This document shows positions 1 through 64,000 of a stretch of DNA of 64,000 bases, in pieces. The DNA lies in contig NZ_JASCTH010000013.1 of assembly GCF_030009775.1 (NCBI RefSeq), positions 62,001 to 126,000 of the forward strand, read 5' to 3'. Source of the stretch: Actinoplanes sandaracinus. GTDB lineage: Bacteria > Actinomycetota > Actinomycetes > Mycobacteriales > Micromonosporaceae. Every line of letters begins with the position of its first letter. Within the stretch, counting starts at the first letter, position 1. Under the pieces are notes generated by a model. That model had not been told where the DNA came from. It was given only the letters and a program-made list of their open reading frames with translations, and made no database searches. The translations under genes and the position numbers were made by a program.

Positions 1-1
1 G

Positions 2-748
2 GCGGTGGACGTGGCGGCGCTGGCCGAAGCCCTGGAAGCGCTCGACGGCCGGCCGGCGATCGTGGTCGCCAACGCCGGAACGGTCAACACGGTCGACTTC
101 GACGACCTGCGGGCGATCCTCGCGCTGCGCGAGCGGTACCCGTTCTGGCTGCACGCCGACGCGGCCTTCGGCGGGTTCGCCGCCCTCTCACCCGAGCACG
201 CCCACCTGGTCGACGGACTCGCCGAGGCCGACTCCGTCTGCGTCGACCTGCACAAATGGCTGAACGTGCCCTACGACGCGGCCGTCCAGTTCACCCGGCG
301 CCGCGACCTGCAGGTCGACGTGTTCCAGAACGCGGCCGCCTACCTGCCGGCGGTCTCCGGCGACCCCGATTTCTTCCACCTCACCCCGGAGAACTCCCGG
401 CGCCTGCGGGCCCTCGCCGCGTGGTTCACCCTGGCCGCCTACGGCGTGGCCGGTCACCGCGAGATCGTCACCCGCGCGATCGCCGCGGCCCACCGGCTCG
501 GCGAGCGCCTCACGGCGATCCCCGGAGTCCGGCTGCTCGCTCCGGTACGGCTGAACGTCGTCTGTTTCAGCGTCCCCGGTGATCTTCCGGCGGTGGTCCG
601 GGCGATAGCCGACTCCGGTGAGGCCTTCCTGACCCCGACGGTCTACCAGGGGAGTCCAGCTCTACGGGCCGCGTTCAGCAACTGGCGCACCGCCGAGTCC
701 GACGCCGACCGCGTCGCCGGCCTCCTGCACAAGCTCCTCACGTCCTGA
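2..748 (+). CDS. PLP-dependent (group II) amino-acid decarboxylase, C-terminal part
   Basis: This is the C-terminal part of a pyridoxal-phosphate decarboxylase; the frame is open at the left window edge, so the true start lies upstream. About 248 residues remain of a family usually 450-500 long. HADAAFGG carries the aspartate that contacts the PLP pyridine nitrogen, and DLHKWLNVPYD holds the lysine that forms the Schiff base. This fits the family of aromatic-amino-acid, glutamate and tyrosine decarboxylases. The substrate-specifying N-terminal half is missing, so the substrate cannot be named. A strong hairpin follows the stop codon, so the transcript probably ends here. Confidence 0.9.
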   Translation, partial: AVDVAALAEALEALDGRPAIVVANAGTVNTVDFDDLRAILALRERYPFWLHADAAFGGFAALSPEHAHLVDGLAEADSVCVDLHKWLNVPYDAAVQFTRRRDLQVDVFQNAAAYLPAVSGDPDFFHLTPENSRRLRALAAWFTLAAYGVAGHREIVTRAIAAAHRLGERLTAIPGVRLLAPVRLNVVCFSVPGDLPAVVRAIADSGEAFLTPTVYQGSPALRAAFSNWRTAESDADRVAGLLHKLLTS

Positions 749-759
749 CGCCCCGCGCA

Positions 760-791
760 CTCCGGGCCGGAGCTGATGCTCCGGCCCGGAG
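760..791 (+). terminator. Rho-independent-type hairpin after the decarboxylase
   Basis: A perfect 14-bp inverted repeat (CTCCGGGCCGGAGC and its complement) with a TGAT loop lies 12 bp after the decarboxylase stop. There is no T-tract, which is common for actinomycete terminators. Confidence 0.7.
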
Positions 792-914
792 GGGCAGACG
801 GTCGCGCGGCGGCCGGGGGACGGTGTCGGCCGCGGTTGGGGGACAACTGGTGCGCGTACCGCTGCGGATGGGAAGGCGAGGCGCCGGCCCGGGGAGCCGC
901 CGGGAGGTAGGGGT

Positions 915-943
915 GGCTCCCCGCCTTCGGGTGACGGGGAGCC
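915..943 (-). terminator. Hairpin downstream of the GH43 gene
   Basis: GGCTCCCCG and CGGGGAGCC form a 9-bp stem with an 11-nt loop just after the stop codon of the leftward GH43 gene. Its position suggests that it terminates that transcript. Confidence 0.6.
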
Positions 944-952
944 GGTGGAAGG

Positions 953-2449
953 TCAGGCGGTGATGTTCCACTGTTGGCAGGCGTTGCCCAGCGACGCCCA
1001 CTGCCGCACCGCGGCGCCGTCGGCGGCGGCGCAGTCGGCGACGTCGAGGACCATGCCGTTGCCCCGGTTGGCGATCAGATAACCGCCGTTGACTCCGGTG
1101 ACACTCCATTCCTGACAGGCGTTGCCGAGGTTGGCCCACAGGTTGAGGGCGGTGCCGTTGGCGGTGCCGCAGTTGACCGAGTCGAGGACGGTGCCGCTGT
1201 TGGCGTTGGTGATCCGGTAGTAGTTGCTGGTCGTCTTGGTGAACGTCCATTGCTGGCAGGCGTTGCCGAGCGGGGTCCACTGCTGGATCGCGGTCCCGTT
1301 GGCGGTGGCGCAGTTCTTCGCGTCGAGGACCTTGCCGCTGGCCTGGTTGACGAGGCGGTACCGGGTGCCGGCGGCCGGGAAGGAGACCGTGCCGCCCGGG
1401 TCGCCGGACGGGGCCGTCAGCGTGGTGGAGAGCTTGTCGGGCGTACCCAGGTTGGGGGTGCCGTCGCTGTTGAAGGTGACCTTCTTGAGCCGGGTGGTGC
1501 GGGTCGCGCCGCAGCCTTGCGCGGTGGTCTCGTTGGCGTGGTAGGCCATCCATGTCTCGGTGCCGTCGGGCGAGGTGAAGAACGAGTGGTGGCCGGGGCC
1601 GTAGGCGCTGTTGGCGTCGGAGCGCTGGAAGATCGGGGTGCTCTTCTTGGTCCACGCCGAGGCGGAGAGCGGGTTGGCGCCGGTCAGGGTGAGCATGCCG
1701 ATCTTGTAGTCGGGGGTGTTACAGGAGCTGGCCGAGAAGGTGAGGTAGGTGACGCCGTTGCGCTGCACCACGTAGGGGCCTTCCTCGGTGTTGCCGCCGA
1801 CCTTCTCCCAGTCGTAGGTGGGGTACGAGATCCGCGTCCCGTAGGCCGACGCCGTCCACGGGTTGCTCATCGGGGCGATGAACAGGCTCTGCAGATCACC
1901 CACCCATGACGAGTACAGGAAGTAGTTGGCCCCGTTGATGGTGGCGACCGCGCCGTCGATCGCCCAGCCGTTGTTGGCCTGGAGGTTGAGCTGGCCCTTG
2001 AAGGTGTACGGGCCCATCGGGTTGTCGCCGGAGCTCTCCAGCACGAAGGACCGTTGACCGTCACAGCAGGCCGTGGTGCCGGCGCTGTAGTACAGGTACC
2101 AGCGGTAGCCGTTCGGCCCGTTCAGGCGGTGCATCGACGGCGCCCACACGTTGCAGCAGCTCGCGGCCGCCGTGCCGGTGTAGACGACGGACTCGGCCGC
2201 GCCGGGGAGCGCGGCCACCGAGGTCGCCCGCTTGATGACGATCTGCGAGTTCCAGGTCGTCGCGGCCAGGTAGTAGTAGCCGTTGTGGTAGCCCATCCAG
2301 GGGTCTGCGCCGTACGGGGCCGACGCGACCGGGTTGGTGAAGGTGGCGGCGGCGCGGGCCGGAGCCGCCGACCGTGCCTGGACGGCGACGGCGACGGCGA
2401 ACAGCAGCAGGAGGACGGCGGCGACGGATTTCAGGCGGGCAAGAGACAT
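953..2449 (-). CDS. Secreted GH43 arabinanase/arabinofuranosidase-type hydrolase with ricin B (CBM13) domain
   Basis: This secreted enzyme of 498 residues probably cleaves arabinose-containing plant polysaccharides. An N-terminal signal peptide (about residues 1-35, hydrophobic core then an Ala-rich cleavage region) is followed by a five-bladed propeller catalytic domain of family GH43. The expected catalytic residues are visible: the base Asp49 in GADPWM, the pKa-modulating Asp165 in WAIDGAV, and the acid Glu223 in EEGPYV. Residues about 365-498 hold three beta-trefoil repeats ending in the ricin-type QxW motif (CQQW, CQEW, CQQW), which bind sugar. The start is supported by a GGAGGG ribosome site. 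An arabinose-type LacI operator lies about 125 bp upstream, linking it to the arabinose module at 24.5-35.4 kb. GH43 also contains xylosidases, so the exact bond is inferred. Confidence 0.9.
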   Translation of the reverse strand: MSLARLKSVAAVLLLLFAVAVAVQARSAAPARAAATFTNPVASAPYGADPWMGYHNGYYYLAATTWNSQIVIKRATSVAALPGAAESVVYTGTAAASCCNVWAPSMHRLNGPNGYRWYLYYSAGTTACCDGQRSFVLESSGDNPMGPYTFKGQLNLQANNGWAIDGAVATINGANYFLYSSWVGDLQSLFIAPMSNPWTASAYGTRISYPTYDWEKVGGNTEEGPYVVQRNGVTYLTFSASSCNTPDYKIGMLTLTGANPLSASAWTKKSTPIFQRSDANSAYGPGHHSFFTSPDGTETWMAYHANETTAQGCGATRTTRLKKVTFNSDGTPNLGTPDKLSTTLTAPSGDPGGTVSFPAAGTRYRLVNQASGKVLDAKNCATANGTAIQQWTPLGNACQQWTFTKTTSNYYRITNANSGTVLDSVNCGTANGTALNLWANLGNACQEWSVTGVNGGYLIANRGNGMVLDVADCAAADGAAVRQWASLGNACQQWNITA

Positions 2450-2572
2450 GGCAGTCCCTCCGGGGGAAGCGCACGAGACGGTGGCGAGCGGGGCGCCCGT
2501 CGGTGGCCGGGCGCTGGGCGTCCGTCCGGAGACGATGGGGGAAGGACGGACGGTGGCTCACGTGTTGCCAGT

Positions 2573-2589
2573 ATGTTAACGATCACAAT
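2573..2589. promoter_or_regulatory. LacI-type operator upstream of the GH43 gene
   Basis: ATGTTAACGATCACAAT matches 12 of 16 positions of the ideal palindrome ATGTTAGCGCTAACAT, the form typical of LacI-family sites. Near-copies occur before araD and the arabinose ABC transporter. The rest of the 430 bp between the GH43 gene and the GAF-ANTAR gene shows only a 9-bp hairpin (2787-2808) of unknown role. Confidence 0.55.
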
Positions 2590-2880
2590 ATCGGTGTCAA
2601 GAGCGCCGGGTGAGGCCGCTGGCTGCAGCTGTGCGGGGCGCGGGAACATCGGGAGGCGCATCCCGGTGCGCGCGGGGGACGGCTGGGTCCTTCCCATCTC
2701 AGCGTGACAGGGCGGGTACTATCGGCGTCTTGCGGCCGGCGTCGTTGATCGATGCCGGTGCACCAGCGTCAAGCAGCGGCGCGGGTCCGAGGGCCGTCCG
2801 GCCCTCGGGCATCGACCACGAATCGAAGGCACGGTCACCCCGCGTGGCCCGTGCACCGCTGCGGGGATCCTCAGACGTTG

Positions 2881-3585
2881 ATGGCGCACGACCCGACTGG
2901 AGCAACGGCCGCATTCGCGGAGCTCGGTCATATAAAGCTGGATGAAACCGACCTCGACGGTGTCCTCAACCAGGTCACCGACCTGGCCCGGCGAACCCTT
3001 CCGGGAGCGGCGCAGGTCTCGATCACCCTGCTCCGGGACCGGGGCGCGGTCACCGCGGCACACACCGGGGCGATCGCCTTGCGGCTCGACGAGCTGCAGT
3101 ACGAACGTGGCACCGGCCCGTGCCTGGAGGCGGCCGAGGCGAAGGCCGTGGTCGAGGTGCCGGACACCGCTGCCGACGGGCGCTGGGAGGGCTGGGGCGC
3201 CGAGGCGGCGCTGGCCGGCATGGGCAGCGTGCTGTCGCTCGGCCTGCCGATCCGGGACGACGTGAGCGGCGCCCTCAACGTCTACGGCGCGGACGCGCGC
3301 GCCTTCGACGACTGCACGGTGACGCTGGCGCAGACCCTCGGCGGGTACGCGTCGGTCGCCCTCGGCAACGTGCACCTCTACGGCGTCACGGCCGGCTTGG
3401 CCCGGGACATGCGGGCCGCGATGGAGAGCCGCGCGGTGATCGAGCAGGCCAAGGGCATCATCATGGGCGAGCGGCGGTGTACGCCCGACGAGGCGTTCGC
3501 CATCCTGGCCAAGCTCTCCCAGGACACCAACCGCAAGCTGCGCGACGTCGCCGTCGCCCTGGTCGAGGGCACCCAGCGCGGTTAG
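2881..3585 (+). CDS. GAF-ANTAR domain RNA-binding regulator
   Basis: This 234-residue soluble regulator has an N-terminal GAF sensor domain (about residues 15-165) and a C-terminal ANTAR domain (about 170-232; the stretch RAVIEQAKGIIMGERR and the following DEAFAILAKLS helix are characteristic). ANTAR domains bind tandem hairpins in nascent RNA and prevent transcription termination; GAF domains bind small ligands or sense redox state. The ATG at 2881 was chosen because the GAF domain begins shortly after it; upstream in-frame codons encode Arg/Pro-rich sequence unlike a protein start. The stop codon overlaps the stop of the convergent neighbour. The ligand and RNA targets are not visible. Confidence 0.85.
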   Translation: MAHDPTGATAAFAELGHIKLDETDLDGVLNQVTDLARRTLPGAAQVSITLLRDRGAVTAAHTGAIALRLDELQYERGTGPCLEAAEAKAVVEVPDTAADGRWEGWGAEAALAGMGSVLSLGLPIRDDVSGALNVYGADARAFDDCTVTLAQTLGGYASVALGNVHLYGVTAGLARDMRAAMESRAVIEQAKGIIMGERRCTPDEAFAILAKLSQDTNRKLRDVAVALVEGTQRG

Positions 3586-3983
3586 GCGGTCACGTCCAGC
3601 CGGCCGTTTCCGCCGCCGTGCCGGTCGAGGTGCCGCAACGCCGGTTCCAGGTACCCGGCGATCGGGTTGCGGCCGGTCGGGCTCTGGTCGTACCGCCGGA
3701 AGAGGTCTTTGAGATAGGCCGCGGTGATCTCCTGGGCTGGGCCCAGCCTCCCGGTCGCCCGGTCCGCGGCGATCGCCGTCGCCAGTGAGTTGATCCATCC
3801 CGCGTTCGCCTCGCCGGGCCGGATGTTCTGCCCGGTGGCCTGGTAGATGAGTTCGCGGTCGCGGTCGGTGAGGGAGGCGGTGGCCTCGCGGACGTTCTGC
3901 CCGCGGTCCCGCGAGAGTGGCCGGCTCGTGGTGACCAGCGGGGCGACGGCGGAGCGGTTGGGGTTCAACCGGGGAATGGACAT
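3582..3983 (-). CDS. Hypothetical protein (133 aa)
   Basis: I do not recognise a characterised family. The protein is 133 residues, soluble, with an unstructured N-terminus (MSIPRLNPNRSAVAPLV) and a helical remainder rich in Arg and Asp (TDRDRELIYQATGQNIRPGE and later LKDLFRRYDQ). The ATG at 3983 is preceded by a clear GGAGGTCC ribosome site. Codon use is typical of the genome, so it is probably a real gene. It converges on the GAF-ANTAR gene with overlapping stop codons. Confidence 0.7.
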   Translation of the reverse strand: MSIPRLNPNRSAVAPLVTTSRPLSRDRGQNVREATASLTDRDRELIYQATGQNIRPGEANAGWINSLATAIAADRATGRLGPAQEITAAYLKDLFRRYDQSPTGRNPIAGYLEPALRHLDRHGGGNGRLDVTA

Positions 3984-4118
3984 GGCGGCAGGACCTCCGG
4001 CCGGGAGCATTCGACGTTTTCCAGATCGGTGCGCCCCGGTTGCGGCTGAGGGGTTTTCCGAGCCGGCGGAGCGCTGCGATTTCATCATGTGTTGAGTTAC
4101 GCCCTTCCGGCCCACGGG

Positions 4119-4156
4119 AAACTCATCTAGCGTTGATTTCAACACTCGATGAGTTT
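4119..4156. promoter_or_regulatory. Nested palindromic operator before the ABC exporter
   Basis: A 38-bp symmetric element: outer arms AAACTCATC and GATGAGTTT (perfect 9 bp), 4-bp spacers, then inner arms GTTGA and TCAAC around a TT centre. It ends 15 bp before the exporter start and next to its ribosome site. The TetR regulator encoded third in this operon is the likely ligand; this is an inference from position. Confidence 0.65.
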
Positions 4157-4171
4157 TTTGGAGGAGGAATC

Positions 4172-4891
4172 ATGGAGACCGCGATCGAGGTCCGGGACCT
4201 CGTCGTGAAACGCGGGCGGAGAACCGTCCTCGACGGGTTCTCCTGTGTCATCCCGCGCGGCAGCGTGACCGGCCTGCTCGGCCCGAGCGGCAGCGGCAAG
4301 ACCACGCTGATGCGCGCGATCGTGGGCGTGCAGGTCGTCGCGTCCGGAGAGGTGACCGTCCTCGGGCACCCGGCCGGATCGGCGCCGCTGCGCCGCAGCA
4401 TCGGTTACGTGACCCAGGCGCCCAGTGTCTACGCCGACCTCACCGTCGGGGAGAACGCCCGCTACTTCGCCTCGCTCCACCGTCTCGGCGCGGCCGAGGC
4501 GGAGGCGGCCGTCGACGCGGTCGGCCTGGCCTCGCACCGCGATCAACTGGTCGCCGACCTGTCCGGCGGGCAGCGCAGCCGGGCCTCGCTGGCCTGCGCG
4601 ATCGTCGGCCGCCCCGAGGTGCTGATCCTCGACGAGCCGACCGTCGGGCAGGACCCGGTGCTGCGCGACGAGTTGTGGGACCACTTCCGCCGGCTCGCCG
4701 CCGAGGGCGCCACGGTCCTGGTCTCCAGCCACGTGATGGACGAGGCCAACCGCTGCGACCGGCTGCTCCTGATCCGCGAGGGCGCGCTGATCGCCGACGA
4801 CACGCCCGCCGCGGTCAAGCGGGAAGCCGGGACCGACGATCTGGACCAGGCATTCCTTCGGCTGATCAGGCGTCAGGGGGTGGCGGCGTGA
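4172..4891 (+). CDS. ABC transporter ATP-binding protein (drug/multidrug export type)
   Basis: This 239-residue ATPase should energise the adjacent ABC-2 permease. Walker A is GPSGSGKTT (about residues 36-44), the Q-loop is in YVTQAP, the signature is LSGGQRSR, Walker B is VLILDEPTVGQDP, and the switch His follows in VSSHVMDEA. It belongs to the CcmA/NodI/DrrA-like group of ABC-2 ATPases. The ATG at 4172 has a strong GGAGGAGGA ribosome site; earlier in-frame codons would run through the operator. It is the first gene of a three-gene set (ATPase, permease, TetR). Export of a toxic compound is the usual role of such sets, but the substrate is unknown. Confidence 0.92.
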   Translation: METAIEVRDLVVKRGRRTVLDGFSCVIPRGSVTGLLGPSGSGKTTLMRAIVGVQVVASGEVTVLGHPAGSAPLRRSIGYVTQAPSVYADLTVGENARYFASLHRLGAAEAEAAVDAVGLASHRDQLVADLSGGQRSRASLACAIVGRPEVLILDEPTVGQDPVLRDELWDHFRRLAAEGATVLVSSHVMDEANRCDRLLLIREGALIADDTPAAVKREAGTDDLDQAFLRLIRRQGVAA

Positions 4892-4946
4892 CCGGGCGGA
4901 TCGAGCGCCGTGATCGCGGTCTCCACGGCGCAGAGGCAGGCGCGTC

Positions 4947-5675
4947 ATGATTCTCCTCAGCACCGTGCGGCGGATCCTCACTCAGCTGCGGCACGACCCG
5001 CGCACCATCGCGATGATCATCGTGGTGCCGACCCTGCTGATCACCCTGATCTACTTCATGTACGACGGACAGCCGGCCGTCTTCGACCGCATCGCCCTGA
5101 CCATGCTCGGCGTCTTCCCGTTCATCGTGATGTTCCTCATCACCAGCATCGCCATGCTGCGGGAGCGCACCACCGGCACCCTCGAGCGGCTGTTCACCAC
5201 CCCCGTCGGCAAACTCGACCTGCTCTTCGGTTACGGCATCGCGTTCGGGCTGGCGGCGGCGGCGCAGGCGGCGGTGGCGGCCGGTTTCGCGTACTGGGCG
5301 CTGGGCATGGACACCGCGGGCAGCATCGGGCTGGTGATCCTGATCGCCGTGGCCAACGCCGTCCTCGGGGTGGCCCTCGGCCTGCTGTGCAGCGCGTTCG
5401 CCCGCACCGAGTTCCAGGCGGTGCAGTTCATGCCGGTCGTGGCGGCGCCGCAGCTGCTGCTCTGCGGGCTGTTCGTGCCGCGCGAGGACATGGCCGGCTG
5501 GCTGCAGGCGATCAGCGGGGTGCTGCCGCTGTCCTACTCCGTGGAGGCGCTGACCGAGGTGGGTGCGCACGCGGAGGCTACCGGCATCATGTGGCGGGAC
5601 CTCACCGTCGTGGTGGGGGCGGTCGTGGTGGCGCTCATCCTGGGAGCGGTGACACTGCGCCGCAGGACTGCTTAG
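4947..5675 (+). CDS. ABC-2 type transporter permease
   Basis: This 242-residue membrane protein has six predicted transmembrane segments (about residues 22-40, 52-75, 100-125, 130-155, 160-185 and 218-238). The AMLRERTTGTLERLFTTP stretch is the conserved cytoplasmic coupling region of ABC-2 permeases. It follows the ATPase by 55 bp on the same strand and is almost certainly its partner. The first segment lies close to the N-terminus after MILLSTVRRILTQLRHDPRT, as is usual for the family. Confidence 0.9.
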   Translation: MILLSTVRRILTQLRHDPRTIAMIIVVPTLLITLIYFMYDGQPAVFDRIALTMLGVFPFIVMFLITSIAMLRERTTGTLERLFTTPVGKLDLLFGYGIAFGLAAAAQAAVAAGFAYWALGMDTAGSIGLVILIAVANAVLGVALGLLCSAFARTEFQAVQFMPVVAAPQLLLCGLFVPREDMAGWLQAISGVLPLSYSVEALTEVGAHAEATGIMWRDLTVVVGAVVVALILGAVTLRRRTA

Positions 5676-5701
5676 GGCGTACAGCAAAAGGGGTTTCATC
5701 G

Positions 5702-6313
5702 ATGGTGCGACGGACCGGACGCCGGCCCGGCAACCCGGACACGCGGGAGTCGATCCTGTCGGCCGCGCGCGGCGCGTTCGCTGAGAAGGGCTTCGACGGC
5801 GCGTCGATCCGGGCCATCGCGACCAGCGCCGGGGTCGACCCGGCGCTAGTGCACCACTACTTCGGCAGCAAGGACAAGCTGTTCCTGGCCTCGATGAACT
5901 CGCCGATCGACCCGGTCGACATCATCGTCGAGGCGACCGCGGGGGAGCGCGACGAGATCGGCGCCCGGTTCGTGCGCGCCTTCCTGCAGATGTGGGACGG
6001 CCCGCGTGGCTCGGCGGCGGTCGCGCTGCTGCGGTCGGTGGTCGGCACCGAGTGGACCGCCAAGCTGTTCCGCGAGTTCATCCTCACCCAGATCCTCCGC
6101 CGTGCCGTCCCCCGGCTGGACCTCGACCCGGCGGAGGCGCACCTGCGGGTCACGCTGGCCGGCAGCCACCTGGTCGGCCTCGCGCTGGCCCGCTATGTGA
6201 TCAAGGTGGAGCCGCTGGCCTCCGCGCCGCCGGAGACGCTGGTCGCCGCGATCGGCCCGACCCTCCAGCGGTACCTCACGGAAGAGCTGCCCGGTGTCTT
6301 CCCGCAGGTATGA
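5702..6313 (+). CDS. TetR-family transcriptional regulator
   Basis: This 203-residue regulator has the TetR N-terminal helix-turn-helix at about residues 15-60 (SILSAARGAFAEKGFDGASI, then the recognition helix PALVHHYFGSKDKLF). The C-terminal ligand domain is of the TetR_C_17-like type with a conserved WDGPRG motif. It is the third gene of the exporter operon, 26 bp after the permease, so it probably represses its own operon through the 38-bp palindrome at 4119-4156 and is released by the exported compound. Confidence 0.88.
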   Translation: MVRRTGRRPGNPDTRESILSAARGAFAEKGFDGASIRAIATSAGVDPALVHHYFGSKDKLFLASMNSPIDPVDIIVEATAGERDEIGARFVRAFLQMWDGPRGSAAVALLRSVVGTEWTAKLFREFILTQILRRAVPRLDLDPAEAHLRVTLAGSHLVGLALARYVIKVEPLASAPPETLVAAIGPTLQRYLTEELPGVFPQV

Positions 6314-6325
6314 AAATCGGCCATC

Positions 6326-6724
6326 GTGGGCAAGCCACGCTTCGTGCGATTGGCGATGCTGCTGACGACCGTGGTCATGCTGGCCGGGTGCGCGTCCGTC
6401 GGGGAACGGTCCTCGGCGGCCGAGGACGCCGCCCGCCTCTTCCTCCAGGCCGTCGCCGACGGTGACGGCCCGGCCGCCTGCGGCGCTCTCGCGCCGGAGA
6501 CCGAGGCGCGGATCGACGCGCCGTGCGCCGAGAGCATTCTGGACGAGGCACTCCCGGCGCCGTCCGCGACGGCCGACGCGCGGGTGTACGGGCAACGCGC
6601 TCTCGTGAAGTTCGACGCCGACACGGTGTTCCTGGCCGTCTTCCCGGACGGCTGGCGGGTGGTGGCCGCCGGCTGCACGCCCCGCGGCGAGCGTCCCTAC
6701 GACTGCGCCGTCCAGGGTGGGTGA
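6326..6724 (+). CDS. Small secreted lipoprotein, hypothetical
   Basis: This protein of about 132 residues carries a lipoprotein signal peptide: a basic start (MGKPRFVR), a hydrophobic core and the lipobox LAGC, so it should be anchored to the outer face of the membrane. The mature part resembles short NTF2-like/SnoaL-like secreted proteins (AARLFLQAVADGDGPAACGAL), but the match is weak. Four cysteines beyond the lipobox could form disulfides. The GTG at 6326 was chosen; an in-frame ATG at 6356 is an alternative. It lies 12 bp after the TetR gene. Confidence 0.7.
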   Translation: MGKPRFVRLAMLLTTVVMLAGCASVGERSSAAEDAARLFLQAVADGDGPAACGALAPETEARIDAPCAESILDEALPAPSATADARVYGQRALVKFDADTVFLAVFPDGWRVVAAGCTPRGERPYDCAVQGG

Positions 6725-6728
6725 CCCG

Positions 6729-6812
6729 ATGCGCGCTCAGTACCTGCTGCTCCTGCTCGTGGTGACCGCCGGACTGCTCTACTTCGCCGCGCTGGGGGTG
6801 CTGCACCGATGA
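6729..6812 (+). CDS. 27-residue single-pass membrane peptide
   Basis: A short ORF starts with ATG at 6729 and encodes MRAQY, then a Leu/Val-rich transmembrane stretch and a short GVLHR tail. Its stop overlaps the start of the next gene in an ATGA junction, and it begins 4 bp after the lipoprotein stop. The tight packing and clean hydrophobic segment argue that it is translated and coupled to the DUF6766 gene. No family is recognised. Confidence 0.55.
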   Translation: MRAQYLLLLLVVTAGLLYFAALGVLHR

Positions 6813-7483
6813 GGACGGCTCTCCGGGACAACGCGCTCGGCCTGGTCTTCGGCCTGCTCTTCCTGATCGTGCTGGTCGCCCAGGCGTTCGCCGGGCACGC
6901 CGACTTCAACCAGCAGCAGGTCGCCGCCGGGATGGAACCGATCGGTCTGGGCCGTTATCTGACGTCCGCGTCGTTCGCGGCCGACGTGGCGGAGAACTGG
7001 CAGTCCGAGTACCTCCAGTTCTTCCTCTACATCTTCCTCACGGTCTGGCTGGTGCAGAAGGGCTCGCCCGAGTCGAAGAAGCCCGGCGAGCAGGGCCTGG
7101 AGTCCGACCGCGAGCAGAAGGTCGGTTCCTTCGCGACCGACGACTCGCCGAGCTGGGCCCGGGCCGGCGGCCTGCGCCGGACACTGCTGTCGAACTCGCT
7201 GGGCCTGGTGATGGGCCTGCTCTTCGTGGCGAGCTGGCTGACCCAGTCGATCGCCGGGGTGGCCGCCTACAACGAGGAGCAGCTCCGCGATTTGCAGGAG
7301 CCGGTCACCTGGGCGCGGTACCTCACCGAGCCGGACTTCTGGAACCGCACCCTGCAGAACTGGCAGTCCGAGCTGCTGGCCGTCGCCTCGATGGTGATCC
7401 TCTCGATCTACCTGCGGCAGCGCGGCTCGCCGGAGTCCAAGCCGGTCGGCAGCCCGCACGACGCCACCGGCGTGGAAGGGTAG
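6809..7483 (+). CDS. DUF6766-type membrane protein with internal duplication
   Basis: This 224-residue membrane protein is built from two similar halves. Each half has a pattern NxLGLVxGLLF then a transmembrane segment, an outer region ending in ARYLT or GRYLT, the motif ENWQSE/QNWQSE, a second transmembrane segment, and a terminal KGSPESK/RGSPESK. This matches the DUF6766 family of actinobacterial and proteobacterial membrane proteins, whose function is unknown. The start overlaps the stop of the 27-residue peptide gene. The duplication is seen directly in the protein sequence; halves span about 1-90 and 118-215. Confidence 0.8.
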   Translation: MRTALRDNALGLVFGLLFLIVLVAQAFAGHADFNQQQVAAGMEPIGLGRYLTSASFAADVAENWQSEYLQFFLYIFLTVWLVQKGSPESKKPGEQGLESDREQKVGSFATDDSPSWARAGGLRRTLLSNSLGLVMGLLFVASWLTQSIAGVAAYNEEQLRDLQEPVTWARYLTEPDFWNRTLQNWQSELLAVASMVILSIYLRQRGSPESKPVGSPHDATGVEG

Positions 7484-7499
7484 GACAGACCGGGACGGG

Positions 7500-8657
7500 T
7501 CAGGCGTCCGTGGCGACCCGGGAGAGGTAAGCGTCGACCTCGCGGCGCATGTGGTCCGGAACGCCCTGGAACTGCAGGCCGATCTCGGCGTTGTCGCCGC
7601 GGACCACCCGGCGCACCACCCGCACGTCGGCGGCGCCGTTCAGGCCGTCGATCACGAATTCGGCCCGCGCCAGGTCACCGACCGCGATCTTGAGGCCGCC
7701 CGGGACGATGCAGCCCAGACCGTCGGAGCTGAGGTCCATCATCTCGGCGGCGACCGGCGCCGGGCGGGACGCGAGCTGCAGCCGGACCGAGCCCTGCACC
7801 GGCAGCCGGTCGTGCCGGCGCCGTTCCAGCCGTTCGGCCACATCGGAGAGGTCGCCGATCTGGGCCATCGTCGCGTCCACACTCCGGTGCAGCCGCCGGA
7901 CGATGTCGTGCTGATGGTCGGCGATCCCGCCGAGGTGGCGCATCGCGTCCTCGATGTCGCCGACGTCGGAGATGATCGCGTGGAGGGTCTGGCCCATCTG
8001 CGCCACGTCCGACTCCAGCACGGCGATGGTGCTGGTGATCTGCTCGGTCGAGTCGGCGGTGGTGTCGGCCAGACTCTTCACCTCGTCGGCGACCACCGCG
8101 AAGCCGCTGCCGGCCGCACCCGCCCGCACCGCCTCGATGGTCGCGTTGAGAGCCAGCAGCCGGGTCTGCGACGCGATCCCGGAGATCACGCCGGCGATCC
8201 CGGCCACCCGGCGCAGGCTGGCGTTGAGCGCGGTGGCCGCCTCGTCGGCGCTGCGTGCCCGCTGGACCAGCGCGTTGGCCGCGTCATTGGTGACCGTCAC
8301 CCGCTCGTTGGTGGCGGCCGCCGCGTCCCGGGCCGCGCCGACCTGCACCACCACGTCCTTGAGCTTGCCGCCGATCACCTCGGCGGTGTCGTCGATCGCC
8401 GCCCGGGCCCGCCGCCTCAACCGCTGGTTGAGCTCGCGCTGCTGGGCCTGGTTGGCCTGCGCCTGGGTCTCCAGCTCGGCTCGGAGCCGCTCCAACTCGG
8501 CGTCGCGTTCCCGCAGTGCGTCGGTGAGTTCCGCGAGGGCCGTCCCGTCGCCGGCGTCACCCGCGCCGAGGGCGGCCCGGCGGCCGCGCCGGCGGACCAC
8601 GAACACACCGGCCGCCACCACGACCAGCGTTCCGAGAAGGATCAACCAGATGGGCAT
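7500..8657 (-). CDS. Membrane-anchored chemoreceptor signalling domain fused to a PilZ domain
   Basis: This 385-residue protein has one N-terminal transmembrane segment (residues 3-21), a coiled coil (about 45-85), a methyl-accepting-chemotaxis-protein signalling region (about 90-275; hairpin tip GIASQTRLLALNATIEA and the following FAVVADEVKSLA), and a C-terminal PilZ domain (about 282-380). The PilZ domain shows the c-di-GMP signature RHDRLP plus DLSSDGLG. There is no periplasmic sensor. It could link c-di-GMP level to a chemosensory or motility output at the membrane. Actinoplanes-type bacteria have motile spores, so such a role is plausible but inferred. The start has a GGTGGGGG ribosome site. 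Confidence 0.88.
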   Translation of the reverse strand: MPIWLILLGTLVVVAAGVFVVRRRGRRAALGAGDAGDGTALAELTDALRERDAELERLRAELETQAQANQAQQRELNQRLRRRARAAIDDTAEVIGGKLKDVVVQVGAARDAAAATNERVTVTNDAANALVQRARSADEAATALNASLRRVAGIAGVISGIASQTRLLALNATIEAVRAGAAGSGFAVVADEVKSLADTTADSTEQITSTIAVLESDVAQMGQTLHAIISDVGDIEDAMRHLGGIADHQHDIVRRLHRSVDATMAQIGDLSDVAERLERRRHDRLPVQGSVRLQLASRPAPVAAEMMDLSSDGLGCIVPGGLKIAVGDLARAEFVIDGLNGAADVRVVRRVVRGDNAEIGLQFQGVPDHMRREVDAYLSRVATDA

Positions 8658-8750
8658 CAGGTGGAAACCCCCACCGGTAGCGCGTACGTCGTAATGATCT
8701 GACGCTACCGTGCGGGGATCATCCCTGTACGCCGTTCGCCGGTCCCTCCG

Positions 8751-9236
8751 TCACGCCGCCAGGATGGCGTCGATCTGGCCCATCGCCTGGCGCATGCCCT
8801 CCTCCATGCCCATCTCCGCCATGCGCTCCAGCTGCTCGGCGCTGCGGAACGTGGAGACCGTGGTCATCCGGGCGCCGGAGCCGGTCGCCTCCAGGGTGAC
8901 CACGCAGTGGGTGATGTCCGACGGGTCGACCGGGTCGCCGTTGTCGTCGGCGAATCCGTCGTCGAACTCCAGGCGGTGCGGCTCCTCGACGGCGGTGATG
9001 GCCCACCAGCCGCCGGCCTTGGTGCCGTCCGGGCCGGTCATGTGGTAGCGGACGTCGCCGCCCGGCTTGAACTCGTAGCGGTCGAAGGTGGCCGGCCAGG
9101 TCGGCGGGCCCCACCAGCGCTCCAGTTTGCGCGGGTCGGCCCAGACCTGCCAGACCCGGTCGACCGGGGCCGCGAACTCGGCGACGAAGGTCAGCGTCAA
9201 CGCGTTGACGTCCTTTTCTGAGCTGATGACCGTCAC
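8751..9236 (-). CDS. SRPBCC (AHSA1-like) domain protein
   Basis: This 161-residue protein has the START/Bet v1-like fold of the AHSA1 family: the AAPVDRVWQVWADPRKLERW helix and the conserved WWGPPTW follow near the N-terminus, and TTVSTFRSAEQLERM near the C-terminal helix. Such proteins bind hydrophobic ligands. Its GTG start overlaps the stop of the upstream ArsR gene by 4 bp, an arrangement found very often (ArsR-SRPBCC pairs). It is probably co-transcribed with and controlled by that regulator. The ligand is unknown. Confidence 0.85.
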   Translation of the reverse strand: MTVISSEKDVNALTLTFVAEFAAPVDRVWQVWADPRKLERWWGPPTWPATFDRYEFKPGGDVRYHMTGPDGTKAGGWWAITAVEEPHRLEFDDGFADDNGDPVDPSDITHCVVTLEATGSGARMTTVSTFRSAEQLERMAEMGMEEGMRQAMGQIDAILAA

Positions 9237-9553
9237 TGCTCATCCTCCTCAAGGATCTGTTCGATGCCGGCGGCCCGTTGCCGCCAGAGTGCCTCGTAAC
9301 CGTCCAGCAACCGCGTCATCCGGCGCAGCGGCTCGACCTCTCCGTGCACGATCTGCTCCCGTCCGCGGCGGGTCTTGCTGACCAGCGCCGCCCGCTCCAG
9401 CACCGCGACGTGTTTCTGCACCGCGGCGAAACTCATCGGATAGGCCCGGGCCAACTCGGACACGGACTGCCCGGACCGGATCACCCTGGTCAGGATGTCC
9501 CGGCGGGTGGCGTCCGCCAGCGCGTGGAAGACGTCGTCCGCACCTACAACCAT
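9233..9553 (-). CDS. ArsR-family transcriptional repressor
   Basis: This 106-residue winged-helix regulator has the ArsR fold: FHALADATRRDILTRVI, then the recognition helix SELARAYPMSFAAVQKHVAVLE, and a wing with KTRRGREQ. It lacks the metal-binding ELCVCDL motif, so it is the SdpR-like subgroup that pairs with SRPBCC proteins rather than a metal sensor. It overlaps the SRPBCC gene by 4 bp. The start codon lies inside a perfect palindrome that is its probable operator. No ribosome site is visible, suggesting leaderless translation. Confidence 0.88.
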   Translation of the reverse strand: MVVGADDVFHALADATRRDILTRVIRSGQSVSELARAYPMSFAAVQKHVAVLERAALVSKTRRGREQIVHGEVEPLRRMTRLLDGYEALWRQRAAGIEQILEEDEQ

Positions 9554-9562
9554 GTGGTTGTA
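9545..9562. promoter_or_regulatory. ArsR autoregulatory operator over the start codon
   Basis: TACAACCA and TGGTTGTA form a perfect 8-bp palindrome around TG, and the gene's ATG lies inside it. A TAACGT box 8 bp upstream of the ATG could be the -10 element of a leaderless transcript. Repressor bound here would block both polymerase and transcript start. Confidence 0.65.
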
Positions 9563-9641
9563 CGTTAGTCGCTGCCGGGCCGCCGGGCAACCCCGCCGGA
9601 GTTCTCTTCAGTGTCGAAGGAGGCCGCCGATAGGTGGGGCC

Positions 9642-9824
9642 ATGACCATCAGCATCGGAACCTCGCACACACCGTCCTCGCGGGAGACGAACGCCGCGTG
9701 GCTGCTGCGGTTGCGGGAGGACTGTGACCGGCGCGCCGTCACGGTGGTGCGCGCCACGGGCGACGGCGAGCAGGAGGTCATCGCGGACCTGCTGAGCAGC
9801 CCGGCGGAATCAAGCGGCGGCTGA
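9642..9824 (+). CDS. Small hypothetical protein (60 aa)
   Basis: A 60-residue ORF beginning MTISIGTSHTPSSRETN and continuing with a basic helix (AAWLLRLREDCDRRA) and a short strand. Codon use matches the genome. No ribosome site at ideal distance is present, though AAGGAGG occurs about 20 bp upstream. No family is recognised. It sits alone between two leftward operons. Confidence 0.45.
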   Translation: MTISIGTSHTPSSRETNAAWLLRLREDCDRRAVTVVRATGDGEQEVIADLLSSPAESSGG

Positions 9825-9851
9825 GTTTCTCGCTCGCGACGCCGGCCGGGC

Positions 9852-10460
9852 TCAGTGCAGGACGGCCAGCGCCTCGGCGAGCGCGTCGGTGGCGTCCTTC
9901 ACGTCGACCTCGCGCATCCGCAGCGGGCCGCCCGTCTCGGTCAGCAGGGCGGCGTGCGCGCCACCGGCGTAGACCGGCGCGAACCCGATGTCCCGGATGA
10001 TCTGCGCGGTGGCCTCACGGGCGTCCCGCTGGTCGGTGCAGACGTATTCGGTGAGCAGCGGGTCGTGCCCGCGCCGCCGGCTCAGCACGTCGGTGGAGAC
10101 GGTGTTGAAGGCCTTCGCCCAGTGCGCCTCCGGCGCCCAGTCCATCAGGATCTCCAGGCCCGAGACGCTCTCCGGGACATCCGGGTTGGTGGCGTCGATC
10201 ACCACCTTGTCGGCGATCACGCCCCGGGTCATCTCCACCGCCTCGTGCGCGGACGACCAGTTCGGGCTGAAGATGATCACGTCGGCGAAGGCCGCCGCCT
10301 GCGGGATCGCCATCACCCGCAACGGCACGTCCTCGTGGTCCATCTGCTTGCGCAGCCGCTCCGGGTGGCGCGAGGTGACCGCGACGTCGTGCCCGCTCTC
10401 GGCGCACCACCGTGCCAGCGTCCCGCCGAGCTGACCCGCACCAATGACCCCGATCCGCAT
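9852..10460 (-). CDS. NAD(P)-binding reductase, NADPH:F420-reductase-like
   Basis: This 202-residue protein starts directly with a Rossmann dinucleotide-binding motif (MRIGVIGAGQLGGTLARW) followed by TSRHPERL, which recalls the phosphate-binding residues of NADP-specific enzymes. The body (VVIDATNPD, KAFNTVSTD) matches the F420-dependent NADP reductase/NAD(P)-binding family 2. It could reduce F420 or a small carbonyl compound; the exact reaction cannot be read. It lies 21 bp downstream of the TetR gene and is probably in its transcript. Confidence 0.82.
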   Translation of the reverse strand: MRIGVIGAGQLGGTLARWCAESGHDVAVTSRHPERLRKQMDHEDVPLRVMAIPQAAAFADVIIFSPNWSSAHEAVEMTRGVIADKVVIDATNPDVPESVSGLEILMDWAPEAHWAKAFNTVSTDVLSRRRGHDPLLTEYVCTDQRDAREATAQIIRDIGFAPVYAGGAHAALLTETGGPLRMREVDVKDATDALAEALAVLH

Positions 10461-10481
10461 GGCTCAAGGGTGCGCGCCGGA

Positions 10482-11099
10482 TCACCCGGCCGAGTGGGAA
10501 ACTCCGAAATCGCCGTACAGCATCCGCAGCTCCACCGTGACCAGGTCGCCGACCAGCTCCTCCGGGTCGCTCGCGCCGGCCAGGGCGGCGGTGCGCAGGT
10601 CGTCGATCAGCCCGGCCAGCACCCGTGGCGCCGGGCCGTCGGGGGCCAGGCCGGCCGCCCGGTCGCGCTCGATCCGGGCGGCGAGCCGGTCCACGTGGGC
10701 GGCCCGCATGCCGTCGCGCCACTGCGCCAGCGGCGGGCAGCCGGGCGCGGCGGCCAGCGCGCCGGCCAGCAGCCGGCCCTGGTCGCGCCAGAGCACGGCC
10801 AGGCTGGTCAGGGCCTGGCGCAGCGCGCCGGCGTCGGGGCCGGTGCCGTCCAGCCAGGGGCCGGCGTCGCGGCCGAGCTCACCGGTGATGCCGTGCAGCA
10901 GGGCGACCACCACGGCGATTTTGGAGTCGAAGTAGAAGTAGAAGCTGGACCGAGAGATCTCAGCACCGGCGGCGAGCTCGTCGATCGTGATGTCGGCGAG
11001 CGGCTTGCGGGCGAGCAGGACCCGGGCGGTCTCCAGGATCGCCTGTTCACGACGGTCGCCCTTGCTGGGACCGCGACGCCGGCCGGGAAGTGTGCTCAT
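10482..11099 (-). CDS. TetR-family transcriptional regulator
   Basis: This 205-residue regulator has a TetR DNA-binding domain with the recognition helix ISRSSFYFYFDSK, close to the EthR type. It is divergent from an oxidoreductase gene with 73 bp between the starts, and a palindrome lies in that gap. It probably represses the divergent gene and its own operon, which also holds the F420-reductase-like gene. The short distance and lack of a clear ribosome site hint at a short or absent leader. Confidence 0.87.
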   Translation of the reverse strand: MSTLPGRRRGPSKGDRREQAILETARVLLARKPLADITIDELAAGAEISRSSFYFYFDSKIAVVVALLHGITGELGRDAGPWLDGTGPDAGALRQALTSLAVLWRDQGRLLAGALAAAPGCPPLAQWRDGMRAAHVDRLAARIERDRAAGLAPDGPAPRVLAGLIDDLRTAALAGASDPEELVGDLVTVELRMLYGDFGVSHSAG

Positions 11100-11117
11100 C
11101 CGAACACGTTAACGCGC

Positions 11118-11134
11118 CGTCGACTTTTTCGACG
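11118..11134. promoter_or_regulatory. Candidate TetR operator in the divergent promoter
   Basis: CGTCGACTTTTTCGACG has 6-bp arms around a T-rich centre and lies between the divergent TetR and oxidoreductase genes. Another GTCGA half-site follows 5 bp later. The role is inferred from position. Confidence 0.5.
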
Positions 11135-11172
11135 TACTGTCGAGAAGCAACGACGACTTGTTGGGAGATCCG

Positions 11173-12171
11173 ATGAAAGAGATCCGCCTCGCCGCCCGTC
11201 CCGTCGGCTGGCCTACCGCCGAGACCTTCGAGATCGCCGAGACGCCGGTGCCCGAGCCCGGTCCCGGTCAGGTGCTGATCCGCAACGTCTACATGTCCGT
11301 CGACCCCTACATGCGGGGCCGGATGAACGACGTGAAGTCCTACATGCCGCCCTTCGCCGTGGGCGAGCCGCTCGACGGCGGCGCGATCGGCGAGGTGGTC
11401 ACCTCACACGCGGAGAACGTCCCGGTCGGCTCCTACGTTGTGCACAGCCTGGGCTGGCGGGAATACTCGGTGGCCGACGCCGCGCGGGTGCGGGTGGTGG
11501 ACCCGGCCGCCGCGCCGACGCTCTCGGCGTACCTCGGCCTGCTCGGCATGACCGGCCTCACCGCGTATGTCGGTCTGCTGGACATCGCCCAGTTCAAGGA
11601 AGGTGACACGGTCTTCGTGTCCGGCGCCGCCGGCGCGGTCGGCAGCGTGGTGGGGCAGATCGCCCGGCTCCGCGGCGCGAAGCGGGTCATCGGCAGCGCC
11701 GGCTCCGCCGAGAAGACCCGCCACCTGATCGACGACCTGGGCTTCGACGCCGCCTTCAACTACAAGGACGCGCCGGTCCGCGACCAGTTGCGCGCGGCCG
11801 CTCCGGACGGTGTCGACGTCTACTTCGACAACGTCGGCGGCGACCACCTCGAAGCCGCGATCAGCACGCTGAACAAGTTCGGCCGGATCGCGATGTGCGG
11901 GGCGATCGCCCAGTACAACGATGTCGCCCCGCCGGCCGCGCCGCGTAACCTGGCCTCGGCCATCGGCAAGGAGATCAACCTGCGCGGCTTCCTGGTCGGC
12001 AACCACTCGCACCGGATGCCCGATTTCGTGGCCGAGGTGGGCGGCTGGCTGCGCTCCGGCCGGATCACCGCCCGGGAGACGATCGTGGATGGTCTGGAGA
12101 ACGCTCCGGAGGCGTTCCTCGGCCTGCTTCGCGGCGACAACACCGGCAAAATGGTGGTCAAGCTCGGTTGA
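11173..12171 (+). CDS. NADP-dependent medium-chain oxidoreductase (PTGR/leukotriene B4 dehydrogenase-like)
   Basis: This 332-residue enzyme belongs to the zinc-independent medium-chain dehydrogenase/reductase superfamily. MSVDPYMRGRMND near the N-terminus and the nucleotide motif VFVSGAAGAVGSVVGQIA (about residues 150-167) followed by GSAGSAEKTRHL are typical of the prostaglandin reductase/YncB group, which reduces double bonds of enones with NADPH. The ATG at 11173 has a GGGAGA ribosome site; a TTG 15 bp upstream is less likely. Regulation by the divergent TetR gene is likely, perhaps in response to electrophilic carbonyls. Confidence 0.9.
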   Translation: MKEIRLAARPVGWPTAETFEIAETPVPEPGPGQVLIRNVYMSVDPYMRGRMNDVKSYMPPFAVGEPLDGGAIGEVVTSHAENVPVGSYVVHSLGWREYSVADAARVRVVDPAAAPTLSAYLGLLGMTGLTAYVGLLDIAQFKEGDTVFVSGAAGAVGSVVGQIARLRGAKRVIGSAGSAEKTRHLIDDLGFDAAFNYKDAPVRDQLRAAAPDGVDVYFDNVGGDHLEAAISTLNKFGRIAMCGAIAQYNDVAPPAAPRNLASAIGKEINLRGFLVGNHSHRMPDFVAEVGGWLRSGRITARETIVDGLENAPEAFLGLLRGDNTGKMVVKLG

Positions 12172-12229
12172 CCGGCGGTTCAGGGAGGCCCGGCGTCCTT
12201 TTGTGACAGGTCGTCGGGTATCTCCAGGA

Positions 12230-12247
12230 ACTGAACGGTAATTCAGT
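12230..12247. promoter_or_regulatory. Small dyad upstream of the HIRAN gene
   Basis: ACTGAA and TTCAGT flank a 6-bp centre about 100 bp before the HIRAN gene. It could be a regulator site; nothing else in this 170-bp gap is recognised. Confidence 0.3.
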
Positions 12248-12343
12248 AGCTCTAGCGATCGGACCGGATACGGAACGTATGGGTGGTCGCACTCGTCCGT
12301 ACGGGTGAGGTCACTGACGGAAAGCAGACACTAGCGTTCCCGT

Positions 12344-13912
12344 GTGGCGAATCGGTTCCAACTCTGGGGACAAGCGGGCTGGGCAAGCGCCGAAGTGGTC
12401 GGCGAGACGCACTACGCGAAAGCGATACGTGCGCTCTTCGGCAACGACTTCGACCCGCGCGGGACCGACATAACCGTACCCGTCCAGCTCATCCCCGACC
12501 GCAACAATCGGCACGACCGCAACGCCGTCGGCGTCTGGTCGGGAAACAGCCTGCTCGGCCACCTGCCACGGCCCGAGGCGGCGCGGTATGTCCAGGTTCT
12601 CACCACGCTCACCAGCCGTGACCTGATCCCCGAGGTCAGCGCCCGGATCACCGGCCGTGAGTGGGGCGCCGCCGACGGCCGTCCGGCCGCCTTCGACGGC
12701 TCCATCCGGCTCGACCTCGCCGAGCCGCACATGCTCGTCCCCGCCAACGCTCCTCCGTTCCAGGATCACCGCCTCCTGCCGTCCGGCTCGGCCGTGCAGG
12801 TCGTCGGCCAGCAGCAGTACCTCGAAGCGCTGATCCCGCTGCTGCGGCCGGAGGGGGAGTGCTGGGCGTACGTCACCCTGCACGAGATGGCCGACCACAT
12901 GGTCGAGGTGCGCCTCGGCGACGCCCGCGTCGGCGACCTCAGTCCCAAGATGAGCGGCGAGTTGCTCCCGACCCTGCGCCACCTGGCCGAGCAGGGCCTG
13001 GTGACCGCGGCCCGGGCCATCGTCCGGGGGGACAGCGGCAAGAGCGAGCTGATGCTCTACGTGGCCCGCGCCCAGGACCTGCCGGAGATCTGGCAGGGCG
13101 CGGCGAAGCGTCCGGCGGCCGGCCCGGCCGCGGGCCGCGGCGCGGCGAGCGTCCCGAGCTCCGGCGTGGCCGCCACGGGACCGGTCACGCCGGGCTCCCA
13201 CCCCGTTCCCGGTGCGGTCCCGGCCGCTCCCGCCTCGGCCGTCCCCGGCCTGAGCGGGTCCGGCGGCATGATGTCCGGTGGGCCGGCCGGAAGCGGCGGA
13301 CTGGTGCCGAACTGGGTCACCGCCGGCGAATCCCTGCCCAGCTGGGCCTCGCCGCCCTCGACGATGCCGGCGGTCGCGCCGCCGCCGGCCACGCCGCTCC
13401 CTCCCCGGTCGCCGGTCACGCCGGTCTCTCCGCCGCCGGTCACGCCGGTCTCCCCGCCGCCCGGACAGGGGATGGGGTGGGCCGCCGGCAGCGGTGCGAC
13501 GACCAGCATGTCCGCGTCCCGGTTCGAGCCGCCCGCCACCACGGTTGTCCCGCAGCGCGAGGGGCCGGGCCCGCTGGTCGCCGACCCGCCGGCCGCCGCC
13601 GCGCCGGTCAGTCCCGCGCCCGGTGACCGGAGCGGCTTCTCGATCGCCGAGACCACGGTCATCCCGGCGCTGGCCGCTGTGGTGAAGGCGCGCTCCGGGG
13701 CGACCGCCGGGAACTCGCCGGTCTCGCCGGCCCCGTCGGGCGCCGGGCCGCACGCCCCCATCCCGCCGGCGCCCACCGGCGTCAAGTTCGTGGTTCCGGC
13801 CGGGTGGCCGACCCCGCCGGCGGGCTGGTACCCGCCGGCCGGCTGGCGGCCCGACCCGGCGTGGCCGCAGGCTCCGGCCGGATGGCAGTGGTGGGTCCCG
13901 ACCTGGGACTGA
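12344..13912 (+). CDS. HIRAN-domain protein with proline-rich tail
   Basis: This 522-residue protein carries an N-terminal HIRAN domain (about residues 15-90: VVGETHYAKAIRALFG, then PVQLIPDRNNRHDRNAVGVW and LGHLPRPEAARY). HIRAN domains bind single-stranded 3' DNA ends at stalled forks or damage. A second region of about 100-255 may be a related fold (VVGQQQYLEAL and GDLSPKMSGELLPTL repeat the pattern). Residues 260-480 are a Pro/Ala/Ser-rich linker with repeated SPPPVTPVSPPP, and the C-terminus has Trp-Pro repeats (GWPTPPAGWYPPAGW). The start is GTG. It lies 154 bp before a giant helicase-nuclease gene on the same strand, so DNA repair or defence is the likely context. Confidence 0.8.
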   Translation: MANRFQLWGQAGWASAEVVGETHYAKAIRALFGNDFDPRGTDITVPVQLIPDRNNRHDRNAVGVWSGNSLLGHLPRPEAARYVQVLTTLTSRDLIPEVSARITGREWGAADGRPAAFDGSIRLDLAEPHMLVPANAPPFQDHRLLPSGSAVQVVGQQQYLEALIPLLRPEGECWAYVTLHEMADHMVEVRLGDARVGDLSPKMSGELLPTLRHLAEQGLVTAARAIVRGDSGKSELMLYVARAQDLPEIWQGAAKRPAAGPAAGRGAASVPSSGVAATGPVTPGSHPVPGAVPAAPASAVPGLSGSGGMMSGGPAGSGGLVPNWVTAGESLPSWASPPSTMPAVAPPPATPLPPRSPVTPVSPPPVTPVSPPPGQGMGWAAGSGATTSMSASRFEPPATTVVPQREGPGPLVADPPAAAAPVSPAPGDRSGFSIAETTVIPALAAVVKARSGATAGNSPVSPAPSGAGPHAPIPPAPTGVKFVVPAGWPTPPAGWYPPAGWRPDPAWPQAPAGWQWWVPTWD

Positions 13913-13943
13913 CACGTTCCCGCGCAGACTGCCGCGGCTCGGT

Positions 13944-13985
13944 AATCCGCCCGAACGGGCCTTCAGGGACTCATTCGGGCGGATT
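13944..13985. repeat. 12-bp inverted repeat between HIRAN and helicase genes
   Basis: AATCCGCCCGAA and TTCGGGCGGATT are perfect complements with an 18-nt spacer. The element is 31 bp after the HIRAN stop and 81 bp before the helicase start. It could be a terminator without a T-tract or a regulator site. A related GGGCGGATatg sequence follows directly. Confidence 0.6.
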
Positions 13986-14066
13986 CGCTGGCTTTCCTGG
14001 GCGGATATGTCGGATTAACCCGGAAAAACGGCACGGCGACCCACCTCGCCTTGCTGGAATGGGCGC

Positions 14067-17000
14067 ATGCGGTGGGATGATGCTGACGGGTTGACCGGGC
14101 GGCCGGACGCACGCGTCCGCGGAGTGCTCGAATCCTGGCGTGCCGGTCTGCTCGACCTCACCGCCTCCAACCCGCTCATCCACGTGGATCCGTGGGGGCC
14201 CGGCGTGGTGACGATCGACAACCCGTCGCCGCGCAGCGTCCTGGAGGCGCTGCAACAGGGCCGGGACTGCGGGTTCCTCGGCGTCGAGGAACAGGCCGAG
14301 GGCCCACGCCCGCGCACCACGAGCGCGTTCCAGACGCACATGACCGACGCCGAGATGGATGCCACGCTGCGGGCCCTGCGCCGCACCGACCACCGCGACC
14401 AGCTCGAGTACGGCATCTCCGCGCTCTACCTGGCGGTCGGCACACTGCACTGGGACGACGGCGAGCACGAGTACGCCAGCCCGATCCTGCTGCTGCCGGT
14501 CGACCTGGTCGACTCCGACCCACTCGACTACCCGCGGCTGCGCGCCCGGCCCGACGACCCGCTGGTCAACCCGGCCCTCTCGGTGCGTCTCAAGCAGCAC
14601 GGCGTCGAACTGCCCGCGGTGGAGAGTCTGACCGGCCTGGACGTCACCGTCTTCTGGGCGCGGCTGGACGCCGCGATCGGCGAGCACACCGAGTGGCGCA
14701 CCGACGAGGCGATCCTGCTGTCCCGGTTCACCGTGCACCGCGAGGTCGTCTACCACGATCTGGTCGACAACGAGCGGCAGATCCTCGCCCATCCGGTGGT
14801 CCGGGCCCTGGCCACCGAGGCCCGGTCCCAGATCGACGCGTTCAAGTTCGAGCCGGTCCCGGCCCGCCGCATCGACGACGTGGCCTCGCCGGACGACATC
14901 CCGCTGGTCCTGGACGCCGACGCGGGCCAGCGGGCGTGCGTGGCGGCCGCGCTGGCCGGGCGCAGTTTCGTGATGCGCGGCGCGCCCGGCACCGGCAAGT
15001 CACAGACCGTCGCCAACATGATCGCCGCCCTGATCTTCACCGGGAAGCGGGTGCTGCTGGTCTCCGAGAAGGCGGCGTCGCTGGACGTGGTCAAGGACCG
15101 CCTCGCCCAGGCCGGACTCGACGACTACCTGCTCGAACTGCACAGCGACTCGACGGGGCGGGACCACGTGGCGGCCACCCTCGCGGCCGCCCTGGACTTC
15201 ATCCCGCTGCCACCGCCGGGCCTGTCCACGGACGAACGGCAGGAGCTGCGCGAGCACCGGGAACGGCTCAACGCGTACGCCGAGGCGATGAACGAGGTGC
15301 GCGAGCCACTCGGCCACCGCCTCCACGACGTGCTCGGCATGTGCGCCCAGATGACCGACGTGCCGGCCGCGCCGGTGCCGTCGGTCCTGCCGGTCCCGCT
15401 CACCACCCAGTCCCTGCAGAAGGTGCGCGACGCCGCCGAGCGCCTCGGCCGGGCCTGGCGCCCGGCGGTGCGCGGCGACGACTTCCTGTGGCGCGACGTC
15501 GTCGACCGCAACCACCTCGACGCACGCCTGCAGCAGGCCCGGACCGCCCTGGAACACCTCGCCGAGGCGGCCTCCACCGACCCGCTCGCCGCCGCGTTCC
15601 GCACCCGCCACCTGGCCGACGCGATCGCGCTGACCACGCTCATCGGGCACGCGTCCCGCCGCCCGCCGGAGGCCGCCGACGAGTGGCTCACCCTGGACAG
15701 CCTGGAACCGGTGGCCCGCGCCGCCGAGGGCCTGCTGCGTCACCTCAAGGCGTTGCACCACGCCGAGGAGGCGGTCCGGAGCCGGGCCGGCGTCAGCTGG
15801 TCGGCACTGCCCACCCCGGCGAAACTGCCGACCGTGCCCAGCCTGGCGCACCTCGACCCGCCGCCGGTCGAGCTGCTGCCGCTCACCGCCGCGCAGGCCC
15901 GCGGCCTGGCCCGCCGGTTCGCCGACGAGTCCGACCGGCTCGAACAGCACCAGCACAGCCTGGACCGGGTCACCGCCCGGCTGGGCCTGCCGAACGTGGT
16001 GGCGTTCTCCGACCTCGGCCGGGTCTCCTCCGTCGTCGACCTGCTGACGCGGCCGGACAAGCCGGAGGCGGCCTGGTTCGACTCCGCCGGGATGACCGCC
16101 GCGCACACCGCCTCCCGGGTGCTCCAGCGGGCCGTCGACGTGGTGAAGACCGCCGAGGCGAAGGCGCGTGAGCACTTCAACGACGCGGCGCTGTCCCACC
16201 CGGTGGACGAGCTGGCCGAGCGGTTCGCCACGGTCCACAAGGGGCTGCGCAAGCTGCGGGCGCCGTACCGGCGGGACAAGAAGGAGGCCGCCGAGATCGC
16301 TCGGCCGGACGTGAAGCGCAAGCAGGCGGTGGCCAACCTCGCCGCCGCCGCCAACTGGAAGAAGGCGCTGGAGGAACTGGACCAGGCCGAGCGCCAGTAC
16401 GCGCGGATCCTAGGTCGCCACTGGCAGCGCCTCGACACCGACTTCGAGGCCATCCGCAACGCCCTCAGCACCGCCGAGGAGGTGATGCGGGTGACGCCGC
16501 CGGAGGCTCTGCCCGCCGTCATCGAACGGGTCAGCGCGGCCACCCCGAACAGCGCGATCATCCGGATCGTCTCCGAGGCCCGCAAGGAGTTCGACCGCTG
16601 GACCATGGCGCTGCGGCCCGCGCCCGAACCGGCGCCGCGTCCCCAGTTGGCGGCCGGCCCGATCCACGACGCGGTCACCTGGCTGCGGGCGCACGTCGAA
16701 CCGCTCACCGCGACGGGCGACCTGACCCATGCCTACAGCGTGGCCGCTGGACGGGACTTCACCCTCGCCGAGTCGGCCGCGATCGGCCTGCTCCGGGAGA
16801 GCGCGGCCGACGCCGCCTCGGCCCTGGCGGCCAACGCCGGCGAGTACGCCAAGGTGCTCGGCGACGCCTACCGTGGCAACCAGACCGACGTGGAGGCGCT
16901 GGCCACCGCGATGGCCTGGACCTCGGAGGCCCGCCGCATCCGGGTCGGCGTCGACACCGCCCTCACCGCCGAACAGGTCGAGGCGCTGCGCCGGTCCCGC

Positions 17001-20000
17001 CCCACCGACACCCTGCCCGCCCGGGTGGCGGAGTGGCAGGCCGCCCGGGACTGGATCCTGCGCGCCTTCGCACCCCGCCGGCACGCCTCGCTGGCCACGG
17101 CCCTCGACGACTTCGAGCACGCCGGTGAGCTGATCCAGGCGCTGCTGGAGGACGCCGGGGGCCAGCAGGAGTGGTTCGAGTACCAGGCGGCCCGCGGCGT
17201 CCTCGCCGAGCACGGGCTGGACGCCGTGGTCGACTTCTGCGCCCGCGAGGACCTGCCGGTCGAACAGATCCTGCCGGTGCTCGGCCGGGCCCTCTTCCAG
17301 TCCTGGGCGGACACCGTGATCCGCGAGGACAACCGGCTCCCACCGCTCGACGCGGCGGCCCGGGACCGGCTGGTCAGCGAGTTCCGGCTCTGGGACGCCC
17401 GGCTCCAGCGGGCCGCGGCCGCCGACGTGATGAACGCCGTCGACGAGATGCAGCCCACCGGCACCGCCGCCGCCGAGGCCGCTCTGCTCCGGGCGTCCGC
17501 CGCCCAGCAGGGCCGGCGCCTGCCGGTGCAGGATCTGATCAGCCAGACCCGGCACGCCACCCTCGCGGTCAAGCCGTGCTTCCTGACCGTGCCCGCCGAC
17601 GTCAGCCGGCTCGTCCCGGCCGACCTCACCTTCGACGTCGTGATCATCGACGAGGCGTCCCGGGTCCCGATCGCGGACGCGATCACCTGTGTCTACCGTG
17701 GCGCCTCGTTCGTGGTGGTCGGCGACGACCGGCAGCTCACCGCCCTGCCGACACCCGGCGACGAGCGGTCCATCCTGGATCTGGCGATCAGCTGCGAGGC
17801 TTTCCCGGTCCTCGACCTGAGCACCCATTACCGCAGCCGGCACGAGTCCCTGATCGCCTTCGCCAACCACACCTTCTACCAGGGCCGGCTCAGCACCTTC
17901 CCGCCCGTGGGACCGGCCGGGCCGGACGCCGGGGTGCAGCTCTTCCCGTCCGCCCCCGAACACGGTGACGCCGGGCTCGCCGAACTGGTCGCCGGGCGGG
18001 TCGCTCACCACTTCGTCACCCGCCCCGACCTCAGCCTCGGCGTGATCGCCAGCACGCCGGACCTGGCCGGGCGGATCGAGGCGGCGGTCGCCGACATGGT
18101 GGTGCCACCGGAGGACGACCGGCTGCGCGGGTTCTTCGTCAAGGACCTGGAGACCGTGCAGGGCGACGAACGCGACGTGGTGCTGCTGGCCATCGGTGAG
18201 AACCTCGGCGGGCTGGTCGGGCCGGACGGCTGGCGGCGGCTCAACGTCGCCACCACCCGGGCCAGCCGCCGGATCGAGGTCATCTCGACGGTTCGCGGCC
18301 AGGATCTGCCGGAGACCGACGAACTGCGCCCGCTCGCCGGCTATCTCGACTACGCGACCCGCGGCGAGGCCGCCCTCGCCCTGGACGACCCGGGGCCCGA
18401 CGTGCAGACCCCGTTCGAGGACTCGGTCCGCGACGTCATCCGGTCCTGGGGCTACCGGGTGCGTACCCGGGTCGGCACCGGCGCCTTCCGGATCGACCTG
18501 GCGGTGCGCCGCTCGGCCCGGCGCAACGCGCCGTACGCCCTCGGCATCGAGTGCGACGGCACCACCTACGACTCGGCGCCGGCCGCCCGCGACCGGGACC
18601 GGCTGCGCGAACAGGTGCTGGAGAGCCTCGGCTGGAAGCTGCACCGGATCTGGGGCACCGCCTGGTACCTCGACCGCGAGCACGAGGAGCAGCGGCTGCG
18701 CGCCGCGCTCGAGGAGGTGTTCGCCGGCTTCCCGCCGGAGGAGCGGGCCGCCGCGCTGGACGGCTCCGCGGTTCCCGCGGCGCCGACCGCCGCGCCCGAG
18801 ACGATCGAGGAGCGCGAGCCGGTCACCCTCGTCCCGACCCATGCGGGGTACGCGGCCGCGGAGCCGACCGAGATCGCGGAGCACCTCGAGGACCCGGGGT
18901 ACGCCGAGGTTCCGGAACCCGCCGAGGCCATGGAGCCGGAGTACGCCGAGGATCCGCGGTACGCCGAGCCCGAGCCCGTCGAGACCGCCCAGCTCGTGGC
19001 GGACGCCGAGGTCGTCGAGGACGCGCAGATCGTGGCGGACGCCGAGGTCGTCGAGACCGTGGAAGCGGAGGACGCCGGTGACGGGTTCGCCGCCGAGGTC
19101 GACGAGTTCGCCCCGGTCGACGGGCTCGGCGATCCCGAGGACGAGGCGGTTCTCGACGAGGAGCAGACCGACGCCTACCTGGCCGGAGTCGCCGACATGG
19201 AAGGGCATGTCGCCGAACGGTGGAGCGAGGTCCCGCAGGAGTGGACCGAGGAGTACCGCTCGGGCGTACCCCATGAGGTCGATCGTGAAGAGGCGGCGCC
19301 GGCCGCCGCCGGGATGCCGCCGCTCGCGCCGGAGGAGGCCGACGGCGACTCGCGGGTTCGGCCGGCGGTCTTCGAGCGGATCTCCCGGGCCGAGGACGAG
19401 GAGCGGCCGCGGGTCGCGCCGGCGGTCTTCGAAACGGTGAGCCGGGCCGAGTTCGCCGTGGAGGACGAGGGGCCGCGGGTCGCGCCCGCGGTGTTCGAGA
19501 GGGTGAGCCGCGACGGCGGGCCGGCCAGGCAGTTCAGTGAGCCGCAGGTCCGCCGGCCCACCTTCGAGCACCTGAGCAGGGCGGATGTGGCCCGGGCCGA
19601 GGCGGAGCGGGCGGAGGCGGCCCGGATCGAGGCCGCGCGGGCCGCGGACGCCGCGACCGCGGAGGCGGCCCGCGCCGCCGTCGCCCGTGTCGAGGCGGCC
19701 CATGCGGCCGAGGCGGCGCTGGCCGACGCGGCCCTCGTCGAGGCGGTCACCCACGCCGAACCGGGGTCCGCCGAAGGGCTGCCGCTGGCCGAGCCGGTGT
19801 TCGTGTCCCCGGACTTCACCATCGCGGAGTCCTCGCCGGCCCCGCGCCGGAGCACCCGGGCGAAGCCCGTCAAGACCGCGCCGGCGAGGAAGGCCGCACC
19901 GGTCAAGGCGGCCGAGGTCCACGCCGGACACGGTCCGGAGGAGTGGGCGCAGCCGTACCGGAAGGCCAAGCTCGCCGCGCTCCCGGCCGGGGCGACCGTC

Positions 20001-20582
20001 ACCGACCCGGAGAGCGCCAAGCGGATCGCGGAGGCGGTCCGCCGGATCGCCGCGGTGGAGGGACCGGTGCACATCAGCATCGCCCTGCAGCGGATGCGCG
20101 AGGGCTGGGGGCTCACCCGGATCACCAAGCAGGCCCGTGACGCCATCGACGCCGTGATCGAAGGGCAGGCCGCGAAGGGCGACGTGACCTGGGCGGACGA
20201 GTTCCTCGGCGACCCCGGCCAACTGGTGCCGACGGTCCGTCTCCGCGCCGACGGGGTGGCCCGCAAGGCCGACCAGATCGCCGACGCCGAACTGCGGGTC
20301 GCGCTGGAGCACCTGGTGCTCGATGCCGGGGCGATCGAGGTGGACGGGCTGCTCGCCGCGACCGGGCGGTTGTACGGCTGGGCCGCCCGGCGCTCCCCCG
20401 AACTGGACGCCCGGCTCACCGCCCTGGCCACTGAACTGGTCGCCGAGGGCCGGCTGACCCGGCGGGCGGACGGGCTCAGCGCCGCGCACGACCTGCCCGA
20501 CCCGCTCTCGCTGCCACGTCACGAGGCGACCCGGGCGCCGGCCAAGGCGGCGAGCGCGGCGAGGCGCAAGGCGCGAACCTGA
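14067..20582 (+). CDS. DUF4011 superfamily I helicase with C-terminal PD-(D/E)XK nuclease and DUF3320
   Basis: This 2171-residue protein combines an N-terminal DUF4011 domain (about 15-220), a UPF1-like SF1 helicase core, a nuclease and a DUF3320 domain. Walker A is GAPGTGKSQT (about 306), Walker B VVIIDEASRV (about 1190), motif III VVVGDDRQLT (about 1217), and later motifs include STHYRSRHESL (1252), VQGDERDVVLLAIG (1364) and LNVATTRASRRIEV (1392). A long helical insert separates the first motifs (about 470-1100). A MTES_1575/Vsr-like nuclease follows (about 1446-1540) with FRIDLAV and GIECDG as active-site elements. Residues about 1545-1950 are an acidic Glu/Ala-rich linker with four APAVFERVSRAE-type repeats, and DUF3320 lies near 1965-2030. 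All helicase motifs look intact. Family members occur in defence and DNA-repair contexts; the function here is unproven. Confidence 0.9.
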   Translation: MRWDDADGLTGRPDARVRGVLESWRAGLLDLTASNPLIHVDPWGPGVVTIDNPSPRSVLEALQQGRDCGFLGVEEQAEGPRPRTTSAFQTHMTDAEMDATLRALRRTDHRDQLEYGISALYLAVGTLHWDDGEHEYASPILLLPVDLVDSDPLDYPRLRARPDDPLVNPALSVRLKQHGVELPAVESLTGLDVTVFWARLDAAIGEHTEWRTDEAILLSRFTVHREVVYHDLVDNERQILAHPVVRALATEARSQIDAFKFEPVPARRIDDVASPDDIPLVLDADAGQRACVAAALAGRSFVMRGAPGTGKSQTVANMIAALIFTGKRVLLVSEKAASLDVVKDRLAQAGLDDYLLELHSDSTGRDHVAATLAAALDFIPLPPPGLSTDERQELREHRERLNAYAEAMNEVREPLGHRLHDVLGMCAQMTDVPAAPVPSVLPVPLTTQSLQKVRDAAERLGRAWRPAVRGDDFLWRDVVDRNHLDARLQQARTALEHLAEAASTDPLAAAFRTRHLADAIALTTLIGHASRRPPEAADEWLTLDSLEPVARAAEGLLRHLKALHHAEEAVRSRAGVSWSALPTPAKLPTVPSLAHLDPPPVELLPLTAAQARGLARRFADESDRLEQHQHSLDRVTARLGLPNVVAFSDLGRVSSVVDLLTRPDKPEAAWFDSAGMTAAHTASRVLQRAVDVVKTAEAKAREHFNDAALSHPVDELAERFATVHKGLRKLRAPYRRDKKEAAEIARPDVKRKQAVANLAAAANWKKALEELDQAERQYARILGRHWQRLDTDFEAIRNALSTAEEVMRVTPPEALPAVIERVSAATPNSAIIRIVSEARKEFDRWTMALRPAPEPAPRPQLAAGPIHDAVTWLRAHVEPLTATGDLTHAYSVAAGRDFTLAESAAIGLLRESAADAASALAANAGEYAKVLGDAYRGNQTDVEALATAMAWTSEARRIRVGVDTALTAEQVEALRRSRPTDTLPARVAEWQAARDWILRAFAPRRHASLATALDDFEHAGELIQALLEDAGGQQEWFEYQAARGVLAEHGLDAVVDFCAREDLPVEQILPVLGRALFQSWADTVIREDNRLPPLDAAARDRLVSEFRLWDARLQRAAAADVMNAVDEMQPTGTAAAEAALLRASAAQQGRRLPVQDLISQTRHATLAVKPCFLTVPADVSRLVPADLTFDVVIIDEASRVPIADAITCVYRGASFVVVGDDRQLTALPTPGDERSILDLAISCEAFPVLDLSTHYRSRHESLIAFANHTFYQGRLSTFPPVGPAGPDAGVQLFPSAPEHGDAGLAELVAGRVAHHFVTRPDLSLGVIASTPDLAGRIEAAVADMVVPPEDDRLRGFFVKDLETVQGDERDVVLLAIGENLGGLVGPDGWRRLNVATTRASRRIEVISTVRGQDLPETDELRPLAGYLDYATRGEAALALDDPGPDVQTPFEDSVRDVIRSWGYRVRTRVGTGAFRIDLAVRRSARRNAPYALGIECDGTTYDSAPAARDRDRLREQVLESLGWKLHRIWGTAWYLDREHEEQRLRAALEEVFAGFPPEERAAALDGSAVPAAPTAAPETIEEREPVTLVPTHAGYAAAEPTEIAEHLEDPGYAEVPEPAEAMEPEYAEDPRYAEPEPVETAQLVADAEVVEDAQIVADAEVVETVEAEDAGDGFAAEVDEFAPVDGLGDPEDEAVLDEEQTDAYLAGVADMEGHVAERWSEVPQEWTEEYRSGVPHEVDREEAAPAAAGMPPLAPEEADGDSRVRPAVFERISRAEDEERPRVAPAVFETVSRAEFAVEDEGPRVAPAVFERVSRDGGPARQFSEPQVRRPTFEHLSRADVARAEAERAEAARIEAARAADAATAEAARAAVARVEAAHAAEAALADAALVEAVTHAEPGSAEGLPLAEPVFVSPDFTIAESSPAPRRSTRAKPVKTAPARKAAPVKAAEVHAGHGPEEWAQPYRKAKLAALPAGATVTDPESAKRIAEAVRRIAAVEGPVHISIALQRMREGWGLTRITKQARDAIDAVIEGQAAKGDVTWADEFLGDPGQLVPTVRLRADGVARKADQIADAELRVALEHLVLDAGAIEVDGLLAATGRLYGWAARRSPELDARLTALATELVAEGRLTRRADGLSAAHDLPDPLSLPRHEATRAPAKAASAARRKART

Positions 20583-20591
20583 ACCACGCGA

Positions 20592-20622
20592 GGCGCACGG
20601 CCGGTACTCCCGGCCGTGCGCC
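20592..20622 (+). terminator. Hairpin terminator after the helicase gene
   Basis: GGCGCACGGCCGG and its complement form a perfect 13-bp stem with a 5-nt loop, 10 bp after the helicase stop codon. Confidence 0.75.
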
Positions 20623-20677
20623 GGACGCCACCGTGTCGTCGGCCCCGGTTCATCCGTGTTCCCTAAGGTGCGGCCAC

Positions 20678-21880
20678 ATGCGAAAGATCGTCTACAGCGG
20701 ATCGCTGGCGCTGGTCCTCACCCTGACGCTGGCCGGCGCGGCCCGGGCCGGCGGCCACGCCCACGTCACCACGCCGACCCTGACCGCGTTCGCCTCCCTT
20801 CCGGCCGCCACCTTCGTGCCCGGCAGCGAGCCGTCCGGGAGCCTCGTCACCGGCAACACCAACGGGTTCCCGGTGCCCTTCGCCGACCAGCCGGTCCAGG
20901 GCTTCTCCGGTATCGCGAACAACGGCGACGGCAGCTTCGACGTGCTCTCCGACAACGGGTACGGCAACCAGGCCAACTCGGCCGACTTCCTGCTGCGCGT
21001 CCAGCGGCTCGCGCCCGCGAAGGCCGGCGGCACCGTGGACGTCGTCGGCGGCCTCAACCTGACCGACCCGGCCGGCCACGTGCCGTGGAGGCTGACCCGC
21101 GACGACCGGGCCCTGACCGGCGCCGACTTCGACGTCGAGTCGATCGTCAAGGCCGACGACGGCACCTATTGGATCGGCGACGAGTTCGGGCCGTACCTGC
21201 TGCACTTCGACCGAGCCGGGCGTCTGCTCGCCGCGCCCGTCCCGCTCGACAAAGTGACCGCCCCGGAGACCGCCGCCCGCACCGGCGCCACCGCCACCCT
21301 GGGCGGCAGCAAGGGCTTCGAGGGCCTCGCCGAGTCGCCCGACGGCCGGTACCTCTACGCGCTGCTGGAAGGCTCGGTCGCCGGTGACACCGCCGGGGAC
21401 CTGCGGCTCAACGAGTTCGACACCCGCAGCGGCAGGTACACCGGCAAGACGTACGTCTACCGGCTCGGCGCCGCCGGCCTGGCCATCGGCGACGCCATCG
21501 CGATCGACGGGAACCGCTTCCTGATCATCGAGCGGGACGGCGGCCAGGGCGCCACGGCCGTCGTCAAGCGCCTCTACATCGCCGACAAGCGCGACCGCGA
21601 CCACGACGGCCTGCTCGACAAGACCCTGCTCGTCGATCTGATGAACATCGCCAACCCGCGCCGTCTCGGCGGCTTCGGCACCACGTTCACCTTCCCGTTC
21701 CAGACCATCGAGGACGTCGTCATCCTCGATGACAAGACGGTCGCGGTGCTGAACGACAACAACTTCCCGTTCTCCAGCGGCCGCACCGCCGGAGTCGCCG
21801 ACAACAATGAGTGGATCACTATTGCGCTGCCGGCGTCGCTGCACCCCGACAAGCGCATCTTTCCAGCTCAGGGCCGGTAG
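20678..21880 (+). CDS. Secreted phytase-like esterase-domain protein
   Basis: This 400-residue protein has a signal peptide (MRKIVYSGSLALVLTLTLAG, cleavage after an Ala-rich ARAGG region) and a beta-propeller domain of the esterase-like phytase family (PF13449). Recognisable parts are GFSGI near residue 85, DNGYGNQANSADFLLR, DFDVESIV, WIGDEFGPYLLHFD and GFEGLAESPDGRYLYALLEG. Such secreted proteins are thought to act on phosphate esters, but activity is rarely shown. The ATG at 20678 was chosen because the signal peptide begins there. It is followed about 80 bp later by a membrane protein and a phosphate-binding-like lipoprotein, which is consistent with a phosphate theme. Confidence 0.85.
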   Translation: MRKIVYSGSLALVLTLTLAGAARAGGHAHVTTPTLTAFASLPAATFVPGSEPSGSLVTGNTNGFPVPFADQPVQGFSGIANNGDGSFDVLSDNGYGNQANSADFLLRVQRLAPAKAGGTVDVVGGLNLTDPAGHVPWRLTRDDRALTGADFDVESIVKADDGTYWIGDEFGPYLLHFDRAGRLLAAPVPLDKVTAPETAARTGATATLGGSKGFEGLAESPDGRYLYALLEGSVAGDTAGDLRLNEFDTRSGRYTGKTYVYRLGAAGLAIGDAIAIDGNRFLIIERDGGQGATAVVKRLYIADKRDRDHDGLLDKTLLVDLMNIANPRRLGGFGTTFTFPFQTIEDVVILDDKTVAVLNDNNFPFSSGRTAGVADNNEWITIALPASLHPDKRIFPAQGR

Positions 21881-21957
21881 GCAAACGATTCCTTAATGGC
21901 GGGTAAACGCCCGGGCGCGCGGTCACTCCCATTGCGGCGGTGAATTACCGTGACGGC

Positions 21958-23298
21958 GTGCCCGCAGTTTTCCTCCGGCGCACGACGCCGGAGCGCCTCC
22001 GATTGTTGGCCGCGCTCACCACGGGCGCGGCCGTCGTCCTGCTGATCGCCCTCACCCTCGTGATGACCGGTGTGCGGGAGCAGGTCCGCCTGATCGGCGA
22101 GGAGGCGGCGCCGCAGGCCGCCACCTCCGCCGACCTCTACTTCGCACTCAGCGACCTCGACGCCCAGGTCACCCGCATCCTGCTGGCCGGGGACAGCGAC
22201 GAGCTCGCCGGCAGCCGCATCGACGCGCTCGGCGCCTATCGGGAGCGCGGTTACCAGGTCGACCAGGACCTGCAACGCTCTCTGACCACCGGCACCGGCG
22301 AGACGGAACGGGCGATCGTGCTGCGCCTGATGGACGGGCTCACCGTCTACCGGCAACGGGTCGGCCAGGCTCTGACCGCGTCGGCCTCCACCCCGGACAC
22401 GCTCGGCTACTACACGCAGGCCACCAACCACCTGCACCTGCGGCTGCTGCCGGACGCGCGGGAACTGCGGGAGAAGAGCATCGAGCGCCTCGACGACGCG
22501 TACGCCGAGAAGGCCGCCACCGAAACGACCGGGATGACCGTCGCCGTGCTTCTCGGCGGCGCGCTGCTGGCGCTGCTGATCCTCCTGCAGGTGTGGATGG
22601 CCCACCGCTTCCGCCGCACCCTGAACCCGGCGCTGGCCATCGCCACCGTCCTCAGTGTGCTGCTCCTGGTCTCCGCGACGGTCGTTCTGCAGTCGCAGTC
22701 ACGGCTGCTCTCCGACGGCCGGGACGACGGCCTCGGCCCCTACCTGGCCCTCTCCGAGCTGCGTGCCCTCGGCTACGACGCGGCCGCCGACACCGGCCGC
22801 TATGTGATCAGCGCCAATCTCTCCTACTACCGGGACGACTTCACCGCGAAGTCGGCCTGCCTGTCGGGTGAGGTCGCCTGCCGGGCCACCGCGCCCGCAC
22901 CCACCACCGGAAACCCGCACGGCGGCGGCGAGACGGTCACCACCGCCGCGTCCGCCCGCGGCGGCCTGCCCCGCCTGGCCGGTTCCGTCGTGGTCGGCCG
23001 CTGGACCGCCTACCGGACCGTCCACGAGCGGATCCTCGCCCTGGCCGACGCCGGGCAGACAGCCGAGGCGGTGCGCCTGCTCACCGGCATCCGGCGCGGC
23101 GACGCGGCGTTCGACTTCGCCTACTTCGACGCCTCCGTCGCCGACGCCACCGGGGCGCGTGAGCGGGAGTTCGACCGGGCGCTGCGCGCCGCGGAGATCA
23201 CCCTGACCGGCTGGGCCTTCCTGCCCGGCGTGGTTCTCACGGTGGTCCTCGCCCTCATTCCCTTCGGTGTACGCAAGCGCCTGGCCGAATACCGATGA
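21958..23298 (+). CDS. Polytopic membrane protein with two extracytoplasmic helical regions
   Basis: This protein of about 446 residues has four transmembrane segments (about 18-38, 201-220, 230-250 and 417-437) enclosing two large extracytoplasmic helical regions that resemble four-helix-bundle sensor modules (the first holds AATSADLYFALSDLDAQVTRIL). There is no kinase, cyclase or methyl-accepting domain, so it is not a complete receptor. The GTG at 21958 gives a start directly before the first segment; an in-frame GTG at 21940 is an alternative, and no clear ribosome site decides. Its stop overlaps the first possible start of the next gene, so the two are translationally coupled. Function unknown. 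Confidence 0.75.
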   Translation: MPAVFLRRTTPERLRLLAALTTGAAVVLLIALTLVMTGVREQVRLIGEEAAPQAATSADLYFALSDLDAQVTRILLAGDSDELAGSRIDALGAYRERGYQVDQDLQRSLTTGTGETERAIVLRLMDGLTVYRQRVGQALTASASTPDTLGYYTQATNHLHLRLLPDARELREKSIERLDDAYAEKAATETTGMTVAVLLGGALLALLILLQVWMAHRFRRTLNPALAIATVLSVLLLVSATVVLQSQSRLLSDGRDDGLGPYLALSELRALGYDAAADTGRYVISANLSYYRDDFTAKSACLSGEVACRATAPAPTTGNPHGGGETVTTAASARGGLPRLAGSVVVGRWTAYRTVHERILALADAGQTAEAVRLLTGIRRGDAAFDFAYFDASVADATGAREREFDRALRAAEITLTGWAFLPGVVLTVVLALIPFGVRKRLAEYR

Positions 23299-23330
23299 CC
23301 GGCCGGGTGCGCCGGGAAAGGACCGTCGAT

Positions 23331-24377
23331 ATGAGGCTGCGTGCCGTCGCTGTCGTGGCGTCGCTGGTGCTGGCGGGCTGTGAGGCGCCCGCCGCCACCG
23401 AGCCGCCGATCTCCTGCGCCGCGGGCGTTGCCGCCGGTCAGGGCTCCTCCGCGCAGACCAACGCGGTCAACGCCTGGATCAAGGCCTACCAGATCGCCTG
23501 TCCGGACGCCGCGATCGAGTACACCGGGTCCGGCTCCGGCGCGGGGGTTCGCGCCTTCCTGACCGGGACCGGTGACTTCGCCGGCACCGACACCCCGCTG
23601 AACGCCGCCGACCAGCAGCGCGCCGACGAGCGCTGTGGCGCCGGCCCGGCCGTGCACCTGCCACTGGTGATCGGCCCGATCGCGCTCGCCTACAACGTCG
23701 CCGGCCTCGACGGCCTGCGGCTGACGCCGCCGAACATCGCCAAGATCTTCAGCGGCCGGATCACCGTCTGGAACGACCCGGCCATCGCCGGCGACAACAC
23801 GGGTACGGCCCTGCCGGCCACGAAGATCCGGATCGTGCACCGTTCCGACAGTTCGGGCACCACCGACAACTTCCTCCGCTACCTCACCGCCGCGGCCCCG
23901 TCGGACTGGACGAACGGCGCCAGCGGCGAATGGCCCCTCCCCGGCGGCATCGGGCAGCGCGGCAGTCACCGGGTGGCCGCCGCGATCGCCCGCACCGACG
24001 GCGCGATCGGTTATGTCGAGTCGTCGTACGCCCGGGTCATCGATCTGCCCACCGCCCGGGTCGGCACCCCGGACGGTGGGTTCACCCTGCCCACCGACCA
24101 TGCGGCCGCCCGGACCATCGCCGCGGCCCGGGTGACCGGCTCCGAGGGCGATCTACGCCTGGAGGTCGACCCCGCGGTCGCGCCGGGGGACGCCTATCCG
24201 ATCGTCCAGGTGACCTATGAGCTGGTGTGCCGCACCGCGGTTCCGGAGACGGCCCGCAGTTTCCTCGCCTACGCGGCGGGCGTTGCCGGCCAGGAGGCCG
24301 CCGAGCGGGCCGGCTACGCGCCTTTGCCGGACACGCTCCGCGACCAGGTGGCCCGGTCCATCGCCACCCTCCGGTGA
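23331..24377 (+). CDS. PstS-like phosphate/anion-binding lipoprotein
   Basis: This 348-residue protein has a textbook lipoprotein signal (MRLRAVAVVASLVLAGC) and a type II periplasmic-binding fold related to phosphate-binding PstS. QGSSAQTNAVNAWIKAY, IEYTGSGSGAGVRAFL, DFAGTDTPLNAAD, KIFSGRITVWNDPAI and HRSDSSGTTDNFLRYL all match the phosphate-binding loops of that family. The ATG at 23331 was chosen for the signal peptide; an in-frame ATG at 23295 overlaps the upstream stop in ATGA. No pstCAB genes follow, so with the preceding membrane protein it may form a sensor pair rather than an importer. Confidence 0.85.
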   Translation: MRLRAVAVVASLVLAGCEAPAATEPPISCAAGVAAGQGSSAQTNAVNAWIKAYQIACPDAAIEYTGSGSGAGVRAFLTGTGDFAGTDTPLNAADQQRADERCGAGPAVHLPLVIGPIALAYNVAGLDGLRLTPPNIAKIFSGRITVWNDPAIAGDNTGTALPATKIRIVHRSDSSGTTDNFLRYLTAAAPSDWTNGASGEWPLPGGIGQRGSHRVAAAIARTDGAIGYVESSYARVIDLPTARVGTPDGGFTLPTDHAAARTIAAARVTGSEGDLRLEVDPAVAPGDAYPIVQVTYELVCRTAVPETARSFLAYAAGVAGQEAAERAGYAPLPDTLRDQVARSIATLR

Positions 24378-24497
24378 TGCCGGGTCCCGCCGCACGGCGA
24401 AGCCGGTCCGCCGCCGTCGGGGCATTCGCGGGGCTCCGTCGTCGTGGGGGCATTCGTGTCCGGGCACGGAGGAACGCGCGGCCGGCACGTACGGCGT

Positions 24498-24531
24498 CGG
24501 GCGCCGGCCGGATCAGATCCGCCGGCGCCCG
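24498..24531 (-). terminator. Hairpin terminator of araD
   Basis: CGGGCGCCGG and CCGGCGCCCG form a 10-bp stem; a further CGGATC/GATCCG pairing extends it inward. It lies 20 bp beyond the araD stop codon. Confidence 0.7.
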
Positions 24532-24550
24532 GTCGCGCCGGGGCGGTGCG

Positions 24551-25258
24551 TTACCGGCGGGGGTTGCCGTAGTAGGCGCCCGGGCCGTGCTTGCGCTTGA
24601 AGTGGCGCTCCTGCAGGTGCTGCGGGGTGGCGGCGTTCGGGTTGAGCGCCAGCGTCTTGATCGCCATCTCGGCGACCGCCTCGAGGATGATGCCGTGCTC
24701 GACCGACTTCAGCGGGGTCGCGCCCCAGGTGAACGGGCCGTGGTTGGCGACCAGCGCGGCGGGCATCCCGGCGGCGGCCGCGTCGTCGCCGATCCGCTCG
24801 ATGACGACGCGGCCGGTGTTCAGCTCGTAGTCGGTGGCGCACTCCTCGGGGGTGAGGCCGCGCGTCACCGGGACCGGCCCGTCGAACGTGTCCGCGTGCG
24901 TGGTGCCGAGCACCGGCACGTCCCGGTCGGCTTGCGCGAAGGCGACGGCGTTGGTGGAGTGCGTGTGGGTGACCCCGCCGATCGAGGGCCAGGCCAGGTA
25001 GAAGGCGCGGTGGCTCTCACTGTCCACCGACGGGCGCAGATCGCCGTCGAGCACCTTGCCGGTCTGCAGGTCGACGGGGACCAGGTGGTCCTCGGTCAGG
25101 TCGTCGTAGGCGACACCGGACGGCTTGATCACGTAGAGACCGGCCTCCCGGTCGACTCCACTGACGTTGCCCCAGGTCAGCTGGGCGAGCCCGGCCTTCG
25201 GGATCATCTGGTTGGCCATCAGCACGGCCCGGCGCAGGGCCGTCGAACCGTAAGTCAC
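24551..25258 (-). CDS. araD: L-ribulose-5-phosphate 4-epimerase
   Basis: This 235-residue class II aldolase-fold enzyme converts L-ribulose 5-phosphate to D-xylulose 5-phosphate, the last step of the arabinose pathway. WGNVSGVDREAGLYVIKPSGV binds the phosphate end, and THTHST and ANHGPFTWG hold the zinc-binding histidines. KHGPGAYYGN at the C-terminus is typical of AraD. Length matches the family (about 230). The GTG start has a GGAGAAG ribosome site. Two LacI-type operators lie 24 and 101 bp upstream. It is apart from araBA and separated from them by the regulator and transporter genes, forming a second transcription unit of the same regulon. Confidence 0.95.
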   Translation of the reverse strand: MTYGSTALRRAVLMANQMIPKAGLAQLTWGNVSGVDREAGLYVIKPSGVAYDDLTEDHLVPVDLQTGKVLDGDLRPSVDSESHRAFYLAWPSIGGVTHTHSTNAVAFAQADRDVPVLGTTHADTFDGPVPVTRGLTPEECATDYELNTGRVVIERIGDDAAAAGMPAALVANHGPFTWGATPLKSVEHGIILEAVAEMAIKTLALNPNAATPQHLQERHFKRKHGPGAYYGNPRR

Positions 25259-25281
25259 GTCGTCTTCTCCTCGACCGCCGG

Positions 25282-25298
25282 ATGTTAGCGCTCACCAT
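25282..25298. promoter_or_regulatory. LacI-type operator upstream of araD
   Basis: ATGTTAGCGCTCACCAT is the closest match in the window to the ideal ATGTTAGCGCTAACAT and lies 24 bp before the araD start codon, where it would block the promoter. Confidence 0.7.
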
Positions 25299-25358
25299 AG
25301 CGGAGCACATGCGTGATGACACAAGGTCGTAACGCCAGGGACTTGATCGTCGGGCCGA

Positions 25359-25374
25359 GTGTTAACGACAACAC
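25359..25374. promoter_or_regulatory. Second LacI-type operator upstream of araD
   Basis: GTGTTAACGACAACAC is a partial palindrome (GTGTT/AACAC arms) of the same type, 77 bp from the first site. The spacing would allow two sites on the same DNA face to be bridged. Confidence 0.5.
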
Positions 25375-25401
25375 GGCGGGGGAGGTCTCGCGGTTCTGAG
25401 G

Positions 25402-26103
25402 CTACTCCGGTGACCGGTTGACCTGGGTGACGATGCGGACCATGTTGCGGATCCGGCCGCGGAGCCCGCCGGCCCGCACCGGCTCGGCGCGGGTGTTGGT
25501 GCTCCGCGCGACCGGTATACGTAGATTGCGGGGCACGTTCGGGGCCGCCGACCGTGGCCGCGGAACCCGGACGGCCGGGGTCGGCACGGCCCGCCAGGTG
25601 AAGTCGACCCCGCCGAGCGTGACCGTCTGGCCGGCGGCGCAGAGCCCGGAATGCCGGTCCCCGGCGGATTCCGCCGGCCCGTAGACGATCATGAGCCTGG
25701 TCTGGTCCGGGGACGTGTCGGCGGATTCCGCCGACGCGCCGGTGTCCACTGGTGTGCCGGCCCGATCCGCTGTGCCGGCCCCGCCTGGTGTGCCAACCCC
25801 GTTTGGTGTGTCGGCTAGATCTGCTGTGTCGGCTCGGCCTGGTGTGTCGGCCCGATCCGCTGTGCCGGCCCCGCCTGGTGTGTCAGCCCGGTCTGCCGGT
25901 GTGCCGGTCTGCGCGGTGGGTGTGCCGGTCCGCACGGCCCAGACCTCGCCGTAGCCGCGCAGCCCGGTGCCGCCGGCGGTCAGCAGCGAGGCCCGGCCCC
26001 GCAGCGGCACCACCAGCTCGCGGCCGGTGGCGTCACGGATGTGCAGGGTGCCGGAGAGCCTCGGCGTTCGGCGGCGGAACCACCCGCTCGCCCCGGACGC
26101 CAA
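25402..26103 (-). CDS. Hypothetical protein with low-complexity Thr/Asp/Ala repeats
   Basis: I recognise no family for this 233-residue protein. The N-terminus (FRRRTPRLSGTLHIRDATGRELVVPL) and a central stretch (QTVTLGGVDFTWRAVPTP) look folded. About residues 60-125 consist of degenerate repeats of the type ADRADTPGGAGT, encoded by DNA with near-identical copies around 25720-25930. The C-terminus is basic. The start appears to be TTG at 26103; this is uncertain. No signal peptide or membrane segment is visible. It lies in the arabinose region but shows no sign of a role in it. Confidence 0.55.
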   Translation of the reverse strand: MASGASGWFRRRTPRLSGTLHIRDATGRELVVPLRGRASLLTAGGTGLRGYGEVWAVRTGTPTAQTGTPADRADTPGGAGTADRADTPGRADTADLADTPNGVGTPGGAGTADRAGTPVDTGASAESADTSPDQTRLMIVYGPAESAGDRHSGLCAAGQTVTLGGVDFTWRAVPTPAVRVPRPRSAAPNVPRNLRIPVARSTNTRAEPVRAGGLRGRIRNMVRIVTQVNRSPE

Positions 26104-26372
26104 GGGTCACCGCCTCTCGGTGACCGCGGCTCGCGGTGTGTCGTCGTTGAGCACCTCTCGGACTGTAGCGGCGTGCAGCGACTTCGCAACGGCTGGTCAC
26201 CGATGCGGGTGAGTTTCCGATGGTCTGCCGGGACTTCAGGACACCGTCGATCTCCCGCACGGGCCGGGGCGGCGGCGCCGCTCCGGACCGGGTGTGGGCG
26301 CCGCTCCCGGAGCGAGGCCCGCGCCGGGAGGAGTTCCTGGGTGAACGAACAGGTCGGCGGCGGACCGGCGGG

Positions 26373-27461
26373 TCAACGGCGGGGTGGGCTGGCGCTCGCC
26401 CGGGGAGTCAGGCGAGGGGCGACCACCACGTCCTCCGGTGGGCTGTCCCCGTCGGGAACGGCCATGTGGCGCAGCAGCAGGGACAGCGCACGCCGTCCCA
26501 GCTCCGCGAAGTCCTGGTGGACGGTGGTCAGCGGGGGCAGGAAGAACCCGGAGTCGGGCATGTCGTCGAAGCCGGTGACGCTGACGTCGTCGGGCACCCG
26601 GCGGCCGGACTCATGCATGGCGCGGAGCACGCCGAGGGCGATGCGGTCGTTGGCGCAGAAGACGGCCGTCACCGACGGGTCCTCCGCGAGGCGGCGGCCC
26701 TGCTCGTACCCGGCGGCGGCGTCCCACCAGCCGGCGGTCACCGGAGGGACCACGGCGCCGGCCGCGTACAGGGTCTCCCGCCAGCCGTCCACCCGAGCTT
26801 GCGCCTCGGGCCAGTCGAGCGGGCCCGCCGCGTGGTGCACGGTGGCGTGCCCGAGGTCGAGGAGATGCCGGGTGGCCAGGCGTGCTCCGGCCGCGTTGTC
26901 CACCCGTACGGTCGGAAAACCGGCGCGGCCGTCGCCACCCACCGCGACGCACGGGATCCCGGCCGGCGCGTGGGTGAGCGCCGTGGTGACCGCCGGTTTC
27001 GGGGCGATCGCGATGATCCCGTCGACGCCGTGCTGGACGAGCCGGTCGACGGCTTCCAGCACCGGCCGGTGTGACAGGTCCCGGACGGTGGCGACGCTGA
27101 CCAGGTATCCGGCGGCGCGGGCGGCGCTCTCGATGCCGTAGAGCATCGACTCGGGCCCGAAGAGGGTGGTCTCGAAACCGACGATGCCGAGGGTGTGCGA
27201 CTCGCGGGTGGCGAGGGTGCGCGCCGCGAGGTTGCGCCGGTAGTTGAGCGATCTCATCGCGGCGAGCACCCGTTCCCGGGTCTCGGCGCGGACGTTGGGA
27301 TGCTCGTTGATCACCCGGGACACGGTCTGGTGCGAGACGCCGGCCAGTTTGGCCACGTCACGCATGACGCTGCCGCGCTCCTTGCCCGATCTGGGCCGGG
27401 GAGCGGGCACGGGTGGGTCGATAGCCGGTTCAGTATCCGGCACCGGATCAGATGTCGCCAT
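26373..27461 (-). CDS. araR: LacI-family repressor of the arabinose regulon
   Basis: This 362-residue regulator has a LacI helix-turn-helix (about residues 33-55: RDVAKLAGVSHQTVSRVINEHPNVRAETRERV) after a Pro-rich N-terminal extension, then a periplasmic-binding-type effector domain (TLGIVGFETT through DVSVTGFDDMPDSGFFLPPLTTV). The ATG at 27461 with an AGGA ribosome site is preferred over a longer frame that starts at 27578 and would span a probable promoter. It is divergent from the sugar ABC operon and adjacent to araD, so control of arabinose genes by arabinose or a derivative is a strong inference. LacI-type AraR proteins are known from Corynebacterium; E. coli AraC is unrelated. Confidence 0.85.
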   Translation of the reverse strand: MATSDPVPDTEPAIDPPVPAPRPRSGKERGSVMRDVAKLAGVSHQTVSRVINEHPNVRAETRERVLAAMRSLNYRRNLAARTLATRESHTLGIVGFETTLFGPESMLYGIESAARAAGYLVSVATVRDLSHRPVLEAVDRLVQHGVDGIIAIAPKPAVTTALTHAPAGIPCVAVGGDGRAGFPTVRVDNAAGARLATRHLLDLGHATVHHAAGPLDWPEAQARVDGWRETLYAAGAVVPPVTAGWWDAAAGYEQGRRLAEDPSVTAVFCANDRIALGVLRAMHESGRRVPDDVSVTGFDDMPDSGFFLPPLTTVHQDFAELGRRALSLLLRHMAVPDGDSPPEDVVVAPRLTPRASASPPRR

Positions 27462-27660
27462 TGGACGATTCCTAGCAGCTTCGGGTCGATCACCACGGGT
27501 GAGGTGGACGTTCTTGCAACGGTTCTGAAACGTAGATCCGGATCCCTTGACGAGCGGGATGAGAACGGTAACACTCACGAAACGAAAGCTGTGACGGCGG
27601 TCGCAGAAGGACGCCGATCTCTGCGGGTTTGGGCTGGTAGCCCGAGTCGCTGCTTATTTT

Positions 27661-27673
27661 GTGAACGGTAACA
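27661..27673. promoter_or_regulatory. LacI-type operator before the arabinose transporter operon
   Basis: GTGAACGGTAACA matches 11 of 13 positions of the reverse complement of the araD site (GTGAGCGCTAACA). It lies 16 bp before the start of the binding-protein gene, directly upstream of its ribosome site. Confidence 0.6.
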
Positions 27674-27689
27674 GTTTCTGGAGGTTGTA

Positions 27690-28673
27690 GTGCGCAGGTC
27701 AATGTCTGTTGCGGTGTTGGGTGGCCTCCTGGCCGTGTCCACGCTCGCCGGTTGCGGTGGCGACAAGGAAGCCGGCTCCACGGGTGGCGGTGACGACAAG
27801 ATCGTCCTCGGCTTCTCCCAGGTGGGTGCCGAGAGCGGGTGGCGTACCGCCAACACCGAGTCGATCAAGGCGTCCGCCAAGGCCGCCGGGATCGAGCTCA
27901 AGTTCTCCGACGCGCAGGGCAAGCAGGAGAACCAGATCAGCGACATCCGTGGCTTCATCACGCAGAAGGTGGACGTCATCGCCTTCTCGCCGGTGGTCAC
28001 CTCCGGCTGGGACGCGGTGCTCAAGGAGGCCAAGGACGCCAACATCCCGGTGATCCTGACCGACCGCGCCGTCGACTCGCAGGACACGTCGCTGTACAAG
28101 TCCTTCATCGGCTCGGACTTCAAGGTCGAGGGCGAGAAGGCCGGTGAGTGGCTGGCCAAGGAGTACGAGGGCAAGACCGGTGACGTCAACATCGTCGAGC
28201 TGCAGGGCACCACGGGCTCGGCGCCGGCCATCGACCGGCAGACCGGCTTCGCCGAGAAGATCAAGGCGAACCCGAACCTGAAGGTCGTCAAGACGCAGAC
28301 CGGTGACTTCAAGCGCGCCGACGGCAAGACGGTCATGGAGACCTTCCTGCAGTCCACCCCGAAGATCGACGTGCTCTACGCGCACAACGACGACATGGGT
28401 CTGGGCGCCATCGAGGCGATCGAGGCCGCCGGCAAGGTGCCCGGCAAGGACATCAAGATCATCACGGTTGACGCCGTCCGGGACGGTATGACGGCTCTCG
28501 CCGCGGGCAAGATCAACTTCATCGTCGAGTGCAGCCCGCTCCTCGGTGACCAGTTGATGGAGGTCGTCAAGAAGGTCAACAAGGGCGAGACGGTGGAGAA
28601 GCGGATCCTCACCAAGGAGGGCACCTTCACGCCGGAGCAGGCCAAGACCGAGCTCCCCAACCGCAAGTACTGA
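27690..28673 (+). CDS. Sugar ABC transporter substrate-binding lipoprotein (CUT2 type)
   Basis: This 327-residue protein has a lipoprotein signal (MRRSMSVAVLGGLLAVSTLAGC) and a type I periplasmic-binding fold. DKIVLGFSQVGAESGWRTANTESI, the VDVIAFSPVVTSGW and VILTDRAVDSQD stretches and YAHNDDMGLGAIEAI are typical of the YtfQ/galactofuranose and arabinose-binding group. It captures monosaccharide outside the membrane for the following transporter. The GTG start has a GGAGG ribosome site. It opens a six-gene operon ending with araA, so L-arabinose is the likely substrate. The family also includes galactofuranose and ribose binders, so the assignment rests on context. Confidence 0.92.
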   Translation: MRRSMSVAVLGGLLAVSTLAGCGGDKEAGSTGGGDDKIVLGFSQVGAESGWRTANTESIKASAKAAGIELKFSDAQGKQENQISDIRGFITQKVDVIAFSPVVTSGWDAVLKEAKDANIPVILTDRAVDSQDTSLYKSFIGSDFKVEGEKAGEWLAKEYEGKTGDVNIVELQGTTGSAPAIDRQTGFAEKIKANPNLKVVKTQTGDFKRADGKTVMETFLQSTPKIDVLYAHNDDMGLGAIEAIEAAGKVPGKDIKIITVDAVRDGMTALAAGKINFIVECSPLLGDQLMEVVKKVNKGETVEKRILTKEGTFTPEQAKTELPNRKY

Positions 28674-28686
28674 TTGATTCGCCCGT

Positions 28687-28716
28687 AGGCCGCCCCGGCT
28701 CGACCCGGGGCGGCCT
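28687..28716 (+). terminator. Intercistronic hairpin between binding protein and ATPase
   Basis: AGGCCGCCCCGG and its complement form a 12-bp stem with a 6-nt loop. Hairpins here commonly give partial termination or 3'-end protection, leaving the binding protein in excess over the membrane parts. The exact effect is inferred. Confidence 0.6.
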
Positions 28717-28739
28717 CCGGCGCGCGAAACGGAGCCAGA

Positions 28740-30266
28740 ATGGGCGAGCAGCCTCCGGTCCTCGAGATGACCGGGATCCGAAAAGTCTTCCCCGGCGTCG
28801 TCGCCCTCGACGGTGTCGACTTCCGTTTGTTCCCGGGTGAGATTCACGCCCTGATGGGCGAGAACGGCGCCGGCAAGTCCACCCTGATCAAGACGCTGAC
28901 CGGCGTCTACGAGATCGACGGTGGCGAGATCAAGCTCGGCGGCGCGCCGGTGCGGATCTCCGGGCCCCTGCAGGCCCAGCAGGCCGGGGTCAGCACGGTC
29001 TATCAAGAGGTCAACCTCTGCACCAACCTCTCGGTCGCGGAAAACATCTTCATCGGGCGCGAACCCCGCAAGTTCGGCAAGATCCAGTGGGGCAAGATGC
29101 GGCGGCGTGCCGCGGAGCTGCTCGCCCGGCTCGAACTGGACCTCGACGTGTCGGCGCCGCTGGACACCTACTCGCTGGCGATCCAGCAGATGGTGGCCAT
29201 CGCGCGCGCGGTCGACATCGAGGCCCGTGTGCTGATCCTCGATGAGCCGACCTCCAGCCTCGACGCCTCCGAGGTCGAGCAGCTGTTCCGGGTCATGCGC
29301 CGGCTCAAGGAGTCCGGCGTGGCGATCCTGTTCGTCTCGCACTTCCTGGACCAGATCTACGAGATCTCCGACCGGCTCACGGTGCTGCGCAACGGCCAGT
29401 TGATCGGCGAGCACAAGATCGAGGAGCTCTCCCAGGTCCAGCTCGTCGAGAAGATGATCGGCAAGGAACTGGCCGCGCTGGAGGACCTGGAGGACAAGGC
29501 ACAGAGCAACCGGGAGCGGGCTGCCGGGGCGCAGCCGGTCCTGGAGGCGAAGGGCCTCGGCCGGACCGGCGCCATCGCGCCGTACGACCTGACCATCCAC
29601 GAGGGTGAGGTGGTCGGACTGGCCGGTCTGCTCGGTTCGGGCCGCACCGAACTGGCCCGGCTGCTCTTCGGCGCGGACAAGCCGGACCAGGGCGAGCTGA
29701 AGGTGGCCGGCAAGCCGGTCAACCTGCGCAGCCCGCAGGTCGCGATGAAGCACGGCATCGCCTTCTCCTCGGAGAACCGGCGGACCGAGGGCATCATCGG
29801 TGACCTGAGCGTCCGGGAGAACATCATCCTGGCCCTGCAGGCCTCGCGCGGCTGGACCCGGCCGATCCCGCGGAAGAAGCAGGACGAGATCGTCGACAAG
29901 TACATCAAGGCACTGCAGATCCGCCCGGCCGACCCGGAGCGCCCGGTCCGCAACCTGAGCGGCGGCAACCAGCAGAAGGTGCTGCTCGCTCGGTGGCTGA
30001 TCACGGAACCCAAGCTGCTGATCATCGATGAGCCGACCCGTGGCATCGACGTCGGCGCGAAGGCGGAGATCCAGAAGCTGGTCGCCGAGCTGTCCGACGG
30101 CGGGATGGCGGTGCTGTTCGTCAGCGCCGAACTGGAAGAGGTCCTCCGGCTGAGCCACCAGATCCTGGTCCTCCGGGACCGGCGCCTGGTCGAGAAGCTG
30201 GAGAACACCGCAGACGTCGACGCCGACCGCATCATGCAGACCATCGCCAGCGGAGCAACCTCATGA
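28740..30266 (+). CDS. Sugar ABC transporter ATP-binding protein, two ABC domains (CUT2)
   Basis: This 508-residue ATPase has the double-domain form of CUT2 transporters (RbsA/AraG/YtfR type). The first domain has a full Walker A (GENGAGKST, about residue 40) and Walker B (VLILDEPTSSLD) but a degenerate signature (YSLAIQQM). The second has a degenerate Walker A (GLLGSGRTEL) and an intact signature (LSGGNQQKVLLARWL) and Walker B (LLIIDEPTRG). This alternating degeneracy is normal in the family. It is 67 bp after the binding protein and overlaps the first permease in an ATGA junction. It drives import by the two following permeases. Confidence 0.94.
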   Translation: MGEQPPVLEMTGIRKVFPGVVALDGVDFRLFPGEIHALMGENGAGKSTLIKTLTGVYEIDGGEIKLGGAPVRISGPLQAQQAGVSTVYQEVNLCTNLSVAENIFIGREPRKFGKIQWGKMRRRAAELLARLELDLDVSAPLDTYSLAIQQMVAIARAVDIEARVLILDEPTSSLDASEVEQLFRVMRRLKESGVAILFVSHFLDQIYEISDRLTVLRNGQLIGEHKIEELSQVQLVEKMIGKELAALEDLEDKAQSNRERAAGAQPVLEAKGLGRTGAIAPYDLTIHEGEVVGLAGLLGSGRTELARLLFGADKPDQGELKVAGKPVNLRSPQVAMKHGIAFSSENRRTEGIIGDLSVRENIILALQASRGWTRPIPRKKQDEIVDKYIKALQIRPADPERPVRNLSGGNQQKVLLARWLITEPKLLIIDEPTRGIDVGAKAEIQKLVAELSDGGMAVLFVSAELEEVLRLSHQILVLRDRRLVEKLENTADVDADRIMQTIASGATS

Positions 30267-31282
30267 CCATCCTCAAGAACCGGCTGTTCTGGCCGTCGTT
30301 GATCCTGGCGATCCTGCTGGGCATCAACATGTTCACCTCCCAGCAGTTCCTCATGATCCAGGACGGCCACCTCTTCGGCACCCTGATCGACATCCTCCGC
30401 GGCAGCGCGCCGCTGATCCTGGTGGCGCTCGGCATGACGCTGGTCATCGCCACCGGCGGCATCGACCTGTCGGTGGGCTCGGTGATGGCCATCTCCGGCG
30501 CGGTCGCCTGCCTGCTCATCAGTGAGCTCGGTGATCAGAACAGCGTCGGCTCGGTGCTGCTGATCATCGGTATCGCGATCGGCGCCTCGCTCCTGCTGGG
30601 CCTGTGGAACGGCGTCCTGGTCGCGGCCGTCGGCATCCAGCCGATCATCGCGACGCTGATCCTGATGGTGGCCGGCCGCGGCGTGGCCCAGCTCATCACC
30701 GAGGGCCAGATCATCAACGTCCGGTCGGAGCCGTACGCCACACTCGGCTCCGGCTTCTTCCTGGCCGTACCGGTGGCCTTCCTGATCGCGGCGGCGGCGG
30801 TGGTGCTGACCATCCTGCTGACCCGGCGCACCGCACTCGGTCTGCTGCTGGAGTCGGTCGGCGGCAGCCCGACCGCCAGCCGGCTGGCCGGCATCGGCGC
30901 CCGGCGGATCACCATCATGGTGTACGTGGTGGCGGGTGGCCTGGCCGGACTGGCCGGCCTGATCTACAGCGCCAACATCAGGAGCGCGGACAGCATCTCG
31001 GCCGGCAGCCTCATCGAGCTCGACGCCATCCTGGCCGTCGTCATCGGTGGCACCGCCCTGATCGGTGGCCGGTTCTCCGTCGCCGGCACCGTGCTCGGCG
31101 CGATCCTGATCCAGACGCTGACGGTCACGGTCGTCGCCATCGACATCCGGCCGGAGGCGAACCTGTTGTTCAAGGCCGTCGTGGTGGTCGCGCTCTGCCT
31201 GTCCCAGTCGCCGGACTTCCGGGCGAAGGTCTTCGGGCGCTTCAAGTCGCGTCCCGCCGCGCGAGAGGTTGCAGCAGCATGA
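30263..31282 (+). CDS. Sugar ABC transporter permease 1 (YtfT-like)
   Basis: This 339-residue membrane protein has about nine or ten transmembrane segments of the BPD_transp_2 (RbsC/YtfT) family. ALGMTLVIATGGIDLSVGSVMAISG (about residue 55) is the family signature. Its start overlaps the ATPase stop and its stop overlaps the second permease start, both as ATGA, so the transporter parts are made together. Two different permeases per system is the arrangement of the YtfQRT-YjfF type. Confidence 0.93.
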   Translation: MTILKNRLFWPSLILAILLGINMFTSQQFLMIQDGHLFGTLIDILRGSAPLILVALGMTLVIATGGIDLSVGSVMAISGAVACLLISELGDQNSVGSVLLIIGIAIGASLLLGLWNGVLVAAVGIQPIIATLILMVAGRGVAQLITEGQIINVRSEPYATLGSGFFLAVPVAFLIAAAAVVLTILLTRRTALGLLLESVGGSPTASRLAGIGARRITIMVYVVAGGLAGLAGLIYSANIRSADSISAGSLIELDAILAVVIGGTALIGGRFSVAGTVLGAILIQTLTVTVVAIDIRPEANLLFKAVVVVALCLSQSPDFRAKVFGRFKSRPAAREVAAA

Positions 31283-32313
31283 CCACCATGGACATGACCC
31301 CCGTTGTCAAGGGCGGCGGCGGTCCGGAGCTCAACAAGCGGCGCCGGGTCTACAAGCCGAACACCAAGCACGTCCCGATTCTCGCCACCCTGTTGCTGCT
31401 CGTGATCATGTACAGCGCGGGCGCGGCGAACTACCGCAACTTCGACGACCCGAGCGTCATCGTCAACCTGTTCCGCGACAACGCGGTGCTCCTGGTGGTC
31501 GCGGTCGGCATGACCTTCGTGATCCTCACCGGTGGCATCGACCTGTCGGTGGGCGCGGTCATCTCGCTGACCACCACGCTGACCGCCACGCTCCTGCAGG
31601 GCGGCTGGCCTCCGCTCGTCGTGCTGCCGGCGGTGCTCCTGCTGGGCGCGCTGATCGGCGCGGGGCAGGGCGCGGTGATCCATTTCTTCAAGGTGGAGCC
31701 GTTCATCGCCACCCTGGCCGGGCTCTTCCTCGCCCGCGGTCTGGCGCTGTTCATCAACCAGCACTCGATCCCGATCCGGGACAAGGTCTGGACGGCCATC
31801 TCGGACTACCGGATCGAGCTGCCGATCGGCGAGGACGGTGTCGTCACCAAGCCGATCGCCATCGTGGCCGTGCTGGCCGTGCTGATCGCCGCCGCCGTGC
31901 TGGCCTGGACCCGGTTCGGCCGCAACGTCTACGCGATCGGCGGCAACGCCGACTCGGCGCTGCTGATGGGCCTGCCGGTCGGTCGCACCAAGATCGCCGT
32001 CTACACCATCAGCGGTTTCTGCGCGGCGCTCGGCGGCGTGCTGTTCAGCATCAACTCCACCTCCGGCTGGGCCCTGCAGGGCAACGGCCTGGAACTGGAC
32101 GCGATCGCCGCCTGCGTCATCGGTGGCGTGCTGCTCACCGGCGGTTCCGGGTTCGTGTGGGGAACGCTGCTCGGGGTTCTGGTGTCCGGTCTGATCCGGA
32201 CGATCATCAACTTCGACGGCGGCCTGAACTCGGCCTGGGCCCGGATCATCATCGGCGTGCTGCTCTTCGCCTTCATCGTGATGCAGCGGATCGTCACCAG
32301 AAAGGCTAAGTGA
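31279..32313 (+). CDS. Sugar ABC transporter permease 2 (YjfF-like)
   Basis: This 344-residue permease carries the signature VAVGMTFVILTGGIDLSVGAVISL and the GNADSALLMGLPVGRTKIAVY loop of the BPD_transp_2 family. An N-terminal cytoplasmic extension of about 35 residues precedes the first transmembrane segment. It forms the translocation pore with the previous permease and overlaps it by 4 bp. Its TGA also overlaps the GTG start of araB, so uptake and phosphorylation genes are translationally coupled. Confidence 0.93.
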   Translation: MTTMDMTPVVKGGGGPELNKRRRVYKPNTKHVPILATLLLLVIMYSAGAANYRNFDDPSVIVNLFRDNAVLLVVAVGMTFVILTGGIDLSVGAVISLTTTLTATLLQGGWPPLVVLPAVLLLGALIGAGQGAVIHFFKVEPFIATLAGLFLARGLALFINQHSIPIRDKVWTAISDYRIELPIGEDGVVTKPIAIVAVLAVLIAAAVLAWTRFGRNVYAIGGNADSALLMGLPVGRTKIAVYTISGFCAALGGVLFSINSTSGWALQGNGLELDAIAACVIGGVLLTGGSGFVWGTLLGVLVSGLIRTIINFDGGLNSAWARIIIGVLLFAFIVMQRIVTRKAK

Positions 32314-33953
32314 CACGCATGTCGCAGTACACCATCGGCGTCGACTACGGGACGCTCTCCGGACGGGCCGTGGTCGTCCGGGTCGCCGACGGGGCCGAGC
32401 TCGGCTCCGCGGTGCACGAGTACAAGCACGCGGTCATCGAGCGGACCCTGCCGGCGACGGGTGAGACCCTGCCGCCGGACTGGGCCCTGCAGGACCCCGA
32501 GGACTATGTGGACGTGCTGCGGATCGCGGTGCCCGAGGCGATCGCGGCGGCGGGCATCGACCCGGCCGACGTGATCGGGATCGGCACCGACTTCACCGCC
32601 TGCACGGTTCTTCCGACGACGGCGGACGGGACACCGCTGTGCCGCCTCGACGACTTCAAGGGCCGGCGTCACGCGTACGTCAAACTCTGGAAGCACCACG
32701 CCGCCCAACCGCAAGCGGACCGCATCAACGATGTCGCGCAGCGGCGAGGCGAGTCGTGGCTGCCGCGGTTCGGCGGCAAGATCTCCTCGGAGTGGCAGTT
32801 CGCGAAGGCGTTGCAGCTGCTGGAGGAGGACCCGGAGGTCTGGGCCGCGACCGAGCGCTGGATCGAGGCCGCCGACTGGATCATCTGGCAGCTGTCCGGC
32901 AACGAGACGCGGAACGCCTGCACGGCCGGTTACAAGGGCATCTACCAGGACGGGCAGTATCCGAGCCGGGAGTTCCTGGCCGAGCTGAACCCGGCGTTCG
33001 CGGACTTCTGCGAGACCCGCCTGGAGCACCCGATCTCGCCGCTCGGCGGCCGGGCCGGCGGCCTGACCGCCGAGGCCGCCGCGTGGACCGGGCTGCCGGA
33101 GGGCATCGCGGTCGCGGTCGGCAACGTGGACGCCCACGTCACCAACGCCGCCGCGCAGGCTCTCGAACCCGGCCAGATGGTCGCGATCATGGGCACCTCG
33201 ACCTGCCACATCATGAACGGGGCGGAACTGCGCGAGGTCCCCGGCATGTGCGGCGTCGTCGACGGCGGCGTGATCGACGGCCTGTACGGCTACGAGGCCG
33301 GCCAGAGCGGCGTCGGCGACATCTTCGGGTGGTACGTCGACACGCTCGGCGAGGGGCACAGCCACCAGAGCCTGACCGAGGAGGCCGCGAAGCAGCCGGC
33401 CGGCGCGCACGGCCTGGTCGCCCTCGACTGGCACAGCGGCAACCGCTCGACCCTGGTGGACCACCACCTGTCCGGCCTGATCGTGGGCCTGACCCTGGCG
33501 ACCCGGCCGCACGAGATCTACCGGGCGCTGATCGAGGCCACCGCCTTCGGCGCCCGCAAGATCGTCGAGACGTTCGAGAAGGCCGGCGTGCCGGTCACCG
33601 AGTTCGTCGTGGCCGGCGGCCTGAAGCGCAACGACCTGGTGATGCGGATCTACGCCGACGTGCTGCGCCGGCCGATCAGCGTGGCGCCGTCCGAGCAGGC
33701 CCCCGCGGTCGGGTCGGCGATCCACGCGGCGGTCGCCGCGGGCGCGTACACGGACGTCCGTGCCGCGGCCCAGTCGATGGGCCGCATCGAACGCGGCGTC
33801 TACCAGCCGAACGAGGCCGACGCCGACGTGTACGACCGGCTCTACGCCGAGTACGACCGGCTGCACGAGCAGTTCGGCGTGATCGACAAGATGTCCCACC
33901 GCCTGCGTCGAATCCGTGACGCGGCCCGTACCACCCAGGAAGGCGCAGAATGA
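32310..33953 (+). CDS. araB: Ribulokinase
   Basis: This 547-residue FGGY-family kinase phosphorylates L-ribulose with [23 protein letters not shown] is the N-terminal phosphate-binding strand, [14 protein letters not shown] and [16 protein letters not shown] match ribulokinase, and [10 protein letters not shown] and [19 protein letters not shown] are in the ATP domain. Length agrees with AraB (550-570). The GTG at 32310 overlaps the permease stop and has AGAAAGG at good distance; the ATG at 32319 is an alternative. It overlaps araA by 4 bp. Confidence 0.95.
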
Positions 33954-35434
33954 GCAACTCCGAAATCTGGTTCCTGACCGGCAGCCAGGGACTCTACGGC
34001 CCGGAGACTCTGGATCAGGTCGCCTCCCAGTCCCGCGAGATCGCCGCGAAGCTGGACGCGCAGCTCGACGCGGACGTGGTCTGGCAGCCGGTGCTGACCA
34101 GCGCCGAGCAGATCCTCGACATCTGCCGCCGGGCCTCGTCGACGCCGGGCGTGCTCGGCGTGATCACCTGGATGCACACGTTCTCGCCGGCCAAGATGTG
34201 GATCGCCGGCCTGGACGCGCTGCGTGCCCCGCTGCTGCACCTGCACACCCAGCACAACGTCGAACTGCCCTGGTCCGAGATCGACATGGACTTCATGAAC
34301 CTCAACCAGGCCGCACACGGCGACCGGGAGTTCGGGTTCATCGAGACCCGCCTCGGGGTGCCGCGCAAGACGGTGGCCGGCCACGTCAGCAACCCGGCCG
34401 TGGTCGCCCGCATCGACACCTGGGTGAAGGCGGCCCGCGGCTACTCGGCGATGCGCACCCTCAAGCTGGCCCGGTTCGGCGACAACATGCGCGACGTCGC
34501 GGTCACCGAGGGCGACAAGGTCGAGGCTCAGCTGCGGTTCGGTGTCTCGGTCAACACGTACGGGGTGAACGACCTGGTCGCGGTGGTGGACCAGATCGGT
34601 GACGCCGAGATCGACAAGCTGGTCGAGGAGTACCAGGACACCTACGAGGTGGCCCCGGAGCTGCTCGGCGAGCGGCTGGAGTCGCTGCGTTACGGCGCCC
34701 GCATCGAGCTGGGCCTGCGGCAGTTCCTCACCGAGGGCGGCTTCCGGGCGTTCACCTCGAACTTCGAGGACTTGGGCGGGCTGCGCCAGCTGCCGGGCCT
34801 CGCGGTCCAGCGCCTGATGGCCGACGGTTACGGCTTCGGCGGCGAGGGCGACTGGAAGACGTCGGTCCTGGTGCACACGCTGAAGGCGATGGCTCCGGCC
34901 GGCGGCACGTCCTTCATGGAGGACTACACCTACGACCTGACCCCGGGCAACGAGGTCATCCTCGGCGCCCACATGCTCGAGGTGTGCCCGTCGATCGCCG
35001 CGTCCAAGCCGATGCTGGAGATCCACCCGCTCGGCATCGGCGGCCGTGAGGACCCGGTCCGCCTGGTCTTCGACGCCGCTCCCGGCAAGGCCGTGGTGCT
35101 CGGCCTGGCCGACCTGGGTGAGCGGTTCCGCCTGGTCGCCAACGAGATCGAGGTCGTTCCGCCGACCGCGCCGCTGCCGAAGCTGCCGGTCGCCCGGGCG
35201 GTCTGGAAGCCGGCCCCGTCGCTGTCCACGTCGGCCGAGTGCTGGCTGACCGCGGGCGGCCCGCACCACACCGTGCTGTCGTCGGCGGTCGGTGTGGAGG
35301 AGCTGGCCGACCTGGCCGAGATGATCGGCACCGAGCTTCTGGTGATCGACGAGGCGACCACGACCCGGTCGTTCGTCAAGGAGGTGCGCTGGAACCAGGC
35401 GTACCACCGCTTGGCCCGCGGTTTCGGCCGCTAG
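33950..35434 (+). CDS. araA: L-arabinose isomerase
   Basis: This 494-residue cytoplasmic enzyme converts L-arabinose to L-ribulose, the first step of the pathway. [19 protein letters not shown] at the N-terminus, [14 protein letters not shown] and [14 protein letters not shown] in the first domain, and [15 protein letters not shown] and [10 protein letters not shown] in the active-site domain are all AraA signatures; the conserved metal-binding Glu and His residues lie in these segments. Length matches the family (about 500). It is the last gene of the operon and is followed by a strong bidirectional terminator. Confidence 0.97.
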
Positions 35435-35443
35435 ATCCGGTGT

Positions 35444-35485
35444 GAGGCAGCCTGACGGCGTTCTTCGACGAGGTCAGGCTGCCTC
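35444..35485. terminator. Bidirectional terminator between araA and the LamG-like gene
   Basis: GAGGCAGCCTGAC and its complement form a perfect 13-bp stem. The right arm runs into the last codons of the convergent LamG-like gene, so one hairpin can end both transcripts. Confidence 0.75.
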
Positions 35486-36181
35486 GACGGTCACCCAGTC
35501 GAGGTCGCCGGCGTAGTAGTCGCAGCCGACCTCGACCTGGTCGCAGTCCAGTTTGCCACCGATCGACACCGGCCACTGGTTGTCGATCGTCCCGGTCCAG
35601 CCCTCCCGCACGGCGGCCTGCCGGCCGTCGATGGACAGGAAGACCCCCTGGCGCAGCCGCACGCAGCGGACCACGTGCCAGACCCCATCATTGATCTTGT
35701 ACGGCGCGATCAGCTCGATGGTTCCCTTGGAGCCGCGGTACGTGCAGGTCGCCCGGCCGTTCGGGATCTGCACCTTCCAGCTTCCGCCGGTGACCGTGGC
35801 CTGGCCCTTCTGGATGATGTTGCCGAACTTGTGGGTGGTTCGCAGGCGCATCGTCACCGCGAAGTCGCGCTCGCCGGGATCGAGGTCCGAGTGGTCGGCC
35901 ACGCTGACCACATGGCCCGGCCGGGCGGGCGGAGTGTCCGGCTCCAGCCGTTCGAACCGGTAGCCGGACTCGTACCCGGTGGCCAGACCTGTACCGACCT
36001 CTCGGCCGATCTGTCCGTGGTGACCGCGCCCGCCGGCGTCGGTCATCCAGGTGCTTCCGGCGGTCTCGTTCATCGCCCAGACGGCCATGACGTGGGCGGA
36101 CGCGGCGTGAGCGGGGACGGCGGCGCCGGTGAGCAGGCAGGTCAGCAGTGCGATGGCGGCCAGTGCGCGGCGGTGTCCCAT
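35474..36181 (-). CDS. Secreted LamG-like concanavalin-fold protein
   Basis: This 235-residue protein has a signal peptide (MGHRRALAAIALLTCLLTGAA, cleavage near AHA) and a single laminin-G-like jelly-roll domain. WAMNETAGSTWMTDAGGRGHHG near residue 35, VVSVADHSDLDPGERDFAVTMRLRT, and DGVWHVVRCVRLRQGVFLSIDGRQ are typical of LamG/concanavalin-A-like domains, which bind or line up with carbohydrate. No catalytic residues are evident. The start has a CGGAGGA ribosome site. It lies next to the arabinose operon and may take part in carbohydrate binding, but that link is only positional. Confidence 0.85.
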   Translation of the reverse strand: MGHRRALAAIALLTCLLTGAAVPAHAASAHVMAVWAMNETAGSTWMTDAGGRGHHGQIGREVGTGLATGYESGYRFERLEPDTPPARPGHVVSVADHSDLDPGERDFAVTMRLRTTHKFGNIIQKGQATVTGGSWKVQIPNGRATCTYRGSKGTIELIAPYKINDGVWHVVRCVRLRQGVFLSIDGRQAAVREGWTGTIDNQWPVSIGGKLDCDQVEVGCDYYAGDLDWVTVEAA

Positions 36182-36388
36182 GACTCGTCCTCCGGACGTC
36201 GGGGCAGTGAGTCGTTTGAGCTTAATGTGGTTCTTGTCTCATTTCTTATTAATGACCGGAATTCGAGCCCTCGCCTGCGGCCGTATCGGCTTGGTAGCAT
36301 CCGCCGATCATGGCTCCGGCTCCCCCCCCCAGCAGTTCGGCCGGACGCCCTGCGCAAGCCTCACCCCTCAAGTAAGGATCGTGTCGAA

Positions 36389-37078
36389 GTGCTGCTCAAT
36401 GGGACGAACAGTGATACTTCGGAGCATGCGGTGATCGCCCCCAACCCCGGCCTGCCGAACCAGGCGCTGCAGGTGCTGGCCCTCGCGCAGCGCACCGCCG
36501 AGGAGCACGTGGCGAGCGCCCAGCACCACGCGGACAAGATCCGTACGGACGCTCTGGCCGCGGCCGAGCAGATCGCGCGTGACGCCCAGGCCCACGCCGG
36601 CAACGTGCGCCGGGAAGCCGACCGGGTGCTGGCCGAGGCTCGCGCCGGCGCCGAGCAGACGGCCCGGGACGCCCAGTCCCGCGCCGAGGAGGCCCGGCGT
36701 ACCGCGGAGAAGATCGTCGCCGACGCCCGCGCCCGGGCCGAGACGGTCAACGCCGACGCGGCCGCCGGCGCCGAACAGCTCAAGAACCAGGCGCAGCAGC
36801 GCTACGACGACGTGGTCGGCAGCCTCGGCGCCAAGCGCGAGGCCCTGCAGCAGCAGATCGAAGCCCTCGAACAGTTCGACCGCGAATACCGCGGCCGGCT
36901 CACCGCGTTCATGCAGAGCCAGCTGCGCGCCCTCTGGGTGGACGCGCCGCAGATGAACGAGTACGTCGAGGAGGAGCCGGTCGCCGAGGTCCTCGAGGCG
37001 GCCCCGGCCCAGCCGGCCCGGCACGCGCAGACCGCCGAGAAGAAGGACGCCGAGGAGCCGGACGAGGACGAGGACTAG
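36389..37078 (+). CDS. DivIVA-like long coiled-coil protein
   Basis: This protein of about 229 residues is almost wholly alpha-helical coiled coil from residue 25 to 180, with heptad-like repeats of Ala, Glu and Arg (AEEHVASAQHHADKIRTDAL and QTARDAQSRAEEARRTAEKI) and an acidic tail (EKKDAEEPDEDED). This matches DivIVA-domain/filament-type proteins of actinobacteria, which act in polar growth, cell shape or division. The GTG at 36389 with AAGGATC upstream is favoured; earlier in-frame sequence is not protein-like. The gap before it contains a run of ten cytosines (about 36321-36330). No operon partner is evident. Confidence 0.75.
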   Translation: MLLNGTNSDTSEHAVIAPNPGLPNQALQVLALAQRTAEEHVASAQHHADKIRTDALAAAEQIARDAQAHAGNVRREADRVLAEARAGAEQTARDAQSRAEEARRTAEKIVADARARAETVNADAAAGAEQLKNQAQQRYDDVVGSLGAKREALQQQIEALEQFDREYRGRLTAFMQSQLRALWVDAPQMNEYVEEEPVAEVLEAAPAQPARHAQTAEKKDAEEPDEDED

Positions 37079-37081
37079 CTC

Positions 37082-38710
37082 CTACACCGGGTGGACGCGC
37101 TTGCCGTCGATGTAGGTGAGCGCCACCCGGGTCTCGGCGATCTCCTCCGGCGGCGCGGCGAACGGGTCACGGTCGAGCACCACCAGATCGGCCCGGTTGC
37201 CCGGCCGGATCGTGCCGGTGTCGTCGAGCCGGTTCACCCACGCCGACCCGGCGGTGTACGCGGTCAGCGCCGTGGCCAGGTCCAGCCGCTGCTCCGGCAG
37301 GAACGGCTCGTCGTCCTCGCCGTGGTGGATCCGGTTCACCGCGACGTGGATCGCCTGGATGGGGTCCGGCGTGCTGACCGGCCAGTCGCTGCCGGCGGCC
37401 AGGTGCGCCCCGGCCCGCCACAGGTCGCCGAACGGGTACTGCCGGTCCACGAGAGCCGGGTCCAGGAACGGGATGGTCAGGTCGTCCATCTGCGGCTCGT
37501 GCGCCGCCCAGTACGCCTGCAGGTTCGCCGTCGCCCCCAGCCGCCGGAACCGCGGCACATCGTCCGGATGCACCACCTGCAGGTGGGCCAGGTGCGGCCG
37601 GGTGTCGCGGAAGCCGTTCGCCGCCCGGGCCGCCGCCACCGCGTCCAGCCCGTCGCGGACCGCCCGGTCGCCGAGCGCGTGGAAGTGCACCTGGAAACCG
37701 TGCCCGTCGAGTTCCGTGACATAGCCGGGCAGCCGCGCCGGGTCGATGAAGGACAGTCCCCGGTTGGTGGTCGCGCACCCGCACGCGTCCCGGTACGGCC
37801 TCGTCATCGCGGCGGTGAAGTTCTCCGCCACCCCGTCCAGCATCAGCTTCACACTGTCGCAGCGCAGCCGGCCCACGGTGAGCCGCTCCCGGTGCGCCAG
37901 CAGCTCCGGGATCTGCTCGGCGCCGCGGTCCCGGTCCCACCAGAGCGCGCCGACCACCGACGCGGTCAGCCACCCCTCGGACGCCGCGGCCAGGTAGGCG
38001 TCGGACACCTCCGGGTAGCCGTTGGTCGCACAGACCATGGCGTCCTGCCAGGCGGTGACGCCGAGCGAGTGCAGCAGCCGCTGGGCGCGCCGGAGCGCGG
38101 CGATCCGGTCGGCCGTGGTCACCTCCGGCAGCAGCGGCGTGACCAGCTCCATCGCGCCCTCCTGCAGCCCGCCCGCGGGAGTCCCGTCGGCCGCCCGGTC
38201 GATCCGGCCGTGCGCCGGGTCCGGGGTGTCCGCGGTGATCCCGGCCAGCTCCAGGGCACGGCTGTTCACCCAGGCGCCGTGGTGGTCGCGGTTCGCCAGG
38301 AACACCGGGCGGCCCGGGACGATCCGGTCCAGCAGCTCCTTGGCCGGCACCCCGCCGGGGAACGTCTCCATCGACCAGCCACCGCCCACGATCCACCCGT
38401 CGCCCGGGTGAGCCTCGGCATAGGCGGCGACCCGCCGCAGGTACTCGTCCAGATCGGTGGTCTCGGTCAGGTCGCACTGGTTCAGCTCGACGCCGCCCAT
38501 CACGGCGTGCACGTGCGCGTCCTGGAAACCGGGCAGCAGCAGACGGCCGGCCAGATCGACCACCTCAGTGGACGGACCGGTCAGGTCACGCAGATCGTTG
38601 CCGGCCGCGAGGATCCGGCCGTCGCGGACCGCCACCGAGGTGGCCGGGCCGCCGCCGGCGGTGAACACCGGCCCCCCGGTGAAGAGAAGGTCAGCGTAGG
38701 GACGAGCCAT
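37082..38710 (-). CDS. Amidohydrolase (YtcJ-like)
   Basis: This 542-residue metal-dependent hydrolase has the family sequence LPGFQDAHVHAVMGG with the metal-binding His-x-His, a second metal-binding region in HFHALGDRAVRDGLDAV, HLAHLQVVHPDD and AGSDWPVSTPDPIQAI with the catalytic Asp. This is the COG1574/YtcJ group, which hydrolyses N-formyl or N-acyl and related amide substrates. There is no signal peptide, so it is cytoplasmic. Its stop lies 4 bp from the convergent DivIVA-like stop. Substrate unknown. Confidence 0.9.
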   Translation of the reverse strand: MARPYADLLFTGGPVFTAGGGPATSVAVRDGRILAAGNDLRDLTGPSTEVVDLAGRLLLPGFQDAHVHAVMGGVELNQCDLTETTDLDEYLRRVAAYAEAHPGDGWIVGGGWSMETFPGGVPAKELLDRIVPGRPVFLANRDHHGAWVNSRALELAGITADTPDPAHGRIDRAADGTPAGGLQEGAMELVTPLLPEVTTADRIAALRRAQRLLHSLGVTAWQDAMVCATNGYPEVSDAYLAAASEGWLTASVVGALWWDRDRGAEQIPELLAHRERLTVGRLRCDSVKLMLDGVAENFTAAMTRPYRDACGCATTNRGLSFIDPARLPGYVTELDGHGFQVHFHALGDRAVRDGLDAVAAARAANGFRDTRPHLAHLQVVHPDDVPRFRRLGATANLQAYWAAHEPQMDDLTIPFLDPALVDRQYPFGDLWRAGAHLAAGSDWPVSTPDPIQAIHVAVNRIHHGEDDEPFLPEQRLDLATALTAYTAGSAWVNRLDDTGTIRPGNRADLVVLDRDPFAAPPEEIAETRVALTYIDGKRVHPV

Positions 38711-38799
38711 CAGCGGCTCCGATCTGTGCGCGCGGTTCGACTACTCATTCAATCGTGCGGTGTCTGGATGCCCGCAAGGGGCGCAACTATGGTTGGCGG

Positions 38800-40371
38800 A
38801 TGGCGTCGACCCTTGTCGATCTAGAACACGCGCCGTACCGGAACGAGGGGTTCTGCGCCGCCCTGGAGCTGGCCGTCGCCGCCGCCCGCGAACTCGGTCC
38901 GGTCCCCGGCGCGCGCGACGCCGGCCTCGACGAGCGGGTCCAGCGCCAGGCGATCCTGCGGCTGCGCTCCGGCGCCACCGCCAACCCGGGGCTGCTGCCG
39001 CTGCTGGCCGAGGGCCGGTTCGCCGCCCTGGGCGCGGCCGTGCCGGGCGCCGACGAGGTGAGCCGGGCGCTCGCCGTACCCGATCTGTTCCTGCTGACCG
39101 CACCGCCCGGCACGACACGCACCATGGCCGTGGTGGAGATCGTGCGCTCCGCCGCGGAACGCGGCGAGCGGGTGCTTCTCACCGCCCCGGCGACGCCCGC
39201 CGTCGAGGTGCTCCTGGCCCGCCTGCCGGCCGGCGCCACGGTGCTGCGCCTGGACGCCGGCGCCGACCACGCCGGAGCGGGTCCCGGCAGCCTGGCCGCC
39301 GCGGCGGCGGGCGTCCAGCAGCGCATCCTGGCTCGTTCGCAGTCCGCCGTCCACGCTCTCGATCCCTGGCTCGGCGAACCGTCCCCGGCGATGGGCTGGC
39401 TGCGCCGGCTGACCACCGCGCTGGCCGAGGCGGCCGAGGCCCGCGAGCGCGCCGACCGGGCCGCCGCGCACCACGACGCGGCCGCGCGGGCGGCACGGAA
39501 CCGGCTCGGCGCCCCGTTGCGCGAGCGCGCCCTCTTGCTGGAGGCCGCCGGGCGTGCCGTCGCGCAGACCGCCGGGCAGGTCGACCTGCTCGCCGCGGCG
39601 ATGCGGCGGGCCGAGGCCACCTGGCTCCGCCGGTGGCAGATCAACGGCCTGCGGCATCGGCTCGGCGAGGCGGTCCGGCTCGCCGCCGCCGCCCGCTCGG
39701 CGTCACACCAGGCCCATGCGGCGTACGACGAGAGCGCTCACCTTCTGACGCAAGAGGTGGAGCAGGACGCCACCGTGCGCGCGGCGGCCGACCGGGCCGC
39801 GTTCGCCGAGGTCGCCGCCGAGCGCGCGCTGGAGTCCGCGGAGCGCTCCGCGCACCACCTGACCAGGCTGCTCGACGGTGTCGCCGACGTGCCCGGCTGG
39901 ACGGCCGACGCCGAGAGCCTGGCCGGCCTCGCCGGCCGCTGCCACGAACTCGAACCGGTGCTGCGTGGCCGGGCCGGGTTGCTGCGCGAGTGGCGCCAGC
40001 GGGCCGCCCGCCCGACTCGCCAGCTGCACGCCGAGTTGCTGCGATATGCCGACGTCGTCGCCACCACCTGTCTCGGTGCCGGCCGTCCTGAGCACGGCGA
40101 CCTGGAATTCGATCTGCTCGTCATGGAGGACGCGTGTCAGGTGCCGGTCCCGGCGGCGCTCGTGCCGATGGTCCGGGCCCGCCGGGCGGTGCTGGTCGGT
40201 GAGAGCCGCCGTCCGCCGCTGCGCGACGCCGAGGTGGTCCGGGCCTGGCTGGCCGCACGCTGCCCGGCCGGCGCCGACGCGGGTGTGCTGTCGGGCCTGC
40301 TCACCGGCAGCGTGTTCGAGCGGGTCGAGGTCCTGGCGCCGGCCGGGAACCGGGCGGTGACCGGCTGGTGA
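38800..40371 (+). CDS. Degenerate SF1-helicase-like protein (pseudo-ATPase)
   Basis: This 523-residue protein resembles the first RecA lobe of UPF1-like SF1 helicases but has lost the ATPase motifs. The Walker A position reads TAPPGTTRT (about residue 100), where GPPGTGKT is expected, so the essential lysine is Arg. The Walker B position reads FDLLVMEDACQVPVPAALVP (about 435-455), with Asp-Glu changed to Glu-Asp, and motif III reads VLVGESRRPPL. The second RecA lobe is absent and the middle is a long Ala/Arg-rich helical region (about 195-400). It is therefore probably not an active helicase. The stop overlaps the next gene in GTGA, so the two work together. I do not recognise a named family. 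Confidence 0.75.
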   Translation: MASTLVDLEHAPYRNEGFCAALELAVAAARELGPVPGARDAGLDERVQRQAILRLRSGATANPGLLPLLAEGRFAALGAAVPGADEVSRALAVPDLFLLTAPPGTTRTMAVVEIVRSAAERGERVLLTAPATPAVEVLLARLPAGATVLRLDAGADHAGAGPGSLAAAAAGVQQRILARSQSAVHALDPWLGEPSPAMGWLRRLTTALAEAAEARERADRAAAHHDAAARAARNRLGAPLRERALLLEAAGRAVAQTAGQVDLLAAAMRRAEATWLRRWQINGLRHRLGEAVRLAAAARSASHQAHAAYDESAHLLTQEVEQDATVRAAADRAAFAEVAAERALESAERSAHHLTRLLDGVADVPGWTADAESLAGLAGRCHELEPVLRGRAGLLREWRQRAARPTRQLHAELLRYADVVATTCLGAGRPEHGDLEFDLLVMEDACQVPVPAALVPMVRARRAVLVGESRRPPLRDAEVVRAWLAARCPAGADAGVLSGLLTGSVFERVEVLAPAGNRAVTGW

Positions 40372-41138
40372 CCGAGGCCGCGCATCTGCCGTTACGGGAG
40401 GTCGTCCGGCGGGTGGGCGCCTTACCCGGGGTCCGGCCCCGGCGGTTCGTGCCGCTGTTGCTGCCGATGTGGGCGGTCGAGGTGGTGGCCACGGTCCGGG
40501 AAGCCCACGCGTACGACGTGTTCGACCGTTATCTGACCCGCGCGGTGGCCGAGGCCGGACTGTCCGGCGTCGGGGAACTGGCCGTGTTCTTCGGGGTGGA
40601 GCCGGTGCTGGTGGAGCGGGCGGCACGGTTCCTGGAGGGGATCGGCCACGTGCGCCGGGACGCGGGCACGATCACCCTGACCGCGCTGGGCCGCCGATCG
40701 ATGGCGGACGGCCGCCGGTACCACCTGTCGCCGGGCCGGCGGCTGGCGCTGCGGTTCGACGGCGGCGCCGCCGAACCGGTCCCCTGGGCCCACGCCGTCC
40801 ACGCGGTGTGGCTGGGCGAGCCGGCGCTGACCCTGCCGGACGGCACCGTCTTCGCGCCGGTCCCGGCTCGGGCGACGCTCGCGCCGGACGCGGTGCGCCA
40901 CCTGCTGAGCCGGGCTGACGTGGCCGAGTTCACCGGGCCGGCGGTGCCGGTCGAGATCGAGCCGTCCGAGCCGCGGGCGGTGTGGCTGCCGGTCTACCTC
41001 GTCGAGTGCGAGGACGATCCGCTGGTCTTCGGGAAGGCCGTGGACGGGCCCGATCCATACCTTTTGCAGGTTTATCGACGTTGCGCTGGGGAATCGGATC
41101 TTAACCTTCCGCAGTGTGGGGACCGCCACGGTCCCTGA
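40368..41138 (+). CDS. Winged-helix-like partner of the pseudo-helicase
   Basis: This 256-residue protein is translationally coupled to the pseudo-helicase gene by a 4-bp overlap. Residues about 50-110 (YDVFDRYLTRAVAEAGLSGVGELAVFFG, then VLVERAARFLEGIGHVRRD) look like a winged-helix DNA-binding domain, and LTALGRRSMADGRRYHLSP follows as a possible wing. Residues 120-240 are beta-rich with LTLPDGTVFAPVPA and WLPVYLVECEDDPL. No family is recognised. It may recruit or regulate the pseudo-helicase at DNA. Its 3' end contains palindromes that probably serve the next operon. Confidence 0.65.
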   Translation: MTEAAHLPLREVVRRVGALPGVRPRRFVPLLLPMWAVEVVATVREAHAYDVFDRYLTRAVAEAGLSGVGELAVFFGVEPVLVERAARFLEGIGHVRRDAGTITLTALGRRSMADGRRYHLSPGRRLALRFDGGAAEPVPWAHAVHAVWLGEPALTLPDGTVFAPVPARATLAPDAVRHLLSRADVAEFTGPAVPVEIEPSEPRAVWLPVYLVECEDDPLVFGKAVDGPDPYLLQVYRRCAGESDLNLPQCGDRHGP

Positions 41139-41154
41139 CGGACCAGCATGGTCC
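41119..41154. promoter_or_regulatory. Tandem palindromes before the TetR-MMPL operon
   Basis: GGGACCgccacGGTCCC (41119-41135) and GGACCAgcaTGGTCC (41140-41154) are two palindromes 21 bp apart centre to centre, 22 bp before the TetR start. The first lies inside the end of the previous gene. They are probable binding sites of the TetR regulator. Confidence 0.6.
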
Positions 41155-41176
41155 ATAACGGTCTACGGTGGTCGGC

Positions 41177-41737
41177 ATGCCCCGTCCCACGAAGCAGCAG
41201 ATCGACGACGAGATCCTCGACGCGGCGGCGCACCTGTTCGCCCGGCACGGATTCAAGGAGACGTCGATCCAGCGGATCGCGGACACGGTGGGCTACTCCA
41301 AGACCGGCCTGCTGCACCGTTTCCCCACCAAGGAGGCGCTGCAGGCGGCGGTGGTCGACCGGTGTGTGGAGCAGATCCGCGACACCGGCTCCGGCGTCGC
41401 CGCTCTCCCGGCCGGGCCGGAGCGTGACAGAGCCGTGCTCACCGCCATGGCACAGCTCGCCGTGGGCCAGCCCGGCGTCGTCGCGTTGCTGCTCTCCAGT
41501 CTGCTCAGCGAACCGGAGAGTGAGATCGGCCAAGCCCTCGATGTGATCGGGCAGGCCCTCGCCGACGCCTTCGGCGACGACCTGCACGCCGACACCACCC
41601 GGGAGCTGCGGATCACCGGGGCGCTCGGCGCGCTCGCGGTGGCCAGCGTCGCCCTGCGCGACCACCTCACGCCCGGGGCGACGGCCTGCCTCGTCGAGGT
41701 GGCCTACGACGCGCTCGGGCACCCGCGCCCGCGCTGA
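41177..41737 (+). CDS. TetR-family regulator of the MMPL gene
   Basis: This 186-residue regulator has a TetR helix-turn-helix (IDDEILDAAAHLFARHGFKE, then the recognition helix VGYSKTGLLHRFPTKEALQ). It sits 57 bp before an MMPL exporter gene on the same strand and is preceded by two palindromes. Repression of itself and the exporter is the natural reading. The ATG at 41177 was chosen over an upstream GTG at 41168 because the conserved region begins just after it. Confidence 0.88.
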   Translation: MPRPTKQQIDDEILDAAAHLFARHGFKETSIQRIADTVGYSKTGLLHRFPTKEALQAAVVDRCVEQIRDTGSGVAALPAGPERDRAVLTAMAQLAVGQPGVVALLLSSLLSEPESEIGQALDVIGQALADAFGDDLHADTTRELRITGALGALAVASVALRDHLTPGATACLVEVAYDALGHPRPR

Positions 41738-41794
41738 ATCCGCTTCTCGCTGAACCCCGCTCTCCACCGAAACCCGCGACAAAGGGAATCCCTC

Positions 41795-43990
41795 ATGGCA
41801 ACGCTGCTGCATCGGCTCGGGCTGGCGTCAGTTCGGCACCGCATACTCGTCACGATCGCCTGGCTGGTGGCGCTCGTCGCCGTCGGGGTCGGCGCCGGCA
41901 CCCTCTCCGGCGCCACCGCCAACACGTTCAGCATCCCCGGCCAGGAGTCGACCACCGCGCTGTCGCTGATGAAGGAGAGGTTCGGCGACGCCGCGGCGGG
42001 CGCCACCGTCCAGGTGGTGCTGGAAGCCCCGGCCGGTCAGAAGATCACCGACCCGGCGAACGCGGCGAAGGTCGCCGGCATCGTCGCCGACCTCGGCAAG
42101 CTGCCCGGCGCGGTCGACGCGAGCGACCCGCTCGACCCGAAGGCGCCGGCGGTCTCCCGGGACCAGGCGGCCGCCTACAGTTCGGTCACCTACCCGGTGC
42201 AGCCCTCCGAGGTCACCGACGAGCAGCGGGAGGCGATCACAGCGGCGATCGAGCGGGCCCGTTCCGGTGGCCTGACCGTCGAGGCCCGCGGTGAGGCACT
42301 GAGCAACCCGGCCGACATCGGCGGCGCCTCCGAGATCCTCGGCGTCGTGGTCGCCCTGATCGTGCTCGCCCTCACCTACGGCTCGCTGGTCGCCGCCGGC
42401 ATGAACCTGCTGACCGCGATCGTCGGCGTCGGCATCGGCGCGGCCGGCATCGTCACCTTGACCGGCTTCGTCGACTTGCAGTCCACCACCCCGATCCTCG
42501 CGGTCATGCTCGGCCTCGCCGTCGGCATCGACTACGCGCTGTTCATCGTCACCCGGTTCCGGCACGAACTGCGCCGCGGCCTGCCGGTCGAGGCCGCCGC
42601 CGCGATGAGCGTCGGCACCGCCGGCGCGGCCGTCGTCACCGCCGGCCTCACCGTGGTCATCGCCCTGGCCGGCCTGTCGATCGTCGGCATCCCGTTCCTC
42701 AGCGAGATGGGCATCGCCGCCGCGGCCACCATCGTGATCGCCGTCGCAGTCGCGATCACCCTGGTGCCGGCCATCCTCGGGTTCATCGGCGTCCGCGCCC
42801 TGCCGCGCAAGCTGCGTGGCGTCCCGGCCTCGTCCGGCTTCACCGAGGGTCGCGGCTTCATCCGCGGTTGGGCGAACCTGGTCACCCAACAGCGCTGGCT
42901 CAGCCTGATCGTCGCGGTCGCGACGCTGGCCGTCATCGCCATCCCGTTCTTCTCGATGAAGACCACCCTTGCCCAGCGCGCCGCCGAGGGCACCACCCAG
43001 GCGCGGGCCCAGGCGATCATCGACAGCCGGTTCGGCCCCGGCATCAGCAGCCCGCTGCTCATCCTGATCGACGGCTCGAACTCGGCCGCCCACGCCACCG
43101 AGGTGCAGAAGCAGGTCGCCGCCCTGCCCGACGTCGCGATGGCCCTGCCCGCCACGCCGAACCAGGCCGGTTCCGCGGCCCTGATCACGATCATCCCGTC
43201 GTCCGGCCCCGAGGACCAGAAGACCGTCGACCTGGTGCACGCCATCCGTGACCAGGTCGCTGACGCCGCCGGCGCGCAGGTCTACGTCACCGGCAGCACC
43301 GCGGTCAGCATCGACGTGTCGCAGAAGCTCAACGACGCCCTCCCGGTCTACCTGGCCTTGGTCGTCGGACTCGCGTTCGTGCTGCTGGTGCTGGTCTTCC
43401 GGTCGCTGCTGGTGCCGGTGATCGGCGTGCTCGGCTTCCTGCTCACCATCGGCGCCGCCTTCGGCGCGACGGTCGCGGTCTTCCAGTGGGGCTGGGCCGC
43501 CGACGCCGTCAACGCCGGCTCCACCGGCCCGATCCTCAGCCTCGCGCCGATCATCATCGTCGGCATCCTGTTCGGCCTGGCGATGGACTACCAGGTCTTC
43601 CTGGTCTCCCGTATGCACGAGGCGCATGCCCACGGCGCCGCACCCCAGCAGGCCATCGTCACCGGTTTCCGGCAGGCCGCCCCGGTCGTCATCGCCGCGG
43701 CGACCATCATGTTCGCGGTGTTCGCCGCGTTCGTCCCCGAGGGCAACGACACCATCAAGCCGATCGCCTTCGCCCTCGCGGTCGGCATCGCCTTCGACGC
43801 CTTCATCGTCCGCATGATCGCGGTCCCGGCGGCGCTCGCCCTGCTCGGCCGTTCCGCCTGGTGGCTGCCGTCGTGGCTGCGCTGGCTCCCGGCACTCGAC
43901 GTCGAGGGCGCCGCCCTCGAACGCCGCTCCCCGTCGCCCGGAGCCACCGCCCCGGTCCCCGACGACCAGCCCGTCCCCACCACCGTCTGA
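41795..43990 (+). CDS. MMPL-family (RND-type) membrane transporter
   Basis: This 731-residue transporter has two repeated halves, each with a transmembrane helix, a large outer domain and five further helices. The proton-relay motifs GIDYALF (first half, about residue 245) and AMDYQVF (second half, about 595) are both intact, so proton-driven export is possible. Actinobacterial MMPL proteins export lipids, polyketides or drugs. Control by the preceding TetR gene suggests that the cell induces it when a substrate appears. The C-terminus is a short Pro-rich cytoplasmic tail. Confidence 0.93.
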   Translation: MATLLHRLGLASVRHRILVTIAWLVALVAVGVGAGTLSGATANTFSIPGQESTTALSLMKERFGDAAAGATVQVVLEAPAGQKITDPANAAKVAGIVADLGKLPGAVDASDPLDPKAPAVSRDQAAAYSSVTYPVQPSEVTDEQREAITAAIERARSGGLTVEARGEALSNPADIGGASEILGVVVALIVLALTYGSLVAAGMNLLTAIVGVGIGAAGIVTLTGFVDLQSTTPILAVMLGLAVGIDYALFIVTRFRHELRRGLPVEAAAAMSVGTAGAAVVTAGLTVVIALAGLSIVGIPFLSEMGIAAAATIVIAVAVAITLVPAILGFIGVRALPRKLRGVPASSGFTEGRGFIRGWANLVTQQRWLSLIVAVATLAVIAIPFFSMKTTLAQRAAEGTTQARAQAIIDSRFGPGISSPLLILIDGSNSAAHATEVQKQVAALPDVAMALPATPNQAGSAALITIIPSSGPEDQKTVDLVHAIRDQVADAAGAQVYVTGSTAVSIDVSQKLNDALPVYLALVVGLAFVLLVLVFRSLLVPVIGVLGFLLTIGAAFGATVAVFQWGWAADAVNAGSTGPILSLAPIIIVGILFGLAMDYQVFLVSRMHEAHAHGAAPQQAIVTGFRQAAPVVIAAATIMFAVFAAFVPEGNDTIKPIAFALAVGIAFDAFIVRMIAVPAALALLGRSAWWLPSWLRWLPALDVEGAALERRSPSPGATAPVPDDQPVPTTV

Positions 43991-44038
43991 CCCCACCCGC
44001 GAGCCGTACCTGACGCCCTTTCCCCATCCCGCCCGACC

Positions 44039-44098
44039 CGCGAGCCGTACCTGGCGCTCCTTCCTTTCCCGGATGAGGTGTGTCAGCTACGGCTCGCG
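44039..44098. repeat. Long inverted repeat after the MMPL gene
   Basis: CGCGAGCCGTA and TACGGCTCGCG form an 11-bp inverted repeat around a 38-nt loop; a direct copy of the left arm with its flank occurs about 40 bp earlier (near 43997). It may terminate MMPL transcription. The 557 bp from 43991 to 44547 hold only this and the repeats listed next, with no convincing gene. Confidence 0.5.
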
Positions 44099-44140
44099 GT
44101 CTTTCCGCCCCAGCCCGGCGGGGAGATACCGCCAAACCGC

Positions 44141-44325
44141 CGCTTCAGTACGGCTGACCGCCGACCAGCCGTTGCCTAGCCGCTTCAGGACGGGGCGGAT
44201 TCCGGCATGCGCTACGGCTGGGGTCAGGCGGGGTTTGCCAGCCGTCGGCCAGTCGCCTCACGACCGGTTGATTCCGGGGCTGTGCTACGGCCGGGACGCG
44301 GCGGAGCCCGCCAGCCGTCGTCCAG
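44141..44325. repeat. Degenerate 73-bp tandem repeats
   Basis: Three related units begin at 44141 (truncated, 40 bp), 44181 (73 bp) and 44254 (72 bp). Each starts CGCTTCAG or CGCCTCAC and the two long ones share ATTCCGG, GCTACGG and CCAGCCGTC at the same spacing. Function is unknown. Confidence 0.6.
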
Positions 44326-44380
44326 CCACGCCACGCCACGCCACGCCACGCCACGCCACGCCACGCCACGCCACGCCACG
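44326..44380. repeat. Pentanucleotide tandem repeat CCACG x 11
   Basis: Eleven perfect copies of CCACG directly follow the degenerate repeats. Because 5 is not a multiple of 3, no frame is preserved if copies change, so it is unlikely to be coding. Such tracts can change length by slippage. Confidence 0.85.
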
Positions 44381-44547
44381 GACAGTGGAGGTGGCGTTGT
44401 CCGAGGTCGACACCTGTTGCGGGTGTCGGCATTTCAGAGGGCATGTAGTTCCGATGAGGCGGTATCCCCTCGCGTGGCCGCATAGCTGGGAGGCGCTCGG
44501 GTGGCCAGCGGGCGGGGATGGTCATACCGCGTGTCTAGGGTCCTCTC

Positions 44548-45298
<751 letters not shown>

Positions 45299-45423
45299 CC
45301 GGTGGTCGCGGGTCGGTCGGGAGGGGTCGCTCGCCTCGCGGGGGATGCCCGGGTGCTTCTACTGGCCGTACGAGAGAGGGAAGCCCGGCCCGGGAACACC
45401 CGGACCGGGCCGCCGGCAGCAGG

Positions 45424-46527
45424 TCAGGCGGTCCACCTGATGTGGGGGTTGACCTTGCCGCCCCAGTCGAAGACGGCCATGTTGTCCCAGCCGTCGCCGG
45501 TGCCGTTGATGTTCGCCGGGTCCCAGCCGTTGCCCCTGATGGCGTACCAGGTGGGTTCCCAGTAGAAGACGCCGACGGCGCCGGCGTTGCGGGCCGTGTT
45601 CTGCACCCAGGTGAACTGCTGGGCCTGGCCGGCCGAGGTGGCCGGAATGCCGTCGCAGAGCACGGTGCCGGGGATGGAGTTCTTCTCGCTGTCGGCGTCG
45701 GCGGCGGTGAACTGGTAGGCCGTCTCCACGATGATCACCGGCTTGCCGTACCGGGTCCGCACGTCGGTGATCACGTTGTAGAGGTTGGCGAGCGTGCCGT
45801 GCCACATGCAGTAGTACGACAGCGCGGTGATGTCCCAGGTCACGCCGGCCGCTTTGATGCCGTCGTAGAACCAGCGGGCGTTGCTCATGCTGTCCGCGTC
45901 GGCGACGTGGATGATCACCTGGGTGGCGCTGTTGCAGGCCTTCGCCGCGTTGTGGCCCTGCTTGAGCAGCGCGGCGAGCGGGGCGAAGTTGCTGTTGACG
46001 ACCTGCCCGCGGGGCCACAGCATGCCGGTGTTGATCTCGTTGCCGATCTGCACGCTGTCGGGGGTGAGGCCCGCCGACTTGAGGCTGGTGCAGACGTCGT
46101 ACGTGTAGTTGTAGACCGCGGTCTGCAGTTGGGTGAGCGAGTACGAGGCCCACGCGGCCGGCGGGTACTGCTTGCCGGGGTCGGCCCAGGTGTCCGAGTA
46201 GTGGAAGTCGACCATGAGCTTGAGACCCTTGGCCTTGATCGCCCTCGCCTGCTGGAGGACCTTGGCCTTGTTGTTGTAGCCGCTGGCCGGGTTGTTCCAG
46301 ACCCGCAGCCGGGCGTAGTTGACGCCGGCCGTCTTGAGGATGTCGTACGGGTCGGCCTGGGTCCCGGAAGCGTTGTAGTACTTGCCGCCGAGGTCGAGTG
46401 TGCGCTGCAGCGACGACACGTCGGCGCCGCGCATGGTGAGGGAGGCGGCCTGTGCGGGGGCGGGGGATGCCATCAGCGCGACCGCGAGGATCGCGGCCGA
46501 GAAGGCGGCTCGGAGGGACGGTTTCAT
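45424..46527 (-). CDS. Secreted arabinogalactan endo-beta-1,4-galactanase, GH53
   Basis: This 367-residue enzyme cuts beta-1,4-galactan, the side chain of pectin, outside the cell. A signal peptide (MKPSLRAAFSAAILAVALMA to about residue 27) precedes the GH53 barrel. TMRGADVSSLQ begins the domain, ARLRVWNNPASGYN and KLMVDFHYSDTWADPGKQ are the hallmark strands, and VQIGNEINTGMLWP holds the acid Glu; the nucleophile Glu is in KPVIIVETAYQFT. The ATG has a GAAGGAG ribosome site. It lies 62 bp downstream of a second, clearly homologous GH53 gene and ends the galactan operon. Confidence 0.94.
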   Translation of the reverse strand: MKPSLRAAFSAAILAVALMASPAPAQAASLTMRGADVSSLQRTLDLGGKYYNASGTQADPYDILKTAGVNYARLRVWNNPASGYNNKAKVLQQARAIKAKGLKLMVDFHYSDTWADPGKQYPPAAWASYSLTQLQTAVYNYTYDVCTSLKSAGLTPDSVQIGNEINTGMLWPRGQVVNSNFAPLAALLKQGHNAAKACNSATQVIIHVADADSMSNARWFYDGIKAAGVTWDITALSYYCMWHGTLANLYNVITDVRTRYGKPVIIVETAYQFTAADADSEKNSIPGTVLCDGIPATSAGQAQQFTWVQNTARNAGAVGVFYWEPTWYAIRGNGWDPANINGTGDGWDNMAVFDWGGKVNPHIRWTA

Positions 46528-46588
46528 GGCGCTCCTTCAGTGACGAGGAACGGTGTGGGGGATTTCCTCGCGGCGGGCCGCGAAGCCT

Positions 46589-47686
46589 CTAACGGCGCCA
46601 GCGGATGTACGGGTTGACGCGCCCGCCATCGTCGAAGGTCGCCATGTTCTCCCAGGCGTTGCCGGAGTTCTCGATGTCCTCGGTGTCCCACCCGTTGCCG
46701 TCGACGGCCGTCCAGGTGGGTTCCCAGTAGAAGACGCCGATCGCGCCGGCGGTCCGGGCGGTGTCCTGCACGGCGGTGAACGCCTGTGCCTGGCCCTGCC
46801 GCGTGGCGGGGATCCCGTCGCAGGGGGCGGCGGACAGCATGATGTTCTCGAGGTGGTCGTAGTTCTCGGTGGTGTACGGGTACGCCGTCTCCGCGATCAC
46901 CACCGGCTTGCCGTAACGGGTCTTGACGTCACCGATGACCGTGGCGAGGTTGGCCAGCGAGCCGTGCCACATGCAGTAGTAGGACAGGGCGGTGATGTCC
47001 CACTTCGTGCCGGCCGCGGTGATCCCGGCGTAGAACCAGTGCGCCGCCTCGATGTTGCCGGCGAGCGCGGTGTGCACCATGACCTGGGTCTTCCGGCTGC
47101 ACGCCTTGGTCGCGCCGTAACCGGCGTTCAGCAGTCTCGCCAGCGGCCCGAAGTCGCTGTTGGTCACGTGTCCGGTCGGCCACAGCATCCCGACGTTGAT
47201 CTCGTTGCCGATCTGCACGCTGTCCGGTGTGGTGCCCTGCTTCTTCAGGCTGGCGCAGACGTCGTACGTGTAGTCGTAGACGTCCTTCTCGAGCTGGGCG
47301 AGCGAGTGCCCCTCCCACGCCTTCGGGATGAACTGCTTGCCCGGGTCGGCCCAGGTGTCCGAGTAGTGGAAGTCGATCAGCAGCTTCATGCCGCGCGCCT
47401 TGGCCGCCCGCGCCTGCTGCAGCACCTTCTCCTTGTTGGAGTAGCCGCTGGCCGGGTCGTTCCAGATGCGCAGCCGGACGTAGTTGACGCCGGCCTGTTC
47501 GAGGATGTCGTAGGGGTTGTCCCGGCGGCCGCGGGCGTCGTAGAACTTCTGGCCGAGTTCCTGGGACCGCTGCAGCGTCGACACGTCGGCGCCGCGCATG
47601 GTCAGGCCCTGGGGGCGGGCCTGGGCGGGGGCGGGGGAGAGGGTGACCGCGAGGACCGCGGCGACGAGGAGGGGCAGCTTTCTCAT
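46589..47686 (-). CDS. Secreted arabinogalactan endo-beta-1,4-galactanase, GH53 (paralogue)
   Basis: This 365-residue enzyme is homologous to the downstream GH53 galactanase along its whole length. Its signal peptide is MRKLPLLVAAVLAVTLSPAPA; the domain begins TMRGADVSTLQ, and the acid Glu is in VQIGNEINVGMLWP and the nucleophile Glu in KPVVIAETAYPYT. The ATG at 47686 has an AAGGAG ribosome site; an in-frame ATG further upstream would cross the hairpin and is not used. The pair probably arose by tandem duplication and may differ in preferred chain length. A hairpin separates it from the upstream repressor gene. Confidence 0.94.
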   Translation of the reverse strand: MRKLPLLVAAVLAVTLSPAPAQARPQGLTMRGADVSTLQRSQELGQKFYDARGRRDNPYDILEQAGVNYVRLRIWNDPASGYSNKEKVLQQARAAKARGMKLLIDFHYSDTWADPGKQFIPKAWEGHSLAQLEKDVYDYTYDVCASLKKQGTTPDSVQIGNEINVGMLWPTGHVTNSDFGPLARLLNAGYGATKACSRKTQVMVHTALAGNIEAAHWFYAGITAAGTKWDITALSYYCMWHGSLANLATVIGDVKTRYGKPVVIAETAYPYTTENYDHLENIMLSAAPCDGIPATRQGQAQAFTAVQDTARTAGAIGVFYWEPTWTAVDGNGWDTEDIENSGNAWENMATFDDGGRVNPYIRWRR

Positions 47687-47738
47687 GACACTCCTTTGTG
47701 GTCTTCCGTGACAAAAGGGGCGCTCTGAAATGCGGGGG

Positions 47739-47771
47739 CCGGCCTTGATCAAGGGGGGTTATCAAGGCCGG
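47739..47771 (-). terminator. Hairpin between repressor gene and galactanases
   Basis: CCGGCCTTGAT and ATCAAGGCCGG form a perfect 11-bp stem with an 11-nt loop. It would reduce read-through from the transporter-repressor part into the two galactanase genes. Confidence 0.65.
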
Positions 47772-47791
47772 TCCCTTCCGGGGGGCCGCAT

Positions 47792-48820
47792 TCAAGCGGG
47801 GGAGCTGCCTCGCACGACGAGGCTGGTGGGCACGGTGATGGAGAGCGGGGTACGCCCGGCGATCACATCCGTGAGCAGCCGGACCATCTCGTCGCTGATC
47901 CGCTCCAGCGGGTGACGGACCGTGGTGAGCGGTGGTTCGGTGGTGGCCGCCAGCCCGGAGTCGTCGAAGCCGACGACCCGTACGTCGCCGGGCACCTCGC
48001 GCCCGGCCTCGCGCAGCACCGGAAGGGCGGCCGCGGCCATCGCGTCGGACGCGGCGAACACCGCGTCCACATCCGGCGCCCGGTCGAGCAGTGTGCGCAT
48101 GCCGGCCGCGCCGCTCTCCCGGCTCCAGTCGCCGTGCACGACGTAGTCCGGGTCGACCGTGATCCCGGCGGCCGTCAGCGCGTCGGTGTAACCGCGTAGC
48201 CGGTACACCCCGCCGAAGGTGTCCTGCGGTCCGGTGATCGTGGCGATCCGCCGGCACCCCTGGGCGAGCAGGTGCTCCACCGCCGACCGGCCGCCGCCCC
48301 AGTCGTCGGCCGACACCGAGCTGATCGTGTCCTCGAAGCCGAGCACCTGCCCGCAGGCCACGATCGGCACCTCGGCCTGCACCAGCTGCCGCAGCAGCGG
48401 GTCGCCGGAGTGCGGCGACACCAGCAGCACCCCGTCGACGTGACCGCCGGAGAGGTACGCGACGGCCCGGCTCCGCTCCACCGGGGTCGACGCGATCATC
48501 AGGATCAGCGTCAGTTCCCGGTCGGAGAGCGCCTGCGCCACCCCGCGCAGCAGCACCGAGAAGTTCGGGTCCTCGAAGAGCAGGTGCTGCGGCTCGGTGA
48601 GCAGGAACGCGATCGAGCCGGACTTCCCGGTGGCCAGGGAGCGCGCGTGCGGGTTCGCGGTGTACCCGGTCCGGGAGATGGCGTCGCGGACCGCCTTGAC
48701 GGATTCGGGGCTGACCCAGTCGCGGCCGTTGAGCACCCGGGAAACCGTCGCGTAGGACACCCCGGCCTCGCGAGCGACGTCGCGGATGGTGGGGCGTTTG
48801 CGCGACACGTTCGGGATCAT
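47792..48820 (-). CDS. LacI-family repressor of the galactan locus
   Basis: This 342-residue regulator has a LacI helix-turn-helix at residues about 12-35 (TIRDVAREAGVSYATVSRVLNG) and an effector domain ending in DVRVVGFDDSGLAATTEPPLTTVRHP. Its start lies 2 bp from the stop of the second permease gene, so it is part of the transporter operon and is probably autoregulated. The two identical palindromes before the binding protein and beta-galactosidase genes are its likely targets. It parallels GanR of the Bacillus galactan operon by context only; the inducer is probably galactobiose or galactose. Confidence 0.9.
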   Translation of the reverse strand: MIPNVSRKRPTIRDVAREAGVSYATVSRVLNGRDWVSPESVKAVRDAISRTGYTANPHARSLATGKSGSIAFLLTEPQHLLFEDPNFSVLLRGVAQALSDRELTLILMIASTPVERSRAVAYLSGGHVDGVLLVSPHSGDPLLRQLVQAEVPIVACGQVLGFEDTISSVSADDWGGGRSAVEHLLAQGCRRIATITGPQDTFGGVYRLRGYTDALTAAGITVDPDYVVHGDWSRESGAAGMRTLLDRAPDVDAVFAASDAMAAAALPVLREAGREVPGDVRVVGFDDSGLAATTEPPLTTVRHPLERISDEMVRLLTDVIAGRTPLSITVPTSLVVRGSSPA

Positions 48821-48822
48821 AG

Positions 48823-49668
48823 CTACGCCTTCACGCCGCCGGCGGCCAGGTCGACCTGCCAGTAGCGCTGGAGTGTGAGGAACAGGGCGATCAGCGGGAC
48901 GATCGACACCAGCGCGCCGGTGACCACCGCGGTGTACATCGACGGCTGGTTGGCGCCCTGGTTGAGCAGACCGTTCAGGCCGACCGTGATCGGATACAAC
49001 CTATCGTTGCCGAGCATGATGTAGGGCAGCATGAAGTTGTTCCAGATCGCTACGAACTGGAACAGGAAGACGGTCACCAGACCGGTACGCATCATCGGCA
49101 GCACCACCGTGCCGAAGGTCCGCCAGTCGCCGGCGCCGTCGATCCGGGACGCCTCCAGGATCTCGGTGGGCACCGACGCGGCCGCGAAGATCCGGGCCAG
49201 ATAGATGCCGTACGGGCTGATGAAGCTGGGCAGCAGCACCGCCCAGTAGGTGTTGGTCATGCCGACCTCGGCCAGCAGCAGGTACTGCGGGATGGCCAGG
49301 ATGACGCCGGGCACCAGGACGCCGGCCAGGATCAGGTTGAAGACCAGGCTCTTGCCGCGGAACTCGAACTTGGCCAGGGCGTACCCGGCCATCGCCGAGA
49401 TCAGCGTGGAGGCGGCCGCGCCCACCCCGGCGTAGAGGGCGGTGTTCGCCATCCACCGCCAGTAGAGCCCGTCGCGGTAGTTGTTCAGGTCGACGATGTT
49501 GTCCAGCAGGTGGGTGCTCGGCGCCAGGGTGAACGTCGAGAACAGCTCGCCGATGCTCTTCGACGAGGCGATGAGCACCCAGAGGACCGGGAGCAGGCAG
49601 TATGCGGCGCCCAGGAGCAGCAGGGTCGTGGCGAGGGGACTGCGCTTCTGAGCCGACAGAACAGACAT
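48823..49668 (-). CDS. CUT1 sugar ABC transporter permease (MalG type)
   Basis: This 281-residue permease has six transmembrane segments and the EAA loop EASRIDGAGDWRTFGTVVLP, which docks to the ATPase. It belongs to the MalG group of carbohydrate uptake transporters. It starts 1 bp after the MalF-type permease gene, so the pair is made together. No ATPase gene is in the locus; CUT1 systems of actinomycetes often share one multi-sugar ATPase (MsiK) encoded elsewhere. Galacto-oligosaccharide uptake is inferred from the galactanases and beta-galactosidase. Confidence 0.93.
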   Translation of the reverse strand: MSVLSAQKRSPLATTLLLLGAAYCLLPVLWVLIASSKSIGELFSTFTLAPSTHLLDNIVDLNNYRDGLYWRWMANTALYAGVGAAASTLISAMAGYALAKFEFRGKSLVFNLILAGVLVPGVILAIPQYLLLAEVGMTNTYWAVLLPSFISPYGIYLARIFAAASVPTEILEASRIDGAGDWRTFGTVVLPMMRTGLVTVFLFQFVAIWNNFMLPYIMLGNDRLYPITVGLNGLLNQGANQPSMYTAVVTGALVSIVPLIALFLTLQRYWQVDLAAGGVKA

Positions 49669-49669
49669 G

Positions 49670-50659
49670 TCAGTCCTCCTGGTTGAAGGCCCGGCGCCCG
49701 ACGAGCTTGAGGAAGCCGAAGGACAGGATGAACGTGGCGAGCGCGATGATCACCGAGGTGGCCGCGGCGGCGTAGATGTCGTTGCGGGTGAACGCGTCCC
49801 GGTAGACCTTCATCAGCGGCGTCCACGTCGTCGAGATGGTGTTGGCCAGCGGGCGCAGCGTCATCGGCTCGGCGAACACCTGCAGCGTGGCGATCAGTGA
49901 GAAGACGAAGGTCATCACCAGCGACGGCATCACGATCGGGATCTTGATGCGCCAGGCGATCGCGATCTCCGAGGCGCCGTCGATCCGGGCCGACTCGTAG
50001 AGGCTGGTCGGCACGGCCCGCAGCGCGGTGTAGATGACGATCATGTTGAAGCCGGTGCCGCCCCAGACCGCGATGTTCGCGACCGCCCACAGGGTGAGGT
50101 CGCTGGAGAGCAGGTTCGGCGCGGTGAAGCCGACAGCTTCGACGACGTCGGTGATCGGGCTGACCCGGGGCAGGTAGAGGAAGCCCCAGAGCAGCGACGC
50201 GACCACGGCCGGCACCGCGTACGGCAGGAAGATGGAGATGCGGGCGAACTTGCTGACCGCCTCACGGGTCCGGTTAGCGTCCAGCAGCAGGGCCATCAGC
50301 AGGGCGAGGCCGAGCATGGTGGGGACAACGATCAGGCCGTACGCGCCGACGCGTCCCACGCTCGGCAGGAAGTCCGGGTCGGACAGCGACCGGGCGTAGT
50401 TCTCCAGCCCGGCCCAGACCTCGGTGCGGGCCTTGGAGCCCAGCCCGAGGCCGCTGACCTGGACCTTGCGCAGGCTCAGGTAGCCGGCATAGAAGATCGG
50501 CGCGGCCAGGAACGCGGTGAACAGGATCAGGGCGGGAGCGAGGAAGGCGTACGGGGTTCCCGCGCGCCGTGCCGGCCGGCGGCGTGTCGCGGTCACGGGT
50601 GTGGCGGTCCTCCGGGGTGCGGCTGTGGTGCTGGGCTCGACTTCGGTGCTCTGCGACAT
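49670..50659 (-). CDS. CUT1 sugar ABC transporter permease (MalF type)
   Basis: This 329-residue permease has an N-terminal cytoplasmic stretch (ATRRRPARRAGTPYAFLAPA) and six transmembrane segments; the EAA loop is ESARIDGASEIAIAWRIKIP. The ATG at 50659 has an AAGGAGAG ribosome site; the same frame is open further upstream across the binding-protein gene, but that is an antisense-like artefact of the high GC and not part of the protein. It lies 60 bp after the binding protein gene and 1 bp before the second permease. Confidence 0.92.
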   Translation of the reverse strand: MSQSTEVEPSTTAAPRRTATPVTATRRRPARRAGTPYAFLAPALILFTAFLAAPIFYAGYLSLRKVQVSGLGLGSKARTEVWAGLENYARSLSDPDFLPSVGRVGAYGLIVVPTMLGLALLMALLLDANRTREAVSKFARISIFLPYAVPAVVASLLWGFLYLPRVSPITDVVEAVGFTAPNLLSSDLTLWAVANIAVWGGTGFNMIVIYTALRAVPTSLYESARIDGASEIAIAWRIKIPIVMPSLVMTFVFSLIATLQVFAEPMTLRPLANTISTTWTPLMKVYRDAFTRNDIYAAAATSVIIALATFILSFGFLKLVGRRAFNQED

Positions 50660-50718
50660 CGCCGACTCTCCTTTCGAAGAAGCGCTCCGGGCGGGGACGG
50701 TCCGCCCGGAGACTCTTC

Positions 50719-52032
50719 TCATCCAGCGACGGTGAACCCGGCGTTCTTCAGGTCGTCGACGGTGGTCTTCTGGATGGTGGCGAGCGACTCGGTGAAGGCG
50801 GCCGCCTTCTTCGACTCGGCGGCCTTGCCGAAGGCGTCGTTGAACGCGCTGTAGGCGACGTTCACGTTCGGGCCGTAGGTGAACGGCGCCAGAGTCTTCG
50901 AGGCCTCGCCCGCGATGGTGTAGTAGTCCGGCTGGTCCGCGAAGAAGGAGGGCGGGCTGGTCAGAGCGCTGGTGGCGTCGTTGGCGGCCGGGTAGACGAA
51001 GGCCTCGGTAGCGAGCAGCCTCAGGGCCTCGGCGTCGCTGTTCAGCCAGGCCACGAATTGGGCGGCCTGCTTCTTGTGCTTCGACTGGGTCGTCACGCTG
51101 GTGGCCGAACCGCCCCAGGCGCCGGTCTTGGGTGCGGCGGCGTCCCACTGCGGCATGGGAGCGGCCTTCCACTTGCCCAAGGTGTCCTTCGCGGAGCCGT
51201 CCAGGACGCCCGGTGCCCACACGGCACTGACCCAGCCGACCTGCGTGCCGTCGTTGAGGGCGGCGTTCCACTCCGGGGTGTACATCGGCTTGTTGTCGAC
51301 GACGCCCTTCTCGACCAGTCCACCCCAGTACGCCGCGACCTTCTGCGTGGCGGCGTCGTTGATGTCGACCGTCCAGGCGTCGCCCTTCACGCCCCACCAG
51401 GAGGCGCCGGCCTGCTGGGCGAGACCGGTGAACAGGCCCGCGTCGGTTGCCGAGAACGTGCCCAGGTACTGCTTCGGGTTCGCCTGGTGGATCTTCTCGG
51501 CGGCGGCCGCGTAGTCGTCCCAGGTCTTCGGGGCCCGCAGGCCATTCTGCTCGAAGACGTCGGAGCGGTAGAAGAACATCAGCGGGCCGGAGTCCTGCGG
51601 GACGCCGTAGACCGCCTCCGAGCCGAGGGTGACGCCGTTCCACGTACCGGCCGGGAATTTGCCCTTGACCGAGCCGACCTCGGCGGCGATGTCGGCCAGC
51701 GCGTCCGAGGAGACCAGGGTGGGGATCTTCTGGTACTCGGCCTGCATGATGTCCGGCGCGCCGGAACCCGCCTTGACCGCGGTCAGCAGCTTGGTGACGG
51801 CCGCGTCTCCGCCGTCCTGCTTGTTGACCGTGATCTGGATGTTCGGGTTCTTGGAGTTCCAGGCCGCGACGACCTTGTCCATGTTGGGGGTCCAGGACCA
51901 GTAGGTCAGCTCGACCTTCTCGGCGGGATCCGTAGCGCCCTTCGAGGAATCGGAGCTGCTGCTGCAGGCGGTGCCGGTGAACAAGGCCGCTGCGGTGAGA
52001 GCCGCCATCAACGGTGCGAATTTGGTCTTCAT
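50719..52032 (-). CDS. CUT1 oligosaccharide-binding lipoprotein
   Basis: This 437-residue protein has a lipoprotein signal (MKTKFAPLMAALTAAALFTG with TAC as the lipidated cysteine) and the extracellular solute-binding family 1 fold. VELTYWSWTPNMDKVVAAWN, APDIMQAEYQKIPTL, VYGVPQDSGPLMFFYRSDVFE and KKQAAQFVAWLNSD are typical. It should bind galacto-oligosaccharides released by the secreted galactanases and deliver them to the two permeases. It opens the leftward operon and is divergent from the beta-galactosidase gene across a 209-bp region with two identical operators. Confidence 0.93.
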   Translation of the reverse strand: MKTKFAPLMAALTAAALFTGTACSSSSDSSKGATDPAEKVELTYWSWTPNMDKVVAAWNSKNPNIQITVNKQDGGDAAVTKLLTAVKAGSGAPDIMQAEYQKIPTLVSSDALADIAAEVGSVKGKFPAGTWNGVTLGSEAVYGVPQDSGPLMFFYRSDVFEQNGLRAPKTWDDYAAAAEKIHQANPKQYLGTFSATDAGLFTGLAQQAGASWWGVKGDAWTVDINDAATQKVAAYWGGLVEKGVVDNKPMYTPEWNAALNDGTQVGWVSAVWAPGVLDGSAKDTLGKWKAAPMPQWDAAAPKTGAWGGSATSVTTQSKHKKQAAQFVAWLNSDAEALRLLATEAFVYPAANDATSALTSPPSFFADQPDYYTIAGEASKTLAPFTYGPNVNVAYSAFNDAFGKAAESKKAAAFTESLATIQKTTVDDLKNAGFTVAG

Positions 52033-52113
52033 CGATCCTCCTTGATCGGCTTGGACGGGAACGCCGAAGCCGGGACGGACGCTGTGCCGGAAGCGTGTCG
52101 CTCAGCACAGCTC

Positions 52114-52130
52114 CTGTGACCGGTTACAGT
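52114..52130. promoter_or_regulatory. Operator copy 1 in the galactan divergent promoter
   Basis: CTGTGACCGGTTACAGT is a near-perfect palindrome of LacI type with a CG centre, 82 bp before the binding-protein start. An identical copy lies 90 bp away. Confidence 0.75.
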
Positions 52131-52203
52131 GCTGGTGTTACGGCGTTGTGTCAAGCCCTTGCGTCTGACCCGTTACGCCTGTGTATCGTTCGGGCTCGCC
52201 GGC

Positions 52204-52220
52204 CTGTGACCGGTTACAGT
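52204..52220. promoter_or_regulatory. Operator copy 2 in the galactan divergent promoter
   Basis: The second identical CTGTGACCGGTTACAGT lies 22 bp before the beta-galactosidase start. A weaker related sequence is between the two copies (about 52164-52178). The pair probably controls both directions and might allow looping. Confidence 0.75.
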
Positions 52221-52241
52221 CAAGTCGCAAGGAGCTGATCC

Positions 52242-54596
52242 ATGTTGTGGCCCGAGCCGCTCTCCGTTCGCCACCAAGCCTGGGCGACTCCGCTGCGCCG
52301 GCCGCGGATGAGCAACGACGAGGACAAGCGGCCCGGCCTGTCGCTCACCAACCGCTACCTGAGCCGCGACGGCGTGCCGGTCATCCCGGTCTCCGGGGAA
52401 CTGCATTACAGCCGGGTGCCCCGCGACCGGTGGGCCGAACGGCTGCGCCAGATGAAGGCCGGTGGCGTCACCGTGGTGGCCAGCTACGTCTTCTGGCTGC
52501 ACCACTGTCCGGCACGGGGCGAGACCCGCTTCGACGGCAACCTCGACGTCGCCGCGTTCATCGACCTGGTCACCGAGACCGGCCTCGACATGGTGCTCAG
52601 GATCGGCCCGTGGTGCCACGGCGAGGCCCGTAACGGCGGCTTCCCCGACTGGGTGCAGCACGCCCCGGTCCGGCACCGCACCGACGACCCCGCGTATCTC
52701 GCGCTGGTCACCGAGTGGTTCGGGCAGATCGGCGCCGCCCTCGGTTCCTCCGGCGCGAAGCTGCTCGGCATCCAGCTGGAGAACGAGCTCTACGACCAGC
52801 CGCGGCACCTGGTCACGCTCAAGCGCCTGGCCCGCGAGGCCGGCATGGCCGCCCCCCTCTGGACCGCCACCGCCTGGGGCGGCGCCGACCTGCCGGCCGA
52901 GGAGGTCCTGCCCCTCTACGGCGGCTACGGCGACGGCTTCTGGGTCGACGCCGACGCACCGTGGGACCCGACCTTCCGGGACCACTACTTCTTCTCCCAC
53001 GTCTGGGACGACCCGGGCATCGGCGCCGACGTGCGGCGTGCCCAGGCGATCGAGGCCGCCTCCGGTGGCCCGCGCACGCCGTCCGAGGAGTTCCCCGCAG
53101 CCACCTGCGAACTCGGCGGTGGCATGGCCACCGCGTACCACCGCCGCCCCCGCCCCGAGGCGCTCGACGTCGCCGCCATCGCCCACTGCAAGATCGGCAA
53201 CGGCTCGGCCTGGCAGGGCTACTACATGTACGCCGGAGGCACCAACCCCGGCCCCGGCATGCAGGAGTCGCACGCGACCGGCTACCCCAACGACATCGCG
53301 CCTCTCGGCTACGACTTCCACGCTCCCGTCGGCGAGGCCGGCACACTCGCCCCCAGCCATGCCGAACTGCGCAGGCAGCACGCCTTCCTGTCCGCCTTCG
53401 GTCACCGGCTCGCGGAGATGCCGTCCAGCCTGCCCGACGTCCGCCCGGCCGGCGTCGAAGACTCCCAGACGCTCCGCTGGGCGCTGCGCGGCGACGGGGA
53501 GAGCGGCTTCCTCTTCATCTCCTGGCACCAGCCGCACGTCCCGTTGCCGGTCTGCCGTGACGTCCGCTTCCGGGTCTCCCTCGTCGGGCCCGTTGCCGCT
53601 TCGGCCGCTCCCGACGCTTCTTCCGGCGCTTCTGTCAGCGCCACCGCCGCCGCTGCTTCTGCCGCCGCTGCTTCCGCCGTTCGACCCGCCGTGATCGAGT
53701 TTCCCGCGCGGCCGATCGACATCCCGCCGGGGACCCTGGCCCGCTGGCCCCTCCACCTCACCGCCGGCGGCACCACCGTCACCTGGGCCACCGCCTCGGC
53801 TCTGACGCTGCTACCGGGAGACGTGCCCACCCTCGTCCTGGTGGCCGACCCCGGCATCGCCCCGGAACTCGCCGTGTCCGAAACCGTTCACGCCATCACG
53901 CCGGGCCTCACCCCTCTGCGCCTGGACGGCCTCGACGTGCTCGTCCTCCCCGCCGAGACGGCGGGTTCGCTGTGGGTCGCCGAGGACGGCGGCCGCCGCC
54001 TCTATCTCAGCGACGACGAGCTCCAGTGGGACGCCGCCGGTCAGCTCACCGTCAAAGCCTCGAAGACCGCGCGGGTACGGGTGTACGACCCGGCCGCTCG
54101 CACCTTCGCCGCCCTGGCCGTCCCCCAGCCGCAGGCCCCGGTCACCGAGCCGGTGACCGTCGAGCAGTTGCGTCCCGCCGCCGCCACGGTCCCGGTCAGC
54201 TACGGCAAACACGACGGCCGCCCGTCCGCCCCCAGCCCGGACGTCTTCGACGAACTGGCCGCCGTCTATCGTTTGCGCCTGCCCGGCTGGGCGGCCGACG
54301 AGTCCCGCGACCCGCTGCTGCGCATCCTCTGGGCCGGTGACGTCGGCGAACTCCGCATCGACGGCGACGCGGTCACCGACCGCTTCTGGGACGGCTCCGC
54401 CTGGTTGGTCAACCTGACCGACGCCGGTTACCGCGACGGAGCCCAGGTGACGCTGCACCTGCTGCCGATGGCCGCGGGTTCCCCGGTGTCCGTCCCCGAC
54501 GACGCCCGCACCCGCCTGACCGCCACCGGCTCCCAGCTGTTGTCCCTGGACACGGTCGAGGTCATCGCCCGTACCACCGCCACGGTCACCCGCTGA
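52242..54596 (+). CDS. Beta-galactosidase, GH35
   Basis: This 784-residue enzyme has the GH35 barrel at its N-terminal half and beta-rich domains after residue 450. VSGELHYSRVPRDRWAERLRQMK and GLDMVLRIGPWCHGEARNGGFPDW are family signatures; GIQLENELYDQ holds the acid Glu, and the nucleophile Glu is in AATCELGGGM. There is no signal peptide, so it acts in the cytoplasm on imported galacto-oligosaccharides, releasing galactose. An Ala/Ser-rich linker (about residues 465-480) follows the barrel. It is divergent from the transporter operon and shares its operators. GH35 here replaces the GH42 enzyme of Bacillus gan loci. Confidence 0.93.
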   Translation: MLWPEPLSVRHQAWATPLRRPRMSNDEDKRPGLSLTNRYLSRDGVPVIPVSGELHYSRVPRDRWAERLRQMKAGGVTVVASYVFWLHHCPARGETRFDGNLDVAAFIDLVTETGLDMVLRIGPWCHGEARNGGFPDWVQHAPVRHRTDDPAYLALVTEWFGQIGAALGSSGAKLLGIQLENELYDQPRHLVTLKRLAREAGMAAPLWTATAWGGADLPAEEVLPLYGGYGDGFWVDADAPWDPTFRDHYFFSHVWDDPGIGADVRRAQAIEAASGGPRTPSEEFPAATCELGGGMATAYHRRPRPEALDVAAIAHCKIGNGSAWQGYYMYAGGTNPGPGMQESHATGYPNDIAPLGYDFHAPVGEAGTLAPSHAELRRQHAFLSAFGHRLAEMPSSLPDVRPAGVEDSQTLRWALRGDGESGFLFISWHQPHVPLPVCRDVRFRVSLVGPVAASAAPDASSGASVSATAAAASAAAASAVRPAVIEFPARPIDIPPGTLARWPLHLTAGGTTVTWATASALTLLPGDVPTLVLVADPGIAPELAVSETVHAITPGLTPLRLDGLDVLVLPAETAGSLWVAEDGGRRLYLSDDELQWDAAGQLTVKASKTARVRVYDPAARTFAALAVPQPQAPVTEPVTVEQLRPAAATVPVSYGKHDGRPSAPSPDVFDELAAVYRLRLPGWAADESRDPLLRILWAGDVGELRIDGDAVTDRFWDGSAWLVNLTDAGYRDGAQVTLHLLPMAAGSPVSVPDDARTRLTATGSQLLSLDTVEVIARTTATVTR

Positions 54597-54611
54597 CCTG
54601 AGCGGGTGGTA

Positions 54612-54640
54612 GGGAGTGCGGCAGGAAAGGCCGCGCTCCC
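54612..54640 (+). terminator. Hairpin after the beta-galactosidase gene
   Basis: GGGAGTGCGGC and GCCGCGCTCCC form an 11-bp stem with one G-T pair and a 7-nt loop, 15 bp after the stop. Confidence 0.6.
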
Positions 54641-54698
54641 CGGGTGCCTACTCCGGGTGACGGCATTGTGCCGAGCTGAGGGACATCGACAGGATGGG

Positions 54699-57600
54699 AT
54701 GGTGCCGAAGACTCTCAGCTACACGCAGGCAGTGCGAATCCTCGGAAGAGGACCGGGCGCCGAGTGGATGCGGCGGCTCAACGATCTGACCGGGGGAGTG
54801 CTGCTCGGTGCCACGACCACCCTGCCCGCCGTGTTGAGCTGGTTCGATGCTCATGCCGTGTTCGCAAAGCTGTCGCAGCAGCTCGCAGGGACGGTAGGGC
54901 AGCGGCTGACCGGAGCCCATCGCCTTGACCGTACCGAGCGAGTCGCCGCCGCCCATACGGTGATTGTGATCGCTGCATGGTTCGACGCACTCGGCGAGGC
55001 CGGTCTGCCCTTCGACACGACCACCGCTGAATTCACCTCCGGCGAACAGTTCCGGCTCGCCGGTTCGATGTCGATCGGCTCAGCGGCGGTGCGCGGGCGG
55101 GAGCTGGCTGGCACCGCGTTGCGGGCGAGTATCGATCTGCCCGAGCCGCATGGGCTTCAGAGCGAGCACCGTACGCGACTCCGCGCCACATATCGGCAGC
55201 TCTCCACATCGGCACGTGCGTTTCTGCGCGGCCTGGCCCTATGGGACGCGCTCGGCCCCGGCGAGGAGAGCCGGGTGGACCAGGTGCTGACGGATCTGCC
55301 GGAGATCGCCCTCGAGCGATACGAGCGAATGCTCATGGATCTCCGGTTGGAATGCCCCGAGGTCGACCTTTGGGCTCGAGGGTGGAGCGACACCGCGTTC
55401 GAGGAATCCGTCCGCGACCTACACGAATCCGTTCGTGACATGCGCGACCTGATGCGGCGCGTTGCGGGTTCAGCGGCTGGGGACGGCGTCCCGCTCGCCC
55501 TCTCCCAAGCCTATGCGGGCATGCTCGACCGTCCCATCGTCGGCTCCACGGAACGACCGACCCACCTGGACATGCCGACTCTGCGGGCGGCCTACCTGCC
55601 GTCGCTATTCCGGATCGCGGAGGCGGTGCCAGGCGAAGCGTCCGGCGAGGAGCAGTTTTGGACGGGCATGCCGGTTCGAGGGGACCTGCACGCCTTCCTC
55701 ACCGGGTACCTCACCTCTCCCCGTGCGCAGGGCGCGCCGCTGGTGGTACTCGGCCATCCGGGCGCCGGGAAGTCAGTGCTCACCAAGGTGCTGGCGGCGG
55801 AATTGACCGAAGGAGGCTTCATCCCGGTCCGGGTGTCGCTGCGGGACGTGGACAGTTCTCTAGGGGTGCAACGCCAGATCGAACAGGCGATCCAGGACGC
55901 TACCGGCGAGTCGGTGACCTGGCCTCGCCTGGCCGAGGCTGCGGTCGGTCGGCTCCCTGTGGTCATGCTGGACGGCTTTGACGAGTTGCTTCAGGCAACG
56001 GCGACCAGCCAGAGCGACTACCTTCATCGGGTCGCCGAATTCCAACAACGTGAGCGGGACCTGGGCCGCGCTGTTGCGGTGGTGGTCACCACCCGCACCA
56101 GCGTCGCCGGCCGTGCGGTGCCCCCACCCGACACCCTGCTGCTTCGGCTGGAGCCCTTTGACACCGACCGTGTTGCCGCCTGGCTCACCGTCTGGCATGC
56201 GACGAATGAGCACCGTTTGGCCGGGCGTGGACTTCGTGCACTTCCCGCCTCGGTCGCTCTCCGCTTCCCGGATCTGGCGGGGCAACCGTTGTTGCTGCTG
56301 CTGCTTGCCCTTTACGACGCCGATGCCAATGATTTGCAGAACACAGTGGAGCTGTCCTCGAGCGAACTCTACGAGCGCCTCCTTGCGGGTTTCGCCCGTC
56401 GCGAGGTTCGTAAGGCCGCACCGCACCTGTCCGCGTCGCAGTGCGAAGCCGAGGTGGAGGTCGAACTGCGCCGCCTCTCGATCGTGGCATTCGCCATGCT
56501 CAACCGCTCCGCCCAGTGGGTGACCGAGCGGGACCTGGAGCGTGATCTCACGGCGGTCTTCGGTCCGATGCCAGGCGCTGCCGTCGGCGGGATCGGCGCA
56601 GCCGGTCTGCTCCTCGGCCGGTTCTTCTTCGTGCATCGGGCGCAGGCTGTCCGGGGCACCGAGATCCTTGCGACGTACGAGTTCCTGCACGCCACTTTCG
56701 GCGAGTATCTCGTCGCGCGCTTCACCTGGCAGCTACTTGGGGAAGCAGTGGTCCACCGGTCCATCACGGCGTCCCCTGCCGGGAAACCCGATGGCGGGCT
56801 GCTGGCCGGTCTTCTGTCATTCGTGACGCTCGCGGTGCGATCCCCGATCCTGCGTTTCCTAGGCGAATTCGCGGCAGCTCTGCCCGATGGACAGCGGGTG
56901 GAGTGGGCAGCCGCGATCGTCGACATGTATCGGCGCAGCGAGTTCCTCGATTGGGGCAGCACGGCCGGCGACTATCGGCCGGTGCTTGTGCGGATGCCGG
57001 CTCGATACGCGGCCCATACCGCGAACCTGGTTCTGTTGGCCGCCCTGTTAACCGAGAACCTGCTGTTCAGTGAGATGGTGGGACGGGCGCGGGATGCCGG
57101 CCGTAGGCATTGGCACGATCAGGCTCTGCTCTGGCACTCGCAGTTAAGGGTCGACGGCTGGAATCTGCTCACCGATGTTCTCGCGGCCGATCAATGCTGG
57201 AACGAGTCCGGTGACAAGGACGTTCGTCTTCGGGTCGCCGTCGATGGATCGGCGGTCTCCGAGACCGACCATCGCTGGCTGTTCAGCCCGTCGGGTCAGG
57301 AATCCGGTGAGCCGTTCACCTTCGGCTACGCGCCCACGGCATACTGCAGACCGGTCAGGCTGCACGCCTGCGACGTGGACGGCGTCCTTCTGAGCACTCT
57401 GGAGCCGGTGCTCGAATCGCCGCTCGCCCCGGCCTTGCAGATGTTCGCCGGTCACCTGTCGGAGACGTGTCCGTCAGCTCTCCAAGCGCTGTTCCGAGTT
57501 TGGCTGATCCCGGTCCTGAGTCTGGATGCGGAAGCCGCCCGCGCTGCCTATCTGGACTGTGCCTCATTCCGGCCGGAGGAGTTCCCGACCTGGGACCGGA

Positions 57601-57872
57601 GGTCGTACACCGCCTATCTGACGCAGTTGCTCGCGGCGTTTCGCTCGGATCTTCGGGTCCCGGGTGCTGTTGTCCTGGAGGTGATGGACATGCTCTTCGC
57701 GAAGTCGCTCGTCGAGGAGCCCATGGTGGAGGCGATCGCCTCCACCGCCGCATCAGTCCTGCATCGCGGTGTACCCGAAACCCGGACGGCCGCTCGCCTC
57801 CGGCACATCGCCCGACTGGCCGAGAGGATCGACGCCGACGGGAAGGCAGTGTTCCCTCTGGAGGACGAGTAG
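54699..57872 (+). CDS. NACHT-domain STAND NTPase with N-terminal helical domain
   Basis: This 1057-residue protein has an alpha-helical N-terminal region (about 1-330) resembling the NNH domains found before bacterial NACHT modules (TLSYTQAVRILGRG... and AAHTVIVIAAWFDALGEAG). The NACHT NTPase follows: Walker A VVLGHPGAGKSVL (about 350-362), Walker B LPVVMLDGFDELLQ (about 419-432) and a sensor-1 VVVTTRTSVAGRA. The winged-helix and helical parts continue to about 700, and residues 700-1057 form a C-terminal region without recognisable repeats that could be the sensor. Such NLR-like proteins detect infection and trigger cell death or dormancy. No separate effector gene is adjacent. Its third codon positions are visibly less GC-biased than those of neighbours, suggesting later acquisition. 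The ATG at 54699 was chosen for the domain boundary and the AGGATGGG upstream. Confidence 0.85.
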   Translation: MVPKTLSYTQAVRILGRGPGAEWMRRLNDLTGGVLLGATTTLPAVLSWFDAHAVFAKLSQQLAGTVGQRLTGAHRLDRTERVAAAHTVIVIAAWFDALGEAGLPFDTTTAEFTSGEQFRLAGSMSIGSAAVRGRELAGTALRASIDLPEPHGLQSEHRTRLRATYRQLSTSARAFLRGLALWDALGPGEESRVDQVLTDLPEIALERYERMLMDLRLECPEVDLWARGWSDTAFEESVRDLHESVRDMRDLMRRVAGSAAGDGVPLALSQAYAGMLDRPIVGSTERPTHLDMPTLRAAYLPSLFRIAEAVPGEASGEEQFWTGMPVRGDLHAFLTGYLTSPRAQGAPLVVLGHPGAGKSVLTKVLAAELTEGGFIPVRVSLRDVDSSLGVQRQIEQAIQDATGESVTWPRLAEAAVGRLPVVMLDGFDELLQATATSQSDYLHRVAEFQQRERDLGRAVAVVVTTRTSVAGRAVPPPDTLLLRLEPFDTDRVAAWLTVWHATNEHRLAGRGLRALPASVALRFPDLAGQPLLLLLLALYDADANDLQNTVELSSSELYERLLAGFARREVRKAAPHLSASQCEAEVEVELRRLSIVAFAMLNRSAQWVTERDLERDLTAVFGPMPGAAVGGIGAAGLLLGRFFFVHRAQAVRGTEILATYEFLHATFGEYLVARFTWQLLGEAVVHRSITASPAGKPDGGLLAGLLSFVTLAVRSPILRFLGEFAAALPDGQRVEWAAAIVDMYRRSEFLDWGSTAGDYRPVLVRMPARYAAHTANLVLLAALLTENLLFSEMVGRARDAGRRHWHDQALLWHSQLRVDGWNLLTDVLAADQCWNESGDKDVRLRVAVDGSAVSETDHRWLFSPSGQESGEPFTFGYAPTAYCRPVRLHACDVDGVLLSTLEPVLESPLAPALQMFAGHLSETCPSALQALFRVWLIPVLSLDAEAARAAYLDCASFRPEEFPTWDRRSYTAYLTQLLAAFRSDLRVPGAVVLEVMDMLFAKSLVEEPMVEAIASTAASVLHRGVPETRTAARLRHIARLAERIDADGKAVFPLEDE

Positions 57873-57977
57873 CCGGAACCGTCTCCCCGACGGACACAGC
57901 CCGTTGGATAACGGAAGCGTCATCAGCGGGGGTGGACGTCGTTACAGCTAGGGATGTCGCATAGTACTGTCCGTTTC

Positions 57978-60035
57978 ATGGGCGATGATCGATCTTCGGC
58001 CCGTGCTGCGCAACGCCTGGCCGAGGCGGAGTCCAGCGCGCCCGCCGTGCACTACGACGACGAGGAGCGTCCCGCCCGTGAGCTGGGCGGCCGGATCGGC
58101 GCGGCCGTCTCGATCGCCGCCTTCGCCGTCGCGCTGCTGGTGCTCTGGCAGGTGTTCCGGCCGCTGTCCGAGGGCAGTCAGTACTACCTGATCATCTTTC
58201 TGGCCGGCACGCTGCCGCTCGTCTTCCTCGCGTACCGATCAGGCTGGGGTGAGGGGCGCCAGGCGCCCACCGTGGCCGACTGGGTCCTGGCCGCCGCCGC
58301 CCTCGTGGTCTGCCTCTATCCGGTCGCTGGCGGTTACAACGCCTTCCTGAACCGTCAGGGCCTGCTCGAACCGGCCGACATCGCCTTCGGCGCGGTGCTG
58401 CTGATCCTGGTGGTCGAGGCGTGCCGGCGTACGACCGGGTGGGCGCTGCCGGTGGTCTGCCTGCTCTTCCTCGCCTACGGCTACTACGGCGGCCTGCTGC
58501 CGCAGAGCTGGCCGATCGCCCACTCCGGACTCGACTTCGCGCAGATCGTCGACGCCCTCTACAACTCGGGCAGCGGCTTCTACGGCACACCGCTGGACGT
58601 CGCGGCCACCTACATCGTGCTGTTCACCATCTACGGCGCGGTGCTCGACCTGTCCGGCGCGAGCCGGTTCTTCGTCGACCTCTCGGTCGCCGCCTTCCGG
58701 CGATCACGCAGCGCGGCGGGACGCACGGCGGTCGCCGCCGGGTTCCTTCTGGGCACGGTCTCCGGCTCCGGTACGGCGACCGCCGTCAGTGTCGGCGCGG
58801 TGACCTGGCCGATGCTGCGCCGCGCCGGATATCCCGCCGAACAGGCCGGTGGCATGCTGGCCGCGGCCGGGGTCGGCGCGATCCTCTCCCCGCCCACCCT
58901 GGGCGCGGCCGCGTTCATCGTGGCCGAATACCTGAACGTCTCCTACCTGACCGTCCTCGGCTGGGCGATGATCCCGACCGCCCTCTACTACCTCGGCATC
59001 CTGCTGGCCGTGGAGATCGACGTGCGGCGGTTCGGGGTCCGCGCGATCGACACCCCCGACACGAGCGCGTGGCGTCTGCTCGGGCGCTTCGGCTACCACT
59101 TCTCGTCGCTGATCGTCATCGTCGTGCTCCTCGCCCTGGGCGAGAGTGCCACCCGCTCGGTCGTCTACGCGACGATCCTGGCCGCCGCGCTGTCCTTCCT
59201 GGACTCCTCGGCCCGCCTGACCCCGCCGCGGATCTTCGCGGCGCTGGCCGCCGGGGTCCGTGGCGTCCTGCCGGTGGTCGCCGTCTGCGCCGCCGCCGGC
59301 GTCATCACCGCGACCACCACCAAGACCGGCCTCGGCGCGCAACTGGCGTCCCTGCTGGTGAACGGCGCGAAGGCGATCACCGACGAACCGGTCGCGGTGC
59401 TCGCGCTGACCGTGGTGCTGGCCGCGTTCGCGCTCGCCCTGCTCGGCCTGGCGGTCCCGGTCACGGCCAGCTTCATCATCGGCTGGGTGATCATCGGCCC
59501 GGCGTTGCTGACGCTCGGCGTCCCGGCGCCGGCGGCCGCCATGTTCGTCTTCTACTACTCGGTGCTGTCCGAGGTCACGCCACCGACCGCCCTGGCCGCG
59601 GTGGGCGCGAGCGCGATCACCGGCGGCCGCACCATCCCCACCATGTGGCAGGCGCTCAAGTACGCGCTGCCGGCCTTCCTCGCCCCGATCGCCTTCGTCC
59701 TCACCGACAACGGGGAATACCTGCTGGCCCGCGGGCCGGTGCTCGGCGTCCTCTGGACCACGGTCGTGGCCGCGCTCGCGGTGCTCGGCCTGGCGATCGC
59801 GACCGGTGGCTGGGTGCTCGGCGTCGGTCCGGCCGGGCCGGTGAGCCGGGTGCTCGCCGGGGCGGCCGGGCTGCTGCTGCTCTACCTGCAGCCGGTCGCC
59901 GTCGCCGCGGGCATCGCCACGCTGCTGGTGGCCGTACTCCTCGCGGCTGTGGGAAAGCGGCGATCGCCGGGGCCGGGCGCAGTGCCGAAGGCCGAAGCCC
60001 TGCCTCTCCCGGAAGGGACACCGACCCCCCAGTAA
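57978..60035 (+). CDS. TAXI-type TRAP transporter, fused small and large membrane subunits (DctQM)
   Basis: This 685-residue membrane protein fuses the 4-helix DctQ-like and 12-helix DctM-like parts of a TRAP transporter. GTVSGSGTATAVSVGAVTWPMLRRAGYP, GAILSPPTLGAAAFIVAEYL and SEVTPPTALAAVGASAITGG are DctM signatures. It takes up organic acids or amino acids using a sodium or proton gradient with help from the binding protein encoded 37 bp downstream. The ATG at 57978 was chosen because the conserved protein begins just after it. About 16 hydrophobic segments are visible. Confidence 0.92.
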   Translation: MGDDRSSARAAQRLAEAESSAPAVHYDDEERPARELGGRIGAAVSIAAFAVALLVLWQVFRPLSEGSQYYLIIFLAGTLPLVFLAYRSGWGEGRQAPTVADWVLAAAALVVCLYPVAGGYNAFLNRQGLLEPADIAFGAVLLILVVEACRRTTGWALPVVCLLFLAYGYYGGLLPQSWPIAHSGLDFAQIVDALYNSGSGFYGTPLDVAATYIVLFTIYGAVLDLSGASRFFVDLSVAAFRRSRSAAGRTAVAAGFLLGTVSGSGTATAVSVGAVTWPMLRRAGYPAEQAGGMLAAAGVGAILSPPTLGAAAFIVAEYLNVSYLTVLGWAMIPTALYYLGILLAVEIDVRRFGVRAIDTPDTSAWRLLGRFGYHFSSLIVIVVLLALGESATRSVVYATILAAALSFLDSSARLTPPRIFAALAAGVRGVLPVVAVCAAAGVITATTTKTGLGAQLASLLVNGAKAITDEPVAVLALTVVLAAFALALLGLAVPVTASFIIGWVIIGPALLTLGVPAPAAAMFVFYYSVLSEVTPPTALAAVGASAITGGRTIPTMWQALKYALPAFLAPIAFVLTDNGEYLLARGPVLGVLWTTVVAALAVLGLAIATGGWVLGVGPAGPVSRVLAGAAGLLLLYLQPVAVAAGIATLLVAVLLAAVGKRRSPGPGAVPKAEALPLPEGTPTPQ

Positions 60036-60072
60036 GTCGCCCTTGCACCATCACCTTCCGCGGAGGATAGGC

Positions 60073-61074
60073 ATGAGACGAATACTGAGTTTGGCGCTGG
60101 TCAGCGCGCTCGCGGCAGCCACCGCGGCGTGCGGCGGCCGGCAGAACACCGCCAGCACCGACGCCGGCGGTTCGGTCACCTGCGAGGTCGCCCAGGCGGC
60201 CCGTGTCGGCATCGCGACGGGCAACGCCACGGGCGTGTACTTCGCCCTCGGCAACGCCTTCGCCGAGCAGGTCAACTCCACCGGCAAGAACGTCCAGGCC
60301 ACCGCGTCGGAGACCGGCGCCTCGGTGCAGAACATCCAGCAACTGGTGGCCGGCACCTACGACGTGGCGTTCTCGCTGGCCGACACCGCCGCCGACGCGG
60401 TGAACGGCACCGGCAGCTTCACCGCGAAGCAGCCGGTGGCGGCCCTCACCCGGATCCACACCAACTACACGCAGGTGATCGTCCGCAAGGCGGCCGGCAT
60501 CAAGGACGTCGCCGGGATGAAGGGCAAACGGGTCTCCACCGGTTCCCCGAAGTCCGGCACCGAGGTCATCGCCACCCGTGTCCTGGCGGCCGCCGGCCTC
60601 AAACCGGACACCGACGTCCAGGCGCAGAAACTCGACCTCACCAAGACCGTCGACGGGATCAAGGACGGCACCGTCGACGCCCTGTTCTGGTCCGGCGGCC
60701 TGCCCACGCCCGGCATCACCGACCTGCTCACCACCAGCGCGGACCAGGTCGAGTTCCTGGACATCACACCGCTGCTGCCGGAGATGCAGAAGATCAACGA
60801 GGTCTACCAGGAGGGCGTCATCCCGGCCGCCACCTACAAGACCCCGGCCGACGTGAAGACCATCGTGGTCCCGAACTTCCTGCTGGTTCGCGACAACCTG
60901 GACCCGAACGTCGCCTGCGTGCTGACCAAGGCCCTCTTCGACCGCAAGCCGCAACTGGAACAGGCCAACGCGGCGGCCAAGGAGATCAACCTGCAGACGG
61001 CGCGTAAGACCGGTCCGGTCGCCGTCCACCGGGGCGCCGCCAAGGCCCTGGACGACCTGGGCGCCCCGAAGTAA
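60073..61074 (+). CDS. TAXI family TRAP transporter solute-binding lipoprotein
   Basis: This 333-residue lipoprotein (signal MRRILSLALVSALAAATAAC) belongs to the TAXI/NMT1-like family. VGIATGNATGVYFALGNAFAEQVN, SETGASVQNIQQLVAGTYDVAFSLADTA and KRVSTGSPKSGTEVIATRVLAA are typical. It captures the substrate for the adjacent fused TRAP membrane protein. The ATG has a GGAGGAT ribosome site. A hairpin terminator follows, so the two genes form one transcription unit. The substrate is unknown; TAXI systems often carry glutamate, 2-oxoglutarate or similar acids. Confidence 0.92.
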   Translation: MRRILSLALVSALAAATAACGGRQNTASTDAGGSVTCEVAQAARVGIATGNATGVYFALGNAFAEQVNSTGKNVQATASETGASVQNIQQLVAGTYDVAFSLADTAADAVNGTGSFTAKQPVAALTRIHTNYTQVIVRKAAGIKDVAGMKGKRVSTGSPKSGTEVIATRVLAAAGLKPDTDVQAQKLDLTKTVDGIKDGTVDALFWSGGLPTPGITDLLTTSADQVEFLDITPLLPEMQKINEVYQEGVIPAATYKTPADVKTIVVPNFLLVRDNLDPNVACVLTKALFDRKPQLEQANAAAKEINLQTARKTGPVAVHRGAAKALDDLGAPK

Positions 61075-61081
61075 CCGATGC

Positions 61082-61109
61082 CGGGGAGGCCGATCCGGCG
61101 GCCTCCCCG
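61082..61109 (+). terminator. Terminator of the TRAP transporter unit
   Basis: CGGGGAGGCC and GGCCTCCCCG form a 10-bp stem with an 8-nt loop, 7 bp after the stop codon. Confidence 0.75.
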
Positions 61110-61265
61110 CCATCTTCTTGCGGCCTTCGTGCAACCTGTCAGGGTGTTCGGCTCGTGTTTAGCGGGACCGACAGGATGGGGGGCCGGCGTGAGCGAGCTT
61201 GCGAGTGAATCATTCGGCACAGTTTCGAACTCATGGCGACGCCGGAGCGCGGCGGAGGCGGCGCC

Positions 61266-61760
61266 ATGAGCGATCGCGACATCGCGTTCGCCGAGTACTT
61301 CGCGGCACGGTCGTCCGCCATGCGGGCGACGGCGTTCCTGCTGTGCGGCGACTGGCATCGAGCCGAGGACCTGGTGCAGACCACGTTCACCAAGCTCTAT
61401 CTGCGGTGGAACCGGGTGCAGCGGCACGAGGCGCTCGACCCGTACGTCCGCAAGGCTCTGGTCTCGTCCTTCATCGATGAGGGTCGGTGGGGCTGGTGGC
61501 GGCGCGAACAACCGCACGAGGGCCGGATCGAGCGAGCGGCGGAACCGGAGCTCTCCGACGACCGGGTGACGTTGATGCGCGCGCTGGCACAGGTGCCGCC
61601 GCGGCAGCGGGCCGTGCTGGTGCTGCGTTACTGGCAGGACCTCTCGGTGGAGGACACCGCGGCGGCGCTCGGCTGCTCGCCCGGGACCGTCAAGAGCCAG
61701 GCGGCGCGCGGCCTCGACACGTTGCGCACGCTGGTCGCTCATCCCGTCACGGCCGACTGA
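61266..61760 (+). CDS. ECF sigma factor, SigE family
   Basis: This 164-residue sigma factor has region 2 (ATAFLLCGDWHRAEDLVQTTFTKLYLRW, about 22-50) and region 4 (VPPRQRAVLVLRYWQDLSVEDTAAALGCSPGTVKSQAARGL, about 110-150), matching the actinobacterial SigE (TIGR02983-type) group. It redirects RNA polymerase to a stress or development promoter set. The ATG at 61266 has GGAGGCGG upstream; an ATG 33 bp earlier is less likely. It is followed 15 bp later by a membrane protein that probably holds it in check. A possible autogenous promoter (GCAACC with CGTG 17 bp further) lies about 120 bp upstream, but this is uncertain. Confidence 0.9.
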   Translation: MSDRDIAFAEYFAARSSAMRATAFLLCGDWHRAEDLVQTTFTKLYLRWNRVQRHEALDPYVRKALVSSFIDEGRWGWWRREQPHEGRIERAAEPELSDDRVTLMRALAQVPPRQRAVLVLRYWQDLSVEDTAAALGCSPGTVKSQAARGLDTLRTLVAHPVTAD

Positions 61761-61775
61761 GGGGATCCGGAGACC

Positions 61776-62639
61776 ATGGACGAGAACGAACTTCGCGCCG
61801 CACTGCGTACCACCATCATGCTGAACCCGGAGCCGCCGCCGATGGAGTCGCGGACGGCGATCGCCGCCGGCCGCCGCGCGGCGCGACGGCGCAATCTGCT
61901 GGCCTGCGGCGGGGCCGCGACCGCGATCCTCGCCATCACGGTCGCCGCGATCCCCGGACAGGGCTACTTCAACGACGGGGGTACGGGCATCGCACCGGCT
62001 GCCGGGCCGTCGGGCGCCGTCGAGCCGTTCCCGACCCGCACTCCGGCCCCGCTCGGGAGCGTCGAGGTGCCGCCGGTGACGCCGTCGGGCGAGAAGACCG
62101 AGCCGTCGTGGCCGGCCGAGGCCAGCGGGGACGCGACCGCCGACAGCGGCGACCACTTCGACAAGGGCAAGGCGCTGCTGGCCGAGTTGGTGAAGCTGGC
62201 GCCGGACGGCTACACCCTGCCGGAGGGTTCCGTGGCGGACGGGATCGAGCTCCGTTCGCACCAGGCGACCATCGAGGGCGACCACTGGGCGTACATGACG
62301 GCGATCGCGCTCCGCAAAGGTGAGCGCACCGGGCAACTCCTGGTCGAGACGCGCGAGCCGGGCAACGGGCTGCCGTCCGACGTGTGCGAGGTCGCGCGGG
62401 CGTTCTGGGGACGAGGCGGTGCGTGCGCGAAGCGGACCGTGGGCGGCGCCGAGGTCGGTGTCGTCAGCGGCCCGGACGAGGCGTGGTCGGCGTACCGGCA
62501 CTCCGACGGCACCGTGGTCTACGTGATGCAGTCGAAGGCCACCAGCTATGGCGACGTCACCGGTTTCACACCGCTGGAGAAGCTGCCGCTGAGCACCGCC
62601 GAGCTGGCCGAACTGGCGACCTCCGAAGCCTTCCGTTAA
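61776..62639 (+). CDS. Membrane partner of the ECF sigma factor (probable anti-sigma)
   Basis: This 287-residue protein has a short cytoplasmic N-terminus (about 1-40, MDENELRAALRTTIMLNPEPPPME), one transmembrane segment (about 41-60) and a large extracytoplasmic domain that begins with a Pro-rich linker. The N-terminus is where SigE-family partners bind their sigma factor; it lacks the zinc-binding HxxxCxxC motif of ZAS anti-sigma factors. The outer domain (YTLPEGSVADGIELRSHQAT; VVSGPDEAWSAYRHSDGTVVYVMQ) is not recognised and could sense the signal. Its function as an anti-sigma factor is inferred from gene order. Confidence 0.75.
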   Translation: MDENELRAALRTTIMLNPEPPPMESRTAIAAGRRAARRRNLLACGGAATAILAITVAAIPGQGYFNDGGTGIAPAAGPSGAVEPFPTRTPAPLGSVEVPPVTPSGEKTEPSWPAEASGDATADSGDHFDKGKALLAELVKLAPDGYTLPEGSVADGIELRSHQATIEGDHWAYMTAIALRKGERTGQLLVETREPGNGLPSDVCEVARAFWGRGGACAKRTVGGAEVGVVSGPDEAWSAYRHSDGTVVYVMQSKATSYGDVTGFTPLEKLPLSTAELAELATSEAFR

Positions 62640-62709
62640 TCGATTGCCGGGTGGTGAAGCCCCGGCCTAGCCTCGACCTCAGTTGATCGGCCGCTGAAGG
62701 AGAACAGCC

Positions 62710-62742
62710 GTGTTCTGTCGTTATCGCATCCCGGACCGGTAG
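62710..62742 (+). CDS. Possible 10-residue leader peptide
   Basis: A GTG-initiated ORF encoding MFCRYRIPDR lies 7 nt after an AAGGAG ribosome site. It contains Cys (TGT) and Tyr (TAT) codons that are uncommon in this GC-rich genome, and it is followed 31 bp later by a very strong terminator and then a tRNA-Tyr gene. The pattern resembles ribosome-mediated attenuation, but no alternative antiterminator structure was worked out. Confidence 0.4.
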   Translation: MFCRYRIPDR

Positions 62743-62773
62743 TGCGGCTGAGGCCGTCAGCGAGTTCTTCTCC

Positions 62774-62810
62774 GCGCCGCCCGTCCCTTCTCCGAAGGGG
62801 CGGGCGGCGC
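62774..62810 (+). terminator. 16-bp hairpin terminator before tRNA-Tyr
   Basis: GCGCCGCCCG and CCCTTC pair with GAAGGG and CGGGCGGCGC, with one T-G pair in between and a 3-nt loop. It is followed by TGTATG. It ends the short-ORF transcript or the sigma/membrane-protein transcript, just upstream of the tRNA. Confidence 0.8.
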
Positions 62811-62827
62811 TGTATGTCCATCACCTT

Positions 62828-62911
62828 GTGGGCGCGCCGACGTGGGAGAGTCGGGCCCGGCTGTAAACCGGGTGCCTCAGCGCTGAGCAGGTTCGAATCC
62901 TGTCGCCCGCA
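62828..62911 (+). tRNA. tRNA-Tyr (anticodon GTA), atypical core
   Basis: The 84-nt segment folds as a class II tRNA. The acceptor arms GTGGGCG and CGCCCGC pair over 7 bp (one T-G), the D arm is CCGAC/GTCGG, the anticodon stem is CCCGG/CCGGG with loop CTGTAAA (anticodon GTA, Tyr), the variable arm is 14 nt, and the T arm is GCAGG-TTCGAAT-CCTGT. The discriminator is A; CCA is not encoded. The bases at positions 8 and 14 are C and C instead of the usual T and A, and position 10 is C, which is unusual. It could be a second, divergent tRNA-Tyr or a tRNA-derived pseudogene. Confidence 0.75.
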
Positions 62912-63106
62912 CTGCCCGTTCGCCCGTCACCAACCCCGGCCGCATGCCCGAGTGGTGAGGGAACCGCCTGCAGAACCACCTCGCCGACCTGATCCGCAAC
63001 CACCGCCACGCGGCCCGTGAGGACCTGGGCCAGCCGGCCGGGCAAAATGCGGGCGTACGGGCGTACGGGCGTACGGGAGGATCCGCGTCCGCGGCGGAGT
63101 CGTGGG
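62912..63106. other. Non-coding stretch after the tRNA, with a possible gene remnant
   Basis: Sequence from 62940 contains GCCCGAGTGGTGAGGG, which looks like a class II tRNA D-arm, but no complete tRNA folds. A translated frame near 62970 reads LQNHLADLIRNHRHAAREDL, as from a truncated gene. Three CGGGCGTA copies occur at 63050-63075. No function is assigned. Confidence 0.35.
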
Positions 63107-63781
63107 TTATTCCTGCTGGGATGCTGGTTCCCGCAGGAATGCGAGGACCGCCAGCACCCGCCGGTGACCTTCCTCAGCTGGGGAGAGCGCTAGCTTCGAG
63201 AAGACGTTGCCGATGTGCTTGGCGACGGAGGCGTCGGTGATGACGAGGGCGCGGGCTATCTCGGTGTTCGACCGGCCCTCCGCCATGAGGGCCAGGACCT
63301 CGTGCTCCCGTGCGGTCAGGCGTTGCAGAGGGTTGCGGCGGCGGTTGAGCATTTGCCGTACGACCTCGGGATCCATCACGGTACCGCCGGCGGCTACCCG
63401 CGCCACGGCGTCGGCGAACTCCGATACCTTGCCGATGCGGTCCTTCAACAGGTACCCCAAGCTCGCCGCGCCGGCTTCGAAGATCTCGGCGGCGTACGTC
63501 TGTTGTACGTATTGGCTCAGAACCAGCACGGGCAGCCCGGGATGGCGCTCGCGCAACCTGATCACCGCGCGGAGGCCCTCGTCGGTGAAGGTGGGCGGCA
63601 TCCGAACATCGCTGATGACCAGGTCGGGGACGCTCTGCTCAACGCTGGTCACGAGGTGTTCGGCGTCACCGGCGGTCACGACCACGGTGTGACCGAACCG
63701 TTGCAGCAGGGCGACCAGTCCTTCGCGCAGCAGCACGGAATCCTCGGCGAGCGCTATCCGGAGGGAACGGTCGGCGGGCAT
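63107..63781 (-). CDS. NarL/LuxR-type two-component response regulator
   Basis: This 224-residue regulator has a receiver domain (about residues 8-125) with the acidic pocket in ALAEDS, the phosphorylated Asp in LVISDVRMPP, the conserved Ser in VLSQY and Lys in LLKDRIG. The C-terminal LuxR helix-turn-helix (about 155-205) reads LTAREHEVLALMAEGRSNTEIARALVITDASVAKHIGNVFSKL. It works with the histidine kinase whose end overlaps its start by 28 bp. Target genes are unknown. Confidence 0.93.
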   Translation of the reverse strand: MPADRSLRIALAEDSVLLREGLVALLQRFGHTVVVTAGDAEHLVTSVEQSVPDLVISDVRMPPTFTDEGLRAVIRLRERHPGLPVLVLSQYVQQTYAAEIFEAGAASLGYLLKDRIGKVSEFADAVARVAAGGTVMDPEVVRQMLNRRRNPLQRLTAREHEVLALMAEGRSNTEIARALVITDASVAKHIGNVFSKLALSPAEEGHRRVLAVLAFLREPASQQE

Positions 63782-64000
63782 GGTATCTCCATTCGAACAA
63801 CGGTGGGACCACCGGGCGGACTCGACAACAGCAACCGGCCGTCGAACACCGCGATGCGATCAACGAGGCCGGACAGGCCCGATCCGCGGCTCGGATCCGC
63901 GCCGCCGACACCGTCATCGGACACCTCGATGACCAGGAGGCCGTCGACGAGAGACCCCCGGACGGTCGCCGAGCCGGCGCCCGCGTGCCGGGCCGCGTTC
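63754..64000 (-). CDS. NarL-associated sensor histidine kinase, C-terminal end
   Basis: The leftward frame entering from the right window edge ends at 63754. It encodes the last 82 residues of a histidine kinase ATPase domain: the N-box NAARHAGAGSATVRG, the ADP-binding EVSDDGVGGADP and the G2-like GSGLSGLVDRIAVFDGRL. These are features of the HPK7 type that pairs with NarL regulators. The stop lies inside the regulator gene, overlapping its start by 28 bp, so the pair is translationally coupled. The sensor and His-containing parts lie outside the window. Confidence 0.9.
   Translation of the reverse strand, partial: NAARHAGAGSATVRGSLVDGLLVIEVSDDGVGGADPSRGSGLSGLVDRIAVFDGRLLLSSPPGGPTVVRMEIPCPPTVPSG

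Follow-up and report, generated by a model that had tools for sequence, protein, structure and literature searches.

The phage-defence candidate PDC-S37 is, to judge from its naming, presumably a single-gene class; a literature search on the name found no paper, and its status is that of a candidate only. SF1 helicases carry a Walker A motif, a DE box and GDxxQ, QGxE and TRA motifs. The N and D of the HIRAN loop have, we assume, a role in the binding of 3' DNA ends by HLTF, and a literature search on the role of these HLTF residues found no paper. Prokaryotic HIRAN domains are termed uncharacterized in a 2024 paper (PMC11090510), and DUF3320 is assigned as a wHTH domain in PMC3710099.

The window analysed here is a stretch of 64,000 nucleotides from Actinoplanes sandaracinus, whose relevant features are collected in Table 1. 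The sequence-only reading of it had placed a HIRAN protein with a long Pro-rich tail just upstream of a gene for a 2171-residue protein that joins DUF4011, an intact SF1 helicase, an MTES_1575 nuclease and DUF3320. Both descriptions hold, the former by ORF coordinates, Pfam, matches to HLTF and the 50 prolines found within residues 256-480, and the latter by matches above the Pfam cut-offs for DUF4011, AAA_11/AAA_12, MTES_1575 and DUF3320. We can add that the HIRAN protein has a further HIRAN-like half and ends in a Trp/Pro module, and that 154 bp separate the two genes, which lie on the same strand.

Table 1. Features of the HIRAN and helicase-nuclease locus (window coordinates)
Feature	Position	Strand	Evidence
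Conserved element just 5' of HIRAN start, GACGGAAAGCAGACACTARCGTT	12316..12338	+	Loci alignment, genome search
HIRAN-protein gene, GTG start, 522 aa	12344..13912	+	ORF list, family relatives
First HIRAN domain, residues about 14-125, N55 and D58 kept	12383..12718	+	Pfam, profile, alignment, Foldseek
Second HIRAN-like repeat, residues about 156-242	12809..13069	+	Predicted strand/helix order (low-confidence model), alignment
Pro/Ala/Gly-rich tail, variable length	13109..13783	+	Sequence composition, 16-locus comparison
C-terminal 42-aa Trp/Pro module of HIRAN protein	13784..13909	+	
12-bp perfect inverted repeat, 18-nt loop, between genes	13944..13985	+	Loci comparison
Conserved element 5' of helicase, GTCGGATTAACCCGGAAAA here	14009..14027	+	Loci alignment, genome search
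DUF4011/SF1 helicase/MTES_1575 nuclease/DUF3320 protein, 2171 aa, ATG start	14067..20582	+	ORF, Pfam, PADLOC, NCBIfam
DUF4011 domain, residues 28-175	14148..14591	+	Pfam 80.9 bits
Helicase part with Walker A (GAPGTGKSQT, residues 305-314)	14919..15110	+	Pfam, motif check
Helicase motifs II to VI, residues 1191-1407	17637..18287	+	Pfam, motif check
MTES_1575 (Vsr-like) nuclease, residues 1450-1548, D1477 and E1495 kept	18414..18710	+	Pfam 114.8 bits
Ala/Glu-rich linker, poorly conserved, residues about 1561-1925	18747..19841	+	Orthologue comparison
DUF3320 (wHTH) domain, residues 1980-2022	20004..20132	+	Pfam

The HIRAN protein

Although the single-sequence Pfam match of this protein (PF08797, residues 42-86) scores 23.6 bits, under the curated gathering score of 24.7, it resembles solved HIRAN domains by both a diverse profile and Foldseek. 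The profile, built from 14 relatives, gave six matches in the PDB at E<=1, five to human HLTF (HIRAN domain) and one to lp_0118; profile A2, from the 16 Actinoplanes HIRAN sequences alone, found no HIRAN domain there and one chance-like match (E 0.97). The predicted structure is of low confidence (mean pLDDT 51.8), and its best 17 Foldseek matches are 13 HLTF HIRAN-domain chains and 4 lp_0118 chains, at low TM-scores of 0.19-0.25 by query. We note that lp_0118 is labelled uncharacterized in the PDB. The loop residues N55 and D58 are invariant in an alignment of all 14 relatives, and the protein probably binds DNA ends. The N-x-x-D-x-N-A loop is absent from the second repeat in the alignment of relatives, and the modelled fold order suggests that the protein probably contains two HIRAN folds. 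Among 16 Actinoplanes loci its length varies from 507 to 1098 aa (L010 with a run of N). The Trp/Pro tail was also considered as a module widespread in the source genome, an idea that we rejected; the other matches are weak, at E 0.069 or worse.

The helicase-nuclease and its paralogues

The SF1 motifs listed above are all present in the 2171-residue protein, and its 15 orthologues show two departures from them, both in L020. Its nuclease has the D...E-x-D-G residues in addition to the MTES_1575 domain match, and where 10 of 11 relatives in other genera have an H in the nuclease, it has D. The protein matches the PADLOC PDC-S37 profile at 894 bits (E 6e-269). Large antisense ORFs (such as 16410-20522, - strand) were taken as high-GC artefacts.

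All 8 genomes of the clade described below carry two further old DUF4011 helicase paralogues, which in the source genome score 853 and 1044 bits against PDC-S37. The conserved nuclease glutamate is missing from all 16 of these paralogue copies and is kept in the HIRAN-adjacent copy, so the HIRAN protein could work with that nuclease. Walker A is intact in the two paralogue copies checked.

The gap and the upstream elements

Each gene has its own conserved element upstream. That of the helicase begins precisely 58 nt 5' of the ATG in 16/16 loci, despite a gap between the genes that ranges from 81 to 1030 bp; that of HIRAN has one site per genome in the six genomes searched, where both elements lie just 5' of their own gene and are almost unique. 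As a yardstick of conservation, invariant runs in the helicase core coding alignment reach at most 12 nt, and of its 451 fourfold columns 62 do not vary. We regard the two elements as putative promoters or operators, and the HIRAN gene may possibly be leaderless. By eye, the elements may look alike, both containing CGGAAA and, further on, CAC, a likeness on which we build nothing.

No terminator or consensus sigma-70 promoter was found between the two genes, and codon use indicates no coding-like ORF of at least 40 aa there in any of the 16 loci. The inverted repeat in the gap was not seen at the same place in the 15 other loci. A single Rfam match (E 0.81, far below the gathering score) was taken as chance. 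Given a gap of up to 1030 bp and a conserved element that belongs to the helicase gene alone, same-strand spacing does not prove an operon or shared control.

Distribution and neighbours

The two genes are adjacent in all 15 named Actinoplanes loci and, by coordinates, in 8/8 sampled Actinoplanes genomes that carry both, these being overlapping sets. Both genes are real and old. The 8 genomes form a single group in the rpoB tree, with a split support of 1.000, so their adjacency counts as one event, and the seven other sampled Actinoplanes genomes have neither gene (no close helicase copy in 7/15). In six of these seven the closest ADH shares no more than 61-65% identity, G130 has no ADH at E<=1e-60, and no homologue of the window's TetR was found in the short stretches around the closest ADH; with the ADH so distant and TetR not found, no orthologous empty site can be named.

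The co-occurrence that the earlier reading proposed to survey thus holds within one Actinoplanes clade, where the genes are adjacent wherever found, and fails in other genera, where HIRAN genes have unrelated neighbours and no close helicase. Among 150 genomes, HIRAN relatives without a close helicase were found in G012, G050, G072 and G077 (291-302 bits), G038 (218 bits) and G064 (207 bits). Second HIRAN copies lie away from the helicase in G137, G143 and G076, and helicase relatives occur without this HIRAN family in G060, G159, G188 and G384. The other genomes sampled contain no HIRAN-family and helicase pair in an independent lineage, and the stretches compared beyond Actinoplanes (up to 20 kb) reveal no recurrent partner of the HIRAN family. 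UvrA-family genes lie near the HIRAN gene in G012 and G077, too few to count.

Nearness to known defence genes, a further check proposed in that reading, is not borne out. Pfam assigns the neighbours examined to metabolism, chemotaxis and transport, and none of the 7 other window proteins scanned matches PADLOC at 1e-5, so no further defence gene was seen among them. The housekeeping neighbours upstream of the pair are also conserved; a 652-aa gene separates ADH from HIRAN in one of 15 loci (L015), and the phytase-like gene 3' of the helicase is missing in 8/15 and a remnant in one.

Possible function

With modest confidence, we read the locus as a resident single-protein helicase-nuclease of the candidate-defence type that stands beside an independent HIRAN gene. 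The 2171-residue protein would be a vertically inherited member of the DUF4011/PDC-S37 kind acting as a single protein, in which the SF1 motor would travel along nucleic acid, the Vsr-like nuclease would nick or cut it, and the C-terminal wHTH and long flexible linker would help to place the protein; translocation, cutting and any defence role are what we would infer from sequence. The HIRAN protein would be separate and bind DNA ends, its two HIRAN folds being followed by a flexible tail and, at the C-terminus, a conserved Trp/Pro module. The genes would have come to lie side by side a single time, in the ancestor of one clade of the soil bacterium Actinoplanes, and been kept as separately controlled genes inside a conserved chromosome stretch.

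The paired sensor and cutter that had been proposed is not established by these data. In such a two-protein unit, acting on phage DNA or in repair, tandem HIRAN would capture 3' single-stranded ends and, through the tether and Trp/Pro module, bring them to a helicase-nuclease that unwinds and cuts. The unbroken adjacency, the invariant N55 and D58 and the nuclease glutamate kept only beside HIRAN among three fixed paralogues argue for it, and the lack of a coding-like insert between genes whose flanks are more changeable could mean selection for adjacency. Confinement to one clade, the six genomes with a HIRAN relative and no close helicase, the separate upstream elements with their variable gap, and the fact that no HIRAN-helicase fusion was noticed among the hits inspected all argue against it, and we consider it possible but doubtful. 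The two private elements are nevertheless compatible with a shared function; overall, a functional unit has weak support. An elaboration in which a tethered tandem-HIRAN sensor and the sole nuclease-competent helicase copy form a clade-fixed DNA-end surveillance unit, the other two fixed paralogues being nuclease-dead motors or regulators in the same pathway, strikes us as improbable.

A different question is whether the enzyme serves genome maintenance, at stalled forks or on damaged DNA, and not anti-phage defence, which would fit either view of the pairing. Its fixation in the clade with conserved upstream flanks, the nature of its neighbours and the presence of two more copies in each of the 8 genomes favour this, but PADLOC and NCBIfam list relatives in the family as phage-defence proteins or candidates for that role, and the absence of a close copy from seven of 15 Actinoplanes genomes means that the helicase-nuclease is dispensable; we judge maintenance quite plausible, if short of an even chance. 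It is very unlikely that the HIRAN protein instead regulates or limits the helicase-nuclease in the manner of an antitoxin. HIRAN domains are indeed found in putative antitoxins of kinases of the HipA family (PMC8262856), and adjacency is kept 5' of a potentially harmful nuclease; against this, DUF4011 helicases such as those of G060, G159 and G188 have intact nuclease residues and no HIRAN family, and there is no overlap or tight spacing of the toxin-antitoxin sort. If the pair does work together, a bacterial HIRAN protein gains a defined helicase-nuclease partner. Even unpaired, the locus offers an example, open to testing, of a candidate defence protein turned fixed chromosomal gene in one clade, with the helicase triplicated and the nuclease residues lost in two of three fixed copies.

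Comparison with known systems

No title or abstract opening among the literature matches listed names a HIRAN and DUF4011 helicase pair. The anti-phage proteins ProA and Hhe belong to the same overall family as the 2171-residue protein, which is not a member of either by curated rule, since both NCBIfam scores fall below the cut-offs (NF058533, 819 bits against 1500; NF042953, 545 against 2000). MTES_1575 of Microbacterium testaceum shares the Vsr-like REase and wHTH/DUF3320 domains, and is listed in PMC3710099 with HEPN and transglutaminase domains, neither of which Pfam reported here. The DUF4011 gene flanking core defence hotspot 1 of P. aeruginosa is, according to PMC10250203, a fixed chromosomal gene like ours; it borders a defence hotspot, whereas the Actinoplanes locus has no other defence gene among the neighbours scanned. 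The HLTF HIRAN domain is matched by profile and Foldseek and its loop N and D are kept, but the Actinoplanes HIRAN protein is unfused to a helicase and has two HIRAN-like halves, a long Pro-rich tail and a Trp/Pro C-terminus. PDC-S37 shares the DUF4011-helicase-nuclease core, and the Actinoplanes protein differs from it in the linker of about 350 aa, rich in Ala and Glu, before DUF3320, in its HIRAN neighbour and in its conserved chromosomal place.

The gene pair and its surroundings

The two genes picked out by the sequence-only reading are real, and both open reading frames are as it described them. Its domain assignments in this 64-kb part of the 10.19-Mb source genome (G000:C6:62001-126000) were likewise correct: DUF4011, AAA_11, AAA_12, MTES_1575 and DUF3320 all exceed their Pfam cut-offs in the large protein, and the HIRAN match of the smaller protein lies marginally below its own.

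Features of the pair and related loci
Feature	Location	Remarks
HIRAN upstream element	window 12316-12338	strongly conserved, directly before the HIRAN gene in six genomes
HIRAN-protein gene	window 12344-13912	GTG start, 522 aa
Helicase upstream element	window 14009-14027	strongly conserved, directly before the helicase gene in six genomes
Large-protein gene	window 14067-20582	ATG start, 2171 aa
Old large-protein paralogues	L116:1676-7021, L119:8901-13820	relatives in 7 further genomes

The neighbours of the pair encode a TetR regulator, an NADP oxidoreductase, an F420-type oxidoreductase, a phytase-like protein and a solute-binding protein, and further neighbours are an MCP-PilZ chemotaxis protein and sugar-uptake and arabinose genes. 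Seven other window proteins have no PADLOC match at 1e-5; the HIRAN protein itself has only a chance-level match there (PDC-M03B, E 0.083). The phytase-like gene 3' of the helicase (window 20633-21880) could not be located at eight of the 15 Actinoplanes loci, and at L012 it is matched by a 47-residue piece only. Among the 15 loci, A. palleronii alone has a 652-aa gene between ADH and HIRAN (L015:4014-5972).

Distribution, adjacency and upstream elements

A contig search with short peptide patterns, which favour close relatives, gave 15 helicase loci, all of them Actinoplanes records; the HIRAN gene is immediately 5' of the helicase in 15/15, with ADH upstream in 15/15 and TetR in 14/15. Fifteen Actinoplanes genomes (source genome included) divide into eight with both genes, seven with neither (helicase matches short and weak, or none) and none with one alone. 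In all eight, coordinates put the two genes next to each other in one constant order, a count that is not additive with that of the named loci because the two sets overlap (several copies look identical). In the rpoB DNA tree a split with support 1.000 sets these eight apart from three outgroups and from the seven genomes with neither gene, and because they separate together their co-occurrence represents a single gain or loss. Adjacency of the helicase gene and its putative HIRAN partner is perfect in the sampled loci of one clade, but that clade amounts to one event.

Across 150 genomes of the family (source genome included), the HIRAN query matches 18, 14 strongly (>200 bits) and four weakly (28-33 bits), and the helicase is found at E ≤ 1e-60 in 15, nine of these at >1000 bits. 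Six genomes have strong HIRAN relatives and no close helicase; helicase matches are weak (<50 bits) or absent in five of them (G012, G050, G072, G077 and G038), and G064 has a distant relative (205 bits) elsewhere. Three Actinoplanes genomes (G137, G143 and G076) carry a second HIRAN-family gene distant from the helicase. Among 396 genomes of the phylum, the HIRAN profile at E ≤ 1e-12 finds G246 and G372 besides the source genome. The helicase at E ≤ 1e-150 finds G159, G188 and G384 besides the source genome, which is the only member common to the two sets.

The HIRAN-helicase gap is 81-1030 bp at 16 loci (a run of N makes both the gap and the HIRAN-protein length uncertain at L010), and codon use indicates no coding-like ORF of at least 40 aa in it at any of the 16. 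GTCGGRTTAACCCG-n-n-AAA begins exactly 58 nt 5' of the helicase ATG irrespective of gap size, and CGGAAAGCAGACACTARCGTT lies immediately 5' of the HIRAN GTG, each at 16/16 loci. As a yardstick, invariant runs in the coding alignment of the helicase core reach 12 nt at most, and 62 of its 451 fourfold columns are invariant. When six genomes were searched, the helicase-element pattern (≤2 mismatches) preceded the helicase in all six (five exact, one mismatch in G143), with one extra two-mismatch site elsewhere in the source genome; the HIRAN-element pattern (≤3 mismatches) gave a single exact site per genome, before the HIRAN gene, and reversed control versions of both gave no sites. A TARCGT shortly 5' of the HIRAN GTG suggests a -10 sequence and a leaderless transcript; no consensus sigma-70 promoter was called. 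The 1030-bp gap of Actinoplanes sp. DH11 (L009:6971-8000) contains three or more perfect inverted repeats, each 15-18 bp long.

The separate upstream elements, the HIRAN relatives lacking a close helicase and the helicase relatives lacking HIRAN all favour the view that the two genes are neighbours by chance, and conservation of the upstream neighbourhood accounts in part for their long-kept adjacency.

We note that two Actinoplanes genomes have a second gene of the HIRAN family (L077:9056-10246 and L078:about 9590-10609) near a very long, possibly NRPS/PKS-like gene (at least 3029 and at least 2655 aa, respectively, as called), and that the two loci share several flanking genes. UvrA-like genes, so named from the sequence start, lie within about 5 kb of a HIRAN-family gene in two genera (L072:3634-6144 and L074:1-3156), cases too few to judge.

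The HIRAN protein

In a PDB search at E ≤ 1, a profile built from 14 HIRAN-protein relatives matched six sequences: five come from the HLTF HIRAN domain, and the sixth is lp_0118, which is uncharacterized. A narrower profile, built from 16 Actinoplanes sequences, matched no HIRAN there and gave only a single chance-like match (E 0.97). The predicted model, built with 16 closely related rows, is of low confidence (pLDDT 51.8). The best 17 Foldseek matches to it are 13 HLTF HIRAN-domain chains and four of lp_0118, with low TM-scores (0.19-0.25 by query). One strand/helix order recurs in the model, at residues 14-125 and then 156-242, and we read the protein as a putative tandem of two HIRAN folds, the second apparently lacking the N-x-x-D-x-N-A loop. 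All 14 relatives retain N55 and D58. Total length is 507-1098 aa over the 16 loci, the difference being a variable tail; a Trp/Pro module closes the protein and is C-terminal in relatives from other genera too.

The helicase-nuclease and its paralogues

The window's large protein has a full set of intact SF1 motifs, and its 15 orthologues show two departures, both at L020. Mean identity to these orthologues in 60-residue blocks is 72-89% over residues 1-1560, 17-28% over 1561-1920 and 61-71% over 1981-2160. The nuclease residues D1477 and E1495, presumably catalytic by analogy with the Vsr and PD-(D/E)xK families, are present in all 16 HIRAN-adjacent proteins.

Each of the eight Actinoplanes genomes with both genes has at least three helicase copies, and in a tree of 1547 core columns the Actinoplanes group contains three helicase clades, the HIRAN-adjacent one beside clade B (split support 0.998). 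The E1495 position is E in 8/8 HIRAN-adjacent copies, R, L, V or Q in 8/8 clade B copies, and R in 7/7 clade C copies of the tree and in L168, an eighth assigned by motifs only; seven of the eight clade B copies have another residue at D1477 as well. Among the three fixed copies the glutamate is therefore unique to the HIRAN-adjacent one; counting all copies it is not unique in every genome, as three copies of a fourth type (G140, G143 and G146) also retain D and E. Both residues are present in 11/11 aligned relatives from other genera, and a His found in 10 of these 11 is Asp in the HIRAN-adjacent copies (8/8 of the tree set, 16/16 of the orthologue set). Two old Actinoplanes paralogues lack the nuclease glutamate in 16/16 copies. 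Walker A is retained in the two paralogue copies checked, and Pfam still detects the nuclease domain in both paralogues of the source genome (89.5 and 93.1 bits).

A PDB search with the large protein at E ≤ 0.01 gave seven sequences, of Smubp-2, DNA2 and Sen1. The large protein matches PADLOC PDC-S37 at 894 bits, and NCBIfam ProA (819 bits) and Hhe (545 bits) below their respective cut-offs; we class it as a new representative of an already known candidate-defence type.
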